Shown here: in pieces, positions 1-64,000 of the stretch
Layout of the letters: each line of letters begins with the position of its first letter
How positions within the stretch are numbered: position 1 is the first letter of the stretch
Origin: Novosphingobium resinovorum
GTDB taxonomy: Bacteria; Pseudomonadota; Alphaproteobacteria; Sphingomonadales; Sphingomonadaceae
Direction: 5' to 3'
Assembly: GCF_001742225.1 (NCBI RefSeq)
Contig: NZ_CP017075.1
Span: 3,130,001-3,194,000 of the forward strand
DNA length: 64,000 nucleotides
Notes under the pieces: model-generated
The model's input: only the letters and a program-made list of their open reading frames with translations
Databases searched by the model: none
Told to the model about the DNA's origin: nothing
Made by a program: the position numbers and the translations under genes

Positions 1-15
1 CGCAGTCCACGCCCG

Positions 16-696
16 ATGAGCCGCTCCGGCCGCGATCCCGGCGAGCGGCTCAAGACAGCCAAGAAGCGCTCGACCAGTTCGGCGCGCTGGCTGACGCGCC
101 AGCTCAACGATCCTTACGTCAAGAAGGCCAAGGCCGACGGCTATCGCAGCCGCGCCGCTTATAAACTGCTGGAACTCGACGAGAAATTCGAGCTGTTCAA
201 GGGCGTGGAGCGCGCCGTCGATCTCGGTATCGCACCGGGAGGGTGGAGCCAGGTGCTGCGCCTGAAGCGGCCCAAGGCGAAGATCGTCGGCATCGATCTC
301 CTGCCCACCGACCCCATCGAGGGGGTCACCATCTTCGAGATGGATTTCATGGCGGACGCGGCCCCGGCGGCGCTCGACGCGGCGCTGGAGGGAGCGCCGG
401 ACCTCGTGTTGTCGGACATGGCGGCGAACACCGTGGGGCACAAGCAGACCGACCATCTGCGCACCATGGGCCTGGTTGAAACGGCGGCGGACTTCGCCAT
501 CCAGTACCTGGCACCCGGCGGGACGTTCCTGGCCAAGGTGCTGGCCGGGGGGACGGACACGCAGCTTCTGGCGCTGCTCAAGAAGCATTTCACCAGCGTC
601 AAGCACGCCAAGCCGCCCGCCAGCCGCAAGGATTCGTCCGAGTGGTATGTCATCGCCAAGGGCTTCAAGGGGCGCGGCGAGGCGGTTGAGGATTGA
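16..696 (+). CDS. rlmE: 23S rRNA 2'-O-methyltransferase RlmE (FtsJ/RrmJ)
   Basis: This protein of 226 aa matches RlmE, which methylates the 2'-O of a uridine in the 23S rRNA A-loop using S-adenosylmethionine. The SAM-binding loop is visible as DLGIAPGGW (residues 69-77; the family usually has DLGAAPGGW). The K-D-K-E catalytic set fits K50 (RAAYK), D134 (LSDMAAN), K174 (FLAKV) and E209 (SSEW). The length is slightly above the E. coli protein (about 209 aa) because of a basic N-terminal tail. The reading frame stays open to the left window edge, so the true start could lie outside; the ATG used here is the first one inside. The stop codon overlaps a strong candidate promoter for the next region. 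Confidence 0.93.
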   Translation: MSRSGRDPGERLKTAKKRSTSSARWLTRQLNDPYVKKAKADGYRSRAAYKLLELDEKFELFKGVERAVDLGIAPGGWSQVLRLKRPKAKIVGIDLLPTDPIEGVTIFEMDFMADAAPAALDAALEGAPDLVLSDMAANTVGHKQTDHLRTMGLVETAADFAIQYLAPGGTFLAKVLAGGTDTQLLALLKKHFTSVKHAKPPASRKDSSEWYVIAKGFKGRGEAVED

Positions 697-721
697 CATT
701 TTTCGCCAAATAGGTTATATG
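693..721 (+). promoter_or_regulatory. Near-consensus sigma70-type promoter at the rlmE stop codon
   Basis: TTGACA (693-698) is followed by a 17-base spacer and TATATG (716-721). The rlmE stop codon lies inside the -35 box. The same -35/-10 pair and spacing occur upstream of rpoB in this window. No clear protein gene starts within 200 bases downstream, so it probably drives a non-coding or leader RNA. Confidence 0.6.
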
Positions 722-728
722 GCCCAAC

Positions 729-1160
729 ATCCGGAGCAATGCAGATCACATTGCTTCGGTGTATCGGGTCGGCGTCGTGGGCCGGGATGCGGTTTCAAGC
801 CGCAGCTGTGCAAACCACGCGCCCATCGAAGACCCGGACTGTCTCTGCGCTACCGGAAACGCCGTCCATACGATCCTGCGACACACGGCAGGACTTGGGA
901 GGGCCATCCCGGATAGCCTTCGGCCGATAACGCTGCGAACCCTAACGATGGCCACATGGGACAAGTCCGATGGAATACAGGTCGAGCCGGGCTGCACCGT
1001 GAGTTACCCGGCCGCTCGCCAGAGCTTCACGGAAAACAAAACCCCGCGTCCCAGCTTGGACGCTCCCGACGCCGACCCGATGTTCTCGGTATTCGCGTTG
1101 ATTTCCCCGGCGTAATGGCCCGCACTCGCCAGCGGGTGTTTCCGCGTGTGCTAACTGCAC
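729..1160 (+). ncRNA. Candidate structured non-coding RNA (unidentified)
   Basis: This gap of about 700 bases between rlmE and the cytochrome c gene has no convincing gene. Transcription from the 693-721 promoter would begin near 729. A strong hairpin follows at once: CCGGAGCAATG (731-741) pairs with CATTGCTTCGG. Further hairpins are visible, for example GCGG..CCGC near 790-805 and GCCGGG..CCCGGC near 990-1015. A 55-codon frame starting at ATG 949 has fairly GC-rich third positions but no good ribosome site. I compared it by eye with RNase P, SRP, 6S and tmRNA hallmarks and found none. The 3' end is unknown. Confidence 0.3.
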
Positions 1161-1163
1161 GCA

Positions 1164-1290
1164 CAACCCCGTCATCCCAGCGAAGGCTGGGACCGCTGGC
1201 CGAGTAAAGCTCAACCCTCGGCAAGGCGTTTGAACGATAGTTGGCCGTAACAGGCCAGCGGTCCCAGCCTTCGCTGGGATGACGGGGTTG
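1164..1290. repeat. Perfect 37-base inverted repeat, REP/BIME-like
   Basis: The arms at 1164-1200 and 1254-1290 are exact reverse complements, separated by 53 bases. Each arm also folds on itself (CCCAGC..GCTGGG). The GTCATCCC core recurs in the palindrome at 20808-20841. Confidence 0.85.
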
Positions 1291-1326
1291 TTTGCAAGGT
1301 CGCGCCGAACTTGTCTCGTAAAGACG

Positions 1327-1369
1327 AAAACGGCCCGCTAGCGACTCGGCGGCGCTAGCGGACCGTTTT
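1327..1369 (-). terminator. Rho-independent terminator of the cytochrome c gene
   Basis: A 17-base stem (1327-1343 with 1353-1369, one G-T wobble) has a 9-base loop. On the minus strand it ends in TTTT, about 35 bases past the stop of the cytochrome c gene. It also has four T on the plus side, so it may act in both directions. Confidence 0.75.
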
Positions 1370-1402
1370 CAACCGGCGATCCCTTGAAGGGGCCGGATCG
1401 GG

Positions 1403-2014
1403 TTATTGCGCCGCCGCTTCGGACGCTTCCGGTGCGGCTTCACCCGCCGCAGGCGCTGCCGCAGCGTCGGCCGCCGGAGCCGCGTCTGCGGCCGGCAGCG
1501 GCAGGTTCGAGCCCTGCGAATTCAGGTAGGCGATGACGTTGGCGCGGTCTTCCGGCTTGGACAGACCGGCGAAGGTCATCTTGGTGCCGGGCGCGAAGGC
1601 CTTGGGGCTCTTGAGCCAGTCGTTCAGGCTGTCGAACGACCAGTTGCCGCCCTTGCTCTTGAGCGCGTCGGAGAACGCGAAGCCGCCCACGCCCTGGCCG
1701 ATCGCCTCGCCCACCACGCCGTGCAGGTTCGGGCCGATGCCGTTGGCGCCGCCCGCATTGATCGTGTGGCACGAGGTGCACTTGGCGAAAGTCGCCTCGC
1801 CCTTGGCCACGTCGGCGGCGGCGAGAAGCGTCGCGATCGGCGGATCGCCGCCGCCCGGGCCTTCCTCGGCCACACCTTCGACGGCATAGCCCGCAGTCTC
1901 CGGCGCGTGATGCTTGTCAGCCTGAAAATACATCGAACTGGCGATCGTCAGTCCCAGGCCGACGATGCCCGAAAAAAGAGTCCAACCGGCGATAGTATTG
2001 AAACGATCGTCCAT
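1403..2014 (-). CDS. Membrane-anchored class I cytochrome c (CycM-like)
   Basis: The protein is 203 aa, with an uncleaved-looking N-terminal membrane helix (about residues 8-28) followed by a periplasmic domain. The heme site CTSCH is at 79-83 and the distal ligand is Met146 in PGTKM. This layout matches membrane-bound cytochrome c552/CycM proteins that pass electrons from the bc1 complex to terminal oxidases. After the heme domain comes a low-complexity Ala/Pro/Glu-rich tail of about 35 residues, which is unusual and may be a flexible tether. It is divergently arranged from prephenate dehydratase and ends at its own terminator. Its electron-transfer partner is inferred, not seen. Confidence 0.88.
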   Translation of the reverse strand: MDDRFNTIAGWTLFSGIVGLGLTIASSMYFQADKHHAPETAGYAVEGVAEEGPGGGDPPIATLLAAADVAKGEATFAKCTSCHTINAGGANGIGPNLHGVVGEAIGQGVGGFAFSDALKSKGGNWSFDSLNDWLKSPKAFAPGTKMTFAGLSKPEDRANVIAYLNSQGSNLPLPAADAAPAADAAAAPAAGEAAPEASEAAAQ

Positions 2015-2149
2015 TCAGCATGCCCCGCGGTGATTATTCACTCATCCTGTTGGCTTCGGGCATTAATGTCCGCCTTGATCCAGCGCAAGTGCCGATACGG
2101 AATTCGGCCATTGCGCTTGTTCGCCACGCCGCCTAATCGCGCGCACGTC

Positions 2150-3049
2150 ATGCATGCTTATCCCCAGCCCGCCATCGCCCTCGTCGCCGAGATGGAAGCC
2201 GCCGCCCAGGCACAGCCCGCGCGCGCCGTCGCGTTTCAGGGCGCGCCGGGCTGCAACGGCCACCGCGCCGCGCTCGAATACGATGCCGGTTGCCTGCCGC
2301 TGCCGTGCTTCTCGTTCGAGGATGCGCTGGACGCGGTGAAGGAGGGGCGGGCCGACCGCGCGATCATCCCGATCGAGAATTCGCAGCACGGCCGCGTCGC
2401 CGACATCCACTTCCTGCTGCCCGAAAGCGGCTTGTCGATCGTGGGCGAGCATTTCACCCCGATCAGCCACGCACTGATGGCGCTGCCCGGCGCGAAAGGC
2501 CCGTTTTCGGCGGCCTACAGCCACCCGCAGGCGCTCGGCCAGTCGCGCCATTACTTGCGCGAGCGGGGCATCGTGCCGATGGCCTATGCCGACACCGCGG
2601 GCGCTGCGGCACTGGTGCGCGAGCAGGGCGACCCCGACGCCTGCGCCATCGCACCCCGGCTGGCGGCCGAACTCTACGGTCTCGACATCGTCGAGGACCG
2701 GGTGGAGGACGCCTCGGACAACACCACCCGCTTCGTGGTGCTGGCGCGCGAGCCGCTCGACCCGTTCGACCTCAAGGGCACGCAGGCGATGACGACCTTC
2801 ATCTTCGAGGTGAAGAACATCGCGGCGGCGCTCTACAAGGCGCTGGGCGGTTTCGCGACCAACGGCGTCAACATGACCAAGCTGGAGAGCTACCAGATCG
2901 GCGCCAGCTTCGCGGCGACGACTTTCTACGCCGATATCGAAGGCGCCCCCGGCGAGGCACGCATCGATTCGGCGCTGCAGGAGCTGGCGTTCCACTGCAA
3001 GTACGTGCGCCCGCTGGGGACGTACGAGCAGGCGCGCAAGCGGGGCTGA
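2150..3049 (+). CDS. pheA: Prephenate dehydratase
   Basis: The enzyme converts prephenate to phenylpyruvate in phenylalanine synthesis. The 299 aa protein has the catalytic dehydratase domain first (about residues 25-205), including the family TRF motif at 193-195 (DNTTRF). A C-terminal ACT regulatory domain follows (about 214-292) and normally binds phenylalanine for feedback inhibition. The ACT ligand motif reads LESYQ rather than the common ESRP. There is no chorismate mutase domain, so this is the monofunctional alphaproteobacterial type. The frame is open far upstream, but that part is antisense to the cytochrome gene; ATG 2150 is the first start clear of it. Confidence 0.92.
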   Translation: MHAYPQPAIALVAEMEAAAQAQPARAVAFQGAPGCNGHRAALEYDAGCLPLPCFSFEDALDAVKEGRADRAIIPIENSQHGRVADIHFLLPESGLSIVGEHFTPISHALMALPGAKGPFSAAYSHPQALGQSRHYLRERGIVPMAYADTAGAAALVREQGDPDACAIAPRLAAELYGLDIVEDRVEDASDNTTRFVVLAREPLDPFDLKGTQAMTTFIFEVKNIAAALYKALGGFATNGVNMTKLESYQIGASFAATTFYADIEGAPGEARIDSALQELAFHCKYVRPLGTYEQARKRG

Positions 3050-3175
3050 CCCCTCCACCACCCGCTACGCGTGTGGTCCCCCTCCCCATTCCTGCGGAAC
3101 GGGGAGGATTTGCCTGATCCTCCCTGTCGCGTGGCGATGGGGAGGTGGCAGTCGCGCAGCGACTGACGGAGGGGG
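3050..3175. repeat. Intergenic palindromic repeat, family B (copy 1)
   Basis: This GC-rich gap has paired blocks of the type CCTCCCCATTCCTGCGGAAC and CCTCCCTGTCGC..GCGATGGGGAGG. A second copy with the same modules lies at 10556-10675. No gene is visible here. Confidence 0.7.
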
Positions 3176-3208
3176 CCTTTCCCTGACACGACGAACCCTT
3201 TCAACCGC

Positions 3209-3910
3209 TTGCGCCGCACTTCCCGCCATGCAATCGTGCCGGGCGTGACGATTGGCGGGGGCACTGAAGCGGGTTCGGCCGCAGACGCGGCGCGGGACTG
3301 GAAGGCCGTGCGCGACGCGGCGGACATCCAGTTCACGCCGCTCCCGGACCCCAAGCCCGTTCCCCCCTCCGACATTCCCGAATGGCTCAAGGCGCTCGGC
3401 CGGTTGCTGGAGGCGATCTTCGCGCCGGTCGGCAAGCTGCTCGGCATGTCGTGGCCGGTGTTCCAGTGGATTCTCATCGCCGGAGCGGCGGCGCTGGCGC
3501 TGTTCATCCTCTGGCGCCTGCTGATCGAGCCTAGCCTCGACGCCTGGCGCAGCCGCCGTCCGAAGCTGGAGGAGGTCCACTGGACTCCGACGCAGGCCGA
3601 GGCGGTGGCGCTGCTGGAAGACGCCGACACCCTCGCCGCGCAGGGTCGCTATGGAGAGGCCGCGCATCTGCTGCTGCGGCGCAGCGTGCGCCAGATTTCC
3701 GACGCGCGGCCCGACTGGCTCCATCCCGCCAGCACCGCGCGCGAGATCGCCGTGCTGCCGATGCTGCCCGAGAGCGGCCGCAGCGCCTTCGCCGTGATCG
3801 CCGGGCGGGTCGAGCGTGCGCTGTTCGCGCTGCGGGATCTCGACGCGCAGGACTGGACCGCCGCCCGCACCGCTTATGCGCAGTTCGCGCAAGTCGAGCT
3901 TCGGGCATGA
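3209..3910 (+). CDS. DUF4129 domain membrane protein, first gene of the MoxR operon
   Basis: The protein is up to 233 aa. It has a periplasmic-looking N-terminal part, one strong membrane helix (about residues 82-104) and a cytoplasmic helical domain of the DUF4129 type, often found beside MoxR ATPases and transglutaminase-like proteins. The start is uncertain: there is no ATG in frame near the beginning. Candidates are TTG 3209, GTG 3236 and GTG 3245. The stop overlaps the next start as ATGA, so the two are translationally coupled. The molecular function of the domain is not known. Context suggests a part of a membrane-associated MoxR complex. Confidence 0.8.
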   Translation: MRRTSRHAIVPGVTIGGGTEAGSAADAARDWKAVRDAADIQFTPLPDPKPVPPSDIPEWLKALGRLLEAIFAPVGKLLGMSWPVFQWILIAGAAALALFILWRLLIEPSLDAWRSRRPKLEEVHWTPTQAEAVALLEDADTLAAQGRYGEAAHLLLRRSVRQISDARPDWLHPASTAREIAVLPMLPESGRSAFAVIAGRVERALFALRDLDAQDWTAARTAYAQFAQVELRA

Positions 3911-5226
3911 ACGTGAAGACGAAAGGCGTAGCAGTCGGCGCCAATCCGTTCTCGCTCTGGGCGGTGCTGGCGATGGTGGTGCTCGGCGCGCTGCTGTTCG
4001 TGGCGCTGCTGTGGATGATCGGCACCGGTATCGGCATGGGCACCGCCAACGACGGCAAGGCGCATGCGGAGGGCAAGGGCCTCAACGGCTATGCGGCGAT
4101 GGCCGACTACCTCGAACGGCGCGGCTTCGCGGTCGAGGCGACGCGCAATCCTGCGGCACTCAAAAGGCCGGGACTTCTGGTGCTTACCCCGCCCGCGATC
4201 ATCAAGGGCAAGGAGATCGACAAGATCGTCAGCGCCCGGCGCTCGATCGGGCCGACGCTGGTGATCGCGCCCAAGTGGCAGCCGATGCCGCCGATCCGCG
4301 AGCAGCGCGACAAGGCGAAGAAAGGCTGGGTGCGCCTCGGCGGCGAAAGCACGCTGGACTGGCCGGGATTCCTCGACGAACTGACGCTGAGCGACGATAC
4401 CTTGCCGAAAGCGCAGGCGGGCTGGCGGACCGACGGGATCGCCGGGACGCTGCCCACCGGCACCGTGCAGGCGGGCAAGGGCGAGGGGCTGGTGCCGCTT
4501 GCCGTCAGCCGCGACGGCAAGCTGGTGCTGGCGGGCTTCATGGACGACGGTGGCCGCTACGACGGCCTCGACGCGATGGCGCAGGACGGCCAGCACTATA
4601 TCGAGGGCGAGGACTACGACGAAGGGCGCTATCCGGTGGTCATGGTCTTCGAGCCGGACCTCCTCGACAACTACGGGATGGCCCGGATCGAGAGCGCGCA
4701 GCTGGCCGAAGCTCTGGTGCGCGCCACCGGGGTCAGGCCGGGCGGCGCTGTCGTGTTCGACATGACCCTGCCCGGCTACGGCCATGCGCAGAACCTGCTG
4801 ACGCTCGCCTTCACGCCGCCGTTCCTTGCCGCGACGCTGTGCCTGTTGCTGGCGGCGGTGGCGGTGGGCTGGCGCGCGTTCCTGCGCTTCGGGCCGCTGC
4901 TGGTGCCCGAGCGGGCCATCGCCTTCGGCAAGCGCGCGCTGGTGAGCAATGCTGCCGGGCTGGTGCGCCGCACGCGCCGTTTCCACCTGCTCGGCCCGCC
5001 TTACGCCGACCGCGCGCGGGAACGGCTGGTCGCGGCGCTGGCCCTGCCGCGCGGCGTGGATGCCGAGCACACCGACGCCGCCATCGACCGGGCGCTTGCC
5101 GCGCGCGGGGCTGATGGTGAGCCCTTCTCCGTGATCGCCGCCCGCCTCCATGCGGCCGGGCGTTCGCACGATCTCCTCAAGGCCGCGCGCGATCTCCACG
5201 CGCTCGAAAGGACGCTGACCCGATGA
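3907..5226 (+). CDS. DUF4350 domain membrane protein
   Basis: The protein is 439 aa. An N-terminal membrane helix (about residues 17-43) is followed by a large extracytoplasmic domain with a DUF4350/GldG-like look: a segment reads [15 protein letters not shown], then hydrophobic beta strands such as LLVLTPP. A second helix lies near residues 297-318, and a cytoplasmic tail ends the protein. It overlaps DUF4129 upstream and the MoxR gene downstream by four bases each (ATGA). DUF4350 proteins are regular companions of MoxR and DUF58 genes. The domain is thought to bind a ligand or protein, but no catalytic residues are known. Confidence 0.82.
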
Positions 5227-6194
5227 CCGAGACTGCACCCGATATCGCACAAGTAGGCGCGCTCGCGCAGGCGATCCGCGCCGAAGTGGGCAAGGGCGTG
5301 ATCGGGCAGGCCGAGACGATCGAGCATCTGCTGATCGCGCTGATGGCGCGCGGCCATGTACTGCTGGAAGGACCTCCGGGGACCGCCAAGACCTTCCTTG
5401 CGCAGTGCTTCGCGGCGACGCTGGGGCTGGACTTCGGGCGCATCCAGTTCACGCCGGACCTGATGCCGGGCGACATTCTCGGCTCCAACCTGTTCAACTT
5501 CCAGACCAGCCAGTTCACCCTGACGCACGGCCCGATCTTCTGCGACCTGCTGCTGGCGGACGAGATCAACCGCACCCCGCCCAAGACGCAGGCCGCGCTG
5601 CTCGAAGCGATGCAGGAGCGCCGCGTGACGCTGGACGGCACCGCGCATCCGCTGCCGCCGCACTTCACCGTGGTCGCCACGCAGAACCCCATCGAGAGCC
5701 AGGGCGTCTACCCGCTGCCCGAGGCGCAGCTCGATCGCTTCCTGTTCAAGGTGCTGGTCGATTATCCCAGCGCCGAGGAGGAGCGTCGCATCGTCGCGCG
5801 CTATGGCGAGAATCGCGGTGCGCCGACACCGGCGGAGGTGGGCATCGTCACGGTCACGACCCCTGCGCAGCTGGAAGCGGTGACGCGGGCAGTGGCCTCG
5901 GTGAAGCTGGCGGACAGTGTCACCGACTACATCGTGCGCCTCGTGCGTGCGACCCGCGAGTCTGCGGACCTGTCGAGCGGTGCCTCCCCCCGCGCCGCCG
6001 TGTTGCTGGCCGGTGCCGCCCGCGCCCGCGCCGCGCTCGATGGGCGCGACTACGTGGTGCCCGATGATGTGAAGGCACTGGCGACTTCGGTGCTGCGCCA
6101 TCGCCTGCTGCTCAGCCCGGCGGCCGAGATCGAGGGCAAGCAGGTCGAGGCGCTGGTCGCCCAGCTGGTCGAGCAGACCGAAGCGCCGCGCTGA
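5223..6194 (+). CDS. MoxR-family AAA+ ATPase
   Basis: The protein is 323 aa, the usual MoxR length. Walker A is GPPGTAKT (50-57), Walker B is LLLADE (109-114), and a sensor-1 region reads VVATQNP. The C-terminal AAA lid contains the family-typical SPRA segment (GASPRA). MoxR proteins act as chaperones that insert metals or activate partner proteins bearing von Willebrand-like domains. Here the DUF58 protein encoded next is the expected partner. The gene overlaps the upstream one as ATGA and ends four bases before the DUF58 start. Confidence 0.93.
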
Positions 6195-6198
6195 TCCG

Positions 6199-7527
6199 GT
6201 GAAGTTTGCCTTCGCCCCGATAGTCCCGACGGCCCGCGCGGCGGTGACGCTGGCGGCGATCGCGCCGGTCGCGCTGGTGATCGCGGCGGCGAGCCCGGAC
6301 TTGTGGGTGATCGCGCCGGTCGCGGGGCTCGCCGTGCTGGTGCTGGTGGTGATCGATGCACTGCTTGGCGGCCGGGTCGCGGACCTTCGGGTTACGGTGC
6401 CCGGCGACGTCGAAGTCGGCGCCGAGGGCCGGATGGAGGCCGCAGTCGCGCTGCGCTCCGGCAGGCCCTCGCGCGCGGAACTGGCGCTGGAGTGCGACCC
6501 GCGCCTCGCACCCGGCGGGCGGCTGGTGTTTCCGCTCACCGCCGGTGATGGCGGCTGGCTTGGCTCCGGCACCTTCACGCCCTCGCGTCGCGGCACCGGC
6601 AAGGTTACCCGCGCATGGCTGCGCTGGACCGGGCCGCTGGGCCTCGGCGCGCGGCAGTTGGCGGGGACTCTGGACGAGACGGTGCGGGTCTGGCCCAACG
6701 TCGCCGCCGTGCGCTCCCCCACGCTGCAGACGTTCCTCAAGGATGCGCAATATGGCCTGCTTGCCCGCCGCATCCGGGGCGAGGGGACGCAGTTCGAATC
6801 GCTCGCCGAGTACCAGCCCGGCATGGATCGGCGCCGGATCGACTGGAAATCGTCGGCCCGTCACGTCCACCTCTATGCCAAGGAATACGAGGTCGAGCGC
6901 AACAACCAGATCGTCTTCGCCTTCGACTGCGGGCAGGCGATGTGCGAGCCGATCGCCGGGATGCCCCGCCTCGATCGCGCGGTCTCGGCGGCGCTGGCGA
7001 CCGCTTTCGTGGCGCTCAAGGGCGGCGACCGGGTCTCGCTGTTCGGCTTCGCTTCGCGGCCCGAGGTGGCGACGCCCTTCGTCACCGCCAGCAGCGAGTT
7101 CCACCGCCTACAGCGCGCGGCGGCGGGGCTGGAGTACCGCACGGAGGAGCCCAACTTCACCCTTGCGCTGGCGACGCTCGCGGGAAGGCTGCAGCGCCGC
7201 TCGCTGATCGTGATCTTCTCCGACTTTTCCGACCCCACCAGCGCCGAACTGATGATCGAAAGCATCGGACGGTTGGTGTCGCGCCATGTCGTCCTGTTCG
7301 TGACGATGGCGGACGAGGAACTGGAGACGCTGTCCACCGCCGAGCCCGACGACATGGAAGTGCTGTCGATGGCGGTCGCCGCCGATGGCCTGCTACGCCA
7401 GCGCGCGGTCGTCACCCGGCGGCTGCGGCAGATCGGCGTCGATGTGATCGAGGCGCCCTGGCGGCAGGTCGGCACCCGGCTGATCGATGCCTACCTTGCC
7501 ATCAAGCGTTCGGGAGCGATCGGATGA
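6199..7527 (+). CDS. DUF58 domain protein (von Willebrand A-like partner of MoxR)
   Basis: The protein is 442 aa and starts at GTG. Two N-terminal membrane helices (about residues 9-55) are followed by a beta-rich region. The DUF58 signature appears around residues 190-235 (EGTQFESLAEYQPGMD, then RRIDWKSSAR). The VWA-like fold after it would carry a metal site, but the expected DxSxS motif reads DCGQA, so the MIDAS site is probably degenerate. That variant is common among DUF58 proteins. The gene lies between MoxR and the SpoIIM-like gene and overlaps the latter as ATGA. Confidence 0.9.
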   Translation: MKFAFAPIVPTARAAVTLAAIAPVALVIAAASPDLWVIAPVAGLAVLVLVVIDALLGGRVADLRVTVPGDVEVGAEGRMEAAVALRSGRPSRAELALECDPRLAPGGRLVFPLTAGDGGWLGSGTFTPSRRGTGKVTRAWLRWTGPLGLGARQLAGTLDETVRVWPNVAAVRSPTLQTFLKDAQYGLLARRIRGEGTQFESLAEYQPGMDRRRIDWKSSARHVHLYAKEYEVERNNQIVFAFDCGQAMCEPIAGMPRLDRAVSAALATAFVALKGGDRVSLFGFASRPEVATPFVTASSEFHRLQRAAAGLEYRTEEPNFTLALATLAGRLQRRSLIVIFSDFSDPTSAELMIESIGRLVSRHVVLFVTMADEELETLSTAEPDDMEVLSMAVAADGLLRQRAVVTRRLRQIGVDVIEAPWRQVGTRLIDAYLAIKRSGAIG

Positions 7528-8543
7528 ACGCGATATCGAATGCCGCCATCGAAAGCGCCGCGCTGCGTTCCGACCGCTTCCGGCTGGAGCGCGAGGCGGA
7601 CTGGCAGCGGCTCGAGAATATCGTCGTGCGCATGGAGAAGGGGCGCCTGCGCGGCATCTCGGACGAGGACCTGCTGGCGCTGCCCGGCCTCTATCGCACC
7701 GTCGCGTCCAGCCTCTCGATCGCGCGCGAAACCTCGCTCGATGCGGCGACGCTGGGCTATCTGGAATCGCTGGTGCAGCGGGCGTGGTTCGTGGTCTACG
7801 GCCCGCGCTCGTCGTTGTGGGAGTGGCTGCGCGGGTTCCTCGGCGGCGGCTGGAGCCGGGCGGTGCGCGGCATCGGCTTCGAGATCGGCATCGCCCTGCT
7901 CGTCATGGTGGCGGGCGCGGTGGTCGGCTGGCTGCTCGTTTCGCACGATCCCGAATGGTACTTCGCCCTGATGGGCCGCGAGATGGCGGGCGAGCGCGTC
8001 CCCGGCGCCAGCGCCGATGCGCTGCGCGGCACGATCTTCGGCAATACCGAGAAGACGGGCATGAGCATTTTCGCTGCCCAACTGTTCAGCAATAATGCGC
8101 AAGTCTCGATCCTCGCCTTTGCGCTCGGTTTTGCGCTCGGAATTCCGTCGCTGCTGCTGCTGGTCCATAATCTCGCCGGGCTGGGGGCGATGGGCTGGGT
8201 CTACTGGAAGGCGGGGTTGCTGCTCGACTTCGCGGGCTGGATCAGCATCCACGGCACGACCGAGCTGTTCGCGATCCTGCTCTCGGGCGCGGCGGGGCTG
8301 CATGTCGGGCGCGCGATCGCCTTTCCCGGGAACCGCCCGGTGCTGACCGCGACCGCCGAGGCCGGGCGCCGCGCGGCGGTGGTGATGGTGGGCGTGGTGC
8401 TGATGCTCGTCGTCGCCGCGCTGCTGGAGGGCTTTGCGCGCCAGCTGGTCGACCAGACGCCGGCGCGCCTGGCCGTCGGCGGGTTCATGCTGCTGGCGTG
8501 GAGCGCCTACTTCTTCGCCTATCGCGGGAGGGCCGGGCGATGA
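7524..8543 (+). CDS. Stage II sporulation protein M-like integral membrane protein
   Basis: The protein is 339 aa. A soluble N-terminal helical part (about 110 residues) is followed by about five to six membrane helices. The conserved SpoIIM core is visible as NNAQVSILAFALGFALG followed by a loop and HNLAGLGAMG. In spore formers SpoIIM helps engulfment; in non-sporulating proteobacteria this family sits in MoxR operons and its task is unknown. The frame is open upstream, antisense-like over DUF58. ATG 7524 is chosen because it makes the ATGA overlap seen at every other junction of this operon. Confidence 0.87.
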   Translation: MNAISNAAIESAALRSDRFRLEREADWQRLENIVVRMEKGRLRGISDEDLLALPGLYRTVASSLSIARETSLDAATLGYLESLVQRAWFVVYGPRSSLWEWLRGFLGGGWSRAVRGIGFEIGIALLVMVAGAVVGWLLVSHDPEWYFALMGREMAGERVPGASADALRGTIFGNTEKTGMSIFAAQLFSNNAQVSILAFALGFALGIPSLLLLVHNLAGLGAMGWVYWKAGLLLDFAGWISIHGTTELFAILLSGAAGLHVGRAIAFPGNRPVLTATAEAGRRAAVVMVGVVLMLVVAALLEGFARQLVDQTPARLAVGGFMLLAWSAYFFAYRGRAGR

Positions 8544-9445
8544 AGCGCCGGATCAACCGTGCGCGCTCCGGCAAGCAGCGCGTGCTCGTGACACCGGAGG
8601 GCATCGCGCTGCCGGTCACCGTGGCGGGGCGCGGGGCGCGGGTGGGGGCGCTGATCCTCGACCTTCTTATCATCGTCATGCTGATAATCGGCACCTCGAT
8701 CGCGCTGATGCAGGTCGCTGGCGGCGCGGCGCAGATCGCGCAGGCGGTCGACGGCAAGGGGGCCGGGGCGCAGGTCTTGCAGTTCCTCATCGTCGTGTGG
8801 ATCGTGGCGATGTTCCTGCTGCGCAACGCCTACTTCCTCTACTTCGAGCTGGGGCCGAGGGGCGCGACGCCGGGCAAGCGCATGACCGGCATCCGCATCG
8901 CCGCGCGCGACGGCGGCCGCCTCACCGCCGAGATGGTGATCGCCCGCAATCTCCTGCGCGATATCGAGATGTTCCTGCCGATCCCGCTCATCGCCATGGC
9001 GGGGCCGGACAACGGCATGGCCTGGCTGGCGGCGGCGGGGTGGCTGGCGATCTTCCTGCTGTTCCCGCTGTTCAACCGCGATGCCCTGCGCGCGGGCGAC
9101 GTGATTGCGGGAAGCTGGGTGCTCGAACGCCCGAAGCAGAAGCTGGAGGCGGCGATGACGACCTCCGAAGCGCCGGTGGCCGAGCGCTTCCAGTTCCGCT
9201 TCGAGGAGCACGAACTGGCGGTCTACGGCGAATTCGAGCTGCAGGCGCTGGAGCGCGTGCTGCGCGAGGACCGGACCGACGCGGTCGAGACGGTCTACCA
9301 GACCATCGCCGAGAAGATCGGCCGCAACGACGGCTGGGGCGCCGAGCGGCGCTTCCTCTCGGACTACTACACCCAGTTGCGGGCGCGGCTGGAAGCGGGC
9401 ATGCGGATGGGCCGCCGCAAGGCCGACAAGCATTCTGGCGGATAG
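8540..9445 (+). CDS. RDD family membrane protein with C-terminal extension
   Basis: The protein is 301 aa. The RDD domain (about residues 25-200) begins with RVGALILDLLIIVML and continues through three to four helices, including the ATPGKRMTGIRI block typical of RDD proteins. RDD proteins are proposed transporters; one has been linked to sodium export. About 95 extra C-terminal residues (acidic, helical, soluble) are not part of the usual domain and may bind the operon's other proteins. This is the last gene of the six-gene run, again coupled by ATGA. Confidence 0.85.
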   Translation: MKRRINRARSGKQRVLVTPEGIALPVTVAGRGARVGALILDLLIIVMLIIGTSIALMQVAGGAAQIAQAVDGKGAGAQVLQFLIVVWIVAMFLLRNAYFLYFELGPRGATPGKRMTGIRIAARDGGRLTAEMVIARNLLRDIEMFLPIPLIAMAGPDNGMAWLAAAGWLAIFLLFPLFNRDALRAGDVIAGSWVLERPKQKLEAAMTTSEAPVAERFQFRFEEHELAVYGEFELQALERVLREDRTDAVETVYQTIAEKIGRNDGWGAERRFLSDYYTQLRARLEAGMRMGRRKADKHSGG

Positions 9446-9478
9446 GGTTCTTGTCTCTCTTCCTTCGCCCCCATACGC

Positions 9479-9555
9479 CGTCATTGCGAGCGTAGCGAAG
9501 CAATCCAGGGCGGACTTGAACTGCCCTGGATTGCTTCGCTACGCTTGCAATGACG
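9479..9555. repeat. Intergenic inverted repeat, family C (copy 1)
   Basis: The arms at 9479-9511 and 9523-9555 are 33 bases long with one mismatch. The unit begins CGTCATTGCGAGCGTAGCGA. Other copies lie at 48212-48241 (single arm) and 60282-60358. Confidence 0.85.
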
Positions 9556-9564
9556 AATGAGAAG

Positions 9565-10041
9565 ATGGAACCCGTGACAATCGACCTGCGCATCGTCCCC
9601 GACGACCTCACCTCAGAAGCGGTGCTGGCGCTGCTCCAGTTCCACCTCGACGAGATGCATCGCTGGTCCCCGCCCGAGAGCGTCCACGCCATGCCCGCAG
9701 CGCGCCTGCGCCAGCCGGACGTCACGTTCTTCTCCGCATGGGACGGCGATGTGCTGGCGGGCTGCGGCGCGATCAAGCACCTTTCCGAAAGCCACGGCGA
9801 ACTCAAGTCGATGCGCGCCGCGCCCGAGTATCGCGGCCGGGGCGTGGGCAAGGCGCTGCTGCTGCGGCTGCTGGAAGAGGCCCGCGTGCGCGGCTACGCC
9901 CGTGTCAGCCTCGAGACCGGGCGGCCCGAGCCGTTCCACCCGGCCCACGGCCTCTACCGCGCGCACGGCTTCGTCGAGTGCGCGCCTTTCGGGGACTACG
10001 TCTCCGATGATTTTTCGATCTGCATGACCAAGGAACTGTAA
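9565..10041 (+). CDS. GNAT-family N-acetyltransferase (YsnE-like)
   Basis: The protein is 158 aa from ATG 9565; an in-frame ATG at 9550 lies inside the repeat and is less likely. The acetyl-CoA loop is the typical R-x-x-G-x-G/A form, seen as EYRGRGVGKALL. It is followed by the C-terminal strand and helix with YRAHGFVE. The substrate is unknown. The stop codon shares its last base with the start of the next acetyltransferase (TAATG), so the two are likely made together. Confidence 0.85.
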   Translation: MEPVTIDLRIVPDDLTSEAVLALLQFHLDEMHRWSPPESVHAMPAARLRQPDVTFFSAWDGDVLAGCGAIKHLSESHGELKSMRAAPEYRGRGVGKALLLRLLEEARVRGYARVSLETGRPEPFHPAHGLYRAHGFVECAPFGDYVSDDFSICMTKEL

Positions 10042-10553
10042 TGGAGCTTCGTACCGCCACCCCCGCCGATGCCGCCGCGCTGGCGCGTCTGGGCACCGAC
10101 AGCTTCGTCGCCAAGTTCGGCCACCTCTACGTGCCGGACGACCTGGCGAACTTCCTTGCCGGTTCGCACAGCGAGGCCAAGGTGGCGAAGGAGATCGCCG
10201 ACCCTGCGATGCGGGTGATGCTGGCGGAGCGGGACGGGCACCTGCTCGGCTATTGCAAGCTGGTGATGGCCTGCGGCTGGCCCGAACATGCGCGGTCAGG
10301 GAACGTGATCGAACTCAAGCAACTCTACACCGCGCCCGAGGCGACCGGGCAGGGCATCGGCGCGGCACTGATGGACTGGGCGCTGACGGAAGCGGCGGCC
10401 TTCGGGGCGGGCGAGGTCCAGCTCTCGGTCTATTCCGACAACCCCGGGGCGCAGAAATTTTACGCGCGGTATGGGTTCGAGAAGGTCGCCGACATCCACT
10501 TCATGGTCGGCGAGCAGCGGGACGAGGAGTTCCTGTTCGCGAAGGTTCTTTAA
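10041..10553 (+). CDS. GNAT-family N-acetyltransferase
   Basis: The protein is 170 aa. It contains a central strand LKQLYTAPEATGQGIGAALM, where the A-T-G-Q-G-I-G loop binds acetyl-CoA, and the C-terminal pattern NPGAQKFYARYGFEKVAD typical of GNAT enzymes. The N-terminal half (FGHLYVPDDLANFL) resembles GNATs sometimes annotated as ribosomal-protein or spermidine acetyltransferases, but the substrate cannot be told. It is coupled to the upstream acetyltransferase through a one-base overlap. Two different GNAT enzymes in tandem suggest they act on related small molecules; that is inference. Confidence 0.86.
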   Translation: MELRTATPADAAALARLGTDSFVAKFGHLYVPDDLANFLAGSHSEAKVAKEIADPAMRVMLAERDGHLLGYCKLVMACGWPEHARSGNVIELKQLYTAPEATGQGIGAALMDWALTEAAAFGAGEVQLSVYSDNPGAQKFYARYGFEKVADIHFMVGEQRDEEFLFAKVL

Positions 10554-10555
10554 GG

Positions 10556-10675
10556 CTCCTCCCTGTCGCGAAGCGATGGGGAGGGGGACCGCCCGCGTAG
10601 CGGGTGGTGGAGGGGGCGAACCCCTCCGTCAGCGCTTCGCGCTGCCACCTCCCCATTCCTGCGGAACAGGGAGGA
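10556..10675. repeat. Intergenic palindromic repeat, family B (copy 2)
   Basis: It has the same modules as 3050-3175, including CCCGCGTAGCGGGTGG and CCTCCCCATTCCTGCGGAAC. It fills the whole space between the convergent acetyltransferase and ZntB-like genes and might act as a two-way transcript end. Confidence 0.7.
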
Positions 10676-11698
10676 TCAAAACCACTTCAACCGCCTGAGC
10701 AGCGCGATCTCCACGCCCAGGATCGCCGCGCAAACCCCGACGATGATCCAGAAGCCGTGCGATCCCTGCTCCGCCAGCGGAATGTCGCCGACGTTGATCC
10801 CCAGCAAGCCGGTGATGAAGGTCAGCGGCAGGAACACCCCAGCCACCACCGCCAGCACATACTGCGTGCGCTGGCTGTTCGCGGCGGCTCGGGCGCGGAT
10901 GTCGTCCTGCAGCACGACCGCCGATTCCTTGCTGATGTCGAGGTCGTCGAGATAGCGGCGCAGGCGGGCGATCGATTCGGCGATCTCGCGCCGGTCGTGG
11001 TCCTCGAACCAGCCGGGCGCGCCGTTGGCGATGGCGGTCAGCGCCTCGTGCTGCGGCGACATGTGCCGCTTGAGGGCAAGGCTCTGGCGGCGGATCATGG
11101 CGATCTTGTCGAGGGTCTGGTCGGTATAAGTATCGGCCGTCTCGTCCTCGAGGTCGTCGATCATGGCGTTCATGTCGACGATGGCGTGGCTCATGCGGTC
11201 GATCAGGTGCTCGGTGAGCGCGGTGACGAGCGCGCCCGCGTCATGCGGCCCGCTGCCTGCGTCGAGGTCGTCGGCGACGAGGCGGGGTGTCTGCAGCGGC
11301 GCGCGGCGCAGCGTGACGACGCGGCTGCCGTCGCTCCACAACTGCAGCGAGAGCATGTCCTCGGGCGCGGCGCCGGGGTTGAAGTTGATCCCGCGCAGCG
11401 TCGCCACCAGCGTCTGTCCTTCGCGAAAGGCGCGGGGGCGGTTGGCGTCACTGGTGAGCAATTCGGCGGTCGGCTCGGGGATGGCGCAGTGCGCCTCCAG
11501 CCACTCCTGCATGCCGGGATGGGTGCGCAGGAGATGGATCCACAGCACTTCGCCCTCTACGCCGGGCTTCCAGCGCTGTGCCTCTTTCCATCCGACCACG
11601 CGCGCGCCGCCCCGGCCGTCGAGCACGCGCCCGAACAGCAGCGGGAGTTCGGAGGACTCGTCGTCGGTGAGGGGTTTGTCGGAAGCATGCACAGTCAT
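10676..11698 (-). CDS. zntB: CorA-superfamily divalent metal transporter, ZntB-type
   Basis: The protein is 340 aa from ATG 11698; the frame extends further upstream but into the ispG promoter side. A large cytoplasmic helical domain is followed by two C-terminal membrane helices. The signature loop reads LLGINVGDIP; the GIN form points to ZntB, whereas Mg-specific CorA has GMN. ZntB forms pentamers and moves Zn2+ across the inner membrane (import by proton coupling has been shown for the E. coli protein). It is divergent from ispG, with 88 bases between the two starts. Confidence 0.85.
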   Translation of the reverse strand: MTVHASDKPLTDDESSELPLLFGRVLDGRGGARVVGWKEAQRWKPGVEGEVLWIHLLRTHPGMQEWLEAHCAIPEPTAELLTSDANRPRAFREGQTLVATLRGINFNPGAAPEDMLSLQLWSDGSRVVTLRRAPLQTPRLVADDLDAGSGPHDAGALVTALTEHLIDRMSHAIVDMNAMIDDLEDETADTYTDQTLDKIAMIRRQSLALKRHMSPQHEALTAIANGAPGWFEDHDRREIAESIARLRRYLDDLDISKESAVVLQDDIRARAAANSQRTQYVLAVVAGVFLPLTFITGLLGINVGDIPLAEQGSHGFWIIVGVCAAILGVEIALLRRLKWF

Positions 11699-11786
11699 GG
11701 ACGCGTGAATGCCCGAAATCGCGCGAAGTCGCCAGCACACCGGAATGCGTCTTCAATCCGCAAGGCAGAGCGCCTATAGAGGCTTC

Positions 11787-12917
11787 ATGTCCTCCATCCG
11801 ACCCTGGCGCGATATCGAGCGCCGCAAGAGCCGCCAGATCATGGTCGGCAGCGTCCCCGTCGGCGGCGATGCGCCGATCACGGTCCAGACAATGACCAAC
11901 ACCCTGACATCCGACGCGAAGGCGACGATCGAGCAGATCCGCCGCTGCGAGGACGCCGGGGCGGACCTTATCCGCGTCTCCTGCCCCGACGTCGAATCGA
12001 CGGCGGCGTTCCGGGAGATCGTGCGCGGATCGCGCGTGCCGCTGATCGCGGACATCCATTTCCACTACAAGCGCGCTCTGGAAGCCGCCGACGCGGGCGC
12101 GGCGTGCCTGCGCATCAACCCCGGCAACATCGGCTCGTCCGACCGCGTCGCCGAAGTGGTGCGCGCCGCCAAGGCCAACGGCTGCGCGATCCGCATCGGC
12201 GTGAACGCGGGCAGCCTCGAGAAGCACCTCCTCGAAAAGTACGGCGAGCCTTGCCCCGATGCCCTCGTCGAATCGGCGATGGACCACATCAAGCTGCTGC
12301 AGGACCACGACTTCCACGAGTACAAGGTGGCGGTGAAGGCCAGCGACGTGTTCCTCGCCGTCGCCGCCTATCAGGGGCTGGCGGACGCGGTGGACTGCCC
12401 GCTGCACCTCGGCATCACCGAGGCGGGCGGGCTGATCGGCGGCACCGTCAAGTCCTCGATCGGCATGGGCATGCTGCTGTGGTCGGGCATCGGCGACACC
12501 TTGCGCGTCTCGCTCTCGGCCGAGCCGGAAGAGGAAGTGCGCGTCGGTTTCGAGATGCTGAAGGCGCTCGGCCTGCGCACGCGCGGCGTTCGCGTGGTTT
12601 CCTGCCCCAGCTGCGCACGGCAGGGCTTCGATGTGATCCGCACCGTGGAGGCGCTGGAAGAACGCCTGCAGCATATCAAGACGCCGCTCTCGCTCTCGGT
12701 GCTGGGCTGCGTCGTCAACGGCCCCGGCGAGGCGCGTGAGACCGACATCGGCCTGACCGGCGGCGGCAACGGCAAGCACATGGTCTACCTTTCGGGCGTG
12801 ACCGACCACACCGTGCAGAGCGAATCCATGCTCGACCACATCGTCAGCCTGGTGGAAGCCAAGGCGGCGGAGATCGAGGCCGCCAACGCCGCGCAGGAAG
12901 CCGTCGCGGCGGAGTGA
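11787..12917 (+). CDS. ispG: 4-hydroxy-3-methylbut-2-enyl diphosphate synthase IspG (GcpE)
   Basis: IspG catalyses the penultimate step of the MEP isoprenoid pathway, converting MEcPP to HMBPP with a [4Fe-4S] cluster. The 376 aa protein has the TIM-barrel part first (VQTMTNT near the N terminus, then LIRVSCPD). The Fe-S part follows, with the ligand cysteines in [11 protein letters not shown] and [11 protein letters not shown]. It is the short bacterial form without the plant/chlamydial insertion. ATG 11787 aligns with the usual family start [15 protein letters not shown]; the frame is open upstream without a good ribosome site. Confidence 0.95.
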
Positions 12918-12936
12918 GGTGTTGAGGTGGGGCTGC

Positions 12937-13050
12937 GACCCTTCGACAAGCTCAGGGTGAGCGGGTATGGTGTAACAACCTCTCCGCACCCTTGGGTTGA
13001 GCAGAGGTAAGATGGACTTTTCAACCCCGCTCAGGCTGAGCTTGTCGAAG
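12937..13050. repeat. Inverted repeat pair, family D (copy 1)
   Basis: GACCCTTCGACAAGCTCAGG (from 12937) and its inverted partner GCTCAGGCTGAGCTTGTCGA (to 13050) bracket 64 bases between ispG and the LysR gene, which converge here. The same pair occurs at 40180-40250. Confidence 0.75.
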
Positions 13051-13067
13051 CCCCCACCGGCAGGATT

Positions 13068-13940
13068 TCAGGTCTCGGCCGAAGCCAGTTCCGCCAGCAG
13101 CCACGTCTCGAACGCACGGATGATCGGGCGGTCGGCGTGGATCAGCGGATAGACCAGCGAATGCAGCGTCTCGCGAATCGTGCATCCCGGTAGCGGCGCG
13201 ACCAGCCGCCCTTCCGCCAGTTCGCGCTGGGCGAGGCGGGTCGATTCGAGCGCTACGCCCAGCCCGTTGGCAGCAGTGGCGATCACCATGAAACTGCGGT
13301 CGAAGCGCATCGCGTAAGCCTTCGGCGCCGGGACGGCGGCAAGTTCCGCCCAGCGCGCCCAGGTCACGCGGTTGCGGTCGCCGTTGATCAGCGGCAGCGC
13401 CATCACGTCCGCCGGGCACCTTATCGAAGCCGCCATCTGCGGTGTGCAGAGCACCGTCACCTCCTCCTCCCCCAGCGGGATCGCCTTGACCGGGCCGGGC
13501 AGCGGCGGGCCGTTGACGATGTCGGCATCGACCTCGTCGGCGGCGAAGCGCGAATAGTCGGTGCTGGCGGTGATGCGGATGTCCATGCCGGGGTGGCTTT
13601 CGAGGAACGCGGGCAGGCGCGGGGTCAGCCACAAGGCCGCGAAGCTGGGCGCGGCGTGCAGGCGCAGGAACCGGGCGCGGCGGGCCGAGACTTCTTCCAG
13701 CCCGCGCCGGATCTCCACGAACCCGGCGGCGACGTGGCGGTACAGGGCCTCGCCGTCCGCGCTCAGTTTTATCTGCCGGAGGCTGCGGTCGAACAGGCGG
13801 GTGCCGAGGCTGTTCTCCAGCTTGGTGACCGCGTGGCTCACCGCGCTCGGCGTCAGGCCGAGTTCGTCGGCGGCCTGACGGAAGGAGCCCTGGCGGGCGG
13901 CGGCTTCGAAGACGCTGAGAGGCTGTAATGCAATCGGCAT
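13068..13940 (-). CDS. LysR-family transcriptional regulator (GcvA-like)
   Basis: The protein is 290 aa. The N-terminal winged helix (residues 1-62) carries SFRQAADELGLTPSAVSHAV and the typical LGTRLFDR wing. The effector-binding domain follows. It is transcribed away from the transketolase operon with a 162-base shared control region, the classic arrangement for a LysR regulator that controls its divergent neighbours. The inducer is unknown but is probably the compound that the operon imports or an early breakdown product. A dyad in the shared region is a candidate binding site. Confidence 0.9.
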   Translation of the reverse strand: MPIALQPLSVFEAAARQGSFRQAADELGLTPSAVSHAVTKLENSLGTRLFDRSLRQIKLSADGEALYRHVAAGFVEIRRGLEEVSARRARFLRLHAAPSFAALWLTPRLPAFLESHPGMDIRITASTDYSRFAADEVDADIVNGPPLPGPVKAIPLGEEEVTVLCTPQMAASIRCPADVMALPLINGDRNRVTWARWAELAAVPAPKAYAMRFDRSFMVIATAANGLGVALESTRLAQRELAEGRLVAPLPGCTIRETLHSLVYPLIHADRPIIRAFETWLLAELASAET

Positions 13941-13948
13941 AGGTGAAT

Positions 13949-13968
13949 CTCAGTCACCATATAGTGAG
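13949..13968. promoter_or_regulatory. Candidate LysR operator dyad
   Basis: CTCA (13949-13952) pairs with TGAG (13965-13968) and TCAC-N6-GTGA (13954-13967) lies across the same stretch, just upstream of the LysR start. The position fits an autoregulatory site. The assignment is inference. Confidence 0.4.
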
Positions 13969-14102
13969 AAACGTCCATTTGTCATAGGTGCATGTGGAAT
14001 TGATAAAGCGGCAACAGATCAGAAAAACTGACGCCGAGAGGATCGCACCAAACGCCCGCAGACCGGGCAGAAGGCAATCTCCTCGCGTCGTGAGGAGAAT
14101 TG

Positions 14103-14960
14103 ATGACCGTTTCCGCAACCAACATGCCGGTCGCCGAGCTTTCGCGCCGCGCCTACAACATCCGTCGCCATGCGCTGAAGATGGGTCAGGTTCAGGGTCA
14201 GGGCTATGTCGGACAGGCTCTCGGCGTCGCCGACGTGCTCGCCGTCTCGTACTTCCGCGCGCTGACCTACCGTCCCGGTGAGCCGGAATGGGAAGGCCGC
14301 GACCGGTTCCTGCTTTCCATCGGCCACTACGCCATCGCGCTTTACGCCGCGCTGATCGAGGCGGGCGTGATCCCGCTCGAGGAACTGGAAACGTACGGTT
14401 CGGACGACAGCCGCCTGCCGATGTCGGGCATGGCCTCGTACACGCCGGGCATGGAAATCTCGGGCGGCTCGCTGGGGCAGGGTCTCGGCATCGCGGTGGG
14501 CATGGGGCTCGGCCTCAAGCGCAAGGGCACCGGGCAGTTCGTCTACAACCTGATGTCGGACGGTGAACTGGGCGAAGGTTCGACCTGGGAAGCCGCCGCA
14601 TCGGCCGCGCACTGGAAGCTCGACAATCTCATCACGATCGTCGACTTCAACAACCAGCAGGCCGATGGCCCCTCCACGCAGGTACTGGGCATGGGCGACA
14701 TCGCCGCCAAGTTCGCCGCCTTCGGCTGGCATGCGCAGTTCGTGGACGGCAACGACATGGAGGCCCTCGTCGAAGCCTTCGACAAGGCCCGGGAACTCGA
14801 CGATCCGCGCCCCCGCGTGATCGTCGCCGACACCCTGATGGGGCGCGGCGTGCCGTTCCTGGAGGAGCGCGAGAAGACGCACTTCATCCGCGTCGACGAG
14901 GACGAGTGGGACAAGGCCATCGAAGTGCTCGACGCCGGCTACGCCGCCGCAGCCGCCTGA
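14103..14960 (+). CDS. Transketolase, N-terminal (TPP-binding) subunit
   Basis: The protein is 285 aa from ATG 14103, with GAGGAG about 8 bases upstream; a TTG directly before it is the alternative. It carries the thiamine-diphosphate domain of a split transketolase: the block starting SDGELGEGSTWEA and ending NLITIVDFNN holds the Mg/TPP-binding pattern G-D-G..N. It also has the SGGSLGQGLGIAVGMGLG segment common to the family. Transketolases move two-carbon ketol units between sugar phosphates. Split versions act in catabolic routes such as apulose breakdown (AptA/AptB). The natural substrate here is unknown. Confidence 0.88.
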   Translation: MTVSATNMPVAELSRRAYNIRRHALKMGQVQGQGYVGQALGVADVLAVSYFRALTYRPGEPEWEGRDRFLLSIGHYAIALYAALIEAGVIPLEELETYGSDDSRLPMSGMASYTPGMEISGGSLGQGLGIAVGMGLGLKRKGTGQFVYNLMSDGELGEGSTWEAAASAAHWKLDNLITIVDFNNQQADGPSTQVLGMGDIAAKFAAFGWHAQFVDGNDMEALVEAFDKARELDDPRPRVIVADTLMGRGVPFLEEREKTHFIRVDEDEWDKAIEVLDAGYAAAAA

Positions 14961-14991
14961 CCTTCCCCAGATTTACGAAAGACTGACCGCA

Positions 14992-15999
14992 ATGTCCGTT
15001 GAAGCACCCGCTAAACCGCGCCTGAAGACGTCCGCGATGATCGCCTCGATCGCCGCCGAGGGCCAGCGCACCGTCGCTGCCCCGTTCGGCCATGCGCTCT
15101 CGAAGCTGGCCGAGACGAAGCAGAACATCGTCGGCATGTCCGCCGACCTCGCCAAGTACACTGACCTGCACATCTTCCAGCAGAACCACCCCGACCGGTT
15201 CTACCAGATGGGCATGGCCGAACAGCTCCTCATGATGTCGGGCGCAGGCATGGCGCGCGAAGGCTTCCAGCCCTGGCTGACGACCTATGCCGTCTTCGCC
15301 GCCCGCCGCGCCTACGACTTCCTGTGCCTCGCCATCGCCGAGGAAGGGCTGGACGTGAAGGTGTGCTGCGCGCTGCCCGGCCTCACCACCGGCTACGGTC
15401 CCTCGCATCAGGCGACCGAGGATCTGGCGATCTTCCGCGGCATGCCGGACCTCACCATCGTCGATCCGTGCGACGCGATCGACATCGAGCAGGCCGTGCC
15501 GCAGATCTCCGACCACAAGGGGGCGGTCTACATGCGCCTGCTGCGCGGCAAGGTGCCCGCCGTCCTCGACGAGTACGACTACAAATTCGAACTCGGCAAG
15601 GCGAAGATGCTGCGCGATGGCGCCGACGTGCTGTTCATCTCGTCCGGCCTGATGACCATGCGCACCCTTGAAGCCGCCGACCGCCTGCGCGCCGACAAGG
15701 TCGAGGCCGCCGTGCTCCACTGCCCGACGATCAAGCCGCTCGACGAGAAGACCATCATCAAGGCCGTCGCCGCCAAGCCCGGGCGCCTCGTCGTGGTGGC
15801 CGAGAACCATTCGGTGATCGGCGGTCTGGGCGAAGCGGTCGCTGCCTGCCTGCTGGGCAGCGGCACGGTGCCTTCGGGCTTCCGCCAGATCGGCCTGCCC
15901 GACAAGTTCCTCGACGCGGGCGCACTGCCCACGCTGCACGACCGCTACGGCATCTCGACCGACCAGGTCGTTGCCCGCACGCTTTCCTGGCTGGGTTAA
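14992..15999 (+). CDS. Transketolase, C-terminal (pyrimidine-binding) subunit
   Basis: The protein is 335 aa and complements the preceding subunit. The central domain has the conserved MGMAEQLLMMSGAGMAREG stretch with the catalytic glutamate that activates TPP. Next comes TTYAVF, then the GLTTGYGPSHQATEDLA loop with the family histidine. The C-terminal third is the transketolase C domain (VVVAENHSVIGGLGEAVA). The gap to the first subunit is only 31 bases, so an alpha/beta heteromer is expected. Together the two equal one full-length transketolase. Confidence 0.88.
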   Translation: MSVEAPAKPRLKTSAMIASIAAEGQRTVAAPFGHALSKLAETKQNIVGMSADLAKYTDLHIFQQNHPDRFYQMGMAEQLLMMSGAGMAREGFQPWLTTYAVFAARRAYDFLCLAIAEEGLDVKVCCALPGLTTGYGPSHQATEDLAIFRGMPDLTIVDPCDAIDIEQAVPQISDHKGAVYMRLLRGKVPAVLDEYDYKFELGKAKMLRDGADVLFISSGLMTMRTLEAADRLRADKVEAAVLHCPTIKPLDEKTIIKAVAAKPGRLVVVAENHSVIGGLGEAVAACLLGSGTVPSGFRQIGLPDKFLDAGALPTLHDRYGISTDQVVARTLSWLG

Positions 16000-16099
16000 C
16001 CCTTCCGGGTCGCAACGGGAGCGCTTCCCGGCCGTTCTCAACGGGCCCGTGAAGCGCTCCTTCGAAAACCGTATCAAAGAACATAAAAGGAGAGAGGCG

Positions 16100-17416
16100 T
16101 TGAGTCTCGCAACCGAGATGCCGCGCGATGTCGCCGCGCCCAAGGACGAACACCGCGAACGCCTGTATGCCAAGGTGACCTGGCGGCTGATGCCGTTCCT
16201 GTTCTTCTGCTTCTTCGCGGCCTACCTCGACCGCGTGAACGTCGGCTTCGCCAAGCTGCAGATGGCGAGCGAGCTGGGCCTCAGCGAATATGTCTACGGC
16301 CTTGGCGCGGGCATCTTCTTCATCGGCTACGCGCTGTTCGAGGTGCCCAGCAACCTCATCATGCACAAGGTCGGCGCGCGGCTGTGGATCGCGCGGATCA
16401 TGATTACCTGGGGCATCGTCTCAGGGCTTTTCGCCTTCGCGCAGACGCCGATGCACTTCTACATCCTGCGCTTCCTGCTGGGCCTTGCCGAAGCCGGGTT
16501 CGCGCCGGGCGTGCTGCTCTACATCACCTACTGGTTCCCCTCGGCCCGCCGGTCGCGCGCGATGTCGATCTTCTTCATCGCCATTCCGATCTCGGGCGTG
16601 CTCGGCTCGCCGCTGTCGGGCTGGATCATGGACACCTTCCACGGCTCGTCGGGCTGGGGCGGCTGGCGCTGGCTGTTCCTGCTCGAAGCGATCCCCGCGC
16701 TGATCGCCGGCATCGCCACCTTCTGGATGCTGCCCAACCGCCCGGCCGACGTCGACTGGCTGTCGGCTGACGACAAAAAGATGATCGAGGCCGATCTCGC
16801 CGAGGACAACCGCGAGAAGACCGCGCACATGTCGCTCCGCCAGTTCCTGGCCGACAAGCGCCTGTGGCTGCTCAGCCTGCTCTATTTCTGCATCGTCATG
16901 GGTCAGTACGCGATCTCGTTCTGGCTGCCGACGATGGTGAAAGCGGCGGGCGTCACCGATCCGCTGGAGAACGGCCTGATCAGCGCGATCCCCTTCCTGT
17001 TCGCGGTCGTCGTCATCCTCGTCCTTGCCCGCAGCGCCGACCTTCGCCGCGAGCGCCGCTTCCACCTGATGCTGCCGATGGCGATGGGTGCGATCGCCCT
17101 TGCGCTCTCGCCGCTGGCGATCGGCAACCTGCCACTCTCGGTGCTGATCCTCTCGTTCGCGACGGCGGGCCTGCTGACCCAGACCGCGCAGTTCTGGTCG
17201 ATCCCGCCCGCCTTCCTCGGCGGTGTGTGGGCGGCGGCAGGCATCGGCGCGATCAACGCGATCGGCAATGTCGCGGGCTTCGTCTCGCCCTTCGTCATCG
17301 GCTGGGTGGTGGACGCCACCAAGTCGCTGTCGGCGGGGCTCTACACCATCACCGCGGTCGAACTGATCGGCGTGGCCCTCGTGCTGCTGATCCCCGCCCG
17401 CCAGGTCAATCGCTGA
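16100..17416 (+). CDS. MFS permease, anion:cation symporter (ACS) family
   Basis: The protein is about 438 aa with 12 predicted membrane helices in two groups of six and a cytoplasmic loop in the middle. The motif YLDRVNVGFAKLQM near helix 1 is characteristic of the ACS family, which imports organic anions such as glucarate, tartrate, hexuronates and phthalate. TTG 16100 is chosen because an AAAGGAGAGAGG ribosome site sits just before it; ATG 16118 is the alternative. The position between transketolase and dehydrogenase genes suggests it brings in the operon's substrate, probably a sugar acid or hydroxy acid. Confidence 0.85.
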   Translation: MSLATEMPRDVAAPKDEHRERLYAKVTWRLMPFLFFCFFAAYLDRVNVGFAKLQMASELGLSEYVYGLGAGIFFIGYALFEVPSNLIMHKVGARLWIARIMITWGIVSGLFAFAQTPMHFYILRFLLGLAEAGFAPGVLLYITYWFPSARRSRAMSIFFIAIPISGVLGSPLSGWIMDTFHGSSGWGGWRWLFLLEAIPALIAGIATFWMLPNRPADVDWLSADDKKMIEADLAEDNREKTAHMSLRQFLADKRLWLLSLLYFCIVMGQYAISFWLPTMVKAAGVTDPLENGLISAIPFLFAVVVILVLARSADLRRERRFHLMLPMAMGAIALALSPLAIGNLPLSVLILSFATAGLLTQTAQFWSIPPAFLGGVWAAAGIGAINAIGNVAGFVSPFVIGWVVDATKSLSAGLYTITAVELIGVALVLLIPARQVNR

Positions 17417-17434
17417 TCCATGGGAATACGTGAA

Positions 17435-18310
17435 ATGAGCAAGGTAGCATTCGTCGGTCTGGGTGCCATGGGCATGCCGATGGCCCTCAATCTCCTGAAG
17501 GCGGGCCACGCCGTCACCGGTTTCGACCTTCGCACCGAGCCGATGGAGGCTCTGGTCAAGGCAGGCGGCTCCTCCGCCACCAGCGCGGCGGGCGCGGCCG
17601 AGGAAGCCGACGTGCTGATGCTGATGGTGGTCAACGCCGCGCAGGCCCGTTCGGTCCTGTTCGACGGCGGCGCGCTGGCGGCGCTGCCCGAACGCGCCGT
17701 GGTGCTGCTGACTGCGACCTGCCCGCCGATGGAAGTCGCCGCGATCGCATCCGAGGTCGAGGCCGCAGGCCGCCGTTTCGTCGATGCGCCGGTTTCGGGC
17801 GGTACGGCGGGGGCGAAGGCGGGCTCGCTGTCGATGATGGTCGCCTGTTCGGATGCGCTTTTCGCCGAACTCAATCCGGTGCTGTCGGGCGTCGGCGGCA
17901 AGCTGTTCCACGTCGGCCAGAACGCCGGGCAGGGCTCTGCGGTGAAGGTCGTCAACCAGCTGCTGTGCGGCGTCCACATCGCCGCCGCCGCCGAAGCCTT
18001 GGCGCTGGCGAAGCAGGTGGGCGTCGAACCCGCGATGGCGCTGGAGATCCTCGGTGGATCGGCGGCGGCGAGCTGGATGCTCAACGATCGCGGCCCGCGC
18101 ATGCTGGAGGCCGAGCCCGAAGTGACAAGCGCGATCGACATCTTCGTCAAGGACCTCGGCCTCGTGCTGGAGGCCGGACGCGGCGCCAGGGCGGCGACCC
18201 CGCTGGCGGCGCTGGCCCACCAGTTCTTCCTGAGTACCTCGGGGCGCGGCGACGGCACCGTCGACGACAGCCAGGTGATCCGCGCCTACGACCTGCTCAA
18301 CGGGGCCTGA
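17435..18310 (+). CDS. NAD(P)-dependent 3-hydroxyacid dehydrogenase (HIBADH family, LtnD-like)
   Basis: The protein is 291 aa from ATG 17435; ATG 17420 is also possible. The N-terminal Rossmann motif is VAFVGLGAMGMPMA. The substrate block DAPVSGGTAGA and the catalytic lysine in VKVVNQLLCG are those of beta-hydroxyacid dehydrogenases. The C-terminal DIFVKDLGLVLEAGR pattern resembles L-threonate dehydrogenase LtnD, as I remember that family. The usual threonate partners (OtnC aldolase, OtnK kinase, OtnI isomerase) are absent from this window, so the substrate may differ. It lies 18 bases after the permease and is surely in the same operon. Confidence 0.82.
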   Translation: MSKVAFVGLGAMGMPMALNLLKAGHAVTGFDLRTEPMEALVKAGGSSATSAAGAAEEADVLMLMVVNAAQARSVLFDGGALAALPERAVVLLTATCPPMEVAAIASEVEAAGRRFVDAPVSGGTAGAKAGSLSMMVACSDALFAELNPVLSGVGGKLFHVGQNAGQGSAVKVVNQLLCGVHIAAAAEALALAKQVGVEPAMALEILGGSAAASWMLNDRGPRMLEAEPEVTSAIDIFVKDLGLVLEAGRGARAATPLAALAHQFFLSTSGRGDGTVDDSQVIRAYDLLNGA

Positions 18311-18434
18311 GCGCCCAAACTCGCCCTAACCCCAACCCACGCTGAGACGGGCTGCCGGACCCACCGGCACGCCGCCGGGCGCGCGCATGCGCCCCGGCGA
18401 GCGGCCCGCTGCGTCCATCCGAGAGGACACCGAA

Positions 18435-19802
18435 ATGCCCGCAGCTACGCTTCCCCCGCCGCCGCCCTCGATCAAGGTCGTGCAGGTCGCCGCACGCGAT
18501 ACCAAGGACCAGACCTGGTCCACCGAAACCACGCCCAAGCAGTCGGAGCCGTTCGAACGATCGGGCCCGAAGACAACCGCCGCTTCCGCCCCGGCCGAAC
18601 AGCCGCACCTGCTGGGCGACTGGGCGGGCATCCGCACTTCGCTGGAGGACATCGGCATCAAGCCGACCATCAGCTACATCGGCTTCGTCGCGGGCAACCT
18701 GAATTCGGGCACCAGCAAGCAGGCGCAGTACGCCGGGCAGCTGGGCGCCGGTCTCGACTTCGACATGGGCAAGATTGCCGGGATCGAGGGCGGCACCTTC
18801 CGCGCCGCCGTCACCAACCGGCACGGCAACAACATCAACGACACCAACGACCTCGACCTGCTGCAGTACCCGCAGGGCGTGTTCGGCGCCGGGCAGATAT
18901 GGCGTCTGGCGGCGCTGTGGTATCAGCAGAAGCTGGGTCCTGCGGAGATCAAGCTGGGCAAGATGTCGATGGGCGAGGACTTCGGCTCCACCACCTGCCA
19001 CTTCCAGAGCCTGTACTTCTGCGGCGTCGTGCCGGGTCACACCAGCTTCAACTACTGGTACAACTTCCCCGTCACCACCTGGGGCGGCCGGGTGAAGGTG
19101 AAGGACAAGCTGGGCTACACGATGGTCGGCGTCTACCAGCGCAACGACAACAATTTCCCGCAGAACAAGGGCTTCTACATGGGCTTCAAGGGCCAGGGCG
19201 CCTTCGTCGCCGTGGAGCGCGGATTCGATGTGAAGCTGGGCGGCAACCCGAAACTGGCGGGCACGTACAAGGTCGGCGCGTTCTTCGACACCTCCAAGAG
19301 CAACAATCTCGTCTATGACGACAATGGCGGCTTTGCGCAGCTGACCGGCGACCCGCTCGCGCGTGAGCGTGGCCGCGCCAGCATCTACGCCGTCGCGCGC
19401 CAGCAATTCACCGCCGCCGATGCCGATGGCGCGGGCGCTCTGGAAGCTTTCTTCAACTTCGTGAGCGCCGACCACCGGACCAACAAGCTGGTCAATGTCA
19501 TCACAGCGGGCGTCACGTATTCGGGCCTGATCCCCGGACGCCCGAAGGACCAGATCGGCCTCGCCATCGGCCGCTCACGCGTGAACCGTAACTTGCGCGA
19601 CCTGCAGGACGCGCGCAACGCGGCACTGGGCGAAGACATCGAGCCGCAGAGCAACGAATATGCGATCGAGGCGAACTATTCGATTGCCCTGATGCCCGGC
19701 CTGAGCCTGCGCCCGAACCTGCAGTGGTACATCAATCCCGGCGGCCGCCAGGGCGCGAAGAACGTGCTGGTCGCGGGCACCGGCATTTTCGCGAACTTCT
19801 GA
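18435..19802 (+). CDS. OprB-family carbohydrate-selective porin
   Basis: The protein is 455 aa from ATG 18435, preceded by GAGAGGA. From about residue 60 it matches the start of mature OprB porins (LLGDWAGIRTSLEDIGI) and then shows alternating beta strands, ending in phenylalanine as outer-membrane barrels do. It would carry the operon's substrate across the outer membrane. The odd point is the N terminus: it is Pro-rich (PAATLPPPPPS) and polar, with no recognisable signal peptide in any frame nearby. Either export uses an unusual signal, the start is misplaced, or the copy has lost its leader. Confidence 0.83.
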   Translation: MPAATLPPPPPSIKVVQVAARDTKDQTWSTETTPKQSEPFERSGPKTTAASAPAEQPHLLGDWAGIRTSLEDIGIKPTISYIGFVAGNLNSGTSKQAQYAGQLGAGLDFDMGKIAGIEGGTFRAAVTNRHGNNINDTNDLDLLQYPQGVFGAGQIWRLAALWYQQKLGPAEIKLGKMSMGEDFGSTTCHFQSLYFCGVVPGHTSFNYWYNFPVTTWGGRVKVKDKLGYTMVGVYQRNDNNFPQNKGFYMGFKGQGAFVAVERGFDVKLGGNPKLAGTYKVGAFFDTSKSNNLVYDDNGGFAQLTGDPLARERGRASIYAVARQQFTAADADGAGALEAFFNFVSADHRTNKLVNVITAGVTYSGLIPGRPKDQIGLAIGRSRVNRNLRDLQDARNAALGEDIEPQSNEYAIEANYSIALMPGLSLRPNLQWYINPGGRQGAKNVLVAGTGIFANF

Positions 19803-19810
19803 CAGATGGC

Positions 19811-19847
19811 AAAAGGCCCCGCCGGATCGCTCCGGCGGGGCCTTTTT
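19811..19847 (+). terminator. Rho-independent terminator after the porin gene
   Basis: A 16-base stem (19811-19826 with 19831-19846) with a TCGC loop ends in TTTTT, nine bases after the porin stop. A sequence with the same core (GCCCCGCCGGATCGC..) ends rpoC. Confidence 0.88.
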
Positions 19848-19878
19848 CACGGTAAGGACGATGTCCTTTCCCGATGGA

Positions 19879-20457
19879 TCAGAAGTGCGCGACGACACCG
19901 GCCATCGGGCGGATGCTGTCGAAGTCGTACGTGTCGACTTCGAAGCGCAGACGCAGTCCGCCGTTGCCGGTCACGCCGCCCAGGCCGATGTCCTTGGGGC
20001 CGACTTCGACGCCGACGCCGTAGATCCAGTCCTTCTGGTCCGAATAGGCGCGTTTGCCGTTGACCCACTCGTGTCCGGCCGAGGCGTAGATCATGCCGCT
20101 ATCACCGGCGCGGGCGCCGACGCGGCCCTTCACGCCGTATTCCCAGTCGATGTCGCCGAAGCCCTTGGCGACGTTGCCTTCGGCACCGACGAAGACCGGG
20201 CCGAGCGGCACGTTCACACCCGCGACGCCCTGGATCAGCGCGCCGTTCATCTTGCCGCCGCGCGGGGAGCCGAACTCGCTGCGCTTGTCGTAGCTGTCAT
20301 AGCCGCCCATGATCCCGAAATAGGGCTCGATGCCGAAGGCGGGCGTGCCGTCAGGCGCGGTGGCCTCGGTGGTCGCCGAAGTATCGGCGTCCTGCGCGTA
20401 ACCGGCGACGGGAAGCGTGGCGATCAGGGCAGCCGCGCAGAGTGCAATCTTCTTCAT
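19879..20457 (-). CDS. Small outer-membrane beta-barrel protein (opacity/OmpA-barrel type)
   Basis: The protein is 192 aa. A clear signal peptide (MKKIALCAAALIATLPVAGYA, cut before QDAD) is followed by a Thr/Ala-rich linker and an eight-strand-like barrel. Repeated features include PYFGIMGGYDSYD and GVAGVNVPLGPVFVG, and the last residue is phenylalanine (GVVAHF), the usual BAM recognition end. The family is found in many sphingomonads as porin family or outer membrane beta-barrel protein; its exact task is unknown. It faces the porin gene and shares the terminator region with it. Confidence 0.82.
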   Translation of the reverse strand: MKKIALCAAALIATLPVAGYAQDADTSATTEATAPDGTPAFGIEPYFGIMGGYDSYDKRSEFGSPRGGKMNGALIQGVAGVNVPLGPVFVGAEGNVAKGFGDIDWEYGVKGRVGARAGDSGMIYASAGHEWVNGKRAYSDQKDWIYGVGVEVGPKDIGLGGVTGNGGLRLRFEVDTYDFDSIRPMAGVVAHF

Positions 20458-20864
20458 AACTCAAACTCCATCATGGCAGCCGGGGGGAAAGCGCCGCCAG
20501 TTGTACGAGGGATCGAGGGGCGCGGCATCGCTGCCGTGTCCGTACAGGGACGCAGCAAACGGCACCGCCGTGCGGGGGTAACGAGGTCTGTTCGCGTTGG
20601 GGTGACGGGATGGACCGGCAGCTATCGCGCTGCGCTGCCGCCGTGGCGGGAAAGGTCCATGTACCTGATCAACAACAGTTCGTGTGTCTTAGCTACCTTC
20701 GATCATCTCATGAGGGGAAACCCGAGGGTGCACGGGGGGTTCCGCTCAACTCGTCGATGGCGACGGATGTGTGACATTCATGCAACGAAAATTCCGTCGG
20801 AACTCACCTCCGTCATCCCTGCCTCTGCGGGGATGACGGAGATGTTAAGCCCGGGCGTCGAATG
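20458..20864. other. Intergenic region upstream of the outer-membrane gene
   Basis: About 400 bases without a gene. It must hold the promoter of the minus-strand outer-membrane gene, but I could not pick a convincing pair of boxes. The only clear structure is the palindrome at 20808-20841. Confidence 0.5.
20808..20841. repeat. Short palindrome (CGTCATCCC..GGGATGACG)
   Basis: A 15-base stem (20808-20822 with 20827-20841, one mismatch) shares its CGTCATCCC core with the inverted repeat at 1164-1290. Confidence 0.7.
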
Positions 20865-20897
20865 CAAAAAGCCCCGCCGGATCGCTCCGGCGGGGCT
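20865..20897 (-). terminator. Rho-independent terminator of rpoC
   Basis: A 12-base stem (20870-20881 with 20886-20897) with a TCGC loop is followed on the minus strand by TTTTT. It lies 27 bases beyond the rpoC stop and ends the rpoB-rpoC transcript. Confidence 0.85.
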
Positions 20898-20923
20898 CTT
20901 CAATTTGCCCGGGGCGGTGAGGC

Positions 20924-25222
<4,299 letters not shown>

Positions 25223-25300
25223 AGTTTTATCCCTCTAGAGGGTGAAATCTTGTCTGGGGGGGAGAGGGTAGGGGCGAGGCCGAAGCCCCGCCCGAAATCC

Positions 25301-28300
25301 TTACTCCGCCGCCAGGGCGACGCCGTCGTCGTCTTCGGCATCGTCGTGGCTGGTCAGCTCGACGTTGAGACCCAGCGAGCGCATTTCCTTGACGAGAACG
25401 TTGAAGCTCTCGGGAATGCCGGCCTCGAAGGTGTCGTCGCCCTTGACGATCGCTTCGTAGACCTTGGTGCGGCCGACCACGTCGTCCGACTTCACCGTCA
25501 GCATTTCCTGCAGGGTATATGCGGCGCCGTAGGCCTGGAGAGCCCAGACCTCCATCTCACCGAAGCGCTGGCCGCCGAACTGCGCCTTACCGCCCAGCGG
25601 CTGCTGGGTGACGAGCGAGTACGGACCGATCGAACGGGCGTGGATCTTGTCGTCGACAAGGTGGTGCAGCTTGAGCACGTACTTCATGCCCACGGTCACC
25701 TTGCGGTCGAACCGGTCGCCGGTGCGGCCGTCGAACAGGTCCACCTGGCCCGACTCGTCCAGCCCGGCGAGGCGGAGCATGTCGGTGACGTCCTTCTCGA
25801 CCGCGCCGTCGAACACCGGCGAGCCCATCGGCACGCCCTTGCGGACGGAGTCGGCGAACTCGATGATCTGGTCGTCCGTGCGCGTCGCGATGTCTTCGGC
25901 GTAGTTGTCGCCGTAGATTTCGGTCAGCAGTTCACGAACGGCCTCGGGCGGCTGCCCTGCGACCGGGTTGGGGTTGGCCACGCGCCATGCGTCCAGAGCA
26001 TCGCCGATGCGCTTGCCCAGACCGCGTGCGGCCCAGCCAAGGTGCGTCTCGAAGATCTGGCCCACGTTCATGCGCGAAGGCACGCCGAGCGGGTTCATGA
26101 CGAAGTCGACGGGGGTGCCGTCTTCCAGGAAGGGCATGTCTTCCAGCGGCAGGATGCGGCTGATGATACCCTTGTTGCCGTGACGGCCGGCCATCTTGTC
26201 GCCCGGCTGCAGCTTGCGCTTCACCGCGACGAAGACCTTGACCATCTTCAGGACGCCCGGAGCCAGCTCGTCGCCGCGCTCCAGCTTTTCCTTGCGGTCC
26301 TCGAACTTCTCCTGGATCGCCTTGACGGTGAGGTCGTACTGGGTCTTGACCGCTTCGAGCTGCGACTGGACGTGGTCGTCGGCAACGCCGAACTTCCACC
26401 ACTCGTGACGCTCGACTTCGGCCAGCACCTCGTCGGTGATGTCCACGCCCTTCTTGAGGCCCTTGGGCGCCGAGGTGGCGACCTGGCCGAGGAGCATGTC
26501 CTTCAGACGGTTGTAGGTGGCGCGGTTGAGGATCGCACGCTCGTCCTCGCGGTCCTTGGCGAGGCGTTCGATTTCCTCGTTCTGGATCGCGCGGGTACGG
26601 TCGTCGACCTCGATGCCGTGGCGGTTGAAGACGCGCACGTCGACGATGGTGCCCGAAACGCCCGGCGGCAGACGCAGCGAAGTGTCGCGGACGTCCGAAG
26701 CCTTTTCACCGAAGATGGCGCGCAGGAGCTTTTCTTCCGGCGTCATCGGGCTTTCGCCCTTCGGGGTGATCTTGCCGACGAGGATGTCACCGGGGTGAAC
26801 CTCGGCGCCCACGTAGACGATGCCCGCTTCGTCGAGGTTGCGCAGGGCTTCCTCGCCGACGTTCGGGATGTCGCGGGTGATGTCTTCAGGACCCAGCTTG
26901 GTGTCGCGGGCCATCACCTCGAACTCGTCGATGTGGATCGACGTGAACACGTCGTCCTTCACGATGCGCTCGGAGATGAGGATGGAGTCCTCGTAGTTGT
27001 AGCCGTTCCAGGGCATGAACGCGACGAGCACGTTGCGGCCCAGCGCCAGCTCGCCGAACTCGGTCGACGGGCCGTCGGCGATGATCGTGCCGGTCTCGAC
27101 CAGCTCGCCCACCTTCACCAGCGGGCGCTGGTTGATGCAGGTCGACTGGTTGGAACGCTCGAACTTCTGCAGGCGGTAGATGTCGACGCCCGACTTGCCG
27201 GCTTCGATGTCGCCCGAGGCGCGGATGACGATACGGGTCGCATCGACCTGGTCGACGATGCCGGCGCGCAAGGCCGAGATCGCGGCGCCCGAGTCACGAG
27301 CGACGGTCTCTTCCATGCCGGTGCCGACGTAAGGCGCATCGGCCTTCACGAGCGGCACGGCCTGACGCTGCATGTTCGAGCCCATGAGAGCGCGGTTGGC
27401 GTCGTCGTTTTCCAGGAACGGGATGAGCGATGCGGCGACCGAGACGAGCTGCTTGGGCGAAACGTCCATCAGCGTGATCTGGTCGCGCGGGCTCATCACG
27501 AATTCGCCGTTCTGGCGAGCCGAGACGAGTTCCTCGACGAACGAGCCGTCACCGGTCAGTTCGGCCGAAGCCTGCGCGACGGTGTGCTTCTGCTCTTCCA
27601 TCGCCGAGAGGTAGACGACGTCCTTGGTCACCTTGCCGTCGAGCACCTTGCGGTACGGCGTCTCGATGAAGCCGTACTTGTTGACGCGCGCGAAGGTCGA
27701 CAGCGAGTTGATCAGACCGATGTTCGGGCCTTCCGGCGTTTCGATCGGGCAGATGCGGCCGTAGTGGGTCGGGTGAACGTCGCGGACTTCGAAGCCGGCG
27801 CGCTCACGGGTCAGACCGCCCGGGCCCAAGGCCGAAACACGGCGCTTGTGGGTGACTTCCGAAAGCGGGTTGGTCTGGTCCATGAACTGCGAGAGCTGCG
27901 AGGAACCGAAGAACTCGCGAACGGCAGCCACGGCGGGCTTGGCGTTGATGAGGTCGTTCGGCATGACCGTCGACACGTCCACCGACGACATGCGCTCCTT
28001 CACGGCGCGCTCCATGCGCAGCAGGCCGACGCGGTACTGGTTTTCCAGCAACTCGCCCACCGAACGCACGCGGCGGTTGCCGAGGTTGTCGATGTCGTCG
28101 ATCTCGCCCTTGCCGTCCTTCAGGCCGACAAGCTCCTTCACCACGGCGAGGATATCCTCGACGCGCAGGGTGGTGACGGTGTCCTCGGCATCGAGGCCGA
28201 GGCGCATGTTCATCTTGACGCGGCCAACGGCCGAGAGGTCGTAGCGGTCGGCGTCGAAGAACAGGCCGTCGAACAGGGCTTCGGCGGTTTCCTTCGTCGG

Positions 28301-29467
28301 CGGCTCGCCCGGACGCATGACCTTGTAGATCGCTTCCAGACCCATATCGCGATTCTCGGCCTTGTCGGCCTTCATCGTGTTGCGGATCCAGGGACCGGTG
28401 TTGACTTCGTCGATGTCGAGCAGGTCGATCTGGTCGAAGCCCGCCGCGTCGAGCGCGTCGAGGTTTTCCGGCGTCACTTCATCACCGGCTTCGATGTAGA
28501 TGCGGCCGGTCGACTCGTCGATCAGGTCCTTGGCGGAATAGCGGCCGAAGATTTCCTCGGTCGGCAGCAGCAGCTCTTCCAGACCGTCCTTCTGCGCCTT
28601 GTTCGCGGCGCGCGGGGAGATCTTGGTGCCGGCGGCAAACACGACTTCGCCCGACTTCGCATCGACGATGTCGAAGGTCGGCTTCGCGCCGCGCCATGCC
28701 TCGGGAGTGTAGGGCAGCTGCCAGCCGCCCGAGCCGCGCTTCCACGACATGGTGGCGTAGAAGTGGTTCAGCACCTGCTCGCCGTCGAGACCCAGCGCGT
28801 AGAGCAGCGAGGTGACGGGCAGCTTGCGCTTGCGGTCGATGCGGACGTTGACGATGTCCTTGGCGTCGAACTCGAAGTCGAGCCACGAACCGCGGTACGG
28901 AATCACGCGGGCGGCGAAGAGGAACTTGCCCGAAGCGTGGGTCTTGCCGCGGTCATGGTCGAACAGGACGCCCGGCGAACGGTGCATCTGCGAGACGATG
29001 ACGCGCTCGGTGCCGTTGATGAAGAAGGTGCCGTTCTCCGTCATCAGGGGCATGTCGCCCATGTAGACGTCCTGCTCCTTGATATCGAGGACCGAGCGGG
29101 TCTCGGTCTCGGCGTCGACCTCGAACACGATGAGGCGAAGCGTGACCTTCATCGGTGCGGCGTAGGTGATGCCGCGCTGGCGGCACTCGGTCACGTCGTA
29201 CTTGGGGTCTTCCAGCTCGTAGTGGACGAAGTCCAGCTCGCTGGTGCCCGCGAAGTCGCGGATCGGGAACACCGAACGCAGGGTCTTTTCGAGGCCCGAG
29301 ACGTAGCCGACCGACGGGTCCGAGCGCAGGAACTGCTCGTAGCTCTCGCGCTGGACTTCGATCAGGTTGGGCATCTGGACGACTTCGTGGATGTCGCCGA
29401 AGATCTTGCGGATGCGCTTCTTTGCAGTGCGCACCAGCGGGGTGGTGTCGATGGGCTTGGTGGCCAT
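25301..29467 (-). CDS. rpoB: DNA-directed RNA polymerase subunit beta
   Basis: The second-largest core subunit, 1388 aa. It starts at ATG 29467 ([11 protein letters not shown]); the frame is open upstream, but only this start fits the family. The rifampicin region reads [15 protein letters not shown] followed by [12 protein letters not shown], with the residues normally required for drug binding (Q, D, H, R, S) intact, so the sequence predicts a rifampicin-sensitive enzyme. The catalytic-site region [16 protein letters not shown] is present as [12 protein letters not shown]. Unlike in most bacteria, rplJ-rplL are not directly upstream. Confidence 0.98.
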
Positions 29468-29722
29468 GAGCTGGTCTTTGCCTCTTCGTGTGAGGGCCGA
29501 GTCGCAAGGGACACGGCCTTCGTAAAAATTCGTCGTCGCGAGTGACGTCGCCTGCCCGAAAGCAGACCATCCGGAACGCAAGAAAGGCCGCCTGGCACGC
29601 GGATTCCCGGGTTTCGGGTCTCCATGCGGCCTGCAGCCTTCCACGTCGGATGAAATCCCGATCGCCTCCTTCCCGGGCGTGTCCCCGCGCATGGACATGC
29701 CTTGCTCGAAGCGATCGAGCGA
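29468..29722 (-). other. Long 5' leader of rpoB
   Basis: If transcription starts near 29722, the rpoB mRNA has about 255 untranslated bases. Several GC-rich hairpins can form, but I recognise no named leader element. A regulatory role is possible and unproven. Confidence 0.4.
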
Positions 29723-29728
29723 GGCCGC

Positions 29729-29757
29729 CATATAGGAGCCGGGGTGCGGGGTGTCAA
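29729..29757 (-). promoter_or_regulatory. Promoter of the rpoB-rpoC operon
   Basis: On the minus strand TTGACA (29752-29757) is followed by 17 bases and TATATG (29729-29734). This is the same box pair as at 693-721. A start near 29722 is expected. Confidence 0.65.
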
Positions 29758-29912
29758 ACGGCGTGAACGGGCGAATGCCGTTAATCTGGCGTAAATCCGC
29801 CGAAAACCGTGTTCTTGCCGAAAGCATCAACTCGTCGCAGGAGGTCGGTCGGACCGTCCCGTATTCCGCACTTGCGAAAGGACTTTTGCACAGGGCGCGC
29901 ATTGTTTCCGGT

Positions 29913-31019
29913 ATGATACACTTTTCCGTCCCCCGCTCGCCCAGCGCACTGACCGCGATTGCCGCTGTCCTCGCGCTTTCCGCAATCCCGGCCGCTGCGC
30001 AGGAAGTGCAGGCTCCCGCGACGACGCCTTCGCTGTCACTGCCGCAGGATATAAGCGCTACGCCGCCTTCCGCCGCTCCGGCGACCACGCCGAACGTCAC
30101 GCTGCCGCCTGAATCGACCGCGCCGCCCAACGTGCCCACCGACACTGCCACCACGGCGGGCACGGCACCGACTTCGGTGACGCCGACGCAGCAGCAGACT
30201 GTCGTTCTGCCTGACGTGCCGCCGCCCGCCACTCCCGATGAGGCTGCAGCCGAACCGTCGAGCACGGCGGCGCGGACGCGTACAACGACCCGCGTTTCTG
30301 CCGCGCCGCGCGCCGAACGCGCCGCGCCGGTGCAGCCAACTGTCCCGACCGCTCAGGATAACGGCACTGCAGGCGATGGCACGCTGGCTCAAGGTTCCGT
30401 TCCGCCCGCAGCTCCGGCTCCCGCGCGCGCCGAAGTCTCGCCGCCTGCCGCCCAGCCAGCGCCGCCGACCACCGACGGCGATGGCTTCCCGGTGGCCGAA
30501 GTCGCCGGCATTCTTGCCGCGCTTGGCGTGGCGGGCCTGGGCATCGCCGCGATGCGTCGCCGTCGCTCCGATCCGGTCTACGAGGAGGCCGAGTATGTGC
30601 CCGAGCCGCTTGAGCCGGTGGGCACGGTCGCACCGGTTCCGGCCCCCGCGCCAGTCGTCGAAGCGGTGCAGCCTGCAGTCGCCGAGCCCATCGTTGCCGA
30701 ACCCGCTCCGGTGCAGCGTGATCGCGTGATCGCGGGCAATTCGGCCACGGCGATCCTTGCGGCCTCGCCGCTGCCGCAGACGGCAGAGGAGCGCTACGAA
30801 CTGCTCGACGCCATGGCCGCCGCCGAGCCTGACGAGGGCAACCCGTTCACCTCGCGCAAGGGCCGCCTGCGTCGCGCCCGCCTGCAATTGCAGCACCGCG
30901 AGCACCTCGAAGCCAAGGGCAAGGCTGGAAACCGCTTCGACTTCCGCACCTACAGGCCGTCGATCAAGACTCCCGGGGCCTCCACCCCTGCAACCAATCG
31001 GGAACTTACCGACGCCTGA
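29913..31019 (+). CDS. Exported Pro/Ala/Thr-rich protein with one membrane helix
   Basis: The protein is 368 aa from ATG 29913. A signal peptide ([20 protein letters not shown]) is followed by about 150 residues rich in Pro, Ala and Thr. A hydrophobic helix follows ([18 protein letters not shown], about residues 192-209) with an RRRR stop-transfer signal. A further Pro/Val/Glu-rich stretch and a basic C-terminal helix region ([19 protein letters not shown]) end the protein. This gives a secreted flexible stalk anchored in the inner membrane with a cytoplasmic tail. No known domain is visible. The name LPXTG-like that such proteins sometimes receive would be misleading: there is no sortase motif. 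Confidence 0.7.
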
Positions 31020-31070
31020 CCGGCCCGGCCCGCCGGTTGTCACGCCCGGCGAAATGGTCGAGCCCCAACG

Positions 31071-31103
31071 GGGGCGGCTCCAGACCGGAGCCGCCCCTTT
31101 TTT
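31071..31103 (+). terminator. Rho-independent terminator
   Basis: An 11-base stem (31071-31081 with 31087-31097) with a 5-base loop is followed by TTTTTT. It ends the transcript of the 29913-31019 gene. Confidence 0.88.
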
Positions 31104-31120
31104 GCGCGCCCATCGGCAAC

Positions 31121-31193
31121 ATATCGTTTTTCGATATTATTGATTGACGATATGAAGAATCGGATTTATTGAATTTCGATATCAAGCATATCG
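31121..31193. promoter_or_regulatory. Operator array with repeated ATATCG/CGATAT
   Basis: ATATCG-N5-CGATAT lies at 31121-31137, a single CGATAT at 31148-31153, and the reversed dyad CGATAT-N5-ATATCG at 31177-31193. They stand in front of a small ORF and the DUF2975/XRE pair. The XRE-type protein of this operon is the obvious candidate binder. Confidence 0.55.
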
Positions 31194-31204
31194 GAGAACG
31201 AACA

Positions 31205-31372
31205 ATGATCCGCCCTGACACGCACCGGATGGCACCGCCTCTGCTCTCGCTGCTCCTTGCGACGCTCTTTCTGGCCGGCTTCTGGCTCCCCACCGTCACG
31301 GCCCCCGCCGAGGCATCGGCCCACGGGCAAGTGATCGTCATCGGAGCGCGGGTTGTCCCCGCGCTCATGTGA
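31205..31372 (+). CDS. Small hydrophobic protein, first ORF before DUF2975
   Basis: A 55 aa frame with ATG 31205 and GGAG eight bases upstream. The peptide has a basic N terminus and one long hydrophobic stretch (PLLSLLLATLFLAGFWL) followed by PAEASAHG, which looks like a signal peptide or a single membrane anchor. It begins directly after the operator array and ends 24 bases before the DUF2975 start, so it belongs to that operon. No homologue is recognised. It could be a real small membrane protein or a leader peptide. Confidence 0.5.
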   Translation: MIRPDTHRMAPPLLSLLLATLFLAGFWLPTVTAPAEASAHGQVIVIGARVVPALM

Positions 31373-31396
31373 TCCGGACGGGAAGGAAACCAGACG

Positions 31397-31942
31397 ATGA
31401 ACACGATCACCCGTGACCCGCTCCTCGCCATCGCCAAGGGCGTTCTATGGTTCCTCATGGCGGTCCTGGCGCTCGGCATGGGCGCGAGCCTGCTGGCAGC
31501 GCCGCTGCTGGCGATCTTCCACGGACCCGCAAGCACCGCGCTGGCAGAGCATCTGGAGAGCGTGCCGACTGGACCGTTCCTCTGGGCGATCGCGGGCATC
31601 CTGCTGCTGGCGGCACTGCTCTGCGCCTTGCTGCTGCGCCTGTTCCAGCTCCTCAAGCGCATCGTCGATACGGTTGGCGAAGGCGATCCCTTCGTGCCCG
31701 ACAACGCCTCGCGCCTCACGCAGATGGCCTGGCTGACGCTCGCGGTGCAACTGGTCGGCCTGCCGATGTCCGGTATCGGCGCGTGGATCAACGCGCTCAC
31801 CAAGGGCCAGGGCCATACCGACCTGGAAGTGATCGGCGGCGTCGACGGCAACGGCCTGCTGCTCATGCTGATCCTGTTCATCCTCGCCCGCGTCTTCCGC
31901 AAGGGCGCCCAGATGCGTGCCGACCTCGAAGGGATGGTGTGA
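31397..31942 (+). CDS. DUF2975 domain membrane protein
   Basis: The protein is 181 aa with four predicted membrane helices, the usual DUF2975 layout, and a conserved GDPFVPDNASRL segment between helices 2 and 3. The function of the family is unknown. DUF2975 genes regularly precede a short Cro/CI-type regulator, as here, where the stop and the next start overlap (TGATG). The pair probably forms a membrane-linked signalling or self-regulating unit; that is inference from repeated gene pairing. Confidence 0.85.
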   Translation: MNTITRDPLLAIAKGVLWFLMAVLALGMGASLLAAPLLAIFHGPASTALAEHLESVPTGPFLWAIAGILLLAALLCALLLRLFQLLKRIVDTVGEGDPFVPDNASRLTQMAWLTLAVQLVGLPMSGIGAWINALTKGQGHTDLEVIGGVDGNGLLLMLILFILARVFRKGAQMRADLEGMV

Positions 31943-32169
31943 TGGGCGACGAAACGGAAGGCACGAACATCGTGGTCAAGCTCGACGACCTGCTCCACGC
32001 CCGCCGCATGACGTTGACCGAACTGGCCGAGCGGATCGGCATCACGCTCGCCAACCTCTCGATCCTCAAGACCGGCAAGGCCAAGGCGATCCGTTTCTCC
32101 ACGCTGGAGGCGATCTGCCGCGAACTGGGCTGCCAGCCGGGCGATCTGCTGGGCTACGAGGCGCACTGA
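31942..32169 (+). CDS. Short XRE/Cro-CI-type regulator (YozG/HTH_26-like)
   Basis: The protein is 75 aa, essentially a single helix-turn-helix domain: LDDLLHARRMTLTELAERIGITLANLSILKTGKAKAIRFSTLEAICRELGCQPGDLL. It ends with GYEAH. Such minimal regulators accompany DUF2975 membrane proteins. It is translationally coupled to DUF2975. It is the likely ligand of the ATATCG/CGATAT operator array upstream of the operon, giving autoregulation. Confidence 0.88.
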   Translation: MGDETEGTNIVVKLDDLLHARRMTLTELAERIGITLANLSILKTGKAKAIRFSTLEAICRELGCQPGDLLGYEAH

Positions 32170-32252
32170 ACCCGGGGCCACGGCGAGACTTGCCGCCCCG
32201 GTGGTCTCGCCTCTAAGGTCATCGACCAAACAGCAGGGGCCCTGCCGCACAG

Positions 32253-33419
32253 ATGACCAAGACCCGCAGCTGGCGACCGTTCGGCGCCCGCGATCCGCAT
32301 GAACCGCACCGCGTCTCCACGCCGCTCGAACTGTTGTTCGACCTCGTTATCGTCATCGCCGTGGCCAGCGCCGCCGAAGGGCTGCACCATGCGGTGGCTG
32401 CAGGCCACGCGGCGATGGGCGTGACGACGTTCGCGATGACCTTCTTCGCGACGTGGTGGGCGTGGATGAACTTCACCTGGTTCGCCTCGGCCTACGACAG
32501 CGACGGGCCGGTCTATCGTCTCATCACTTGCGTCATCATGGCCGGAGCGCTGGCCGTGGCAGCCGGGGTTCCGCGCGTCTTCGCGGGCGGCAGCCTGACG
32601 CTGGTGATTGTCGGCTACATCGTCATGCGTGTGGCGATGGTGGCATTCTGGCTGATCGCCGCGCGCTCAGACCCGCGCCACCGGGCGACGGCAGTGAGCT
32701 ATGCGGTCGGGATCGCGGTGACGCAGCTTTACTGGACGCTCGCGCTGCTGGTGCTGCGCCCGGCCGGGTTCGGCGCGGTGGCAGGACTGTTCGTGCTGGG
32801 AGCGCTGATGGAGATGGCCGTTCCCGTCATCGCCGAAGCGCGCGGCAAGACGCCCTGGCACCACCACCACGTTGCCGAGCGGCACGGGCTGTTCGTCATC
32901 ATCGTGCTGGGCGAGGTGCTGCTCTCCAGCGCGGCGGCCTTCACATATGCCGATGCGCCGGGCGGGCACCCCGCCGAACTCATCGTGCTGGCCCTTTCCG
33001 CACTGGCGATCACCTTTGCGATGTGGTGGCTCTATTTCTCGCAGGAAGGCCCGCTCGATCAGGCGCGGTTTTCCAGCTCGTTCAACTGGAGCTACGCCCA
33101 TGCGCTGATCTACGCGGGCGGCGCGGCGACCGGGGCGGGCTTTGCGGTCGCCATCGACAATGCTGCAGGGCAGGGTCATCATGCGCCCATGCTGGCGAGC
33201 AATATTGCCGTCGCGGCGCCGCTGGCGGTCTACATGGTGGCGCTGTGGTTCGTGCGCGATCGGTTGGTGCTGACGGGACCGTGGCGTCACGGCCTGCTCG
33301 CCTTCGCGGCGGCGGTGATCGTGGCGGGGCACATCGGGCACTGGGCGCTGCCCGCGATGGCGCTCATCACCATCCTCGCCGTCGTTGCCCGCAGCCAGGT
33401 GCAATGCCGCCAATCCTGA
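32253..33419 (+). CDS. Low temperature requirement A (LtrA)-like membrane protein
   Basis: The protein is 388 aa with about 11-12 membrane helices. The N-terminal signature HRVSTPLELLFDLVIVIAVA, the WWAWMNFTWFASAYD block and HHHHVAERHGLFVIIVLGE are diagnostic of the LtrA family, first noticed in Listeria growth at low temperature. The biochemical activity is unknown. It stands alone between the DUF2975/XRE pair and the rplJ leader. Confidence 0.9.
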   Translation: MTKTRSWRPFGARDPHEPHRVSTPLELLFDLVIVIAVASAAEGLHHAVAAGHAAMGVTTFAMTFFATWWAWMNFTWFASAYDSDGPVYRLITCVIMAGALAVAAGVPRVFAGGSLTLVIVGYIVMRVAMVAFWLIAARSDPRHRATAVSYAVGIAVTQLYWTLALLVLRPAGFGAVAGLFVLGALMEMAVPVIAEARGKTPWHHHHVAERHGLFVIIVLGEVLLSSAAAFTYADAPGGHPAELIVLALSALAITFAMWWLYFSQEGPLDQARFSSSFNWSYAHALIYAGGAATGAGFAVAIDNAAGQGHHAPMLASNIAVAAPLAVYMVALWFVRDRLVLTGPWRHGLLAFAAAVIVAGHIGHWALPAMALITILAVVARSQVQCRQS

Positions 33420-33429
33420 CCGTCCGGCC

Positions 33430-33458
33430 TTGACTCAGCACCGGCAATCCGCCATTGG
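33430..33458 (+). promoter_or_regulatory. Candidate promoter of rplJ-rplL
   Basis: TTGACT (33430-33435), a 17-base spacer and CATTGG (33453-33458). The -35 box is good, the -10 box weak. Position fits a transcript that carries the L10 leader. Confidence 0.35.
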
Positions 33459-33494
33459 CCCGCTCCGACTGATGGGGTGATTCCCGTCTGTCAT

Positions 33495-33547
33495 CCGTCC
33501 GAGACCGCTGCTGAGGGCTCCCCTCTTAATTCGCAGCCTAGACGGGG
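33495..33547 (+). ncRNA. Ribosomal protein L10 leader (autoregulatory mRNA element)
   Basis: CCGTC (33495-33499) pairs with GACGG (33541-33545), and GCTGC (33507-33511) with GCAGC (33533-33537). The GAGACC and CTAGAC internal segments and TTAAT loop resemble the L10-L12 binding leader found before rplJ in many bacteria. Excess L10-L12 complex would bind here and reduce translation. Confidence 0.65.
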
Positions 33548-33729
33548 ACAAGGAAATCACCCGGCCCCACTCCTTCGAGCGTGGTGCCAACATCGTGTTT
33601 CGACCAAAGGTCATGCACGAGAACTCCTTCCCCTTCGACGGACTCGCCCGAGGTGCTGCAAGCGCCCCGGACAATACGTAGCCGGCTACGAAGGGCTCGC
33701 CTTTCGTAGCCATTGTGAAGGAGTATGGC

Positions 33730-34242
33730 ATGGATCGTTCGCAGAAAGCCGAATCGGTCGCCTCGCTCAACGCGGTTTTCGCAGAGGCCGGCGCGGTGGT
33801 AGTCACCCGCAACCTCGGCATGTCGGTGGCCCAGTCCACCGCCCTGCGCGGAAAGATGCGTGATGCGGGCGCGACCTACAAGGTTGCGAAGAACCGTCTT
33901 GCCAAGCTTGCCATCGCGGACACCGACTACGTCGGTATCGGCGACTTCCTGACCGGCCCCACGGGTATCTCCTCTTCGGTGGACCCCGTTGCAGCCGCCA
34001 AGGCCGTCGTTGAATTCGCCAAGACGACCGACAAGATCGAGATCGTCGGCGGCGCGATGGGTTCGCAGGTTCTGACCCCCGAAGGTGTCAAGGCTCTCGC
34101 CTCGATGCCCTCGCTCGACGAACTGCGCGCCAAGCTCATCGGCCTCGTTCAGGCTCCGGCGACGAAGATCGCCCAGCTGCAGACCGCTCCGGCGGCCAAG
34201 CTGGCTCGCGTTTTCGCTGCCTACGCCGACAAGGCTGCCTGA
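33730..34242 (+). CDS. rplJ: 50S ribosomal protein L10
   Basis: L10 anchors the L7/L12 stalk on the 50S subunit. The 170 aa protein begins [10 protein letters not shown] after GAAGGAG; an upstream GTG at 33715 is in frame but less suitable. The conserved [12 protein letters not shown] block and the C-terminal stalk-binding helix ([19 protein letters not shown]) are present. It is followed 87 bases later by rplL. Confidence 0.97.
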
Positions 34243-34329
34243 GCGCTCGCTTAAGCAGAACGTTTCTTACGATTTATTCCGCCGCCGGGCATGAGGCCCA
34301 CGGTGGACCACAGATCAGGAGTTATAATC

Positions 34330-34704
34330 ATGGCCGATATCGCCAAGCTTGTTGAAGAACTGTCGCAGCTCACCGTTCTGGAAGCCGCTGACCTCGCCAA
34401 GGCTCTCGAAGAAGCATGGGGCGTCAGCGCCGCTGCTGCTGTCGCAGTTGCCCCGGCCGCTGGTGGCGCCGCTGCCGAAGCCGTTGAAGAGAAGACCGAA
34501 TTCGACGTGATCCTCACCGGCGACGGTGGCAAGAAGATCAACGTCATCAAGGAAGTCCGCGCCATCACCGGTCTGGGCCTCGCTGAAGCCAAGGCTCTCG
34601 TCGAAGGCGCTCCCAAGGCCGTCAAGGAAGGCGCGACCAAGGCTGAAGCCGAAGAAATCAAGAAGAAGATCGAAGAAGCCGGCGGCACCGTCGAGCTCAA
34701 GTAA
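34330..34704 (+). CDS. rplL: 50S ribosomal protein L7/L12
   Basis: The stalk protein that recruits translation GTPases, 124 aa. The N-terminal dimerisation helix ([19 protein letters not shown]) is followed by an Ala-rich hinge and the C-terminal domain with [20 protein letters not shown] and [14 protein letters not shown]. The start at ATG 34330 follows a GGAG site. A terminator comes just after, so rplJ-rplL form their own two-gene unit here instead of reading into rpoB. Confidence 0.98.
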
Positions 34705-34736
34705 TCTTCTTTCCGGTTCTTCCGGGCAGATAACGG

Positions 34737-34768
34737 AAAGGGCGGTGCCGCAAGGCGCCGCCCTTTTT
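34737..34768 (+). terminator. Rho-independent terminator of rplJ-rplL
   Basis: A 10-base stem (34740-34749 with 34754-34763, one wobble), a GCAA loop and TTTTT. Confidence 0.88.
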
Positions 34769-34868
34769 GCATTCCGGTCCCGTAATCCTGCGTTCAGCTT
34801 CGGGGAGGCACCTTCGTGTCTGCAAAGGCCATCCGCAAAGGCTCGCGTCACGAAGGAGAACATCCCCA

Positions 34869-35483
34869 ATGCGAATGCCCCCCAGGAAGTACCTCGTCGG
34901 CGCTGCCGTGCTCGCCCTGCTTGGCGCCGGAGCGGCCGAAGCCGCCAGTACCCGGTTGCACACGATGAAGGTCGATGCGCCCGACGGCACCGTCGTCCAC
35001 GTCCAATACACCGGTGACGTCGCGCCCAAGGTGCAGTTCGTGCCCGCCGACGCCCAAGGTCAGGTAGCGCAGCAGGCGGACATGCCGGTCATGGCCGATC
35101 CTTTCGCGCACATGGACCAGATCTCCGCGATGATGGACGCGCAGATGAACGCCATGATGCAGCGCGCGGCACTCATGCAGCAGCAGGCGGCCCGTATGCA
35201 GCAGCAAGTGACGGCGGCGAGCGCGGACGGTGCTGCGACGCCGGGTCTCACGATGGTCGGCGACATGCCCAAGGGCGCGCAGTTGACGTATTATTCATCG
35301 AGCACCGATGCCAGCGGCTGCACGCGTTCGGCTTCGTATAGTTCCGACGGCTCGGGCGCACAGCCGAAAATGACGCAGGCTGCGTCCGATGGCTGCGATG
35401 CAGCGAAGGCGCCTTCGCAGGCCATTCCGGCCAAGGCGGAAGCTCCGGTCGAGCAGACCCCGCCGCCCGGCCGCAAGGTCTGA
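34869..35483 (+). CDS. Exported Met/Gln-rich hypothetical protein
   Basis: The protein is 204 aa. A signal peptide (KYLVGAAVLALLGAGAAEAAS) leads to a beta-like segment (MKVDAPDGTVVHVQY), then a striking Met/Gln/Ala-rich helix (about residues 80-120: repeated MM, QMNAMMQ, MQQQ). A Ser-rich stretch with two cysteines (DASGC and SDGC) follows, then a Pro/Lys-rich end. Met-rich periplasmic helices can bind copper(I) or silver, or shield against oxidation, but no function is established for this protein. No partner gene is adjacent. Confidence 0.7.
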   Translation: MRMPPRKYLVGAAVLALLGAGAAEAASTRLHTMKVDAPDGTVVHVQYTGDVAPKVQFVPADAQGQVAQQADMPVMADPFAHMDQISAMMDAQMNAMMQRAALMQQQAARMQQQVTAASADGAATPGLTMVGDMPKGAQLTYYSSSTDASGCTRSASYSSDGSGAQPKMTQAASDGCDAAKAPSQAIPAKAEAPVEQTPPPGRKV

Positions 35484-35577
35484 CCTGAACGCGTAATTCC
35501 GCGACGTCCCTGGTCCCCTGGACGTCAATCGACCGGGCCTTGCGTCGGGACAGGCGCAAGGCCCTTTTCTTTGGCGG

Positions 35578-36012
35578 TCAGCCCCGGTGGAGCACGCTCG
35601 CCGGGCTGATCCACAACGTACGCGGGCGGCGGTGGGCAATGCGCCAAGCCCCGTCCTCGCGGCGCAGGTGATCGCGGTAGAAGCCGTTGTGGTCGAGGCC
35701 CACGACGCTCGTCACCAGCCAATAGGTTCGTGCGGCCGCTTCATCAGGAGCGGTGAATTCGACGTGGCAGGTCGTCAGATGGTGGCTGACGAAACCCGGC
35801 GTGCCGTCTGCCGGAGCGGGGATTACTGACGGCGCGGTCATCCAGGCGCGGATCGCTTCGCGCCCTCTGATCGTCTCATGCGCCAGTTCCAGAACGCCAT
35901 CCACCGCGAAGCAGTCCGCGTAGGCATCTGCTCGCCGCGCATCCCCGGCCTGCGCGCAGCATGCCAGATGCTGCTGGATTTCCGCGAGCGCGATGGACTC
36001 TTCGGGCGTCAC
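35578..36012 (-). CDS. SnoaL-like / NTF2-fold protein
   Basis: The protein is 144 aa with the alpha+beta-barrel pattern of the SnoaL-4 group: an N-terminal helix pair (IALAEIQQHLACCAQAGDARRADAYADCF), the strand VDGVLEL, and strands near AARTYWLVTSVVGLDHNGFYRDHLRREDGAWRI. Members include dehydratases, isomerases and many uncharacterised ligand binders. It starts with GTG, overlapping the stop of the upstream cytochrome c gene, so the two are co-translated. The link between the two functions is unclear. Confidence 0.8.
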   Translation of the reverse strand: MTPEESIALAEIQQHLACCAQAGDARRADAYADCFAVDGVLELAHETIRGREAIRAWMTAPSVIPAPADGTPGFVSHHLTTCHVEFTAPDEAAARTYWLVTSVVGLDHNGFYRDHLRREDGAWRIAHRRPRTLWISPASVLHRG

Positions 36013-36431
36013 TTCAGCGTTTCGAGATAGTCGATGATCGCCTTGCGCTTCTGCGCGTCAGCCACGGGGAGGACCATCTTCGTGCCCGGGACCATTTTCA
36101 TCGGCCCCTGCAGCCAGGTGTCGAGGGTCTTGCGGTCCCACGTGATGCCGGAGCCCTTCAGCGCCGGGCTGAACGCATAGCCCTCCACCTCGCCAGCCTT
36201 GGAGCCGACGATGCCGTGCAGCGTCGGGCCGATACCGTTGCGACCCGGCTCGGTCGAGTGGCATGAGCGGCATGTCGCGAAAGCCATCGGCGCCGGGTCT
36301 GTGATGGCAGCCGACGACGGCGCGGCGGCGGTCGGGGAAGGCGTGGGAGACGCCTGCTCGGGAGCCTTCTTTCCGCAGCCGGCAAGTGTGGCGGCAAGGG
36401 CGAGGGGGGCAAGGATCGCGATCTGTTTCAT
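36009..36431 (-). CDS. Cytochrome c lipoprotein (class I, c2-like)
   Basis: The protein is 140 aa from ATG 36431. The signal ends in the lipobox LAGC, so the mature protein is a lipoprotein with a Pro/Ala/Ser-rich linker. The heme motif is CRSCH and the axial methionine lies in PGTKMVL. Segments such as NGIGPTLHGIVG are close to those in the larger cytochrome at 1403-2014, so the two are likely paralogues. It would act as a tethered periplasmic electron carrier. It is followed by the SnoaL-like gene with an overlapping stop/start and is divergent from the MATE gene. Confidence 0.87.
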   Translation of the reverse strand: MKQIAILAPLALAATLAGCGKKAPEQASPTPSPTAAAPSSAAITDPAPMAFATCRSCHSTEPGRNGIGPTLHGIVGSKAGEVEGYAFSPALKGSGITWDRKTLDTWLQGPMKMVPGTKMVLPVADAQKRKAIIDYLETLK

Positions 36432-36521
36432 GGTATCCCGGTAATACATCGGCCGTGCCATTCAAAGCGCCGGGACGAAATCGCTTCCCCTCGTCCCGGC
36501 CAGCATCTATCGCGCGGGCCG

Positions 36522-37940
36522 ATGCGGGAGAGAACCAGAAACCACCCCTTGCGCGAGGAACTGCGCGCCACCCTGCGCCTTGCCGGGCCGCTGGCGCTTG
36601 CCAACATGCTGCAGATGGCGGTCTTCGCGATCGACGTGATCTTCGTGGCGCGGCTGGGGCAGGAGGCGCTCGCGGCGTCCAGTCTCGCCGTCGCCATCGT
36701 CGCGGTGGTGATGATGGGCCTGAACGGCGTGACCGGCGCGGTCGCCCCGTTGATAGCCGCCGAGATCGGGCGCCGCCGGAATTCCGTGCGCGAGGTGCGG
36801 CGTTCCGCCCGCATGGCGCTGTGGCTGGCACTCGGACTGGGGCTGGTGGCGGTGGGAATCTGCTTCTTCGGTGAACGGATCATGCTGCTGACCGGCCAGA
36901 GCCCTCGCATTTCGGCCATATCCGGGCACTTCATCCGCGTGATTTCGCTGGCGCTGGTGCCGATGGCGGTCGCCAATGTGTTGCGCACGTTCGTCTCGGC
37001 GCTGGGCAGGCCCGTCTTCGCCACGGTGATCACGGCGCTGTCGATCGGCGTGAATGCGCTGGGCAACTACGCGCTGGTCTTCGGTAACCTCGGCATGCCT
37101 GCGCTCGGCCTGACCGGCTCGGCGCTGGCGAGCACTATCACCGCCTGCGTTACGGTGCTGGCTTACGTCGTCGCCATCCGCAACGATCGCAACTTGCGCC
37201 GCTTCCACGTCTTCGGGCGCTTCTGGCGGCCCGAATGGCAGCGCCTGCGCCAGATGCTGCGGCTGGGCCTGCCGATCTCCGCGACCCTGATCGCGGAGGG
37301 CGGGCTGTTTTCCGGCGCCGCCTTCCTGATGGGACTGGTCGGCGAGGTCGAACTGGCCGCGCACACCGTCGCGCTGCAGATCGCCGCCTTCGCCTTCCAG
37401 GTGCCTTTCGGCATAGGCCAGGCCGCGACGATCCGCGTCGGCTATCACTACGGCGCCGGGGACCGCGATGCGATCGCGCGTGCCGGGTGGGTGGCGATCG
37501 CGATCGGCCTCGGTTTCGTGGGACTGTCGGCGCTGGCGATGCTGCTGATCCCGCGTACGATCATCTCCGCCTACGTCGATGTTTCCGCGCCCGCCAATGC
37601 GGCGCTGGTCGCGCTGGCGGTGCAGTATCTCTTCGTCGCTGCGATATTCCAACTGACCGACGGCGTGCAGGCAATTGCCGCAGGCGTGCTCCGCGGTGTG
37701 CAGGACACACGGATTCCTGCCGTGATCGCCATCGTCGGCTATTGGCTGGCGGGCTTCGCGACCTCGGTGGCGCTGGGCCTGTTCACACCGCTCAGAGGCG
37801 TAGGCGTGTGGATCGGCCTCGCGGTCGGCCTGACGGTCGCGGCGATCCTGCTCCTTGGCCGCTGGCACTGGCGCGGTCGATTCGGCCTTGTGCCAGAGCG
37901 GTCGATGCCTATCTCGGCGCCGATCGTCGCGCTGTCATAG
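36522..37940 (+). CDS. MATE-family multidrug efflux transporter (NorM-like)
   Basis: The protein is 472 aa with 12 membrane helices in two homologous halves. It begins LRLAGPLALANMLQMAVFAIDVIFVARLGQEALAA, a typical MATE start, and the second half repeats the pattern (GLPISATLIAEGGLFSGAAFLMG). MATE proteins export cationic drugs or metabolites in exchange for Na+ or H+. It is divergent from the cytochrome c lipoprotein, with 90 bases between. The substrate is unknown. Confidence 0.9.
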   Translation: MRERTRNHPLREELRATLRLAGPLALANMLQMAVFAIDVIFVARLGQEALAASSLAVAIVAVVMMGLNGVTGAVAPLIAAEIGRRRNSVREVRRSARMALWLALGLGLVAVGICFFGERIMLLTGQSPRISAISGHFIRVISLALVPMAVANVLRTFVSALGRPVFATVITALSIGVNALGNYALVFGNLGMPALGLTGSALASTITACVTVLAYVVAIRNDRNLRRFHVFGRFWRPEWQRLRQMLRLGLPISATLIAEGGLFSGAAFLMGLVGEVELAAHTVALQIAAFAFQVPFGIGQAATIRVGYHYGAGDRDAIARAGWVAIAIGLGFVGLSALAMLLIPRTIISAYVDVSAPANAALVALAVQYLFVAAIFQLTDGVQAIAAGVLRGVQDTRIPAVIAIVGYWLAGFATSVALGLFTPLRGVGVWIGLAVGLTVAAILLLGRWHWRGRFGLVPERSMPISAPIVALS

Positions 37941-38012
37941 AGCGATCATCTATTGGGCGCACCAGTTCGCCGCGAAGTTGAACGGCAGATAAATTTTTCT
38001 GCGAAGGCCCCA

Positions 38013-38041
38013 TTGACGGCCTCCGGGCACCGGACCATATC
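38013..38041 (+). promoter_or_regulatory. Promoter of groES-groEL
   Basis: TTGACG (38013-38018), a 17-base spacer and CATATC (38036-38041). The start would fall near 38048, directly at the CIRCE element. Confidence 0.6.
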
Positions 38042-38049
38042 TCCGCTCA

Positions 38050-38076
38050 TTGGCACTCTCCTTCACCGAGTGCCAA
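38050..38076 (+). promoter_or_regulatory. CIRCE element (HrcA operator)
   Basis: TTGGCACTC-N9-GAGTGCCAA is a perfect dyad and a one-base variant per arm of the CIRCE consensus. HrcA would bind here and repress groESL until heat stress. Confidence 0.92.
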
Positions 38077-38116
38077 GCCCAGTTTTATATTTCGTTGGAT
38101 CTAGGGAGACACCCCA

Positions 38117-38404
38117 ATGACTTTCCGCCCGCTGCACGACCGTGTTCTCGTGCGCCGCGTTGAAGCCGAGGAAAAGACCGCCGGCGGCATCATCATCCCC
38201 GATAGCGCCAAGGAAAAGCCCGCTGAAGGCGAGATCGTCTCCGTCGGCACCGGCGCCCGCGCCGAGAACGGCACGATCACCCCGCTCGACGTCAAGGTCG
38301 GCGACCGCGTCCTGTTCGGCAAGTGGTCGGGCACCGAGGTCAAGGTCGCTGGTGAAGACCTGCTCATCATGAAGGAATCGGACATCCTCGGCGTCATCGC
38401 CTGA
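38117..38404 (+). CDS. groES: Co-chaperonin GroES
   Basis: The 95 aa lid of the GroEL folding chamber. It has [14 protein letters not shown] at the start, the mobile loop ([18 protein letters not shown]) that contacts GroEL, and the C-terminal [14 protein letters not shown]. It is the first gene of the operon, under the CIRCE element, with groEL 41 bases downstream. Confidence 0.98.
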
Positions 38405-38433
38405 GCATCCGATCCTACCATCTGATTTACTGA

Positions 38434-40089
<1,656 letters not shown>

Positions 40090-40118
40090 TGAAGCCCTGA
40101 CCCAGCGTCAGCATATCG

Positions 40119-40151
40119 AAGGGGCCGGGAGAGCAATCTCCCGGCCCTTTT
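40119..40151 (+). terminator. Rho-independent terminator of groESL
   Basis: An 11-base stem (40122-40132 with 40137-40147), a GCAA loop and TTTT. Confidence 0.85.
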
Positions 40152-40179
40152 GCTTGTTCTTGCGACGTTCGCTGCGCCC

Positions 40180-40250
40180 GACCCTTCGACAAGCTCAGGG
40201 TGAGCGGAGATAGTGCAGACCTCCACCCTGCTCAGGCTGAGCTTGCAGAG
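40180..40250. repeat. Inverted repeat pair, family D (copy 2)
   Basis: GACCCTTCGACAAGCTCAGG (from 40180) with the shorter inverted partner GCTCAGGCTGAGCTTG (about 40232-40247). The same pair stands at 12937-13050. Confidence 0.7.
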
Positions 40251-40413
40251 GTCGATCGATGCACACCGCGTAAACTTCGTTCATCTGCGTGAAAGGAAAG
40301 TGCGCATTTGGGAAATCGCCGCAAGTCCAATGCAACTCATCGCTGGACTCTGGCGTTTCGTCGCTGGAACGTTAACCGTTTGGGAATATGGACGAAGGTA
40401 GGGTGTGGGCTGC

Positions 40414-41475
40414 ATGACCGGGGCAGACCGACTTTTCGCGCGGTGCCGCAAGGGCGCCGGACGCTTTTTCGCTGCTGCGACGATGCTCGCGGCCGTCACA
40501 TCGCCGCATGTCGCGCAGGCGGAGCAGATCGATCCGCTCACCCGCCCGACCGAGCAGGTGGTGCAGGTCCAGAACAGCTTCGACGATATTTTCGGCACCG
40601 ACCAGCGCGGACCGCGTACCTATAATTCTCCGTTCGGTCAGCAACTTGCCGCCGTCGCCAATGCCTCGCAGGGGCGCATCGGCGTCGCTGCGATGGACCT
40701 CTCCAGCGGCCGCATGGTCGATGTGCTGGGCGATCAGCGCTTCCCGATGGCCAGCACCAGCAAGATCGCCATCGCCGCGACTTTCCTGGAAGGCGTGGAC
40801 AAGGGCAAGTGGAGCCTGTCGAGCGAGTTTCCGCTGATGGTTCCGGTCGGATCGGCGCCGTTCTCCAGCGCCATCGCGCCGGTGCGGCCGGGTGAGTACA
40901 TGTCTGCCACGCGCCTGATCGAGCTAATGATCACGCGCTCCAATAACTACGCGACCGACGCACTGCTGAAGGTCATCGGCGGTCCCAAGGCGGTCAATGC
41001 CTGGATTCAGCGCGCCGGGATCGACGACTGGCACATCGACCGCGACATCGCGACGCTGGTGCGCGACGATGGCGCCATCGATCCCGCCCGCGTCGTCGAC
41101 AAGCGCGACAGCGCCACGCCCAAGGCCATGGTGAACCTGCTCTCGGGCATTTACCAAGGCAAGTGGCTGAGCCCGTCGAGCCGCAACGTCCTGCTCGGCG
41201 CGATGAGCCGCTGCCTGACCGGCAAGCGCCGTATTCCGGCCGGACTGCCTGCGGGGGTGGAGGTGTCCCACAAGACCGGCTCGCTCAACAACACCTCCAG
41301 TGACGTCGGCATCATCCAGACGCCCGATGGGCGGGTCTTCGCGGTTGCCATCTACGTGACCGGACAAGGCGGGCGCCCCGGGCGCGAGACGCGCATCGCC
41401 AACATCGCGCGCACGATCTACAACGGCTATCAGGCCGAAGGTCCGAACTACCCGCGCAGCGCCTCGGCGCGCTGA
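40414..41475 (+). CDS. Serine hydrolase of the class A beta-lactamase fold
   Basis: The protein is 353 aa from ATG 40414 (GTG 40405 is the alternative). A signal region (GRFFAAATMLAAVTSPHVAQA) is followed by the beta-lactamase/transpeptidase-like domain. The catalytic S-x-x-K is S114-T-S-K117 (PMASTSK), the K-T-G triad is in SHKTGS, and the second motif reads SNN instead of the SDN of true class A enzymes. It is longer than typical resistance enzymes (about 290 aa). It may be a peptidoglycan-acting or esterase-like member rather than an antibiotic-degrading one. No drug resistance can be claimed from sequence alone. Confidence 0.82.
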   Translation: MTGADRLFARCRKGAGRFFAAATMLAAVTSPHVAQAEQIDPLTRPTEQVVQVQNSFDDIFGTDQRGPRTYNSPFGQQLAAVANASQGRIGVAAMDLSSGRMVDVLGDQRFPMASTSKIAIAATFLEGVDKGKWSLSSEFPLMVPVGSAPFSSAIAPVRPGEYMSATRLIELMITRSNNYATDALLKVIGGPKAVNAWIQRAGIDDWHIDRDIATLVRDDGAIDPARVVDKRDSATPKAMVNLLSGIYQGKWLSPSSRNVLLGAMSRCLTGKRRIPAGLPAGVEVSHKTGSLNNTSSDVGIIQTPDGRVFAVAIYVTGQGGRPGRETRIANIARTIYNGYQAEGPNYPRSASAR

Positions 41476-41500
41476 GCATCCGGACTACGGCGAAGGACAC

Positions 41501-41526
41501 AAAAAAGGGGCCGCGAAGGCCCCTTT
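41501..41526 (-). terminator. Terminator between the convergent hydrolase and lipoprotein genes
   Basis: A 9-base stem (41504-41512 with 41518-41526); on the minus strand it ends in TTTTTT, so it mainly stops the lipoprotein transcript. Confidence 0.75.
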
Positions 41527-41548
41527 CCCGTTTCTTCGATCCGACAGA

Positions 41549-41875
41549 TCAATTGGTGTGCGGATTGCCGTCTGTGTGATCGTCGAGTTCCTTGGCGACG
41601 TCGTTCGCGGCCTTCTCGGCGTCGGCGGCGATGTCGTCGGTGGTCTTTTCGGCGCTCTTGGCTGCGTCCTTCGCGGCGTCGGCGGTGTCGTTGGCGGCCT
41701 GCGATGCGGTGGCGCCGGCATTGCCCAGCGCATCACCTACGTCCGAGGCGGTGTCGGAGAGGTCGTCACCGGCAGACGAAGCGGCTTCGCTGGCGGCGTC
41801 CTGGGTCTTTTCCGAGCAGGCGGCCAGCGACATGGCGGCCACGGCTGCGGCGGCAACGAAAACGATCTTGCGCAT
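41549..41875 (-). CDS. Small Ala/Asp-rich lipoprotein
   Basis: The protein is 108 aa. The signal peptide ends in the lipobox LAAC (Cys20). The mature part is almost wholly built of Ala, Asp, Ser, Lys and Glu in a heptad-like run (DAASEAASSAGDDLSDTASD, then AKDAAKSAEKTTDDIAADAE) that should form a long amphipathic helix or coiled coil. The end is HTDGNPHTN. It resembles YtxH-like or Lpp-like envelope spacer proteins in style, but no function is known. Confidence 0.75.
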   Translation of the reverse strand: MRKIVFVAAAAVAAMSLAACSEKTQDAASEAASSAGDDLSDTASDVGDALGNAGATASQAANDTADAAKDAAKSAEKTTDDIAADAEKAANDVAKELDDHTDGNPHTN

Positions 41876-42075
41876 ATTCTATCCCTCTTTCTGCGAGTTA
41901 CCCCGTCGGCGAAAACGCCGCGTGAGCCTCTTCGACGGGCTCAGACCCGTGGGTACGAGGCACACTGCGGCGTTTCAAGCGCCCGGCGAAAACACCTGCG
42001 GACATGAACGGTTCCTGTGCAGCGAAGAAATCACCGCTGCTGACGCCGCCACGACACGCTGCTAGGGGTTGCGGC

Positions 42076-44919
42076 ATGGATTCCAAGCAGCACCTCTATC
42101 TCGTCGATGGCTCGGCCTACATCTTCCGCGCCTATCACCGCCTGCCGCCGCTCACCAACCCGGAAGGGACGCCAGTGGGCGCGGTCTACGGCTACACGAC
42201 GATGCTGTGGAAGCTGGCCGAGGATCTCAACAAGGCCGACGGTCCGACCCATCTGGCGGTAATTCTCGACGCTTCCAGCCACTCGTTCCGCAACGACATC
42301 TACGCCGACTACAAGGCCAACCGCCCGCCGCCGCCCGAAGACCTTGTCCCGCAGTTTCCGCTGATCCGCGACGCGACGCGTGCGTTCTCGCTGCCTTGCA
42401 TCGAGGAGCAGGGTCTTGAGGCGGACGACCTCATTGCCTCCTACGCCCGCGCCGCCACGGCGCAGGGCTGGGACGTGACGATCGTGTCCTCGGACAAGGA
42501 TCTCATGCAGTTGGTCGGCAAATGCGGCATCGGCGGCGGCTGCGTCGACATGCTGGACACGATGAAGAACCAGCGCATCGACATTCCCGAGGTGATCGAG
42601 AAGTTCGGCGTTCCACCAGAGAAGGTCGGCGACGTCCTCGCGCTGATGGGCGATGCGGTGGACAACGTGCCCGGCGTCTACGGCGTCGGCCCCAAGACCG
42701 CGACCAAGCTGATCCAGGACTACGGCGATCTCGAATCCGCGCTGGCCGCCGCGCCGGAGATGAAGAAGTCCAAGCTTCAGGAACGCCTGATCGAGCAGGC
42801 CGAGCAGGCGCGTCTGTCCAAGGTGCTGGTGACGCTGAAGGAGGACTGCACCCTCCCGATGGCGCTCGACGACTTCAAGCTCGATGCGATCCCGCCCGAG
42901 CCGCTGGCCGCGTTCCTCTCCACCCACGGCTTCACCAGCCTCTTGAAGCGCCTCGACACCGGCCACGGCAGCCCCGAGCGCGCTACGCAGCTGAACCCGG
43001 CGAAGGCGACAACCGCTGCCGCTGCCAGCCCGACCGAAGGCGCGGCGCGTCAGCCCCTGCCCGAATGGCCCGCGATCGATCGCGATGCCTATGAGTGCGT
43101 GACGACGGACGCGCAGCTCGACGAGTGGATTGCGAAGGCCTTTGCCGCGCGGCTGGTCGCGGTGGACACCGAGACCTCGATGCTCGATGCGATGCGGGCC
43201 GATCTGGCGGGCATCAGCCTCGCGGTCGGGCCGAACGAGGCCTGCTACATCCCGCTGGGCCATGGTGGCAGCGACATGTTCGCCGAAAAGCCCGTTCAGG
43301 TATCGCTAGGTGCCGCTGTGTCCCGCCTGAAGCCGCTGCTGGAGAGCGATGCGGTGCTCAAGGTCGGCCAGAACATTAAGTACGACCTCAACGTGCTGGC
43401 CCGCCACGGAATCGCGGTGGCGCCGATCGACGACACGATGATCGTCAGCTTCTGCCTCGACGCCGGCCGTCAGATCGAGGGCATCGGCGGCGGGCACGGC
43501 ATGGACGAGCTTTCGCAGCGCCACCTCGGCCATACCACGCTGACGTTCAAGGAAATCTGCGGCACGGGCAAGAAGGCGATCCCCTTCGGCGAAGTTCCGC
43601 TCGACCGCGCGACGCAGTACGCCGCCGAGGACGCCGACGTCACCTGGCGCCTGCACTCGGCGCTCAAGCCGCGCCTCTCCTTTGAGGGCGGCACCCGCAT
43701 CTACGAGCGCGTCGATCGCCCGCTGATCCCGGTCGTAGCGCAGATGGAGCGCCACGGGGTCAAGGTCGACCGCGAGAAATTGTTCGGCCTTTCCAGCCAG
43801 TTCGCCGAGGCCATCGGCGCGCTGGAGAAGGAGATCTTCGAGAAGGTCGGCCAGGAATTCACCATCGGCAGCCCCAAGCAGCTCGGCGACATCCTGTTCG
43901 ACAAGCTCGGCTACAAGGGCGGCAAGAAGGGCAAGAGCGGCCAGTATTCCACCGACCAGTCGGTGCTTGAAAAGCTGGCCGCCGAGGGCGAGGTGGTCGC
44001 CACCAAGGTGCTGGAATGGCGCCAGCTTTCCAAGCTGCGCTCGACGTATACCGAGGCCCTGCAGGCCGCGATCAACCCCGAGACGGGCCGCGTCCACACC
44101 AGCTACAGCCTCGTCGGCGCGCAGACCGGGCGTCTGTCCTCGACCGATCCGAACCTGCAGAACATCCCGATCCGCACCGAGATCGGCCGCCAGATCCGCC
44201 ACTGCTTCGTCGCCGAGCCGGGCAACGTCCTGCTCGCCGCCGACTATTCGCAGATCGAACTGCGCCTCGCCGCGCACATGGCCGACGTGCCCAGCCTCAA
44301 GGAAGCGTTCGCGGCGGGCGAGGACATTCACTCGCGCACGGCGATGGAGATGTTCGGCACGGTCGATCGCGACACGCGCGGCCGGGCCAAGACGATCAAC
44401 TTCGCGATCCTCTACGGTATCTCGCGCTGGGGCCTCGCGGGCCGTCTGGGCACGTCCTCGGACGAGGCGCAGGCAATGATCGACCGCTATTTCGAGCGCT
44501 TCCCGGGCATCCAGCGCTACATCCACGAGACGCTGGAGAGCGTACGCGCCAAGGGCTATTCGGAGACGCTGTTCGGCCGCAAGACGTGGTTCCCGCGCGT
44601 CAATTCCAAGAACCAGGCCGAGCGCCAGGGCTCCGAGCGCGCGGCGATCAACGCGCCGATCCAGGGCACCAGCGCCGACATCATCAAGCGGGCGATGGCG
44701 CGCATGACTCCGGCGCTGGTCGAGGCAGGCCTGCCCAATGTCCGCATGCTGCTGCAGGTGCACGACGAACTCGTCTTCGAACTGCCCGAGGGCGAAGTCG
44801 CGGCAGCCTCGCCGGTAATCGAGCGGGTGATGGCCGAGGCGGCGCTGCCTGCGGTGACCCTCGACGTGCCGCTGGGGATCGAGATCGGCCACGGCGAGAG
44901 TTGGGGCGCGGCGCACTGA
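42076..44919 (+). CDS. polA: DNA polymerase I
   Basis: The 947 aa repair and Okazaki-fragment polymerase. The 5'-3' exonuclease domain comes first (LYLVDGSAYIFRAYH, then GLEADDLIASYA). Next is the 3'-5' exonuclease with intact acidic motifs (VDTETS, then GQNIKYDLN and YAAEDADVTW), so proofreading should work. The polymerase domain has motif A ADYSQIELR, the O-helix region RGRAKTINFAILYG and motif C QVHDELVFE. ATG 42076 gives the usual start; the upstream open part has no ribosome site. Confidence 0.97.
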   Translation: MDSKQHLYLVDGSAYIFRAYHRLPPLTNPEGTPVGAVYGYTTMLWKLAEDLNKADGPTHLAVILDASSHSFRNDIYADYKANRPPPPEDLVPQFPLIRDATRAFSLPCIEEQGLEADDLIASYARAATAQGWDVTIVSSDKDLMQLVGKCGIGGGCVDMLDTMKNQRIDIPEVIEKFGVPPEKVGDVLALMGDAVDNVPGVYGVGPKTATKLIQDYGDLESALAAAPEMKKSKLQERLIEQAEQARLSKVLVTLKEDCTLPMALDDFKLDAIPPEPLAAFLSTHGFTSLLKRLDTGHGSPERATQLNPAKATTAAAASPTEGAARQPLPEWPAIDRDAYECVTTDAQLDEWIAKAFAARLVAVDTETSMLDAMRADLAGISLAVGPNEACYIPLGHGGSDMFAEKPVQVSLGAAVSRLKPLLESDAVLKVGQNIKYDLNVLARHGIAVAPIDDTMIVSFCLDAGRQIEGIGGGHGMDELSQRHLGHTTLTFKEICGTGKKAIPFGEVPLDRATQYAAEDADVTWRLHSALKPRLSFEGGTRIYERVDRPLIPVVAQMERHGVKVDREKLFGLSSQFAEAIGALEKEIFEKVGQEFTIGSPKQLGDILFDKLGYKGGKKGKSGQYSTDQSVLEKLAAEGEVVATKVLEWRQLSKLRSTYTEALQAAINPETGRVHTSYSLVGAQTGRLSSTDPNLQNIPIRTEIGRQIRHCFVAEPGNVLLAADYSQIELRLAAHMADVPSLKEAFAAGEDIHSRTAMEMFGTVDRDTRGRAKTINFAILYGISRWGLAGRLGTSSDEAQAMIDRYFERFPGIQRYIHETLESVRAKGYSETLFGRKTWFPRVNSKNQAERQGSERAAINAPIQGTSADIIKRAMARMTPALVEAGLPNVRMLLQVHDELVFELPEGEVAAASPVIERVMAEAALPAVTLDVPLGIEIGHGESWGAAH

Positions 44920-44927
44920 AGGTTCTG

Positions 44928-45038
44928 CCCACCCCGTCCGGCTAAGGCCTTCGGGCCAAGCCTTCCGGCCCTCCCGCAAGCGAGAGGGCTGCTTCCGATC
45001 CTCTCCCCTCCCGATTGCGGGAGGGGCTGGGGGTGGGC
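44928..45038. repeat. Intergenic palindromic repeat, family A (copy 1)
   Basis: It starts CCCACCCCGTCCGGCTA, holds paired CCTCCCGC..GCGGGAGGGG modules and ends GGGGGTGGGC. Other copies lie at 56631-56746 and 63447-63527. Confidence 0.75.
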
Positions 45039-45095
45039 CGGGCAAAAACCACGACTACCCGCGAAACTGCTGCACTGCAGCATCGTTTGCTCCCC

Positions 45096-46220
45096 ATGAT
45101 CGACTTTATCGAGAGCCACATCGCGGGCCTTCCGAGCTGGGCCGAGAGGCCGGTGGTCGCCATCGTCGCCGCGCTGATCGGGGTGGTGCTGGCGCTGGCG
45201 ATCCACACGATACTCTTCCGCGTCCTCGTCCGGGTGGCGCGGGGAAGCACCAGCGATGCCGACGACCTCGTCGTCAACCGCCTCGAACGCCCGACCCGCT
45301 GGGCCTTTCTCTCGATCGGCATGGTCATGGCTGCGCGCGAGGCTCCGGCACTCGACGCCGTATGGGACCGGCTGGCCCCGTTCGTCATGCCGCTCCTCAC
45401 CGGCTGGGTGGCCATCGCGATCTTCCGCGCCTTCATCGAGGCGATGATCCTGCGCGCCGACATCACCGTCGAGAACAACCGCAACGCCCGCCGCCGCCGC
45501 ACGCGCCTTGGCATTATGAGCCGCCTCGGCACCTTCCTGATCGTGTTCCTGACGATCTCGGGCATGCTGGCCTCGATCCCCGGGGTGAAGGAGATCGGCG
45601 TTACCCTGATGGCCTCGGCCGGCCTTGCCGCGCTGGCCGTCGGCGCCGCCGCGCAGCCCGCGCTCAAGGCGCTGATCGCGGGCATCCAGATGGCGATGAC
45701 CGAGCCGATCTCGATCGACGACGTCATCATCCTCGACGGCGAATGGGGCCGCATCGAGGATATCCGCACCACTTACGTGGTCGTGCGCCTGTGGGACGAC
45801 CGCCGCCTCGTCGTCCCCTCCAACCGCTTCCTCGAGGACACCTTCCAGAACTGGACCAAGACCACCTCGCAGCTGCTGGGCACCGTGTTCCTATACCTTG
45901 ATCACGGCACCGACATCGGCCCGATCCGCGAGGAATATACCCGCCAGATCAAGGCCCACCGCCTGTTCGACCAGCGTGCCCAGATCCTTCAGGTCACTGA
46001 CTGCCGCGACCAGACCCTCGAAGTGCGCCTCCTCATGAGCGCCCGCGACGGACCGACCCTGTTCGACCTGCGCTGCGAAATCCGCGAGAGCATGATGGAC
46101 TGGATTCGCCGCGAAATGCCCGAAGCGCTCGCCCGTCGCCGCCAGTTGCAGGTCGCGCCGATGGAGCTTGCGGCCGCCCCTTCGATGGTGGAGGCGATGG
46201 GGAAGGGAGCCTTGAATTAA
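45096..46220 (+). CDS. MscS-family mechanosensitive ion channel
   Basis: The protein is 374 aa. Four N-terminal hydrophobic helices lead to the pore-lining helix with the glycine/alanine pattern ASAGLAALAVGAAAQPALKALIAGIQMAMTEPI. The cytoplasmic beta domain follows (DDVIILDGEWGRIEDI and TTYVVVRLWDDRRLVVPSNRFLEDTFQNWT). Such channels open under membrane tension and release solutes on osmotic downshock. ATG 45096 is used; the upstream part of the open frame lies in the family A repeat. Confidence 0.92.
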   Translation: MIDFIESHIAGLPSWAERPVVAIVAALIGVVLALAIHTILFRVLVRVARGSTSDADDLVVNRLERPTRWAFLSIGMVMAAREAPALDAVWDRLAPFVMPLLTGWVAIAIFRAFIEAMILRADITVENNRNARRRRTRLGIMSRLGTFLIVFLTISGMLASIPGVKEIGVTLMASAGLAALAVGAAAQPALKALIAGIQMAMTEPISIDDVIILDGEWGRIEDIRTTYVVVRLWDDRRLVVPSNRFLEDTFQNWTKTTSQLLGTVFLYLDHGTDIGPIREEYTRQIKAHRLFDQRAQILQVTDCRDQTLEVRLLMSARDGPTLFDLRCEIRESMMDWIRREMPEALARRRQLQVAPMELAAAPSMVEAMGKGALN

Positions 46221-46229
46221 GAGGAAGGT

Positions 46230-46249
46230 GCGAGGGCCATCGCCCTCGC
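46230..46249. repeat. GCGAGGGC palindrome, family E (copy 1)
   Basis: GCGAGGGC-CATC-GCCCTCGC, followed by GCTCCCG. It is in direct orientation to the copy at 46796-46815. Confidence 0.85.
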
Positions 46250-46292
46250 GCTCCCGTTATTGTCGTCGTCGTGCCCTGCGCTCGGGGGTGTG

Positions 46293-46454
46293 CAAGGTGA
46301 CGCAGGTTTACACGGTTTACACGGTCCAGAGGGAAAAGTGTCACCTTGGGGCCGTTTTGGGGCCGAAAGTGTCACCTTGCAGGGCAAATGTGTCACCTTG
46401 CGCGCCCGATGTGTCACCTTGTGGTGTAACCTTGTGTGTAAAGGTGTCACCTTG
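46293..46454. repeat. Array of GTGTCACCTTG repeats
   Basis: GTGTCACCTTG occurs at 46338, 46369, 46390, 46411 and 46444, with a one-base variant at 46424 and an inverted CAAGGTGAC at 46293-46301. Distances are 31, 21, 21, 13 and 20 bases, mostly near two or three DNA turns. A tandem GGTTTACAC pair (46305-46322) lies beside it. Part of the array is read as QGDT repeats in the minus-strand HTH gene. Confidence 0.85.
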
Positions 46455-46703
46455 TGCGGCTTGACGCTCCTGCCGGAAGAGGGCGCCCCAGGCCAGCCCC
46501 TCGTCCCAGACCTCGGCGAACTGCGGCCCGAGCCGCGCGCGCAGGCGATAGGCCGACTGGCGAGACATCCCCACCTCCCGCGCCGCCGCCGCAACCCCTC
46601 CCGTCCGAGCCAGCGCCGCGACGAAGGCATGAACCCTCGCTCTGGTCCAACGATAGTCGGCGTTGCTCCGACGGGGCGATCTGGGTGCGTGAGGCTGGGT
46701 CAT
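46341..46703 (-). CDS. Small helix-turn-helix protein with QGDT-repeat tail
   Basis: The protein is 120 aa from ATG 46703. The core TRARVHAFVAALARTGGVAAAAREVGMSRQSAYRLRARLG is a clear helix-turn-helix of the kind seen in small terminase-like or regulator proteins of sphingomonads, followed by FAEVWDEGLAWGALFRQ. The last 37 residues are encoded by the GTGTCACCTTG array and read QGDT four times. The stop codon itself comes from an out-of-frame copy of the same repeat. The tail therefore looks like DNA repeats invading a gene end. The function is unknown; DNA binding is likely. Confidence 0.65.
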   Translation of the reverse strand: MTQPHAPRSPRRSNADYRWTRARVHAFVAALARTGGVAAAAREVGMSRQSAYRLRARLGPQFAEVWDEGLAWGALFRQERQAAQGDTFTHKVTPQGDTSGAQGDTFALQGDTFGPKTAPR

Positions 46704-46795
46704 GCCGGGGAGGGTATGACGGGGCGGGGGATGTAGGAAAGTGGGGTGCCGTGATGCTGGCATGAGGGAATGAGAAAATAGAAAACAAAGTAAAT

Positions 46796-46815
46796 GCGAG
46801 GGCCATCGCCCTCGC
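46796..46815. repeat. GCGAGGGC palindrome, family E (copy 2)
   Basis: Identical 20-base palindrome to copy 1 with the same GCTCCCG right flank, 150 bases before the nuclease gene. Confidence 0.85.
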
Positions 46816-46965
46816 GCTCCCGGTAATGTCGACCTCACGTCCCGAAGCATGCAATGATTAAAATTCTGTAATCTATAAAAGGTCCTTAGCTCATAAGTAG
46901 TTTTGCTGGACTCACGTCGTTACAGGAGTTTAATCTTTCATTTATCAAGGCGTTGAGGGGGCTTT

Positions 46966-48042
46966 ATGGATTTGGGCACGCGCATTCTCGAACTGCAAAA
47001 GCGAACCATTGAGCATCGCGAGGTCCTGTTGACCGAGGAAGCGGCGAAAACGGCTCTGGTGATGCCCTTTTTGCAGTCGCTGGGTTACGACGTTTTTAAT
47101 CCGAGCGAGGTGGTTCCTGAATTCACTGCAGACGTAGGAACCAAGAAGGGCGAAAAAGTCGATTATGCAATCTGCCACGATGGTCGTGTAACTATTCTGG
47201 TGGAATGCAAACCATCCTCGATTGAATTAAATATCAATCACGCAGCACAGTTGTTCAGATATTTCAGCGTCACCGATGCACGCCTTGCTGTTTTGACAAA
47301 CGGCGTGAACTACCAGTTTTATTCTGATGTTGAAAAACCGAATAAAATGGATGATCGTCCATTCTTTACGTTCAGCATGGACGCGATCAAACCAACTGAC
47401 ATAAAGACGTTGGAGAAATTTTCGAAATCAAGTTTTGACATTGAAAAGATTGTTCAGGAGGCAGGAAACCTCAAGGTTCAATCGCTTCTTCGTAAGGAAC
47501 TTGAAAAGGAATTCGCTGAGCCATCAGAAGAATTTGTGCGGTTGATGGCAAGTCGGGTCCATGACGGCCGCTTGACGCCTGCCATCAAGGAAAATTTCGG
47601 ACGTATGCTCGGAGCTACGATCAATTTGATAATCCGTGATCTGGTTACGGATCGTTTGTCCAACGCTCTCAATGCTTCTGCCCCCGTGATTGCTGAAGAC
47701 GTTGACGGTGGCGCGGCGAATGATGTTATCGAAGAGGGTGTGGTTACCACGCAGGAAGAGATTTCCGGCTTCCACATCGTACAAGCTATCGCCTCGCGCC
47801 TCGTAGACCCCAAGCGGGTCAATATCCGTGATGCGAAATCCTATTGTGCCATCTTGCTTGACGATAATAATCGAAAGACCGTTGCGCGGATGCATTTCAA
47901 CGGCATTTCAACGAAGTATCTTGGTACTTTTTCCGGCAAGGAAGAGCAGAGAAACCTGATTTCCGAACTCACGCAAATCTACCAGTTCGCGCCTCAAATC
48001 GAGGCTCGACTTCGTGAATTGGATGATAGCATCCCTGCGTAA
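46966..48042 (+). CDS. Stand-alone type I restriction HsdR N-terminal-like nuclease
   Basis: The protein is 358 aa, preceded by GTTGAGGGGG. The N-terminal half has a PD-(D/E)xK nuclease pattern: KVDYAI as the Asp strand and ILVECKP as the ExK strand, with ADVGTKKGEK before it, as in HsdR N-terminal domains. The rest is helical and ends in a possible ligand-binding part (RKTVARMHFNG). There is no helicase domain and no HsdM or HsdS gene nearby. Base composition is visibly poorer in GC than the neighbours, with many AAA, GAA and ATT codons, which suggests recent transfer. A phage-defence or DNA-repair role is possible but unproven. Confidence 0.78.
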   Translation: MDLGTRILELQKRTIEHREVLLTEEAAKTALVMPFLQSLGYDVFNPSEVVPEFTADVGTKKGEKVDYAICHDGRVTILVECKPSSIELNINHAAQLFRYFSVTDARLAVLTNGVNYQFYSDVEKPNKMDDRPFFTFSMDAIKPTDIKTLEKFSKSSFDIEKIVQEAGNLKVQSLLRKELEKEFAEPSEEFVRLMASRVHDGRLTPAIKENFGRMLGATINLIIRDLVTDRLSNALNASAPVIAEDVDGGAANDVIEEGVVTTQEEISGFHIVQAIASRLVDPKRVNIRDAKSYCAILLDDNNRKTVARMHFNGISTKYLGTFSGKEEQRNLISELTQIYQFAPQIEARLRELDDSIPA

Positions 48043-48081
48043 CGGAGCGATACGGCGCTTACGTCGCCAATTCCCGGGAGC

Positions 48082-48101
48082 GCGAGGGCGATGGCCCTCG
48101 C
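48082..48101. repeat. GCGAGGGC palindrome, family E (copy 3, inverted)
   Basis: The same unit in reverse orientation (GGGAGC on the left), 40 bases after the nuclease stop. With copy 2 it brackets the nuclease gene as an inverted pair. Confidence 0.85.
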
Positions 48102-48211
48102 ATTTTCTCTTCTCCCTTCTTCCCTGCCTGAAACGACAAAAGCCCGGCCGCAACGGACCGGGTTTTTGCTTTGGCGGAAGGTTCGCATCGCGAGCGTGGG
48201 TTCAAGCCGCT

Positions 48212-48241
48212 CTGGATTGCTTCGCTACGCTCGCAATGACG
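48212..48241. repeat. Single arm of repeat family C
   Basis: It contains TGGATTGCTTCGCTACGCTC and ends AATGACG, matching the right arm of the repeat at 60282-60358. The left arm is missing or decayed. Confidence 0.75.
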
Positions 48242-48305
48242 AAGGGTGGGGAGAAAGAGCGCCGAGGGCGGTGACGCGGGAAATCTCGCGCCCCACCCCC
48301 GACCC

Positions 48306-50615
48306 TCAGTGCTTCCGTTCGCGTGTGCTTTCCACCATGCCCGGGGCGATGAAGCCGATCGGCGTCACTTCCATGGCGCGCTTTTTCAGTTCGCCTTTCA
48401 TGCGCTGGTATTCGTCTTCCATGGCTTCGGTCACGGTGGCGCGGCTGTCTTCGAGGGCTTCCTCGAAGTCCTGCATCGTTACTTCTTCCACGCTCGCGCC
48501 GCGTTTGCGGATGGCGATGAGGCCGGCGCGGCGGACGACGTCCTCCAGATCCGCGCCGGTGAAGCGTTCGGTGCGGTCGGCGATCTCGCCCAGGCGTACG
48601 TCCTGCGCCAGCGGCATCTTGCCGGTGTGGATGCCGAGGATGTGTTCGCGGCCCGGGGCGTCGGGGGTGCCGACGTAGACCAGTTCGTCGAAGCGGCCGG
48701 GGCGCAGGAGGGCGGGGTCGACCAGTGCCGGGCGGTTCGTGGCGCCGACGAGGACGACCGACTGCAGTTCCTCCATCCCGTCCATCTCGGCGAGGATGGT
48801 GTTGACCACGCGGGCGGTGACTTGCGGTTCGCTGCCGCCGCCGCCCATGCCGCGGGCGGGGACGAGGCTGTCGATCTCGTCGATGAAGATCACGCAGGGA
48901 GCCACCTGACGGGCGCGGGCGAACAGCTTGGCGATCTGCTGTTCGCTTTCGCCGTACCACTTGCTGAGCAGGTCGGAGGACTTGATCGAGATGAAGTTCG
49001 CCTCGGCCTCTTTCGCCACGGCCTTGGCCAGCAGGGTCTTGCCGGTGCCGGGCGGGCCGTAGAGGAGGAAGCCCTTGGCCGGGCGGATGCCCAGCTTGTG
49101 GAACGCCTCCGGGTTCTTCAGTGGCAGTTCGATGCCTTCCTTCAGCTTGATCTGCGCCTCGTCCAGGCCGCCGATGTCGGCCCAGCCGATGTTCGGCACC
49201 TGCACCATGACCTCGCGCATGGCGGAGGGCTGGACGCGCTTGAGGGCGGCGAGGAAGTCCTCGCGGTAGACCTGCAGGTTGTCGAGCACTTCGGCGGGGA
49301 TGGTGCGCGCCTCGAGGTCGAGCTTGGGCATGATGCGGCGCACCGCCTCGATCGCGGCCTCGCGGGCGAGGGCGGCAAGGTCGGCGCCGACGAAGCCGTG
49401 GGTGGTGCGGGCCAGCTCGTTCAGGTCCACGCGCTCGCTCAGCGGCATGCCGCGCGTGTGGATGCCGAGGATCTCGCGGCGGCCCTTCTCGTCGGGCACG
49501 CCGATGACGATCTCGCGGTCGAAGCGGCCGGGGCGGCGCAGGGCCTCGTCGATGGCGTCGGGGCGGTTGGTGGCGGCGATGACGACCACGTGGGCGCGGC
49601 TGTTGAGGCCGTCCATCAGCGTGAGCAGCTGGGCGACGAGGCGCTTTTCCGCTTCGCCGTGGACCTGGTCGCGCTTGGGGGCGATCGAGTCGATCTCGTC
49701 GATGAAGACGATCGCGGGGGCGGACTTGGTCGCCTCCTCGAAGATCTCGCGCAAGTGCTTCTCGCTCTCGCCATAGCCGGATCCCATGATCTCGGGGCCG
49801 TTGATCGAGAAGAAGCTGGCCTCGCTCTCGTTGGCGACGGCCTGTGCCAGGCGCGTCTTGCCGGTCCCCGGCGGGCCGTGGAGCAGGACGCCCTTGGGCG
49901 GGGCGACGCCGAGGCGGGTGAACAGTTCGGGGTAGCGCAGCGGCAGTTCGACCATTTCGCGCAGCTGGCGGATGGTGTCGCTCATGCCGCCGACGTCGTC
50001 GTAGTTGACGTCGCCGCGCGCGTCGTGGGCTTCCTCGAAGACCTCGCGCAGTTCGACTTCGGTGTTCTCGTCGATGTGGACGATGCCGCGCGGGGTGGTG
50101 GAGACGACGTTGAGGCGGATCTGGGTCAGCGCATAGGCGGGCGCGTTGAACATGCGGCGCAGCTGGGGCGGGATGTCCGCGACCTGCTGCTGGCCGGTGG
50201 TGGCGACGAGGTCTCCCTGCACCATGGGGCGCTGGAAGAAGTTGCGCTTGAGCGCGGCCGAGGGGCCCTGCAGGCGCATGTCCTTCTGCGCCGGCGCGAA
50301 GACGACGCGCTGGGCAGGGCGCGATTCGGCCTTGCGGATGGTGACGTGGTCGCCGGAGCCGACTTCGGCATTGCCGCGCTGGAGGCCGTCGAGGCGGATG
50401 ACGCTGAGGCCCTCGTCCTCGTCGTAGGCGAGTACGGCGCGGGCCACGGTCACGGCCTTGCCGGTGATTTCGAGCACGTCGCCTTCCATGGCGCCGATCT
50501 CGCCCAATGCGGCGCGAGACAGGCGGGCGATGCCCTGGCCGCTCTCTTCCTGACGAGCGGCGGCGACCTGCAGCTTTATGGTGCGGTCTTCGGTCTTGGT
50601 TTCGGTATCCGCCAT
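48306..50615 (-). CDS. CDC48/p97-type AAA+ ATPase
   Basis: The protein is 769 aa with an N domain (double-psi barrel-like part starting [21 protein letters not shown]) followed by two AAA modules. Walker A sites GPPGTGKT lie near residues 245-252 and 518-525, each followed by FIDEIDS as Walker B. Arginine-finger motifs (RRPGRFD, LRPGRFD) are present. This is the archaeal/eukaryal CDC48 architecture, found in some bacteria including sphingomonads. It unfolds or extracts proteins for degradation or recycling. The C terminus ends STRERKH. It is the last minus-strand gene after the candidate small RNA terminator. Confidence 0.95.
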
Positions 50616-50775
50616 GTGCGGGGTGTTCCTTCCTCGATCCCGTGCCGGTCATCGTGCTGATCGACCGGTCGGTGGAGGATAGCTGGGTATCGCCACCGGG
50701 GAATGCAAATCGAACCCGTACGATGCGCGCGTGTTCCCTTTCCGAGTGGCGGAATTCGCGCATTACCCGGACAAG

Positions 50776-50805
50776 AAAAAAGGCCCGGTCGTTTCCGACC
50801 AGGCC
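50776..50805 (-). terminator. Strong rho-independent terminator with no gene directly upstream
   Basis: A 10-base stem (50782-50791 with 50796-50805, one wobble), a 4-base loop and, on the minus strand, TTTTTT. The nearest upstream gene on that strand ends 360 bases away and has its own terminator. Confidence 0.88.
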
Positions 50806-50890
50806 GTAGAAGTTTTGGGAGAGGATGCCTGAAAGGCACTGTCTGTATGCTGCCGAATCGGCTTTTGTGCAAGTGCGAAAAGGATAGGTC
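50776..50890 (-). ncRNA. Candidate small RNA ending at an orphan terminator
   Basis: Reading the minus strand, a short hairpin (GCCGATTCGGC) and an unpaired CCTCTCCC stretch precede the strong terminator. CU-rich loops of this kind mask ribosome sites in many alphaproteobacterial sRNAs. The 5' end is a guess; no good promoter was found. Confidence 0.3.
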
Positions 50891-51109
50891 GTGTTGCGAA
50901 AATGTGAACCAAGGTTGCGAAATGCTGCACAAGGGGTACTTTCCTGAACGAAATGTCAGGGTTTCCGCCATGTATGATAATGAACCGACCTTCAGATTCA
51001 CCTTTACGCTTAGGTGAGCGCGCAACGCTGGGGCGATGGGCTGCAATCCTTTGCCTGCTGCAACGCGTCAAGTGCTTGCCAAGGTCAGCATATCACTCGG
51101 AATCGCCAT

Positions 51110-51144
51110 AAAACTGCGGCGCCGCACCCTTTCGGGGCGGCGCC
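51110..51144 (-). terminator. Terminator of the universal stress gene
   Basis: GGCGCCGC (51118-51125) pairs with GCGGCGCC (51137-51144); the minus strand continues with GTTTTAT. It lies 25 bases after the stop. Confidence 0.6.
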
Positions 51145-51168
51145 GTACGGTATTATGTCGGACGCTGA

Positions 51169-51942
51169 TCAGTGCGCGAGGAGCAGGGCGGGCGCGGTTG
51201 CCTCCTTGAGGAAGAACTCGGTCACGCCGCCGAACAGGAACTCGCGCACGCGATTCTTGCCGTAGGCGCCCATGACGAGGAGGTCCGCCCCTTGCGCAGC
51301 GGCGGCCAGCGTCTCCTGAGTCGAGTGGACGCGCTCATGCTCCTCCAGTTCGGCGTTGACGCCGTGGCGCGAGAGGTAGCGCAGGGCATCGGTGGCGGGG
51401 AAGCCGCCTTCCTTCTCGACCACGCAGATCAGCTTCACGCTGGAGCACTGCGCCAGCAGCGGCGCGGCGGCGCGCAGGGCAGCGGCGGCCTGTTCCCCGC
51501 CGTCCCAGCCGATGCAGGCAGTCCCGACCGGCACCTTGAGCGGGGTTTCCGCCAGCGCGAGCACCGGCGCGCGGGCACGCAGGGCAAGGTCTCCGGCAAG
51601 CCCACCCGAGCGCGAGACGACGATGAGGTCGGCGAGGCGCGCGGCATAGGCGAAGGCGGTGACGGGGTCGTCCTCGCAGCGGATCACCTCGAAGGGCACG
51701 CCCGTTCCCGCAAGGTGGGTCTCGGCGGCGGCGGCGACTTCGTCGTCGGCCTCCAGCGCCTTGTCGAGCGCTTCGGAGATCACGTAGCTGCCGCCCATCG
51801 GGTCCATCGCGATGTAGCGCGAGACGGGGGTGTCGACGAGCACGGTAACGTGGCCGTTCTCGCGTCGGGCGATGTCCACGGCGGTCTGGAGGCGGGCATC
51901 GCTGCCCGGCTTGCGGTCGGCGTTGACGAGTATCGAGCGCAT
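51169..51942 (-). CDS. Universal stress protein (UspA family)
   Basis: The protein is 257 aa, about the length of a tandem two-domain Usp. The second half holds the ATP-binding pattern G-x2-G-x9-G as MGAYGKNRVREFLFGGVT. The first half is more degenerate (SRSGGLAGDLALRARAPVLALAE). Usp proteins are made under starvation or stress and affect survival; the direct action is unclear. It is a single gene ended by its own hairpin. Confidence 0.88.
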   Translation of the reverse strand: MRSILVNADRKPGSDARLQTAVDIARRENGHVTVLVDTPVSRYIAMDPMGGSYVISEALDKALEADDEVAAAAETHLAGTGVPFEVIRCEDDPVTAFAYAARLADLIVVSRSGGLAGDLALRARAPVLALAETPLKVPVGTACIGWDGGEQAAAALRAAAPLLAQCSSVKLICVVEKEGGFPATDALRYLSRHGVNAELEEHERVHSTQETLAAAAQGADLLVMGAYGKNRVREFLFGGVTEFFLKEATAPALLLAH

Positions 51943-52115
51943 GGTCGTTCTCCCTCTTAGGCATCCTCAGGCTAACCCGTGGCGGTGGGATTTCCATGAC
52001 CGGGATCAAACATGGGGCGTAAGGGAAACGAATGGCCGCGCATCGAGTTGCGGGTCGGTGCTTCGGGCAATGGTTTGAAACGCTGTGCGCGCCTTTCAGC
52101 GCTGCGCCCGCCCCG

Positions 52116-52883
52116 TCAGTGCTTTAAATTGCTGCTTGCCCGCGCAGACAGGATCGCCCGCGCATCCGCGAGGTCCGAAGGTTTGTCCACGTCCACCGCC
52201 GCGAGCCCGTCGCGTGCGGCGACGAGGCTGGCGGTGACGCCGATCCTGCGGCCCAGCCGTCCGATCGCGTCGCTCAAGGTCAGGCGGCCGAGCGCATAGC
52301 CGATGAGCATGCCGATCCCCAGCCGGGCGGCGATGCGCCAGGGGCGCTTGCGGTCGGCCTCGACCATCTTCCAGGTGTCGATCGCAAGGCCCGCGCGAGG
52401 GCTCGCCAGCAGGAACAGGTTGCAGCCCGACCAGTGGCCGTCGGCGAAGCGCAGGTACGTGCGGCGGCTGCCGGGCATCGCCGCCTCGATCGCCTCGCGC
52501 CGGGCCAGGAGGATGGCGACGTCGCTGCCTTCCGGCGTGTCGGCGAGGAAATCGCGGACCCACTCGGGCTTCAGCAGCGCATGGTCGCTGGTGGTGACGA
52601 GCAGCGGCGCGCCGAGCGTGTCCAGCCCGATGGCAACGCTGGCGCTGGGACCGGTGCCTGTGGCGAGCACCTCGCAGCCGAGTTCCGCGGCGAGATCGCG
52701 CACGTGCGGATCGCTGGCGGAGACGGCGATCCGTGCGATCCCGGCCTCGCGCAGTGCGACGACGACGTGGGCGAGCATTGGCTTGCCCGCTATCTCGACC
52801 AGCGACTTGTGCGCGACGCCTTCGGCCTCGGCGACGGGGTCGGGCGCGCCGGGGCGCGATCCGGCGAGGATCAGGGCGTTCAT
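52116..52883 (-). CDS. Nucleotidyltransferase (MobA/IPCT-like NTP transferase)
   Basis: The protein is 255 aa from ATG 52883. It begins MNALILAGSRPG, the nucleotide-binding loop of NTP transferases (here a looser LAG-SRPG form), followed by the KSLVEIAGKPMLAHVV block and TSDHALL in place of the usual metal-binding GD. The C-terminal part holds a hydrophobic pair of segments and DVDKPSDLADA. It overlaps the next gene by four bases. Among lipid genes the likely task is activating a head-group phosphate with CTP. The gene order and content resemble the Caulobacter cpg locus. Confidence 0.8.
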   Translation of the reverse strand: MNALILAGSRPGAPDPVAEAEGVAHKSLVEIAGKPMLAHVVVALREAGIARIAVSASDPHVRDLAAELGCEVLATGTGPSASVAIGLDTLGAPLLVTTSDHALLKPEWVRDFLADTPEGSDVAILLARREAIEAAMPGSRRTYLRFADGHWSGCNLFLLASPRAGLAIDTWKMVEADRKRPWRIAARLGIGMLIGYALGRLTLSDAIGRLGRRIGVTASLVAARDGLAAVDVDKPSDLADARAILSARASSNLKH

Positions 52884-53815
52884 GCGGTCTTCTCCCGCTT
52901 GCCGCGCCAGACCTGCCAGAGCACGCCGGGGGCGGCGAGGATCGGATGCCGCTCGCGCCAAGGGGTGATCTTCACGGGGACGCCAGTGTGGCGCTCGATC
53001 TTCCAGGCGGCGTAGCGGGCCGCGCCTTCGAAGGTGGTCGATGCCTTGAGGAGCCGCAAAACATTGTAGGGCTTGCCCAGCCGCCGGCGCCGCGCCCACC
53101 ACGACAGGATGCGCGCCCGTTCGTTGGCGGGGAGGGTGGGGCGCAGGCGGCCGCCCTCCTGCGTGACGGCGATTCCGGCGGCGCCGAGCGCCAGCGGCAG
53201 CAGTCCGTCGAAATGGGCACGGTTGGCGGCGAGGATCGAGTCTTCCCGGCCCGCCTTCTCGACGCGGAATTCGGCGGCGTAAGTCGCGCGGAACAAGGCG
53301 CGCCAGTAGTCCTCGGGCGTTCCCGCGTCAGGCCCCAGCGCTACGGCGAGGCGCGCCGCCGTGCGGGCGGCGCCTGCGACGGCCTGCGCGATCGCGGCGC
53401 CGGCGGCCGCGTCGCGCTGCCAGGCGAGAGCGCTCGGCTGAACGAAGCGTGCCCAGATGGTGGTATCGATGCGCTCTCCGGCAGCGGCGGCGCGGAAGGT
53501 CTCCAGCGCCATCGTCGCGACCTTGGCGCGCAACGGAACACCGTCGTGCGTCCATTCGTGATAGCTCACGCGCGGCCAGATCCGCTCGACCTGAGCGCCC
53601 GGCAGCAGCACGTAGAAGTCCAGCACACCCTCCAGCGATCCGGTGCGCAGGTTCGATCCGTAAAACAGCACGCCCAGCGCATCCGCCGCCTGGGCCAGTT
53701 TCCCGGCGAAGGCGCGCACTTCGGGCACGACCTCGCGCGTCAGGGCGGAGGCGATGCGGTCATCGAGAGGGGAATGCGCGATCATTGCCGCGTCAATCGG
53801 ACAGGCCAGCCGCAA
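52880..53815 (-). CDS. Tam41-like nucleotidyltransferase-fold protein (possible CDP-lipid synthase)
   Basis: The protein is 311 aa at most; a later ATG at residue 11 (MIAHSPLDD) may be the start. The segment LFYGSNLRTGSLEGVLDFYVLL resembles the nucleotidyltransferase core of mitochondrial Tam41 (YGSG...LDF), which makes CDP-diacylglycerol from phosphatidic acid. Further parts (YWRALFRATYAAEFRVEK and a basic C terminus) also fit that family in style. It overlaps the upstream nucleotidyltransferase start by ATGA-type spacing and lies beside a lipid kinase. A role in making a CDP-activated lipid is inferred. Confidence 0.62.
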   Translation of the reverse strand: MRLACPIDAAMIAHSPLDDRIASALTREVVPEVRAFAGKLAQAADALGVLFYGSNLRTGSLEGVLDFYVLLPGAQVERIWPRVSYHEWTHDGVPLRAKVATMALETFRAAAAGERIDTTIWARFVQPSALAWQRDAAAGAAIAQAVAGAARTAARLAVALGPDAGTPEDYWRALFRATYAAEFRVEKAGREDSILAANRAHFDGLLPLALGAAGIAVTQEGGRLRPTLPANERARILSWWARRRRLGKPYNVLRLLKASTTFEGAARYAAWKIERHTGVPVKITPWRERHPILAAPGVLWQVWRGKREKTA

Positions 53816-53851
53816 TTACAAGGCGCCAGTTGGAAACCCGGCGGTCCGGCG

Positions 53852-54931
53852 TCAGGGGACGACGAAATTGATCTGCGGCCCTTCCTCGAGCACGTAGCGA
53901 CCGGCCGGGAAAGCCTCTCCGTCGAGGATGAAGGTGCCGCCGATGTCCATGTCGACCTCGCTGGCGCTCACGCGGTGAGCACCCTTGCGGGCGAACAGCT
54001 TGAGGTTGAAGCCGAACATCATCGCGGGCAGCAGCGCCACCAGCCAGCGGATCGGCCAGTCCATCACCGCCAGCTTGAGTCCCGGCGCCGGATTGCGCCC
54101 GAAGGGCTTTGCGCCGAGCGGAAACCGCTCGAAAGTGGTGGCGATGGTCAGGTAGCGCTCGTCCGCACTGCCCTTGCCCATGTAAGGCAGGTGCTGGCCG
54201 GTGCGGCGATCGACGATACGGGTCGGCGTACAGGCGCGCCAGGCGTTGCCGGCCCCGCCGAACAGGGTCTGCAGCACGCCCCAGAGAATGGTGAGGCCGA
54301 CCGCGAAGCTGTTGAACAGACCGCGGCGGTGCGCCTCCTGCCCGGCCTCGGTCGCGAGCGAGAAAGCGCCGGTGCCCAGAATGAAGCCCTGCACGCAGCG
54401 CGCGGTGCCGTCCGCCGGGGAAATCCGCAGCGGGCTGCGCGAGATGGTCCGGCCGCGATGGGCGGAAGCCAGCGCTTCGGCCAGCGACCACTTGTTGGGC
54501 AGACCAAGATCGACCGCCAGCGCGTTCGTCTTGCCCTTGGGCAGTACGATGAACGTGGGCCAATCGTTCCCAAAGATGTCCGCGCCCGCCGAAAGCACGT
54601 CACGCACGGTGCCGTCGCCGCCGTCGACCACGAGATAGTCGATGCCGCGCCGGGCGAACTCGGCCAGCGTGTAGTGCAGTTCCTCACGCGTGGAGGGGGT
54701 CTGCGTCAGGATGTTGGAGCAATCCGCCATCTCGGGCTTGATGCCCATGTTGCGGTGGCTTCGCGGGTTGCGGACGATGCCGACCAGCGGGACCGCACGG
54801 CCGCGGCGCGCCGGACGAACCGTGCGCGCGCCGTCGCGGCGACCAAGCTCGCCGAAGATCGGCAGCGTCTCGAAGGTGTGAATACTTCCGTGCACGGCGT
54901 ACCATGTAGTATCGCTAGCTCGGAAAATCAC
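53852..54931 (-). CDS. Lipid kinase of the LCB5/diacylglycerol kinase family (possible ceramide kinase)
   Basis: The protein is up to 359 aa. The start is uncertain: GTG 54931 is the longest form and GTG 54895 is an alternative. The nucleotide-binding GGDGT motif is in VVDGGDGTVRDVL, followed by PKGKTNALAVDLG. The C-terminal FILDGEAFPAG matches the conserved D-G-E block of this kinase family. These enzymes phosphorylate diacylglycerol, sphingosine or ceramide. In a sphingolipid-making organism, with CDP-alcohol and nucleotidyl transferases next to it, ceramide is a reasonable substrate. It is divergent from the CDP-alcohol phosphatidyltransferase. Confidence 0.82.
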   Translation of the reverse strand: MIFRASDTTWYAVHGSIHTFETLPIFGELGRRDGARTVRPARRGRAVPLVGIVRNPRSHRNMGIKPEMADCSNILTQTPSTREELHYTLAEFARRGIDYLVVDGGDGTVRDVLSAGADIFGNDWPTFIVLPKGKTNALAVDLGLPNKWSLAEALASAHRGRTISRSPLRISPADGTARCVQGFILGTGAFSLATEAGQEAHRRGLFNSFAVGLTILWGVLQTLFGGAGNAWRACTPTRIVDRRTGQHLPYMGKGSADERYLTIATTFERFPLGAKPFGRNPAPGLKLAVMDWPIRWLVALLPAMMFGFNLKLFARKGAHRVSASEVDMDIGGTFILDGEAFPAGRYVLEEGPQINFVVP

Positions 54932-55057
54932 CCAGAAATATGCTCTGACACATTTGGGTTACAGTTTAATGGCGCTTGTTACCGTATCGACACGCTTGTG
55001 GCCGAACCAAGGCGCCTGAGATTGTCACCCGGTCCGCGAGGCACTACGTGGCGGTCC

Positions 55058-56191
55058 ATGGTCCACAATACGCAAGTGCTGCCGGTCGTCACGATCGGTG
55101 AAAATCCCGTGAAGCTGTGGGGCCTGAGCCCTTCGGTGCGGGTCGGTCGGATCGCCCGCGCCGCCGGGCTCGAGCCCGTCGACGGCGTGCCCGAAGGCCC
55201 GGCGATACTTTCCAACGCAGCGTTTGCGTGGGACCCGGCGTGGTTCGGAAACATCACCGGACGGCAGGGCACGGTGCTGACTTTGGGCGGTGTTCCGGCA
55301 CTTGCCCATGCTGCGGATGCACATCAGGCGGCGCGAGTCGCGGCTGCCATGGCGGCGGGCCTGCCGTTGGTCGATTCGACCGGGTTCGAGGTCGTCGCCT
55401 ATGAAGACGGCCCGACCATCGAGAACAAGCAGCTTCGCAAGCGCGAGACGCCGTTCCTGATGGCGCTGACCCCCGCGACGCTGCGGCCGATCGAGCGCGC
55501 GAGCTACTTCGGCGCCTACAAGGGCGTGACCGACGTGCTGACCAAGTACCTCTGGCCGGAATGGGCGCTGGTGCTGACGCGGATCTGCGCGAAGCTGGGC
55601 GTGACGCCGAACATGGTCACGACCGTCGGCGCGGTGTTCTGCGTAATCGCCACCGTGCTCTTTGCTTACGGCCATTACTGGCTGGGCATGGCGCTGGGCC
55701 TCGTGTTCATGGTGCTCGACACCGTGGACGGCAAGCTGGCGCGCTGCACGATCACCTCCTCGGCCTGGGGCAACGTGTTCGACCACGGCATGGACCTTGT
55801 CCATCCGCCGTTCTGGTGGTGGTTCTGGGCGACGGGCCTCGCGTACTGGGGGATGTCCTACGATACCGCGACGTTCTGGTGGGTCCAGGCGGCCATCCAG
55901 GGCGGCTATGTGGTCCAGCGCCTGATCGAAGGGGCGTTCATCCGGTTTGCCGGAATGCACATCCACGTGTGGCGGCCGTTCGACAGCAAGTTCCGCCTGA
56001 TCACCGCGCGGCGCAACCCGAACATGGTGATCCTGTTCGCGGCGATGGTGTTCTCGCGCCCCGACCTCGGCCTGATCGCGGTAGCCTGGTGGACGGCCCT
56101 GTCGTGCCTGATCCACGCCGTGCGGCTGGCGCAGGCATGGATCGTGCGGGCGCGCGGTGGCACGATCACCTCCTGGCTGGCGGAAGGCTGA
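55058..56191 (+). CDS. CDP-alcohol phosphatidyltransferase with N-terminal extension
   Basis: The protein is 377 aa from ATG 55058; the open frame upstream runs antisense over other genes. The membrane domain has the complete family motif D-x2-D-G-x2-A-R-x8-G-x3-D-x3-D, seen as DTVDGKLARC...WGNVFDHGMD, with about six helices. The first 130 or so residues are soluble and unlike normal family members. They could be a remnant of a nucleotidyltransferase domain, as in bifunctional inositol-phosphate enzymes. The enzyme would join a CDP-activated lipid or head group to an alcohol. The final W-L-A-E-G is followed at once by the HIT gene. Confidence 0.88.
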   Translation: MVHNTQVLPVVTIGENPVKLWGLSPSVRVGRIARAAGLEPVDGVPEGPAILSNAAFAWDPAWFGNITGRQGTVLTLGGVPALAHAADAHQAARVAAAMAAGLPLVDSTGFEVVAYEDGPTIENKQLRKRETPFLMALTPATLRPIERASYFGAYKGVTDVLTKYLWPEWALVLTRICAKLGVTPNMVTTVGAVFCVIATVLFAYGHYWLGMALGLVFMVLDTVDGKLARCTITSSAWGNVFDHGMDLVHPPFWWWFWATGLAYWGMSYDTATFWWVQAAIQGGYVVQRLIEGAFIRFAGMHIHVWRPFDSKFRLITARRNPNMVILFAAMVFSRPDLGLIAVAWWTALSCLIHAVRLAQAWIVRARGGTITSWLAEG

Positions 56192-56196
56192 AGATT

Positions 56197-56628
56197 ATGA
56201 ACGCTACAATCGAGAAGTTCGGCTGGCCCGCGACGCTGGTGGCGGAGTTCGACCACTGGGTCGTGCTCGCGCGGCCCGCGCAGCCGACGCTCGGCTCGCT
56301 GGTGTTGGCGGCGAAGAGCGATGTCACCGCCTTCGGCGACCTACCGGCCGAGGCGCATGCCGAATTGAAGCGCGCGACTGGCGCCATCGAGGCGGCGCTG
56401 GGCAAGGCGGTCGGCTATGCCAAGCTCAACTACCTGATGCTGATGATGGTGGACCCGCACGTCCACTTCCACGTCATCCCCCGCTACGAAGGCGCGCGCG
56501 AGTGGCAGGGGCGCGAGTTCGTCGACTGCGGCTGGCCCAAGGTGCCGGACCTTGGCCATGCGGTGGCGCTGGAGGGCGCGGATCTCGATGCGCTGGTGGC
56601 TTGGCTGAAGGGGTTTTTCGAGGGCTGA
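56197..56628 (+). CDS. HIT-family protein
   Basis: The protein is 143 aa. The histidine triad is HVHFHVIPR, inside the usual VDPHVHFHVIPRY context. HIT proteins hydrolyse or transfer nucleotides from dinucleotides or nucleotide conjugates. It begins five bases after the CDP-alcohol phosphatidyltransferase stop, so they share an mRNA. A job in cleaving a nucleotidyl-activated intermediate of the lipid pathway is possible but unproven. Confidence 0.88.
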   Translation: MNATIEKFGWPATLVAEFDHWVVLARPAQPTLGSLVLAAKSDVTAFGDLPAEAHAELKRATGAIEAALGKAVGYAKLNYLMLMMVDPHVHFHVIPRYEGAREWQGREFVDCGWPKVPDLGHAVALEGADLDALVAWLKGFFEG

Positions 56629-56630
56629 TG

Positions 56631-56746
56631 CCCACCCTGTCCGGCTAGATCGCTTCGCCCCCAAGCCTCCCAGCCCTCCCGCACGCGGGAGGGCGAAACG
56701 ATGGGCTCTCATTCCCCTCCCGCGTGCGGGAGGGGGCAGCGGTGGG
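56631..56746. repeat. Intergenic palindromic repeat, family A (copy 2)
   Basis: It starts CCCACCCTGTCCGGCTA, holds CCTCCCGC..GCGGGAGGG modules twice and ends GGTGGGC. It fills the space between the convergent HIT and nucleotidyltransferase genes. Confidence 0.75.
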
Positions 56747-56749
56747 CTC

Positions 56750-57505
56750 TCACCACGTATCGGTGAGCTTCGTCGCGATCTCGATGTCGTTGAGGAAGTC
56801 CACCTCGGCCCAGTCCAGCCCCTCGATCGAAACAGTGCCGACCTTGCCGGTGGGCGCGATCGAATCGATCACCTTCAGATACCAGTGCTGGACGCCCTCG
56901 GGCGTGCGCATGGCCTGGCGCACGGTCTCGCGGAACAGGTCCGCGCCTTCGCCCCGGAATGCGAGGAAGCCGATCGATTCGGAATTGGACTGCGCCGCCG
57001 TCAGCGTCTTGCCGATGTGGATCAGGCGGCCTTCGGGGCTGCGTTCCACCTTCATGTCGTCGCTGTCGTAGCCGTCCGCCTTGACGTCCACCGTCACGGT
57101 GATCGGCCAGGGCTTGCCGTCGGGACCGGCCGCGCCCTGCTGGACCGTGCGCACGATCTCCTCCGACACCAGCGTGTCGCCGTTGAGGATCAGGAAGTCA
57201 CCGCGCATCGCCTCGCGCGCGATCCAGCACGAGCCGAGGTTGTCGGCCACCTTGAAGAAGGGATTGAATCGCACCGTGATTTCCACGCGCGGGTCACGGA
57301 TGGAATTGAGGTGCTCCTCCAGCATGTCGGTCATGAAGCCGGTGACCACGTCGATCCGCTTGACCCCGCCGCGCGCCAGCATCTCGATCTGCCACTCGAT
57401 CAGCGAGCGGCCGGAGAAGTCGATCAGGCACTTGGGACGCTCGGCCGTGAGGGGGAGCAGGCGTGAGCCCTGGCCGGCGCTGAGGAGGATGGCGTGTTCG
57501 ATCAT
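56750..57505 (-). CDS. Nucleotidyltransferase of the sugar-1-phosphate / phosphocholine cytidylyltransferase type
   Basis: The protein is 251 aa. The nucleotide-binding signature is LSAGQGSRLLPLTAERPKCLIDF, an almost ideal G-x-G-[ST]-R-x-x-P..K. The segment NPFFKVADNLGSCWIAREAM followed by DFLILNGDTL resembles LicC and inositol-phosphate cytidylyltransferases, which make CDP-choline or CDP-inositol. The second metal ligand lies in WAEVDFLND. It is in the middle of the lipid-modification cluster and may activate the polar head group. Confidence 0.86.
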   Translation of the reverse strand: MIEHAILLSAGQGSRLLPLTAERPKCLIDFSGRSLIEWQIEMLARGGVKRIDVVTGFMTDMLEEHLNSIRDPRVEITVRFNPFFKVADNLGSCWIAREAMRGDFLILNGDTLVSEEIVRTVQQGAAGPDGKPWPITVTVDVKADGYDSDDMKVERSPEGRLIHIGKTLTAAQSNSESIGFLAFRGEGADLFRETVRQAMRTPEGVQHWYLKVIDSIAPTGKVGTVSIEGLDWAEVDFLNDIEIATKLTDTW

Positions 57506-57654
57506 GTGTCATTCAGTCTGCTTGGGGGAAGGGGGCATCTAGCGACTGCACTGCGAAAGGGAAAGCTCTGGCGGGGCGATCCGAGCCGGCCATACGTACA
57601 AGAAGAGCGAGCCCACCCTTGCAACTGACAGCCCCCTCGTCCAAATGCGAGCCA

Positions 57655-59022
57655 ATGTCCGCCAAACGCTACCGCCAGGAGAGTGCATCTCCGCTAGGGC
57701 GGATACTCCAGAACACCGCCTGGCTGCTCGGCGGCAAGGGCTTCGGCGCGATTTGCGGCCTGGCGTATCTCGCCATCCAGACGCGCACCCTCGGCCTCAA
57801 GGATTTCGGCCACTTCTCGCTGATCTTCGGCACCGCGCAGGCGCTGACCTCGCTCGCAGGCTTCCAGACCTGGCGAGTCGTCGTGCGCTACGGGTCGGAG
57901 CATGTCCACGCGAAGGACTGGGAGAAGTTCGGCCGCCTCGGCATGCTGTGCGGCGTGATCGATGCGGTCGGTGCGATTCTCGGCTGCGGGCTGGCGGCGA
58001 TCCTGATCTTCGGCTTCGCGCATCTGCTCGAACTCAACCCCAGCTTCATCCATATCGCGTTCTGGTACTGCGTCGGCTCGCTCTGGGCGCTGGTTTCAGC
58101 CCCGACCGGGATCGTGCGCGCGCTCAACCGGTTCGATATGGCCGTCTATGTCGAGGCGATCGTGCCGAGCGGGCGCCTCGTCGCCGCGCTGATCATCTGG
58201 TTCACCGGGCCGACCGTCGGCCGGTTCCTGGCGGCCTGGGCCGCAATCGATATTCTCGAGGCCATCCTCTACTGGACCATGGCCCGCCGCCTCAGCCCGC
58301 AGGCGGTGCGGATTTCCTACCTCTTCCAGCTGCGCCGCGCGATCCGGGAGAACCCGGGCGTCACCCAGTTCTTCTTCGTCACCTACATGGGCTCGGCCAT
58401 CGATGCGGCCATGAAGAACGGCCCGCTGCTGGTCGTCGGCGGCTGGGTCGGCACCAAGGCGGCGGGCCTCTACCGCCTCGCCTCGCAGCTGTCGCAGGCG
58501 CTGAGCAAGCTTTCCACGCTGCTGACCCGCTCGGTCTATGCCGAAGTGGCCCGCGTCCGCGTCGCCTCCAAGGCCGAGGAATTCCGCAAGCTGGCGCTCC
58601 AGACCAGCCTGATCGCGGGCGGTGCGGGCCTTGCCGTGGTGGCGGTCGCGTACTTCCTCGGCGAGCAGCTGCTGGCGATGATCGGCGGCGATGCCTTCGA
58701 AAGCGGCGCCTCGATCCTCATCCCGCTGGCCGTGGCCGCCAGCTTCGACCTTGCCAGCGTGGCGTTCGAGCCGGTGCTGCACTCGACCGGCAAGGCGCGC
58801 CAGTCGCTCGTCGCGCGCCTGATCGCGCTGGCGGCGCTGGGCGTGGGCCTGTGGCAGTTCATCCCCATCGGCCCGAGCGGCGCGGCCTGGGCCGTGGCGC
58901 TGGCGGGGGCGACCTCCTACGTCGCCATGGGCGTGATGGCGTGGCATACGCTGCGTCAGGTCGATGCGGGCAAGATCATGGTGGGCCTGCCCGATGACGC
59001 CGAGATCGGGCCGGAGGAGTAA
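57655..59022 (+). CDS. Polysaccharide/lipid flippase (Wzx-like, MOP superfamily)
   Basis: The protein is 455 aa from ATG 57655 (TTG 57619 is upstream in frame). It has about 14 membrane helices in the Wzx pattern: an N-terminal amphipathic start (ILQNTAWLLGGKGFGAICGLAYL) and paired helices throughout, with charged residues inside the membrane. Such flippases move undecaprenyl-linked sugars or lipids across the inner membrane. Next to lipid head-group genes it could flip the finished lipid, but polysaccharide repeat units are equally possible. It is divergent from the nucleotidyltransferase, about 150 bases apart. Confidence 0.83.
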   Translation: MSAKRYRQESASPLGRILQNTAWLLGGKGFGAICGLAYLAIQTRTLGLKDFGHFSLIFGTAQALTSLAGFQTWRVVVRYGSEHVHAKDWEKFGRLGMLCGVIDAVGAILGCGLAAILIFGFAHLLELNPSFIHIAFWYCVGSLWALVSAPTGIVRALNRFDMAVYVEAIVPSGRLVAALIIWFTGPTVGRFLAAWAAIDILEAILYWTMARRLSPQAVRISYLFQLRRAIRENPGVTQFFFVTYMGSAIDAAMKNGPLLVVGGWVGTKAAGLYRLASQLSQALSKLSTLLTRSVYAEVARVRVASKAEEFRKLALQTSLIAGGAGLAVVAVAYFLGEQLLAMIGGDAFESGASILIPLAVAASFDLASVAFEPVLHSTGKARQSLVARLIALAALGVGLWQFIPIGPSGAAWAVALAGATSYVAMGVMAWHTLRQVDAGKIMVGLPDDAEIGPEE

Positions 59023-59064
59023 CCCCGGCTCGACAGCGAAGCGTCCGCGCGTATCATGCGCGGT

Positions 59065-60276
59065 ATGACCCTCGTTGCCGAAGCCGCCGCCCTTTCCGAC
59101 AGCATCGTCGCCTTGCGCCGTGCGATCCACGCCGAGCCCGAAATCGGCCTCCACACCCCGAAGACGCGCGACAAGATCCGCGAGGCGCTGGCGCACCTGC
59201 CCCTCGAATGGGCGGAAGGGCCGTCCACCACCGGCCTCGTCGCGACGCTCAGGGGCGGCGCGGGAGAGGGCCGCTCGGTGCTGCTGCGCGGCGACATGGA
59301 CGCGCTGCCGATGCCCGAGGAAACCGGGCTGGACTTCGCCTCCATCATACCCGGCGTCATGCACGCCTGCGGCCACGACACCCACGTCGCCATGCTTGCC
59401 GGGGCCGCGCAGCTGCTCTGCGCGCAGGCCGACCGGCTGGCGGGCGAGGTCCGCTTCATGTTCCAGCCCGGCGAGGAAGGCTACCACGGTGCCCGCTTCA
59501 TGCTGGAGGACGGCCTGCTCGGCGGCGAGGGCTTCGACCGGCCGCTGCCTGACGCGGCCTTTGCGCTCCACGTCATGCCCAATGCGCCCCACGGCCTGAT
59601 CGGCGGGCGCGCGGGCGCTCTGCTGGCGGCGGCGGACCAGCTCAGGATCACGGTGACCGGGCGCGGCGGCCATGCCTCGATGCCGCACGATACGATGGAC
59701 CCGGTGCCGATCGCCTGCGAGATCGTCGGCGCCATCCAGACCATGGTGGCGCGCCGGTTCAGCGTGTTCGATCCCGTCGTCGTCACCATCTCGAAGATCG
59801 AAGCGGGCACCGCGCACAACGTCATCCCCGACACCGCGACCATGACCGGCACCATGCGCACGCTTTCCGCCGCCAACCGCGCGCGGCTGAAGGACGAACT
59901 GCCGCTGCTCGCCGCCGGGATCGCGGGCGCGCACGGGCTCAAGGCCGAGGTCGAGGTGATCGAGGGCTTCCCGGTGACCCTGTGCGACGCCGGCGCCGTC
60001 GATTTCGGCGAGGCCGTCGCCCGCGACCTGCTGGGCGAGGCCGCGTTCCTGCGCCTCGCCGACCCGATCATGGGAGCGGAGGACTTCGCCTACGTGCTGG
60101 AGAAAGTGCCCGGCGCGATGTTCTTCCTCGGCGTCAGCCACGAGGGCGCGGACTGGCGCCAGTGCTGCGGCATCCATTCGACGCGCATGATGGTCGACGA
60201 AAGCGTGATGCCGCGCGGCGCGGCCTTCCTCGCCGGGCTGGCGACGCGCTTTCTGGCGGATGGGTGGGCCAAGTAA
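59065..60276 (+). CDS. M20-family amidohydrolase (hippurate hydrolase-like)
   Basis: The protein is 403 aa from ATG 59065 (ATG 59056 is in frame). Metal ligands are visible in RGDMDALP, MHACGHDTHVAMLAGAA and QPGEEGYHGARFM, the typical M20D pattern. The dimerisation domain contains GRGGHASMPHDTMDP, and the last ligand is in MGAEDFAYVLEKVPGA. Such enzymes cleave N-acyl amino acids or hippurate. The natural substrate is unknown. Confidence 0.92.
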   Translation: MTLVAEAAALSDSIVALRRAIHAEPEIGLHTPKTRDKIREALAHLPLEWAEGPSTTGLVATLRGGAGEGRSVLLRGDMDALPMPEETGLDFASIIPGVMHACGHDTHVAMLAGAAQLLCAQADRLAGEVRFMFQPGEEGYHGARFMLEDGLLGGEGFDRPLPDAAFALHVMPNAPHGLIGGRAGALLAAADQLRITVTGRGGHASMPHDTMDPVPIACEIVGAIQTMVARRFSVFDPVVVTISKIEAGTAHNVIPDTATMTGTMRTLSAANRARLKDELPLLAAGIAGAHGLKAEVEVIEGFPVTLCDAGAVDFGEAVARDLLGEAAFLRLADPIMGAEDFAYVLEKVPGAMFFLGVSHEGADWRQCCGIHSTRMMVDESVMPRGAAFLAGLATRFLADGWAK

Positions 60277-60281
60277 CCGTT

Positions 60282-60358
60282 CGTCATTGCGAGCGTAGCG
60301 AAGCAATCCAGGGCAGTTTCGCGCCGCTCTGGATTGCTTCGCTACGCTCGCAATGACG
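60282..60358. repeat. Inverted repeat, family C (copy 3)
   Basis: The arms at 60282-60311 and 60329-60358 are perfect 30-base complements with a 17-base spacer. The unit is the same as at 9479-9555. Confidence 0.88.
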
Positions 60359-60394
60359 AGTGTGGGTGGGGCTAGGGCCGAGCCCCCGGCGCGC

Positions 60395-60685
60395 TCACGC
60401 CTTCACGTCCGCCCATTCCGGATGCCGCTTGAACGCCACCGCGACGTAGCTGCATGCCGGCTCGATCTTGAAGTGGTTCTCGCGCGCATCGGCGACCATC
60501 GCCTCGACCAGCCGCATCGCGACGCCGCGCCCGCCGATCGCCTCGGGGACCAGTGTGTGATCGGCAGAGCGTACCAGACCGCGTTCGGTCCATGTCAGGC
60601 GGCCGATATGCTCGCTGTCCGCGACGTGGGCGTGGTACTCTCCGGCCGAGCCGAACTCGTGCTTGGTAATGGTGACGCCGACCAT
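60395..60685 (-). CDS. Small GNAT-like acetyltransferase (YjdJ/CG type)
   Basis: The protein is 96 aa from ATG 60685. Its short size and the block TLVPEAIGGRGVAMRLVEAMVADARENHFKIEPACSYV match the minimal GNAT group with a G-x-G acetyl-CoA loop and a conserved cysteine. The end (KRHPEWADV) is diagnostic for that group. The substrate is unknown. It is divergent from the threonine aldolase gene. Confidence 0.88.
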   Translation of the reverse strand: MVGVTITKHEFGSAGEYHAHVADSEHIGRLTWTERGLVRSADHTLVPEAIGGRGVAMRLVEAMVADARENHFKIEPACSYVAVAFKRHPEWADVKA

Positions 60686-60746
60686 GGGGCGGTTCTCCTC
60701 GTTGCGCGCTTGACGGGGCGTGCGCGCGCTCACAGGGCATATGGCC

Positions 60747-61742
60747 ATGCAGTTCACGTCCGACAATGCCGCCGCCGTCCATCCTGCCGTCTGGAAGGCG
60801 ATGATGGCCGCCGATGCGCCCGACGCGCCCTATGACAACGACGCGCTGAGCCAGCGCCTCGACGCCACGTTCTCGGCGTTGTTCGGGCGCGAGTGCGCGG
60901 TGCTGTGGGTGGCGAGCGGGACCGCGGCCAACTGCCTTGCCCTCGCCGCCATGGTGCCACCGCACGGCGCCGTCGTCTGCCACCGCGAGGCGCATATCGA
61001 GATGGACGAGGCGGGTGCGCCGGGCTTCTTCCTTCACGGCGCCAAGCTGCTGCTGGCGGACGGGGCCAGCGCCAAGGTCACGCCTGAAACCCTCGCCGCC
61101 GTGATCGATCCGATCCGCGACGACGTCCATCAGGTCCAGCCCCATGCGATCTCGATCACGCAGGCGAGCGAGTACGGCTGCGTCTATCGTCCCGAGGAAG
61201 TCGCCGCGATCGCCGCTTTCGCGCAGGCGCGCGGCCTTGGCCTGCACATGGACGGCGCGCGCTTCGGCAATGCGACGGCGTATCTGGGCTGCTCTCCCGC
61301 CGAGGCCGCAGGCGCGGTCGATGCGCTGAGCTTCGGCTTCGTCAAGAACGGTGGCATGGGCGCGGAGGCCATCGTCTTCTTCGACGTTGAGGCCGCGCGC
61401 ACGATCCGCTACCGCCGCAAGCGCGCCGGGCACCTGCAGTCCAAGGGCCGCTTCATGGCCGCGCAGATCCTCGCGATGCTGGAGGGCGGCTTGTGGCTGG
61501 GCAACGCGCGCGCCGCCAATGCCGCCGCCGCCGAAATCGCCGCTGCCGTGCCGGGCCGCCTGCTCCATCCGGTAGAGGCCAACGAGATCTTCCTCACCTG
61601 CACCGCCGCCGAGCGCGAGGCGCTGCGTGCGCAAGGCTTCGCCTTCTACAACTGGGGCGCCGATGCCGCGCGGCTGGTGACGTCGTGGGATGCGAAGGAC
61701 GCGCACGTCTCCGCTCTCGCCAGGGCATTGGCCGGGTTGTGA
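60747..61742 (+). CDS. ltaE: Low-specificity L-threonine aldolase-like PLP enzyme
   Basis: The protein is 331 aa from ATG 60747 (ATG 60741 gives two more residues). It is a fold-type I PLP enzyme. The PLP-stacking and phosphate-binding part is WVASGTAANCLAL, the aspartate is in HMDGARFGNA, and the Schiff-base lysine is probably in SFGFVKNGGMGAEA. It cleaves L-threonine and allo-threonine to glycine and acetaldehyde. The stop overlaps the following EamA start (GTGA), so the two are co-translated. The pairing may allow export of a product amino acid. Confidence 0.87.
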   Translation: MQFTSDNAAAVHPAVWKAMMAADAPDAPYDNDALSQRLDATFSALFGRECAVLWVASGTAANCLALAAMVPPHGAVVCHREAHIEMDEAGAPGFFLHGAKLLLADGASAKVTPETLAAVIDPIRDDVHQVQPHAISITQASEYGCVYRPEEVAAIAAFAQARGLGLHMDGARFGNATAYLGCSPAEAAGAVDALSFGFVKNGGMGAEAIVFFDVEAARTIRYRRKRAGHLQSKGRFMAAQILAMLEGGLWLGNARAANAAAAEIAAAVPGRLLHPVEANEIFLTCTAAEREALRAQGFAFYNWGADAARLVTSWDAKDAHVSALARALAGL

Positions 61743-62647
61743 CCGAGGCGCAGGAGCCCGCTTCCCGAGGCAAGGTGATCTTCGCCTTCCTCGTCGTTAC
61801 CGCGATCTGGGGCTCGACCTGGCTGGTGATCAAGGATCAGGTCGGATCGGTGCCGCCGACATGGTCGATCACGTATCGTTTCGCGCTGGCGGGTGCGGGA
61901 ATGCTGGCGCTCGCGCTGCTGCGGCGCGACAGCCTGCGTCTTTCGCGGCAGGGGATGGGGCTGGCGCTGCTGGTCGGGCTGAGCCAGTTCGTGTGCAACT
62001 TCCAGTTCGTCTACCAGGCCGAGATCCACCTGACCTCGGGGCTGGTCGCTGTCTGCTACGCGCTGCTGATGCTGCCCAATGCGGTGCTGGCGCGGATATT
62101 CCTCGGCCAGCGGGTGACGCCGGGCTTCATCGCGGGCTCGCTGGTGGCGATCGCGGGCATCGCGCTGCTGATGGTTCACGAATACCGCAGCGCTCCGCCC
62201 GAGGGCCGCGTCGCGCTCGGCGTGCTGATGACTTGCGCGGGCATCCTCAGCGCCTCCACCGCCAACATCCTGCAGGGCACGAGCCTTGGCCGCGCGCAGC
62301 CGATGGTGCCGATGCTGGCATGGGCGATGCTGCTGGGCGCCGCGATCGACGCCTGCTGGAGCCTCGCCACGGTCGGCGCGCCGGTGATGGAGACGCGCTG
62401 GGAATACCTCGCCGGGATCGCCTATCTGGCGATTGCCGGCTCGGTGGTGACCTTCCCGCTCTACTTCATGCTGATCCGCGAACTCGGGCCTGGCCGCGCG
62501 GCCTACAACGGCGTCGCGGTGCCGGTGGTGGCGATGGGGCTCTCGACGCTGTTCGAAGGCTATCGCTGGACCGGCCTTGCGGTCGGCGGCGCGGTGCTGG
62601 CGCTGGCGGGGCTAGTGATCGCGCTGGCGGCGCGCAAGCGCGGCTAG
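61739..62647 (+). CDS. EamA/DMT-family transporter
   Basis: The protein is 302 aa with ten membrane helices in two EamA repeats. It starts at GTG 61739 overlapping the aldolase stop; the frame is open upstream but antisense-like. The N-terminal FAFLVVTAIWGSTWLVIK is the standard start, and the second repeat begins after RVALGVLMTCAGILSAS. DMT exporters often expel amino acids or related metabolites, which would suit its partner aldolase. Its 3' end overlaps the convergent epimerase gene by 36 bases. Confidence 0.88.
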   Translation: MTEAQEPASRGKVIFAFLVVTAIWGSTWLVIKDQVGSVPPTWSITYRFALAGAGMLALALLRRDSLRLSRQGMGLALLVGLSQFVCNFQFVYQAEIHLTSGLVAVCYALLMLPNAVLARIFLGQRVTPGFIAGSLVAIAGIALLMVHEYRSAPPEGRVALGVLMTCAGILSASTANILQGTSLGRAQPMVPMLAWAMLLGAAIDACWSLATVGAPVMETRWEYLAGIAYLAIAGSVVTFPLYFMLIRELGPGRAAYNGVAVPVVAMGLSTLFEGYRWTGLAVGGAVLALAGLVIALAARKRG

Positions 62648-63415
62648 GCCCTCGACATAAGTGGGGTAGCGCGGCCGCCAGCCAAGCACGCGCTTGGCCC
62701 TACCGTTCGCGACGCGCCGATTCTCCGCGTAGAAGGCCCGCGCCATGGGTGACAGCTCAGCCTCCTCCAGCGATTGCAGCGGCGGTAGCGGCGTCCCGGT
62801 AAGGCGGCACGCTTCCTCCACCAGCAGGTTCTGCGCACAGGGCAGGTCGTCGGCGAGGTTGTAGGCGCCCGGTTGAGCGCTGATCCCGGTCAGCACCCCG
62901 GCCGCGATGTCCTCGACATGGACGCGGCTGAAGACCTGATCGGGCAGGTCGATCCGATGCGCGCGGCCCAGCGTCAGCCGTTCCAGTATCGAGCGGCCGG
63001 GGCCGTAGATCCCCGGAAGGCGATAGACCCGCGCGCCCAGCGCCAGCCATGCCGCATCGGCTTCGGCCCGCGCTGTGCGGCGGCCGGTGCCGACAGGCGC
63101 GCTCTCGTCCACCCACGCGCCGGCGGTATCGCCGTAGACGCCGGTGGAGGACAAGTACGACAGCGCCTTTCCCCTTAGCGCATCGCCATAGCGCTCGAGT
63201 ACGAAGTCCAGCGGTTCGCCCCGCCCCTCGCGTCCCGGCGGGACCGAGGAGAGCACGTGATCGGCATCCGCCAGAGCAAGGCGCACACTGCCCTCGTCGT
63301 CGAAGGCGAGCGTGCCCCCGCTGCCGGTCGAGACCACTTCCCACCCGTGCGCCTCGAACAGTGAGGCGATGAAACCGGCCGTATAGCCGAGACCGAAAAT
63401 GAACAGGCGGCGCAT
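62612..63415 (-). CDS. NAD-dependent epimerase/SDR-like protein (YeeZ-like)
   Basis: The protein is 267 aa. The N-terminal dinucleotide motif is LFIFGLGYTAGFIA (GxGxxG with Y), and SYLSSTGVYGDTAGAWVDE is the active-site region with the tyrosine context of extended SDRs. A C-terminal part (RVHVEDIAAGVLTGI) is also typical. YeeZ-type proteins lack a known substrate. Its tail is antisense to the last 36 bases of the EamA gene, an unusual but not rare convergent overlap. Confidence 0.85.
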   Translation of the reverse strand: MRRLFIFGLGYTAGFIASLFEAHGWEVVSTGSGGTLAFDDEGSVRLALADADHVLSSVPPGREGRGEPLDFVLERYGDALRGKALSYLSSTGVYGDTAGAWVDESAPVGTGRRTARAEADAAWLALGARVYRLPGIYGPGRSILERLTLGRAHRIDLPDQVFSRVHVEDIAAGVLTGISAQPGAYNLADDLPCAQNLLVEEACRLTGTPLPPLQSLEEAELSPMARAFYAENRRVANGRAKRVLGWRPRYPTYVEGLAALARRQRDH

Positions 63416-63446
63416 GGTCCATAGCTAGCGAAGGTAGCGCGCGATG

Positions 63447-63527
63447 CCCACCCCGCTGCGACTAACTCAGCCTGCGGCTTCGCAAGTCTCGCTCCCCTCC
63501 CGCTTGCGGGAGGGGTTGGGGGTGGGC
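63447..63527. repeat. Intergenic palindromic repeat, family A (copy 3)
   Basis: CCCACCCCGCTGCGA, then CCTCCCGCTTGCGGGAGGGG and a final GGGGTGGGC. It is a shorter version of the units at 44928 and 56631. Confidence 0.75.
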
Positions 63528-63586
63528 GGATCGCCAATGACGAATCCCCCGCTGGCAATCGGCCGCCGAGCCTCTAAGTAACAGGC

Positions 63587-64000
63587 ATGGACATCGCCAG
63601 CAGACCCTCCGAGCCCGCCGAGAACACTCAAGTGGCGGATGCCGCGCCGCCGCCCGCCGCGCCTCCGGTGATCCGGCGCGAGGATTACCTGCCGCCCGCA
63701 TGGCTGGTGCCTGAGGTCGCGCTGGATTTCCGCCTCGGCCTCGACGCCACTAAGGTCGTCGCCAAGCTCTCGGTCGCGCGCAATCCCGCAGGAAGCGGCG
63801 CTTCGACGCTGCGCCTCAATGGCGACCAGATCGCCCCGCTGGCGGTCCGGGTGGACGGCCTCGACGTCAACGACTGGCGCCTCGACGGCTCCGACCTGCT
63901 CGTCGAACTGAACGGCGAGGCGCATGCAGTCGAGGTCGAAACCGCGCTCAATCCCGCCGCGAACAGCCAGCTCATGGGCCTCTATGCCTCGAACGGGATG
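63587..64000 (+). CDS. pepN: Aminopeptidase N (M1 family), N-terminal part
   Basis: The visible 138 residues match the N-terminal beta-sandwich domain of PepN. After a flexible Pro/Ala start, REDYLPPAWLVPEVALDFRL and the ARNPAGSGASTLRLNGD block are typical, ending NPAANSQLMGLYASNGM, where family members continue with the FCTQCEAEGFR segment. The zinc-binding HExxH part lies beyond the window. PepN removes N-terminal amino acids from peptides. The gene is cut at the right edge. Confidence 0.9.
   Translation, partial: MDIASRPSEPAENTQVADAAPPPAAPPVIRREDYLPPAWLVPEVALDFRLGLDATKVVAKLSVARNPAGSGASTLRLNGDQIAPLAVRVDGLDVNDWRLDGSDLLVELNGEAHAVEVETALNPAANSQLMGLYASNGM

Follow-up and report, generated by a model that had tools for sequence, protein, structure and literature searches.

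The closest described counterparts of the genes examined here are those for the ceramide phosphoglycerate lipids CPG and CPG2 of Caulobacter crescentus, for which the activities of CpgB (PMC10331486) and CpgD (PMC12275187) have been shown in vitro and the roles of the genes in CPG and CPG2 formation have been addressed genetically (PMC11324152). CPG requires the ceramide kinase CpgB (CC_1160) and CpgC (CC_1161), and efficient production of CPG2 needs CpgA (CC_1159), CC_1158, CC_1153 and CpgD (CC_1152), of which CC_1158 is non-essential and missing from Sphingomonas wittichii and H. neptunium (PMC11324152). The first glycerate is attached without CpgA, as a CC_1159/CC_1160 mutant makes CPG when it is given back only CC_1160 (PMC11324152). 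CpgB phosphorylates ceramide in vitro, and also diacylglycerol, and deletion of cpgB left PA unchanged (PMC10331486); CpgD makes CDP-glycerate, and CPG2 is critical to Caulobacter once LPS is lost (PMC12275187). With respect to CpgC, Olea-Ozuna et al. (2024) have suggested that CC_1161 makes an NDP-activated ceramide, direct attachment of glycerate being 'energetically not very favourable' (PMC11324152), and a 2025 paper (PMC12275187) and a 2026 preprint on CpgD (PMC13228409) term its mechanism unidentified. The name 'CDP-ceramide' was not found in the literature searched, which lacked most subscription papers.

Here we describe a conserved gene set of this already recognised kind in Novosphingobium resinovorum. 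It adds a further example of a known pathway, and for the one chemical step still to be settled, that of CpgC, the proposal is now better supported.

The gene set of Novosphingobium resinovorum

The window analysed, a 64-kb stretch of DNA (C1:3130001-3194000) of the 6.9 Mb N. resinovorum genome, contains seven genes of the set within positions 52116-59022, that is, in less than 7 kb (Table 1; gene starts are coding-score predictions). From left to right, NT1, cpgC and cpgB lie on the minus strand and are followed by cpgA and the HIT gene (both plus), cpgD (minus) and a flippase-like gene (plus); the start of NT1 and the stop of cpgC share 4 bases, and the HIT gene begins 5 bases past the cpgA stop. 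All six genes listed in the earlier note are present, with families and motifs that agree with its description; the flippase-like gene is a further member of the set, beyond the end of the stretch covered there (57505). The same arrangement is seen in N. resinovorum VKM B-1172, the closest of 80 named sphingomonad loci, the CpgC of which is 97% identical.

Table 1. Predicted genes and one conserved non-coding block of the N. resinovorum set (window coordinates)
Feature	Position	Strand	Description
NT1	52116..52883	-	GlmU/IspD/CofC-like nucleotidyltransferase; Pfam NTP_transf_3 63.2 bits; likely CC_1153 counterpart
CpgC	52880..53785	-	Predicted Tam41 fold, no Pfam match; proposed CTP:ceramide-1-phosphate cytidylyltransferase; motif YGSNLRTGSLEGVLDFY
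CpgB	53852..54895	-	LCB5/DAGK-type lipid kinase (ceramide kinase); DAGK_cat PF00781 41.6 bits; GGDGT
Conserved block, cpgB-cpgA divergent region	54923..54966		Minus-strand sequence aactgtaacccaaatgtgtcagagcatatttctgggtgattttc
CpgA	55058..56191	+	CDP-alcohol phosphotransferase; PF01066 33.4 bits; full motif DTVDGKLARCTITSSAWGNVFDHGMD
HIT-family protein	56197..56628	+	PF01230 26 bits (cut-off 21.5); motif HVHFH
CpgD	56750..57505	-	Cytidylyltransferase; NTP_transferase PF00483 52.8 bits; likely counterpart of CCNA_01210 (CDP-glycerate synthase)
Flippase-like protein, polysaccharide/lipid	57655..59022	+	PF01943 45.3 bits (scored on 57619-59022); possible CC_1166 counterpart

CpgA has an N-terminal region of its own of about 170 residues and carries, in residues 221-246, the full CDP-alcohol phosphotransferase motif, D..DG..AR(8-9)G...D...D. 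Its nearest NCBIfam models, both scoring far under their cut-offs, are those of PIP synthase (E 4.9e-14) and archaetidylinositol phosphate synthase (1.4e-11), enzymes that take a CDP-lipid donor. In CpgD, R15, K25 and D110 are similar in kind and, going by residue numbers, in place to R16, K26 and D112 named for the Caulobacter enzyme (PMC12275187).

Relationship to the Caulobacter genes

Like the CPG/CPG2 genes of Caulobacter (CC_1152-CC_1168; cpgA-D), the window encodes a kinase, a Tam41-like protein, a CDP-alcohol enzyme and a protein of the CpgD type; the likeness extends to the presence of serine palmitoyltransferase (SPT) in the genome and probably to the CofC-like nucleotidyltransferase and the flippase. 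However, the genes stand in another order and other directions and far from SPT, which is at genome position 2464601, with the cluster starting at 3182116. More distant relatives hold the published Caulobacter order beside SPT. The order in locus L139 (NT1, CerS, hydroxylase-like, LptG, LptF, HIT, metallophosphoesterase, CpgA, CpgB, CpgC, ORF, SPT, AcpR, CerR, AasR; the names CerS, CerR, AasR, AcpR, Lpt and hydroxylase being assigned from position and likeness) is close to that described for CC_1153-CC_1165; most of it is also kept by L116, L117 and L136, and a publicly annotated Roseomonas plasmid shows much of it. These maps omit L118 and L119, leave some CpgC, CpgB and AcpR genes uncalled and, in L116, show another ORF called in the place of cpgC.

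The metallophosphoesterase of L116, taken as the CC_1158 type, has a strong match (E<=1e-32) in 19 of the 33 CpgC-positive genomes defined below and no match in the window genome at E<=0.001. The window genome thereby resembles S. wittichii, another sphingomonad that has the set without a CC_1158 orthologue, although the orthologues of S. wittichii are spread over six distant regions (PMC11324152), whereas the seven genes of the window lie together. Judging from gene order and content, on which the orthology rests, the set appears to match the Caulobacter CPG/CPG2 head-group genes in rearranged form; two protein searches aimed at Caulobacter sequences ended at Dongia and Reyranella-like relatives. 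The kinship with the ceramide phosphoglycerate genes put forward in the earlier note finds support in the synteny of relatives and in gene content, and the product of the window genes is very probably the anionic ceramide lipid originally described from Caulobacter.

The kinase and the link to ceramide

We surveyed an even sample of 241 genomes from the class Alphaproteobacteria, including the window genome, and scored 33 of them as CpgC-positive (E<=4.6e-22), leaving out G055 (E 2.2e-4, two internal stops). Fisher tests on co-occurrence ignore the shared ancestry of these genomes. Neighbourhoods were compared in segments of at most 20 kb surrounding CpgC from 30 genomes of the class (class-wide loci) and in the 80 named sphingomonad loci, several of which are short contigs, so that an absent neighbour is weak evidence.

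In tblastn searches, the kinase and Tam41-like genes are same-strand neighbours in all 80 named loci and in 25 of the 30 class-wide loci, the other five having no kinase match inside the stretch searched. The kinase was scored in 33/33 CpgC genomes, a soft count because the cut-off was chosen in knowledge of the outcome: the poorest match in a CpgC genome (E 3.1e-7) is only just better than the best one in any other genome (8.6e-7). SPT (E<=1e-90) is present in all 33 CpgC genomes versus 6 of the 208 others; it was called in 19 of the 30 class-wide stretches, and many class-wide CpgC loci sit among ceramide genes. The SPT of the window genome (L198:9602-10822) scores 804.8 bits with the NCBIfam model, above its cut-off of 670, and is preceded by an acyl carrier protein that shares 63% identity with AcpR of L121. 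Since all 33 CpgC genomes also have a CdsA-type gene (PF01148), CpgC is not needed for making CDP-DAG. The consistent presence of SPT, together with the unchanged PA of the Caulobacter cpgB deletion, supports ceramide over diacylglycerol as the likely kinase substrate, as had been proposed.

The predicted fold of CpgC

The predicted model of CpgC has the Tam41 fold (Foldseek). Structures of the Tam41 CDP-DAG synthase (6ig4, 6ig2, 7ecd), one of them with CTP bound, are by far its nearest solved relatives, with moderate TM-scores (0.47-0.52 by query length; rmsd 4.6-7.9). The common fold spans about 210-219 residues and includes the YGS motif region and a single catalytic Asp; the helices of CpgC after residue 262 fall outside the alignment. 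The two differ in sequence (12-13% identity) and in the genomic tie of CpgC to ceramide genes. The Pfam model PF09139 (Tam41_Mmp37) does not match the window CpgC and matches 2 of 30 relatives at E<=1 (best E 7.7e-7); a Tam41 profile run over 144 genomes found a single place, below the cut-off, and sequence alignment routes from CpgC found no Tam41. Because the PF09139 cut-off is not reached, we do not file CpgC as a member of Tam41/Mmp37 and suggest only that it works like one.

In this fold, the second acid of the DxD would stand at the position of CpgC Y68. Judged from sequence, D66 is invariant in CpgC and Y68 nearly so, and with D66 CpgC fits the rule of one acidic residue instead of the usual three that has been described for the Tam41 type (PMC11646218). 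Tam41 itself makes CDP-DAG (PMC7018664). CpgC probably activates ceramide with a nucleotide, a step already suggested in print. A CTP-activating, Tam41-type step on a lipid, as the earlier note envisaged, is supported by the fold of the model as the proposed reaction; its statement that such a step would be new if true is too strong because NDP-activated ceramide from CC_1161 is suggested in PMC11324152.

Two co-occurring parts of the pathway

CpgA was found in 20 of the 241 genomes (E<=2.2e-67), all with CpgC, and CpgD likewise in 20 (E<=3.2e-53; next best match 6.5e-20), the two sets of genomes being identical; this leaves 13 of the 33 CpgC genomes without CpgA. Among the named loci, 23 of 80 have CpgA, which is absent from the stretches of all loci titled Erythrobacter, Altererythrobacter or Qipengyuania and from G207, the sole CpgC genome of that family searched whole. 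The HIT gene was seen with CpgA only: in 23/23 CpgA-bearing named loci, 6/13 CpgA-bearing class-wide loci and 0/74 loci without CpgA. Because the CpgA genomes are exactly the CpgD genomes, CpgA probably adds the second phosphoglycerate. The suggestion that the CDP-alcohol enzyme attaches a polar group to CTP-activated ceramide is unsupported, given that Caulobacter makes CPG without CpgA and that the distribution of CpgA is that of CpgD.

NT1 (E<=2.5e-33) is absent from the 208 other genomes but present in 30 of the 33 with CpgC, and of these 30, ten lack CpgA; the exceptions are G207 and G221, with a weaker match only, and G173, with a fragment near a contig end. NT1 therefore tracks CpgB/CpgC, not CpgA/CpgD. 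Its best NCBIfam name is cofC, a likeness only (31.2 bits, far under the cut-off of 105), and its position in relatives fits that of the CofC-like CC_1153. However, its distribution fits poorly with the phenotype of a CC_1153 mutant, which loses CPG2 and still makes CPG (PMC11324152).

By co-occurrence, the pathway falls into two parts, one of CpgB and CpgC (with NT1) and one of CpgA and CpgD (with HIT). This split fits the Caulobacter genetics, in which CPG forms without CpgA, and CPG2 needs CpgA and CpgD; it narrows the search for a CPG synthase and brings the HIT protein into the second part.

Proposed mechanism and alternatives

From the genes, folds and co-occurrence, we consider it likely, taken as a whole, that the set is responsible for the ceramide phosphoglycerate head group, CpgC acting via CDP-ceramide and CpgD/CpgA via CDP-glycerate. 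In this scheme, CpgC would add CMP from CTP to give CDP-ceramide, and an enzyme other than CpgA would put glycerate in the place of CMP, yielding CPG. The CDP-glycerate made by CpgD would be the presumed donor from which CpgA moves phosphoglycerate onto CPG, yielding CPG2. The HIT protein may assist CpgA, perhaps through removal of an intermediate linked to CDP or NMP, and NT1 would be one more nucleotidyltransferase, associated with CpgB and CpgC. The misses by the Tam41 Pfam model and profile, the moderate TM-scores, an orthology to C. crescentus resting on gene order and content, the seeming lack of a spare CDP-alcohol enzyme in some CpgC genomes and the misfit between NT1 and CC_1153 speak against this scheme.

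The spare enzymes were assessed by counting PF01066 genes in 16 genomes, the 13 CpgC genomes without CpgA and three with it. Six of the 13 (G021, G132, G133, G140, G213 and G221) have just two such genes, and the other seven have three to five each. By tblastn, G021, G132, G140 and G221 have one PgsA-like and one PssA-like gene, and the second gene of G133 is not clearly of either type. Because both enzymes look PgsA- or PssA-like, no dedicated CDP-alcohol enzyme is left for CDP-ceramide in these four genomes; if CDP-ceramide is made there, its user would be either one of the housekeeping phosphotransferases or a member of a different enzyme family, the other option being a different CpgC chemistry. 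A fourth CDP-alcohol enzyme of the window genome (C1:2302635-2303309) was considered as CPG synthase and rejected as a general answer: strong relatives (E<=1.1e-37) occur in 3 of the 240 other genomes, only one of which, G031, has CpgC.

These counts, along with the loss of CPG in the CC_1161 mutant and the lack of a known separate transferase (PMC11324152), are what favours a Tam41 fold with other chemistry, e.g., direct joining of glycerate to ceramide-1-phosphate with no free CDP-ceramide. Yet, with Tam41, including a CTP-bound form, standing so far ahead among solved relatives, and with the published energetic argument against direct attachment, we regard such chemistry as unlikely. A reading along the lines of the earlier note, in which CpgA joins CDP-ceramide to a polar alcohol, with CpgD and NT1 doing other jobs, draws on the phosphotransferase family of CpgA, its gene divergent beside cpgB/cpgC and the CDP-lipid donors of the nearest models; it appears rather improbable in view of the CPG restored by CC_1160 alone, the 13 CpgC genomes without CpgA and the coincidence of CpgA with CpgD. 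A glycerolipid branch, with the kinase acting on diacylglycerol and the Tam41-like protein as a second CDP-DAG synthase, would accommodate the activity of CpgB on diacylglycerol in vitro (PMC10331486) and the product of Tam41 (PMC7018664) but is very unlikely against SPT and CdsA in all 33 CpgC genomes, SPT in 19 of 30 stretches and the unchanged PA. For the favoured route through CDP-ceramide, what was a brief published suggestion can now be framed, on the strength of the fold, the tie to SPT and the co-occurring CdsA, as a single clear assay with CTP and ceramide-1-phosphate.

The closest solved relative of NT1 is Thermus thermophilus TTHA0179 (2dpw; 32% identity over nearly the full length), 'hypothetical' in the PDB and from another phylum. 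The main phospholipid of Thermus also carries phosphate-linked glycerate but is based on diacylglycerol. As a tentative idea, CpgC might be a CDP-ceramide synthase and NT1 might represent an unrecognised nucleotidyltransferase family serving phosphate-linked glycerate head groups in both the ceramide lipids of proteobacteria and the diacylglycerol lipids of Thermus.

Among the remaining features of the set, the flippase-like gene is matched in 25 of the 80 named sphingomonad loci. The block in the cpgB-cpgA divergent region, partial or absent in 7 of 19 aligned sequences (the window and 18 relatives), is clear by eye in the other 12.

Plasmid-borne clusters

A cluster for phosphosphingolipid head-group synthesis and transport is carried by a conjugative IncP plasmid of Diaphorobacter, where it is adjoined by mercury-resistance genes; serine palmitoyltransferase is absent from the genes listed for this plasmid stretch. 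The location of the cluster on a conjugative plasmid suggests that the pathway has spread horizontally. Tblastn search with CpgC matched 17 plasmid records, 13 of them from Roseomonas; one Roseomonas plasmid bears an almost complete cluster, and a Qipengyuania citrea plasmid carries the CpgB-CpgC pair alone.

Features of the cluster, its plasmid-borne relatives and related genes (plain coordinates are window positions)
Feature	Location	Content
Diaphorobacter plasmid cluster (L202)	NZ_CP065408.1 47868-76746	CpgD type, NT1, two CDP-alcohol enzymes, LptF/LptG, HIT, metallophosphoesterase (MPE), CpgC, kinase
Roseomonas plasmid cluster (L203)	NZ_CP061179.1 154550-181320	
Q. citrea plasmid pair (L204)	NZ_CP098495.1 174301-187170	
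Conserved intergenic block	54923-54966	
HIT gene	56197-56628	
Gene immediately outside the cluster	48306-50615	769 aa
Fourth CDP-alcohol phosphotransferase	L199:2636-3310 (G000:C1:2302635-2303309)	
Weaker NT1 relative	L200:4414-5235	

Gene order, paralogs and neighboring genes

In the gene maps of several relatives, the HIT gene lies between LptF and MPE, the place occupied by CC_1157 in the published Caulobacter order, and the HIT gene of the window may be the counterpart of CC_1157. The latter was judged in the published account (PMC11324152) to be probably unrelated to the pathway. Between the divergent cpgB and cpgA genes, a conserved block, clear by eye in 12 of the 19 aligned sequences, is possibly an operator or promoter.

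Additional CDP-alcohol phosphotransferases were also identified. In four genomes, three of Dongia type and one resembling Reyranella (L124, L125, L128, L129), a second enzyme of 400-460 aa with a different N-terminal region is encoded on the side of the cluster where LptG lies. The genome of the window itself encodes a fourth one, strong relatives of which were found in only 3 of the 240 other genomes. Elsewhere in the same genome there is a weaker relative of the nucleotidyltransferase NT1 (33% identity, E 8.3e-27); the sole NT1 matches of genomes G207 and G221, as well as the second copies in G031 and G140, are of similar strength. Finally, the protein encoded immediately outside the cluster contains two GPPGTGKT motifs and is presumably Cdc48/VCP-like.
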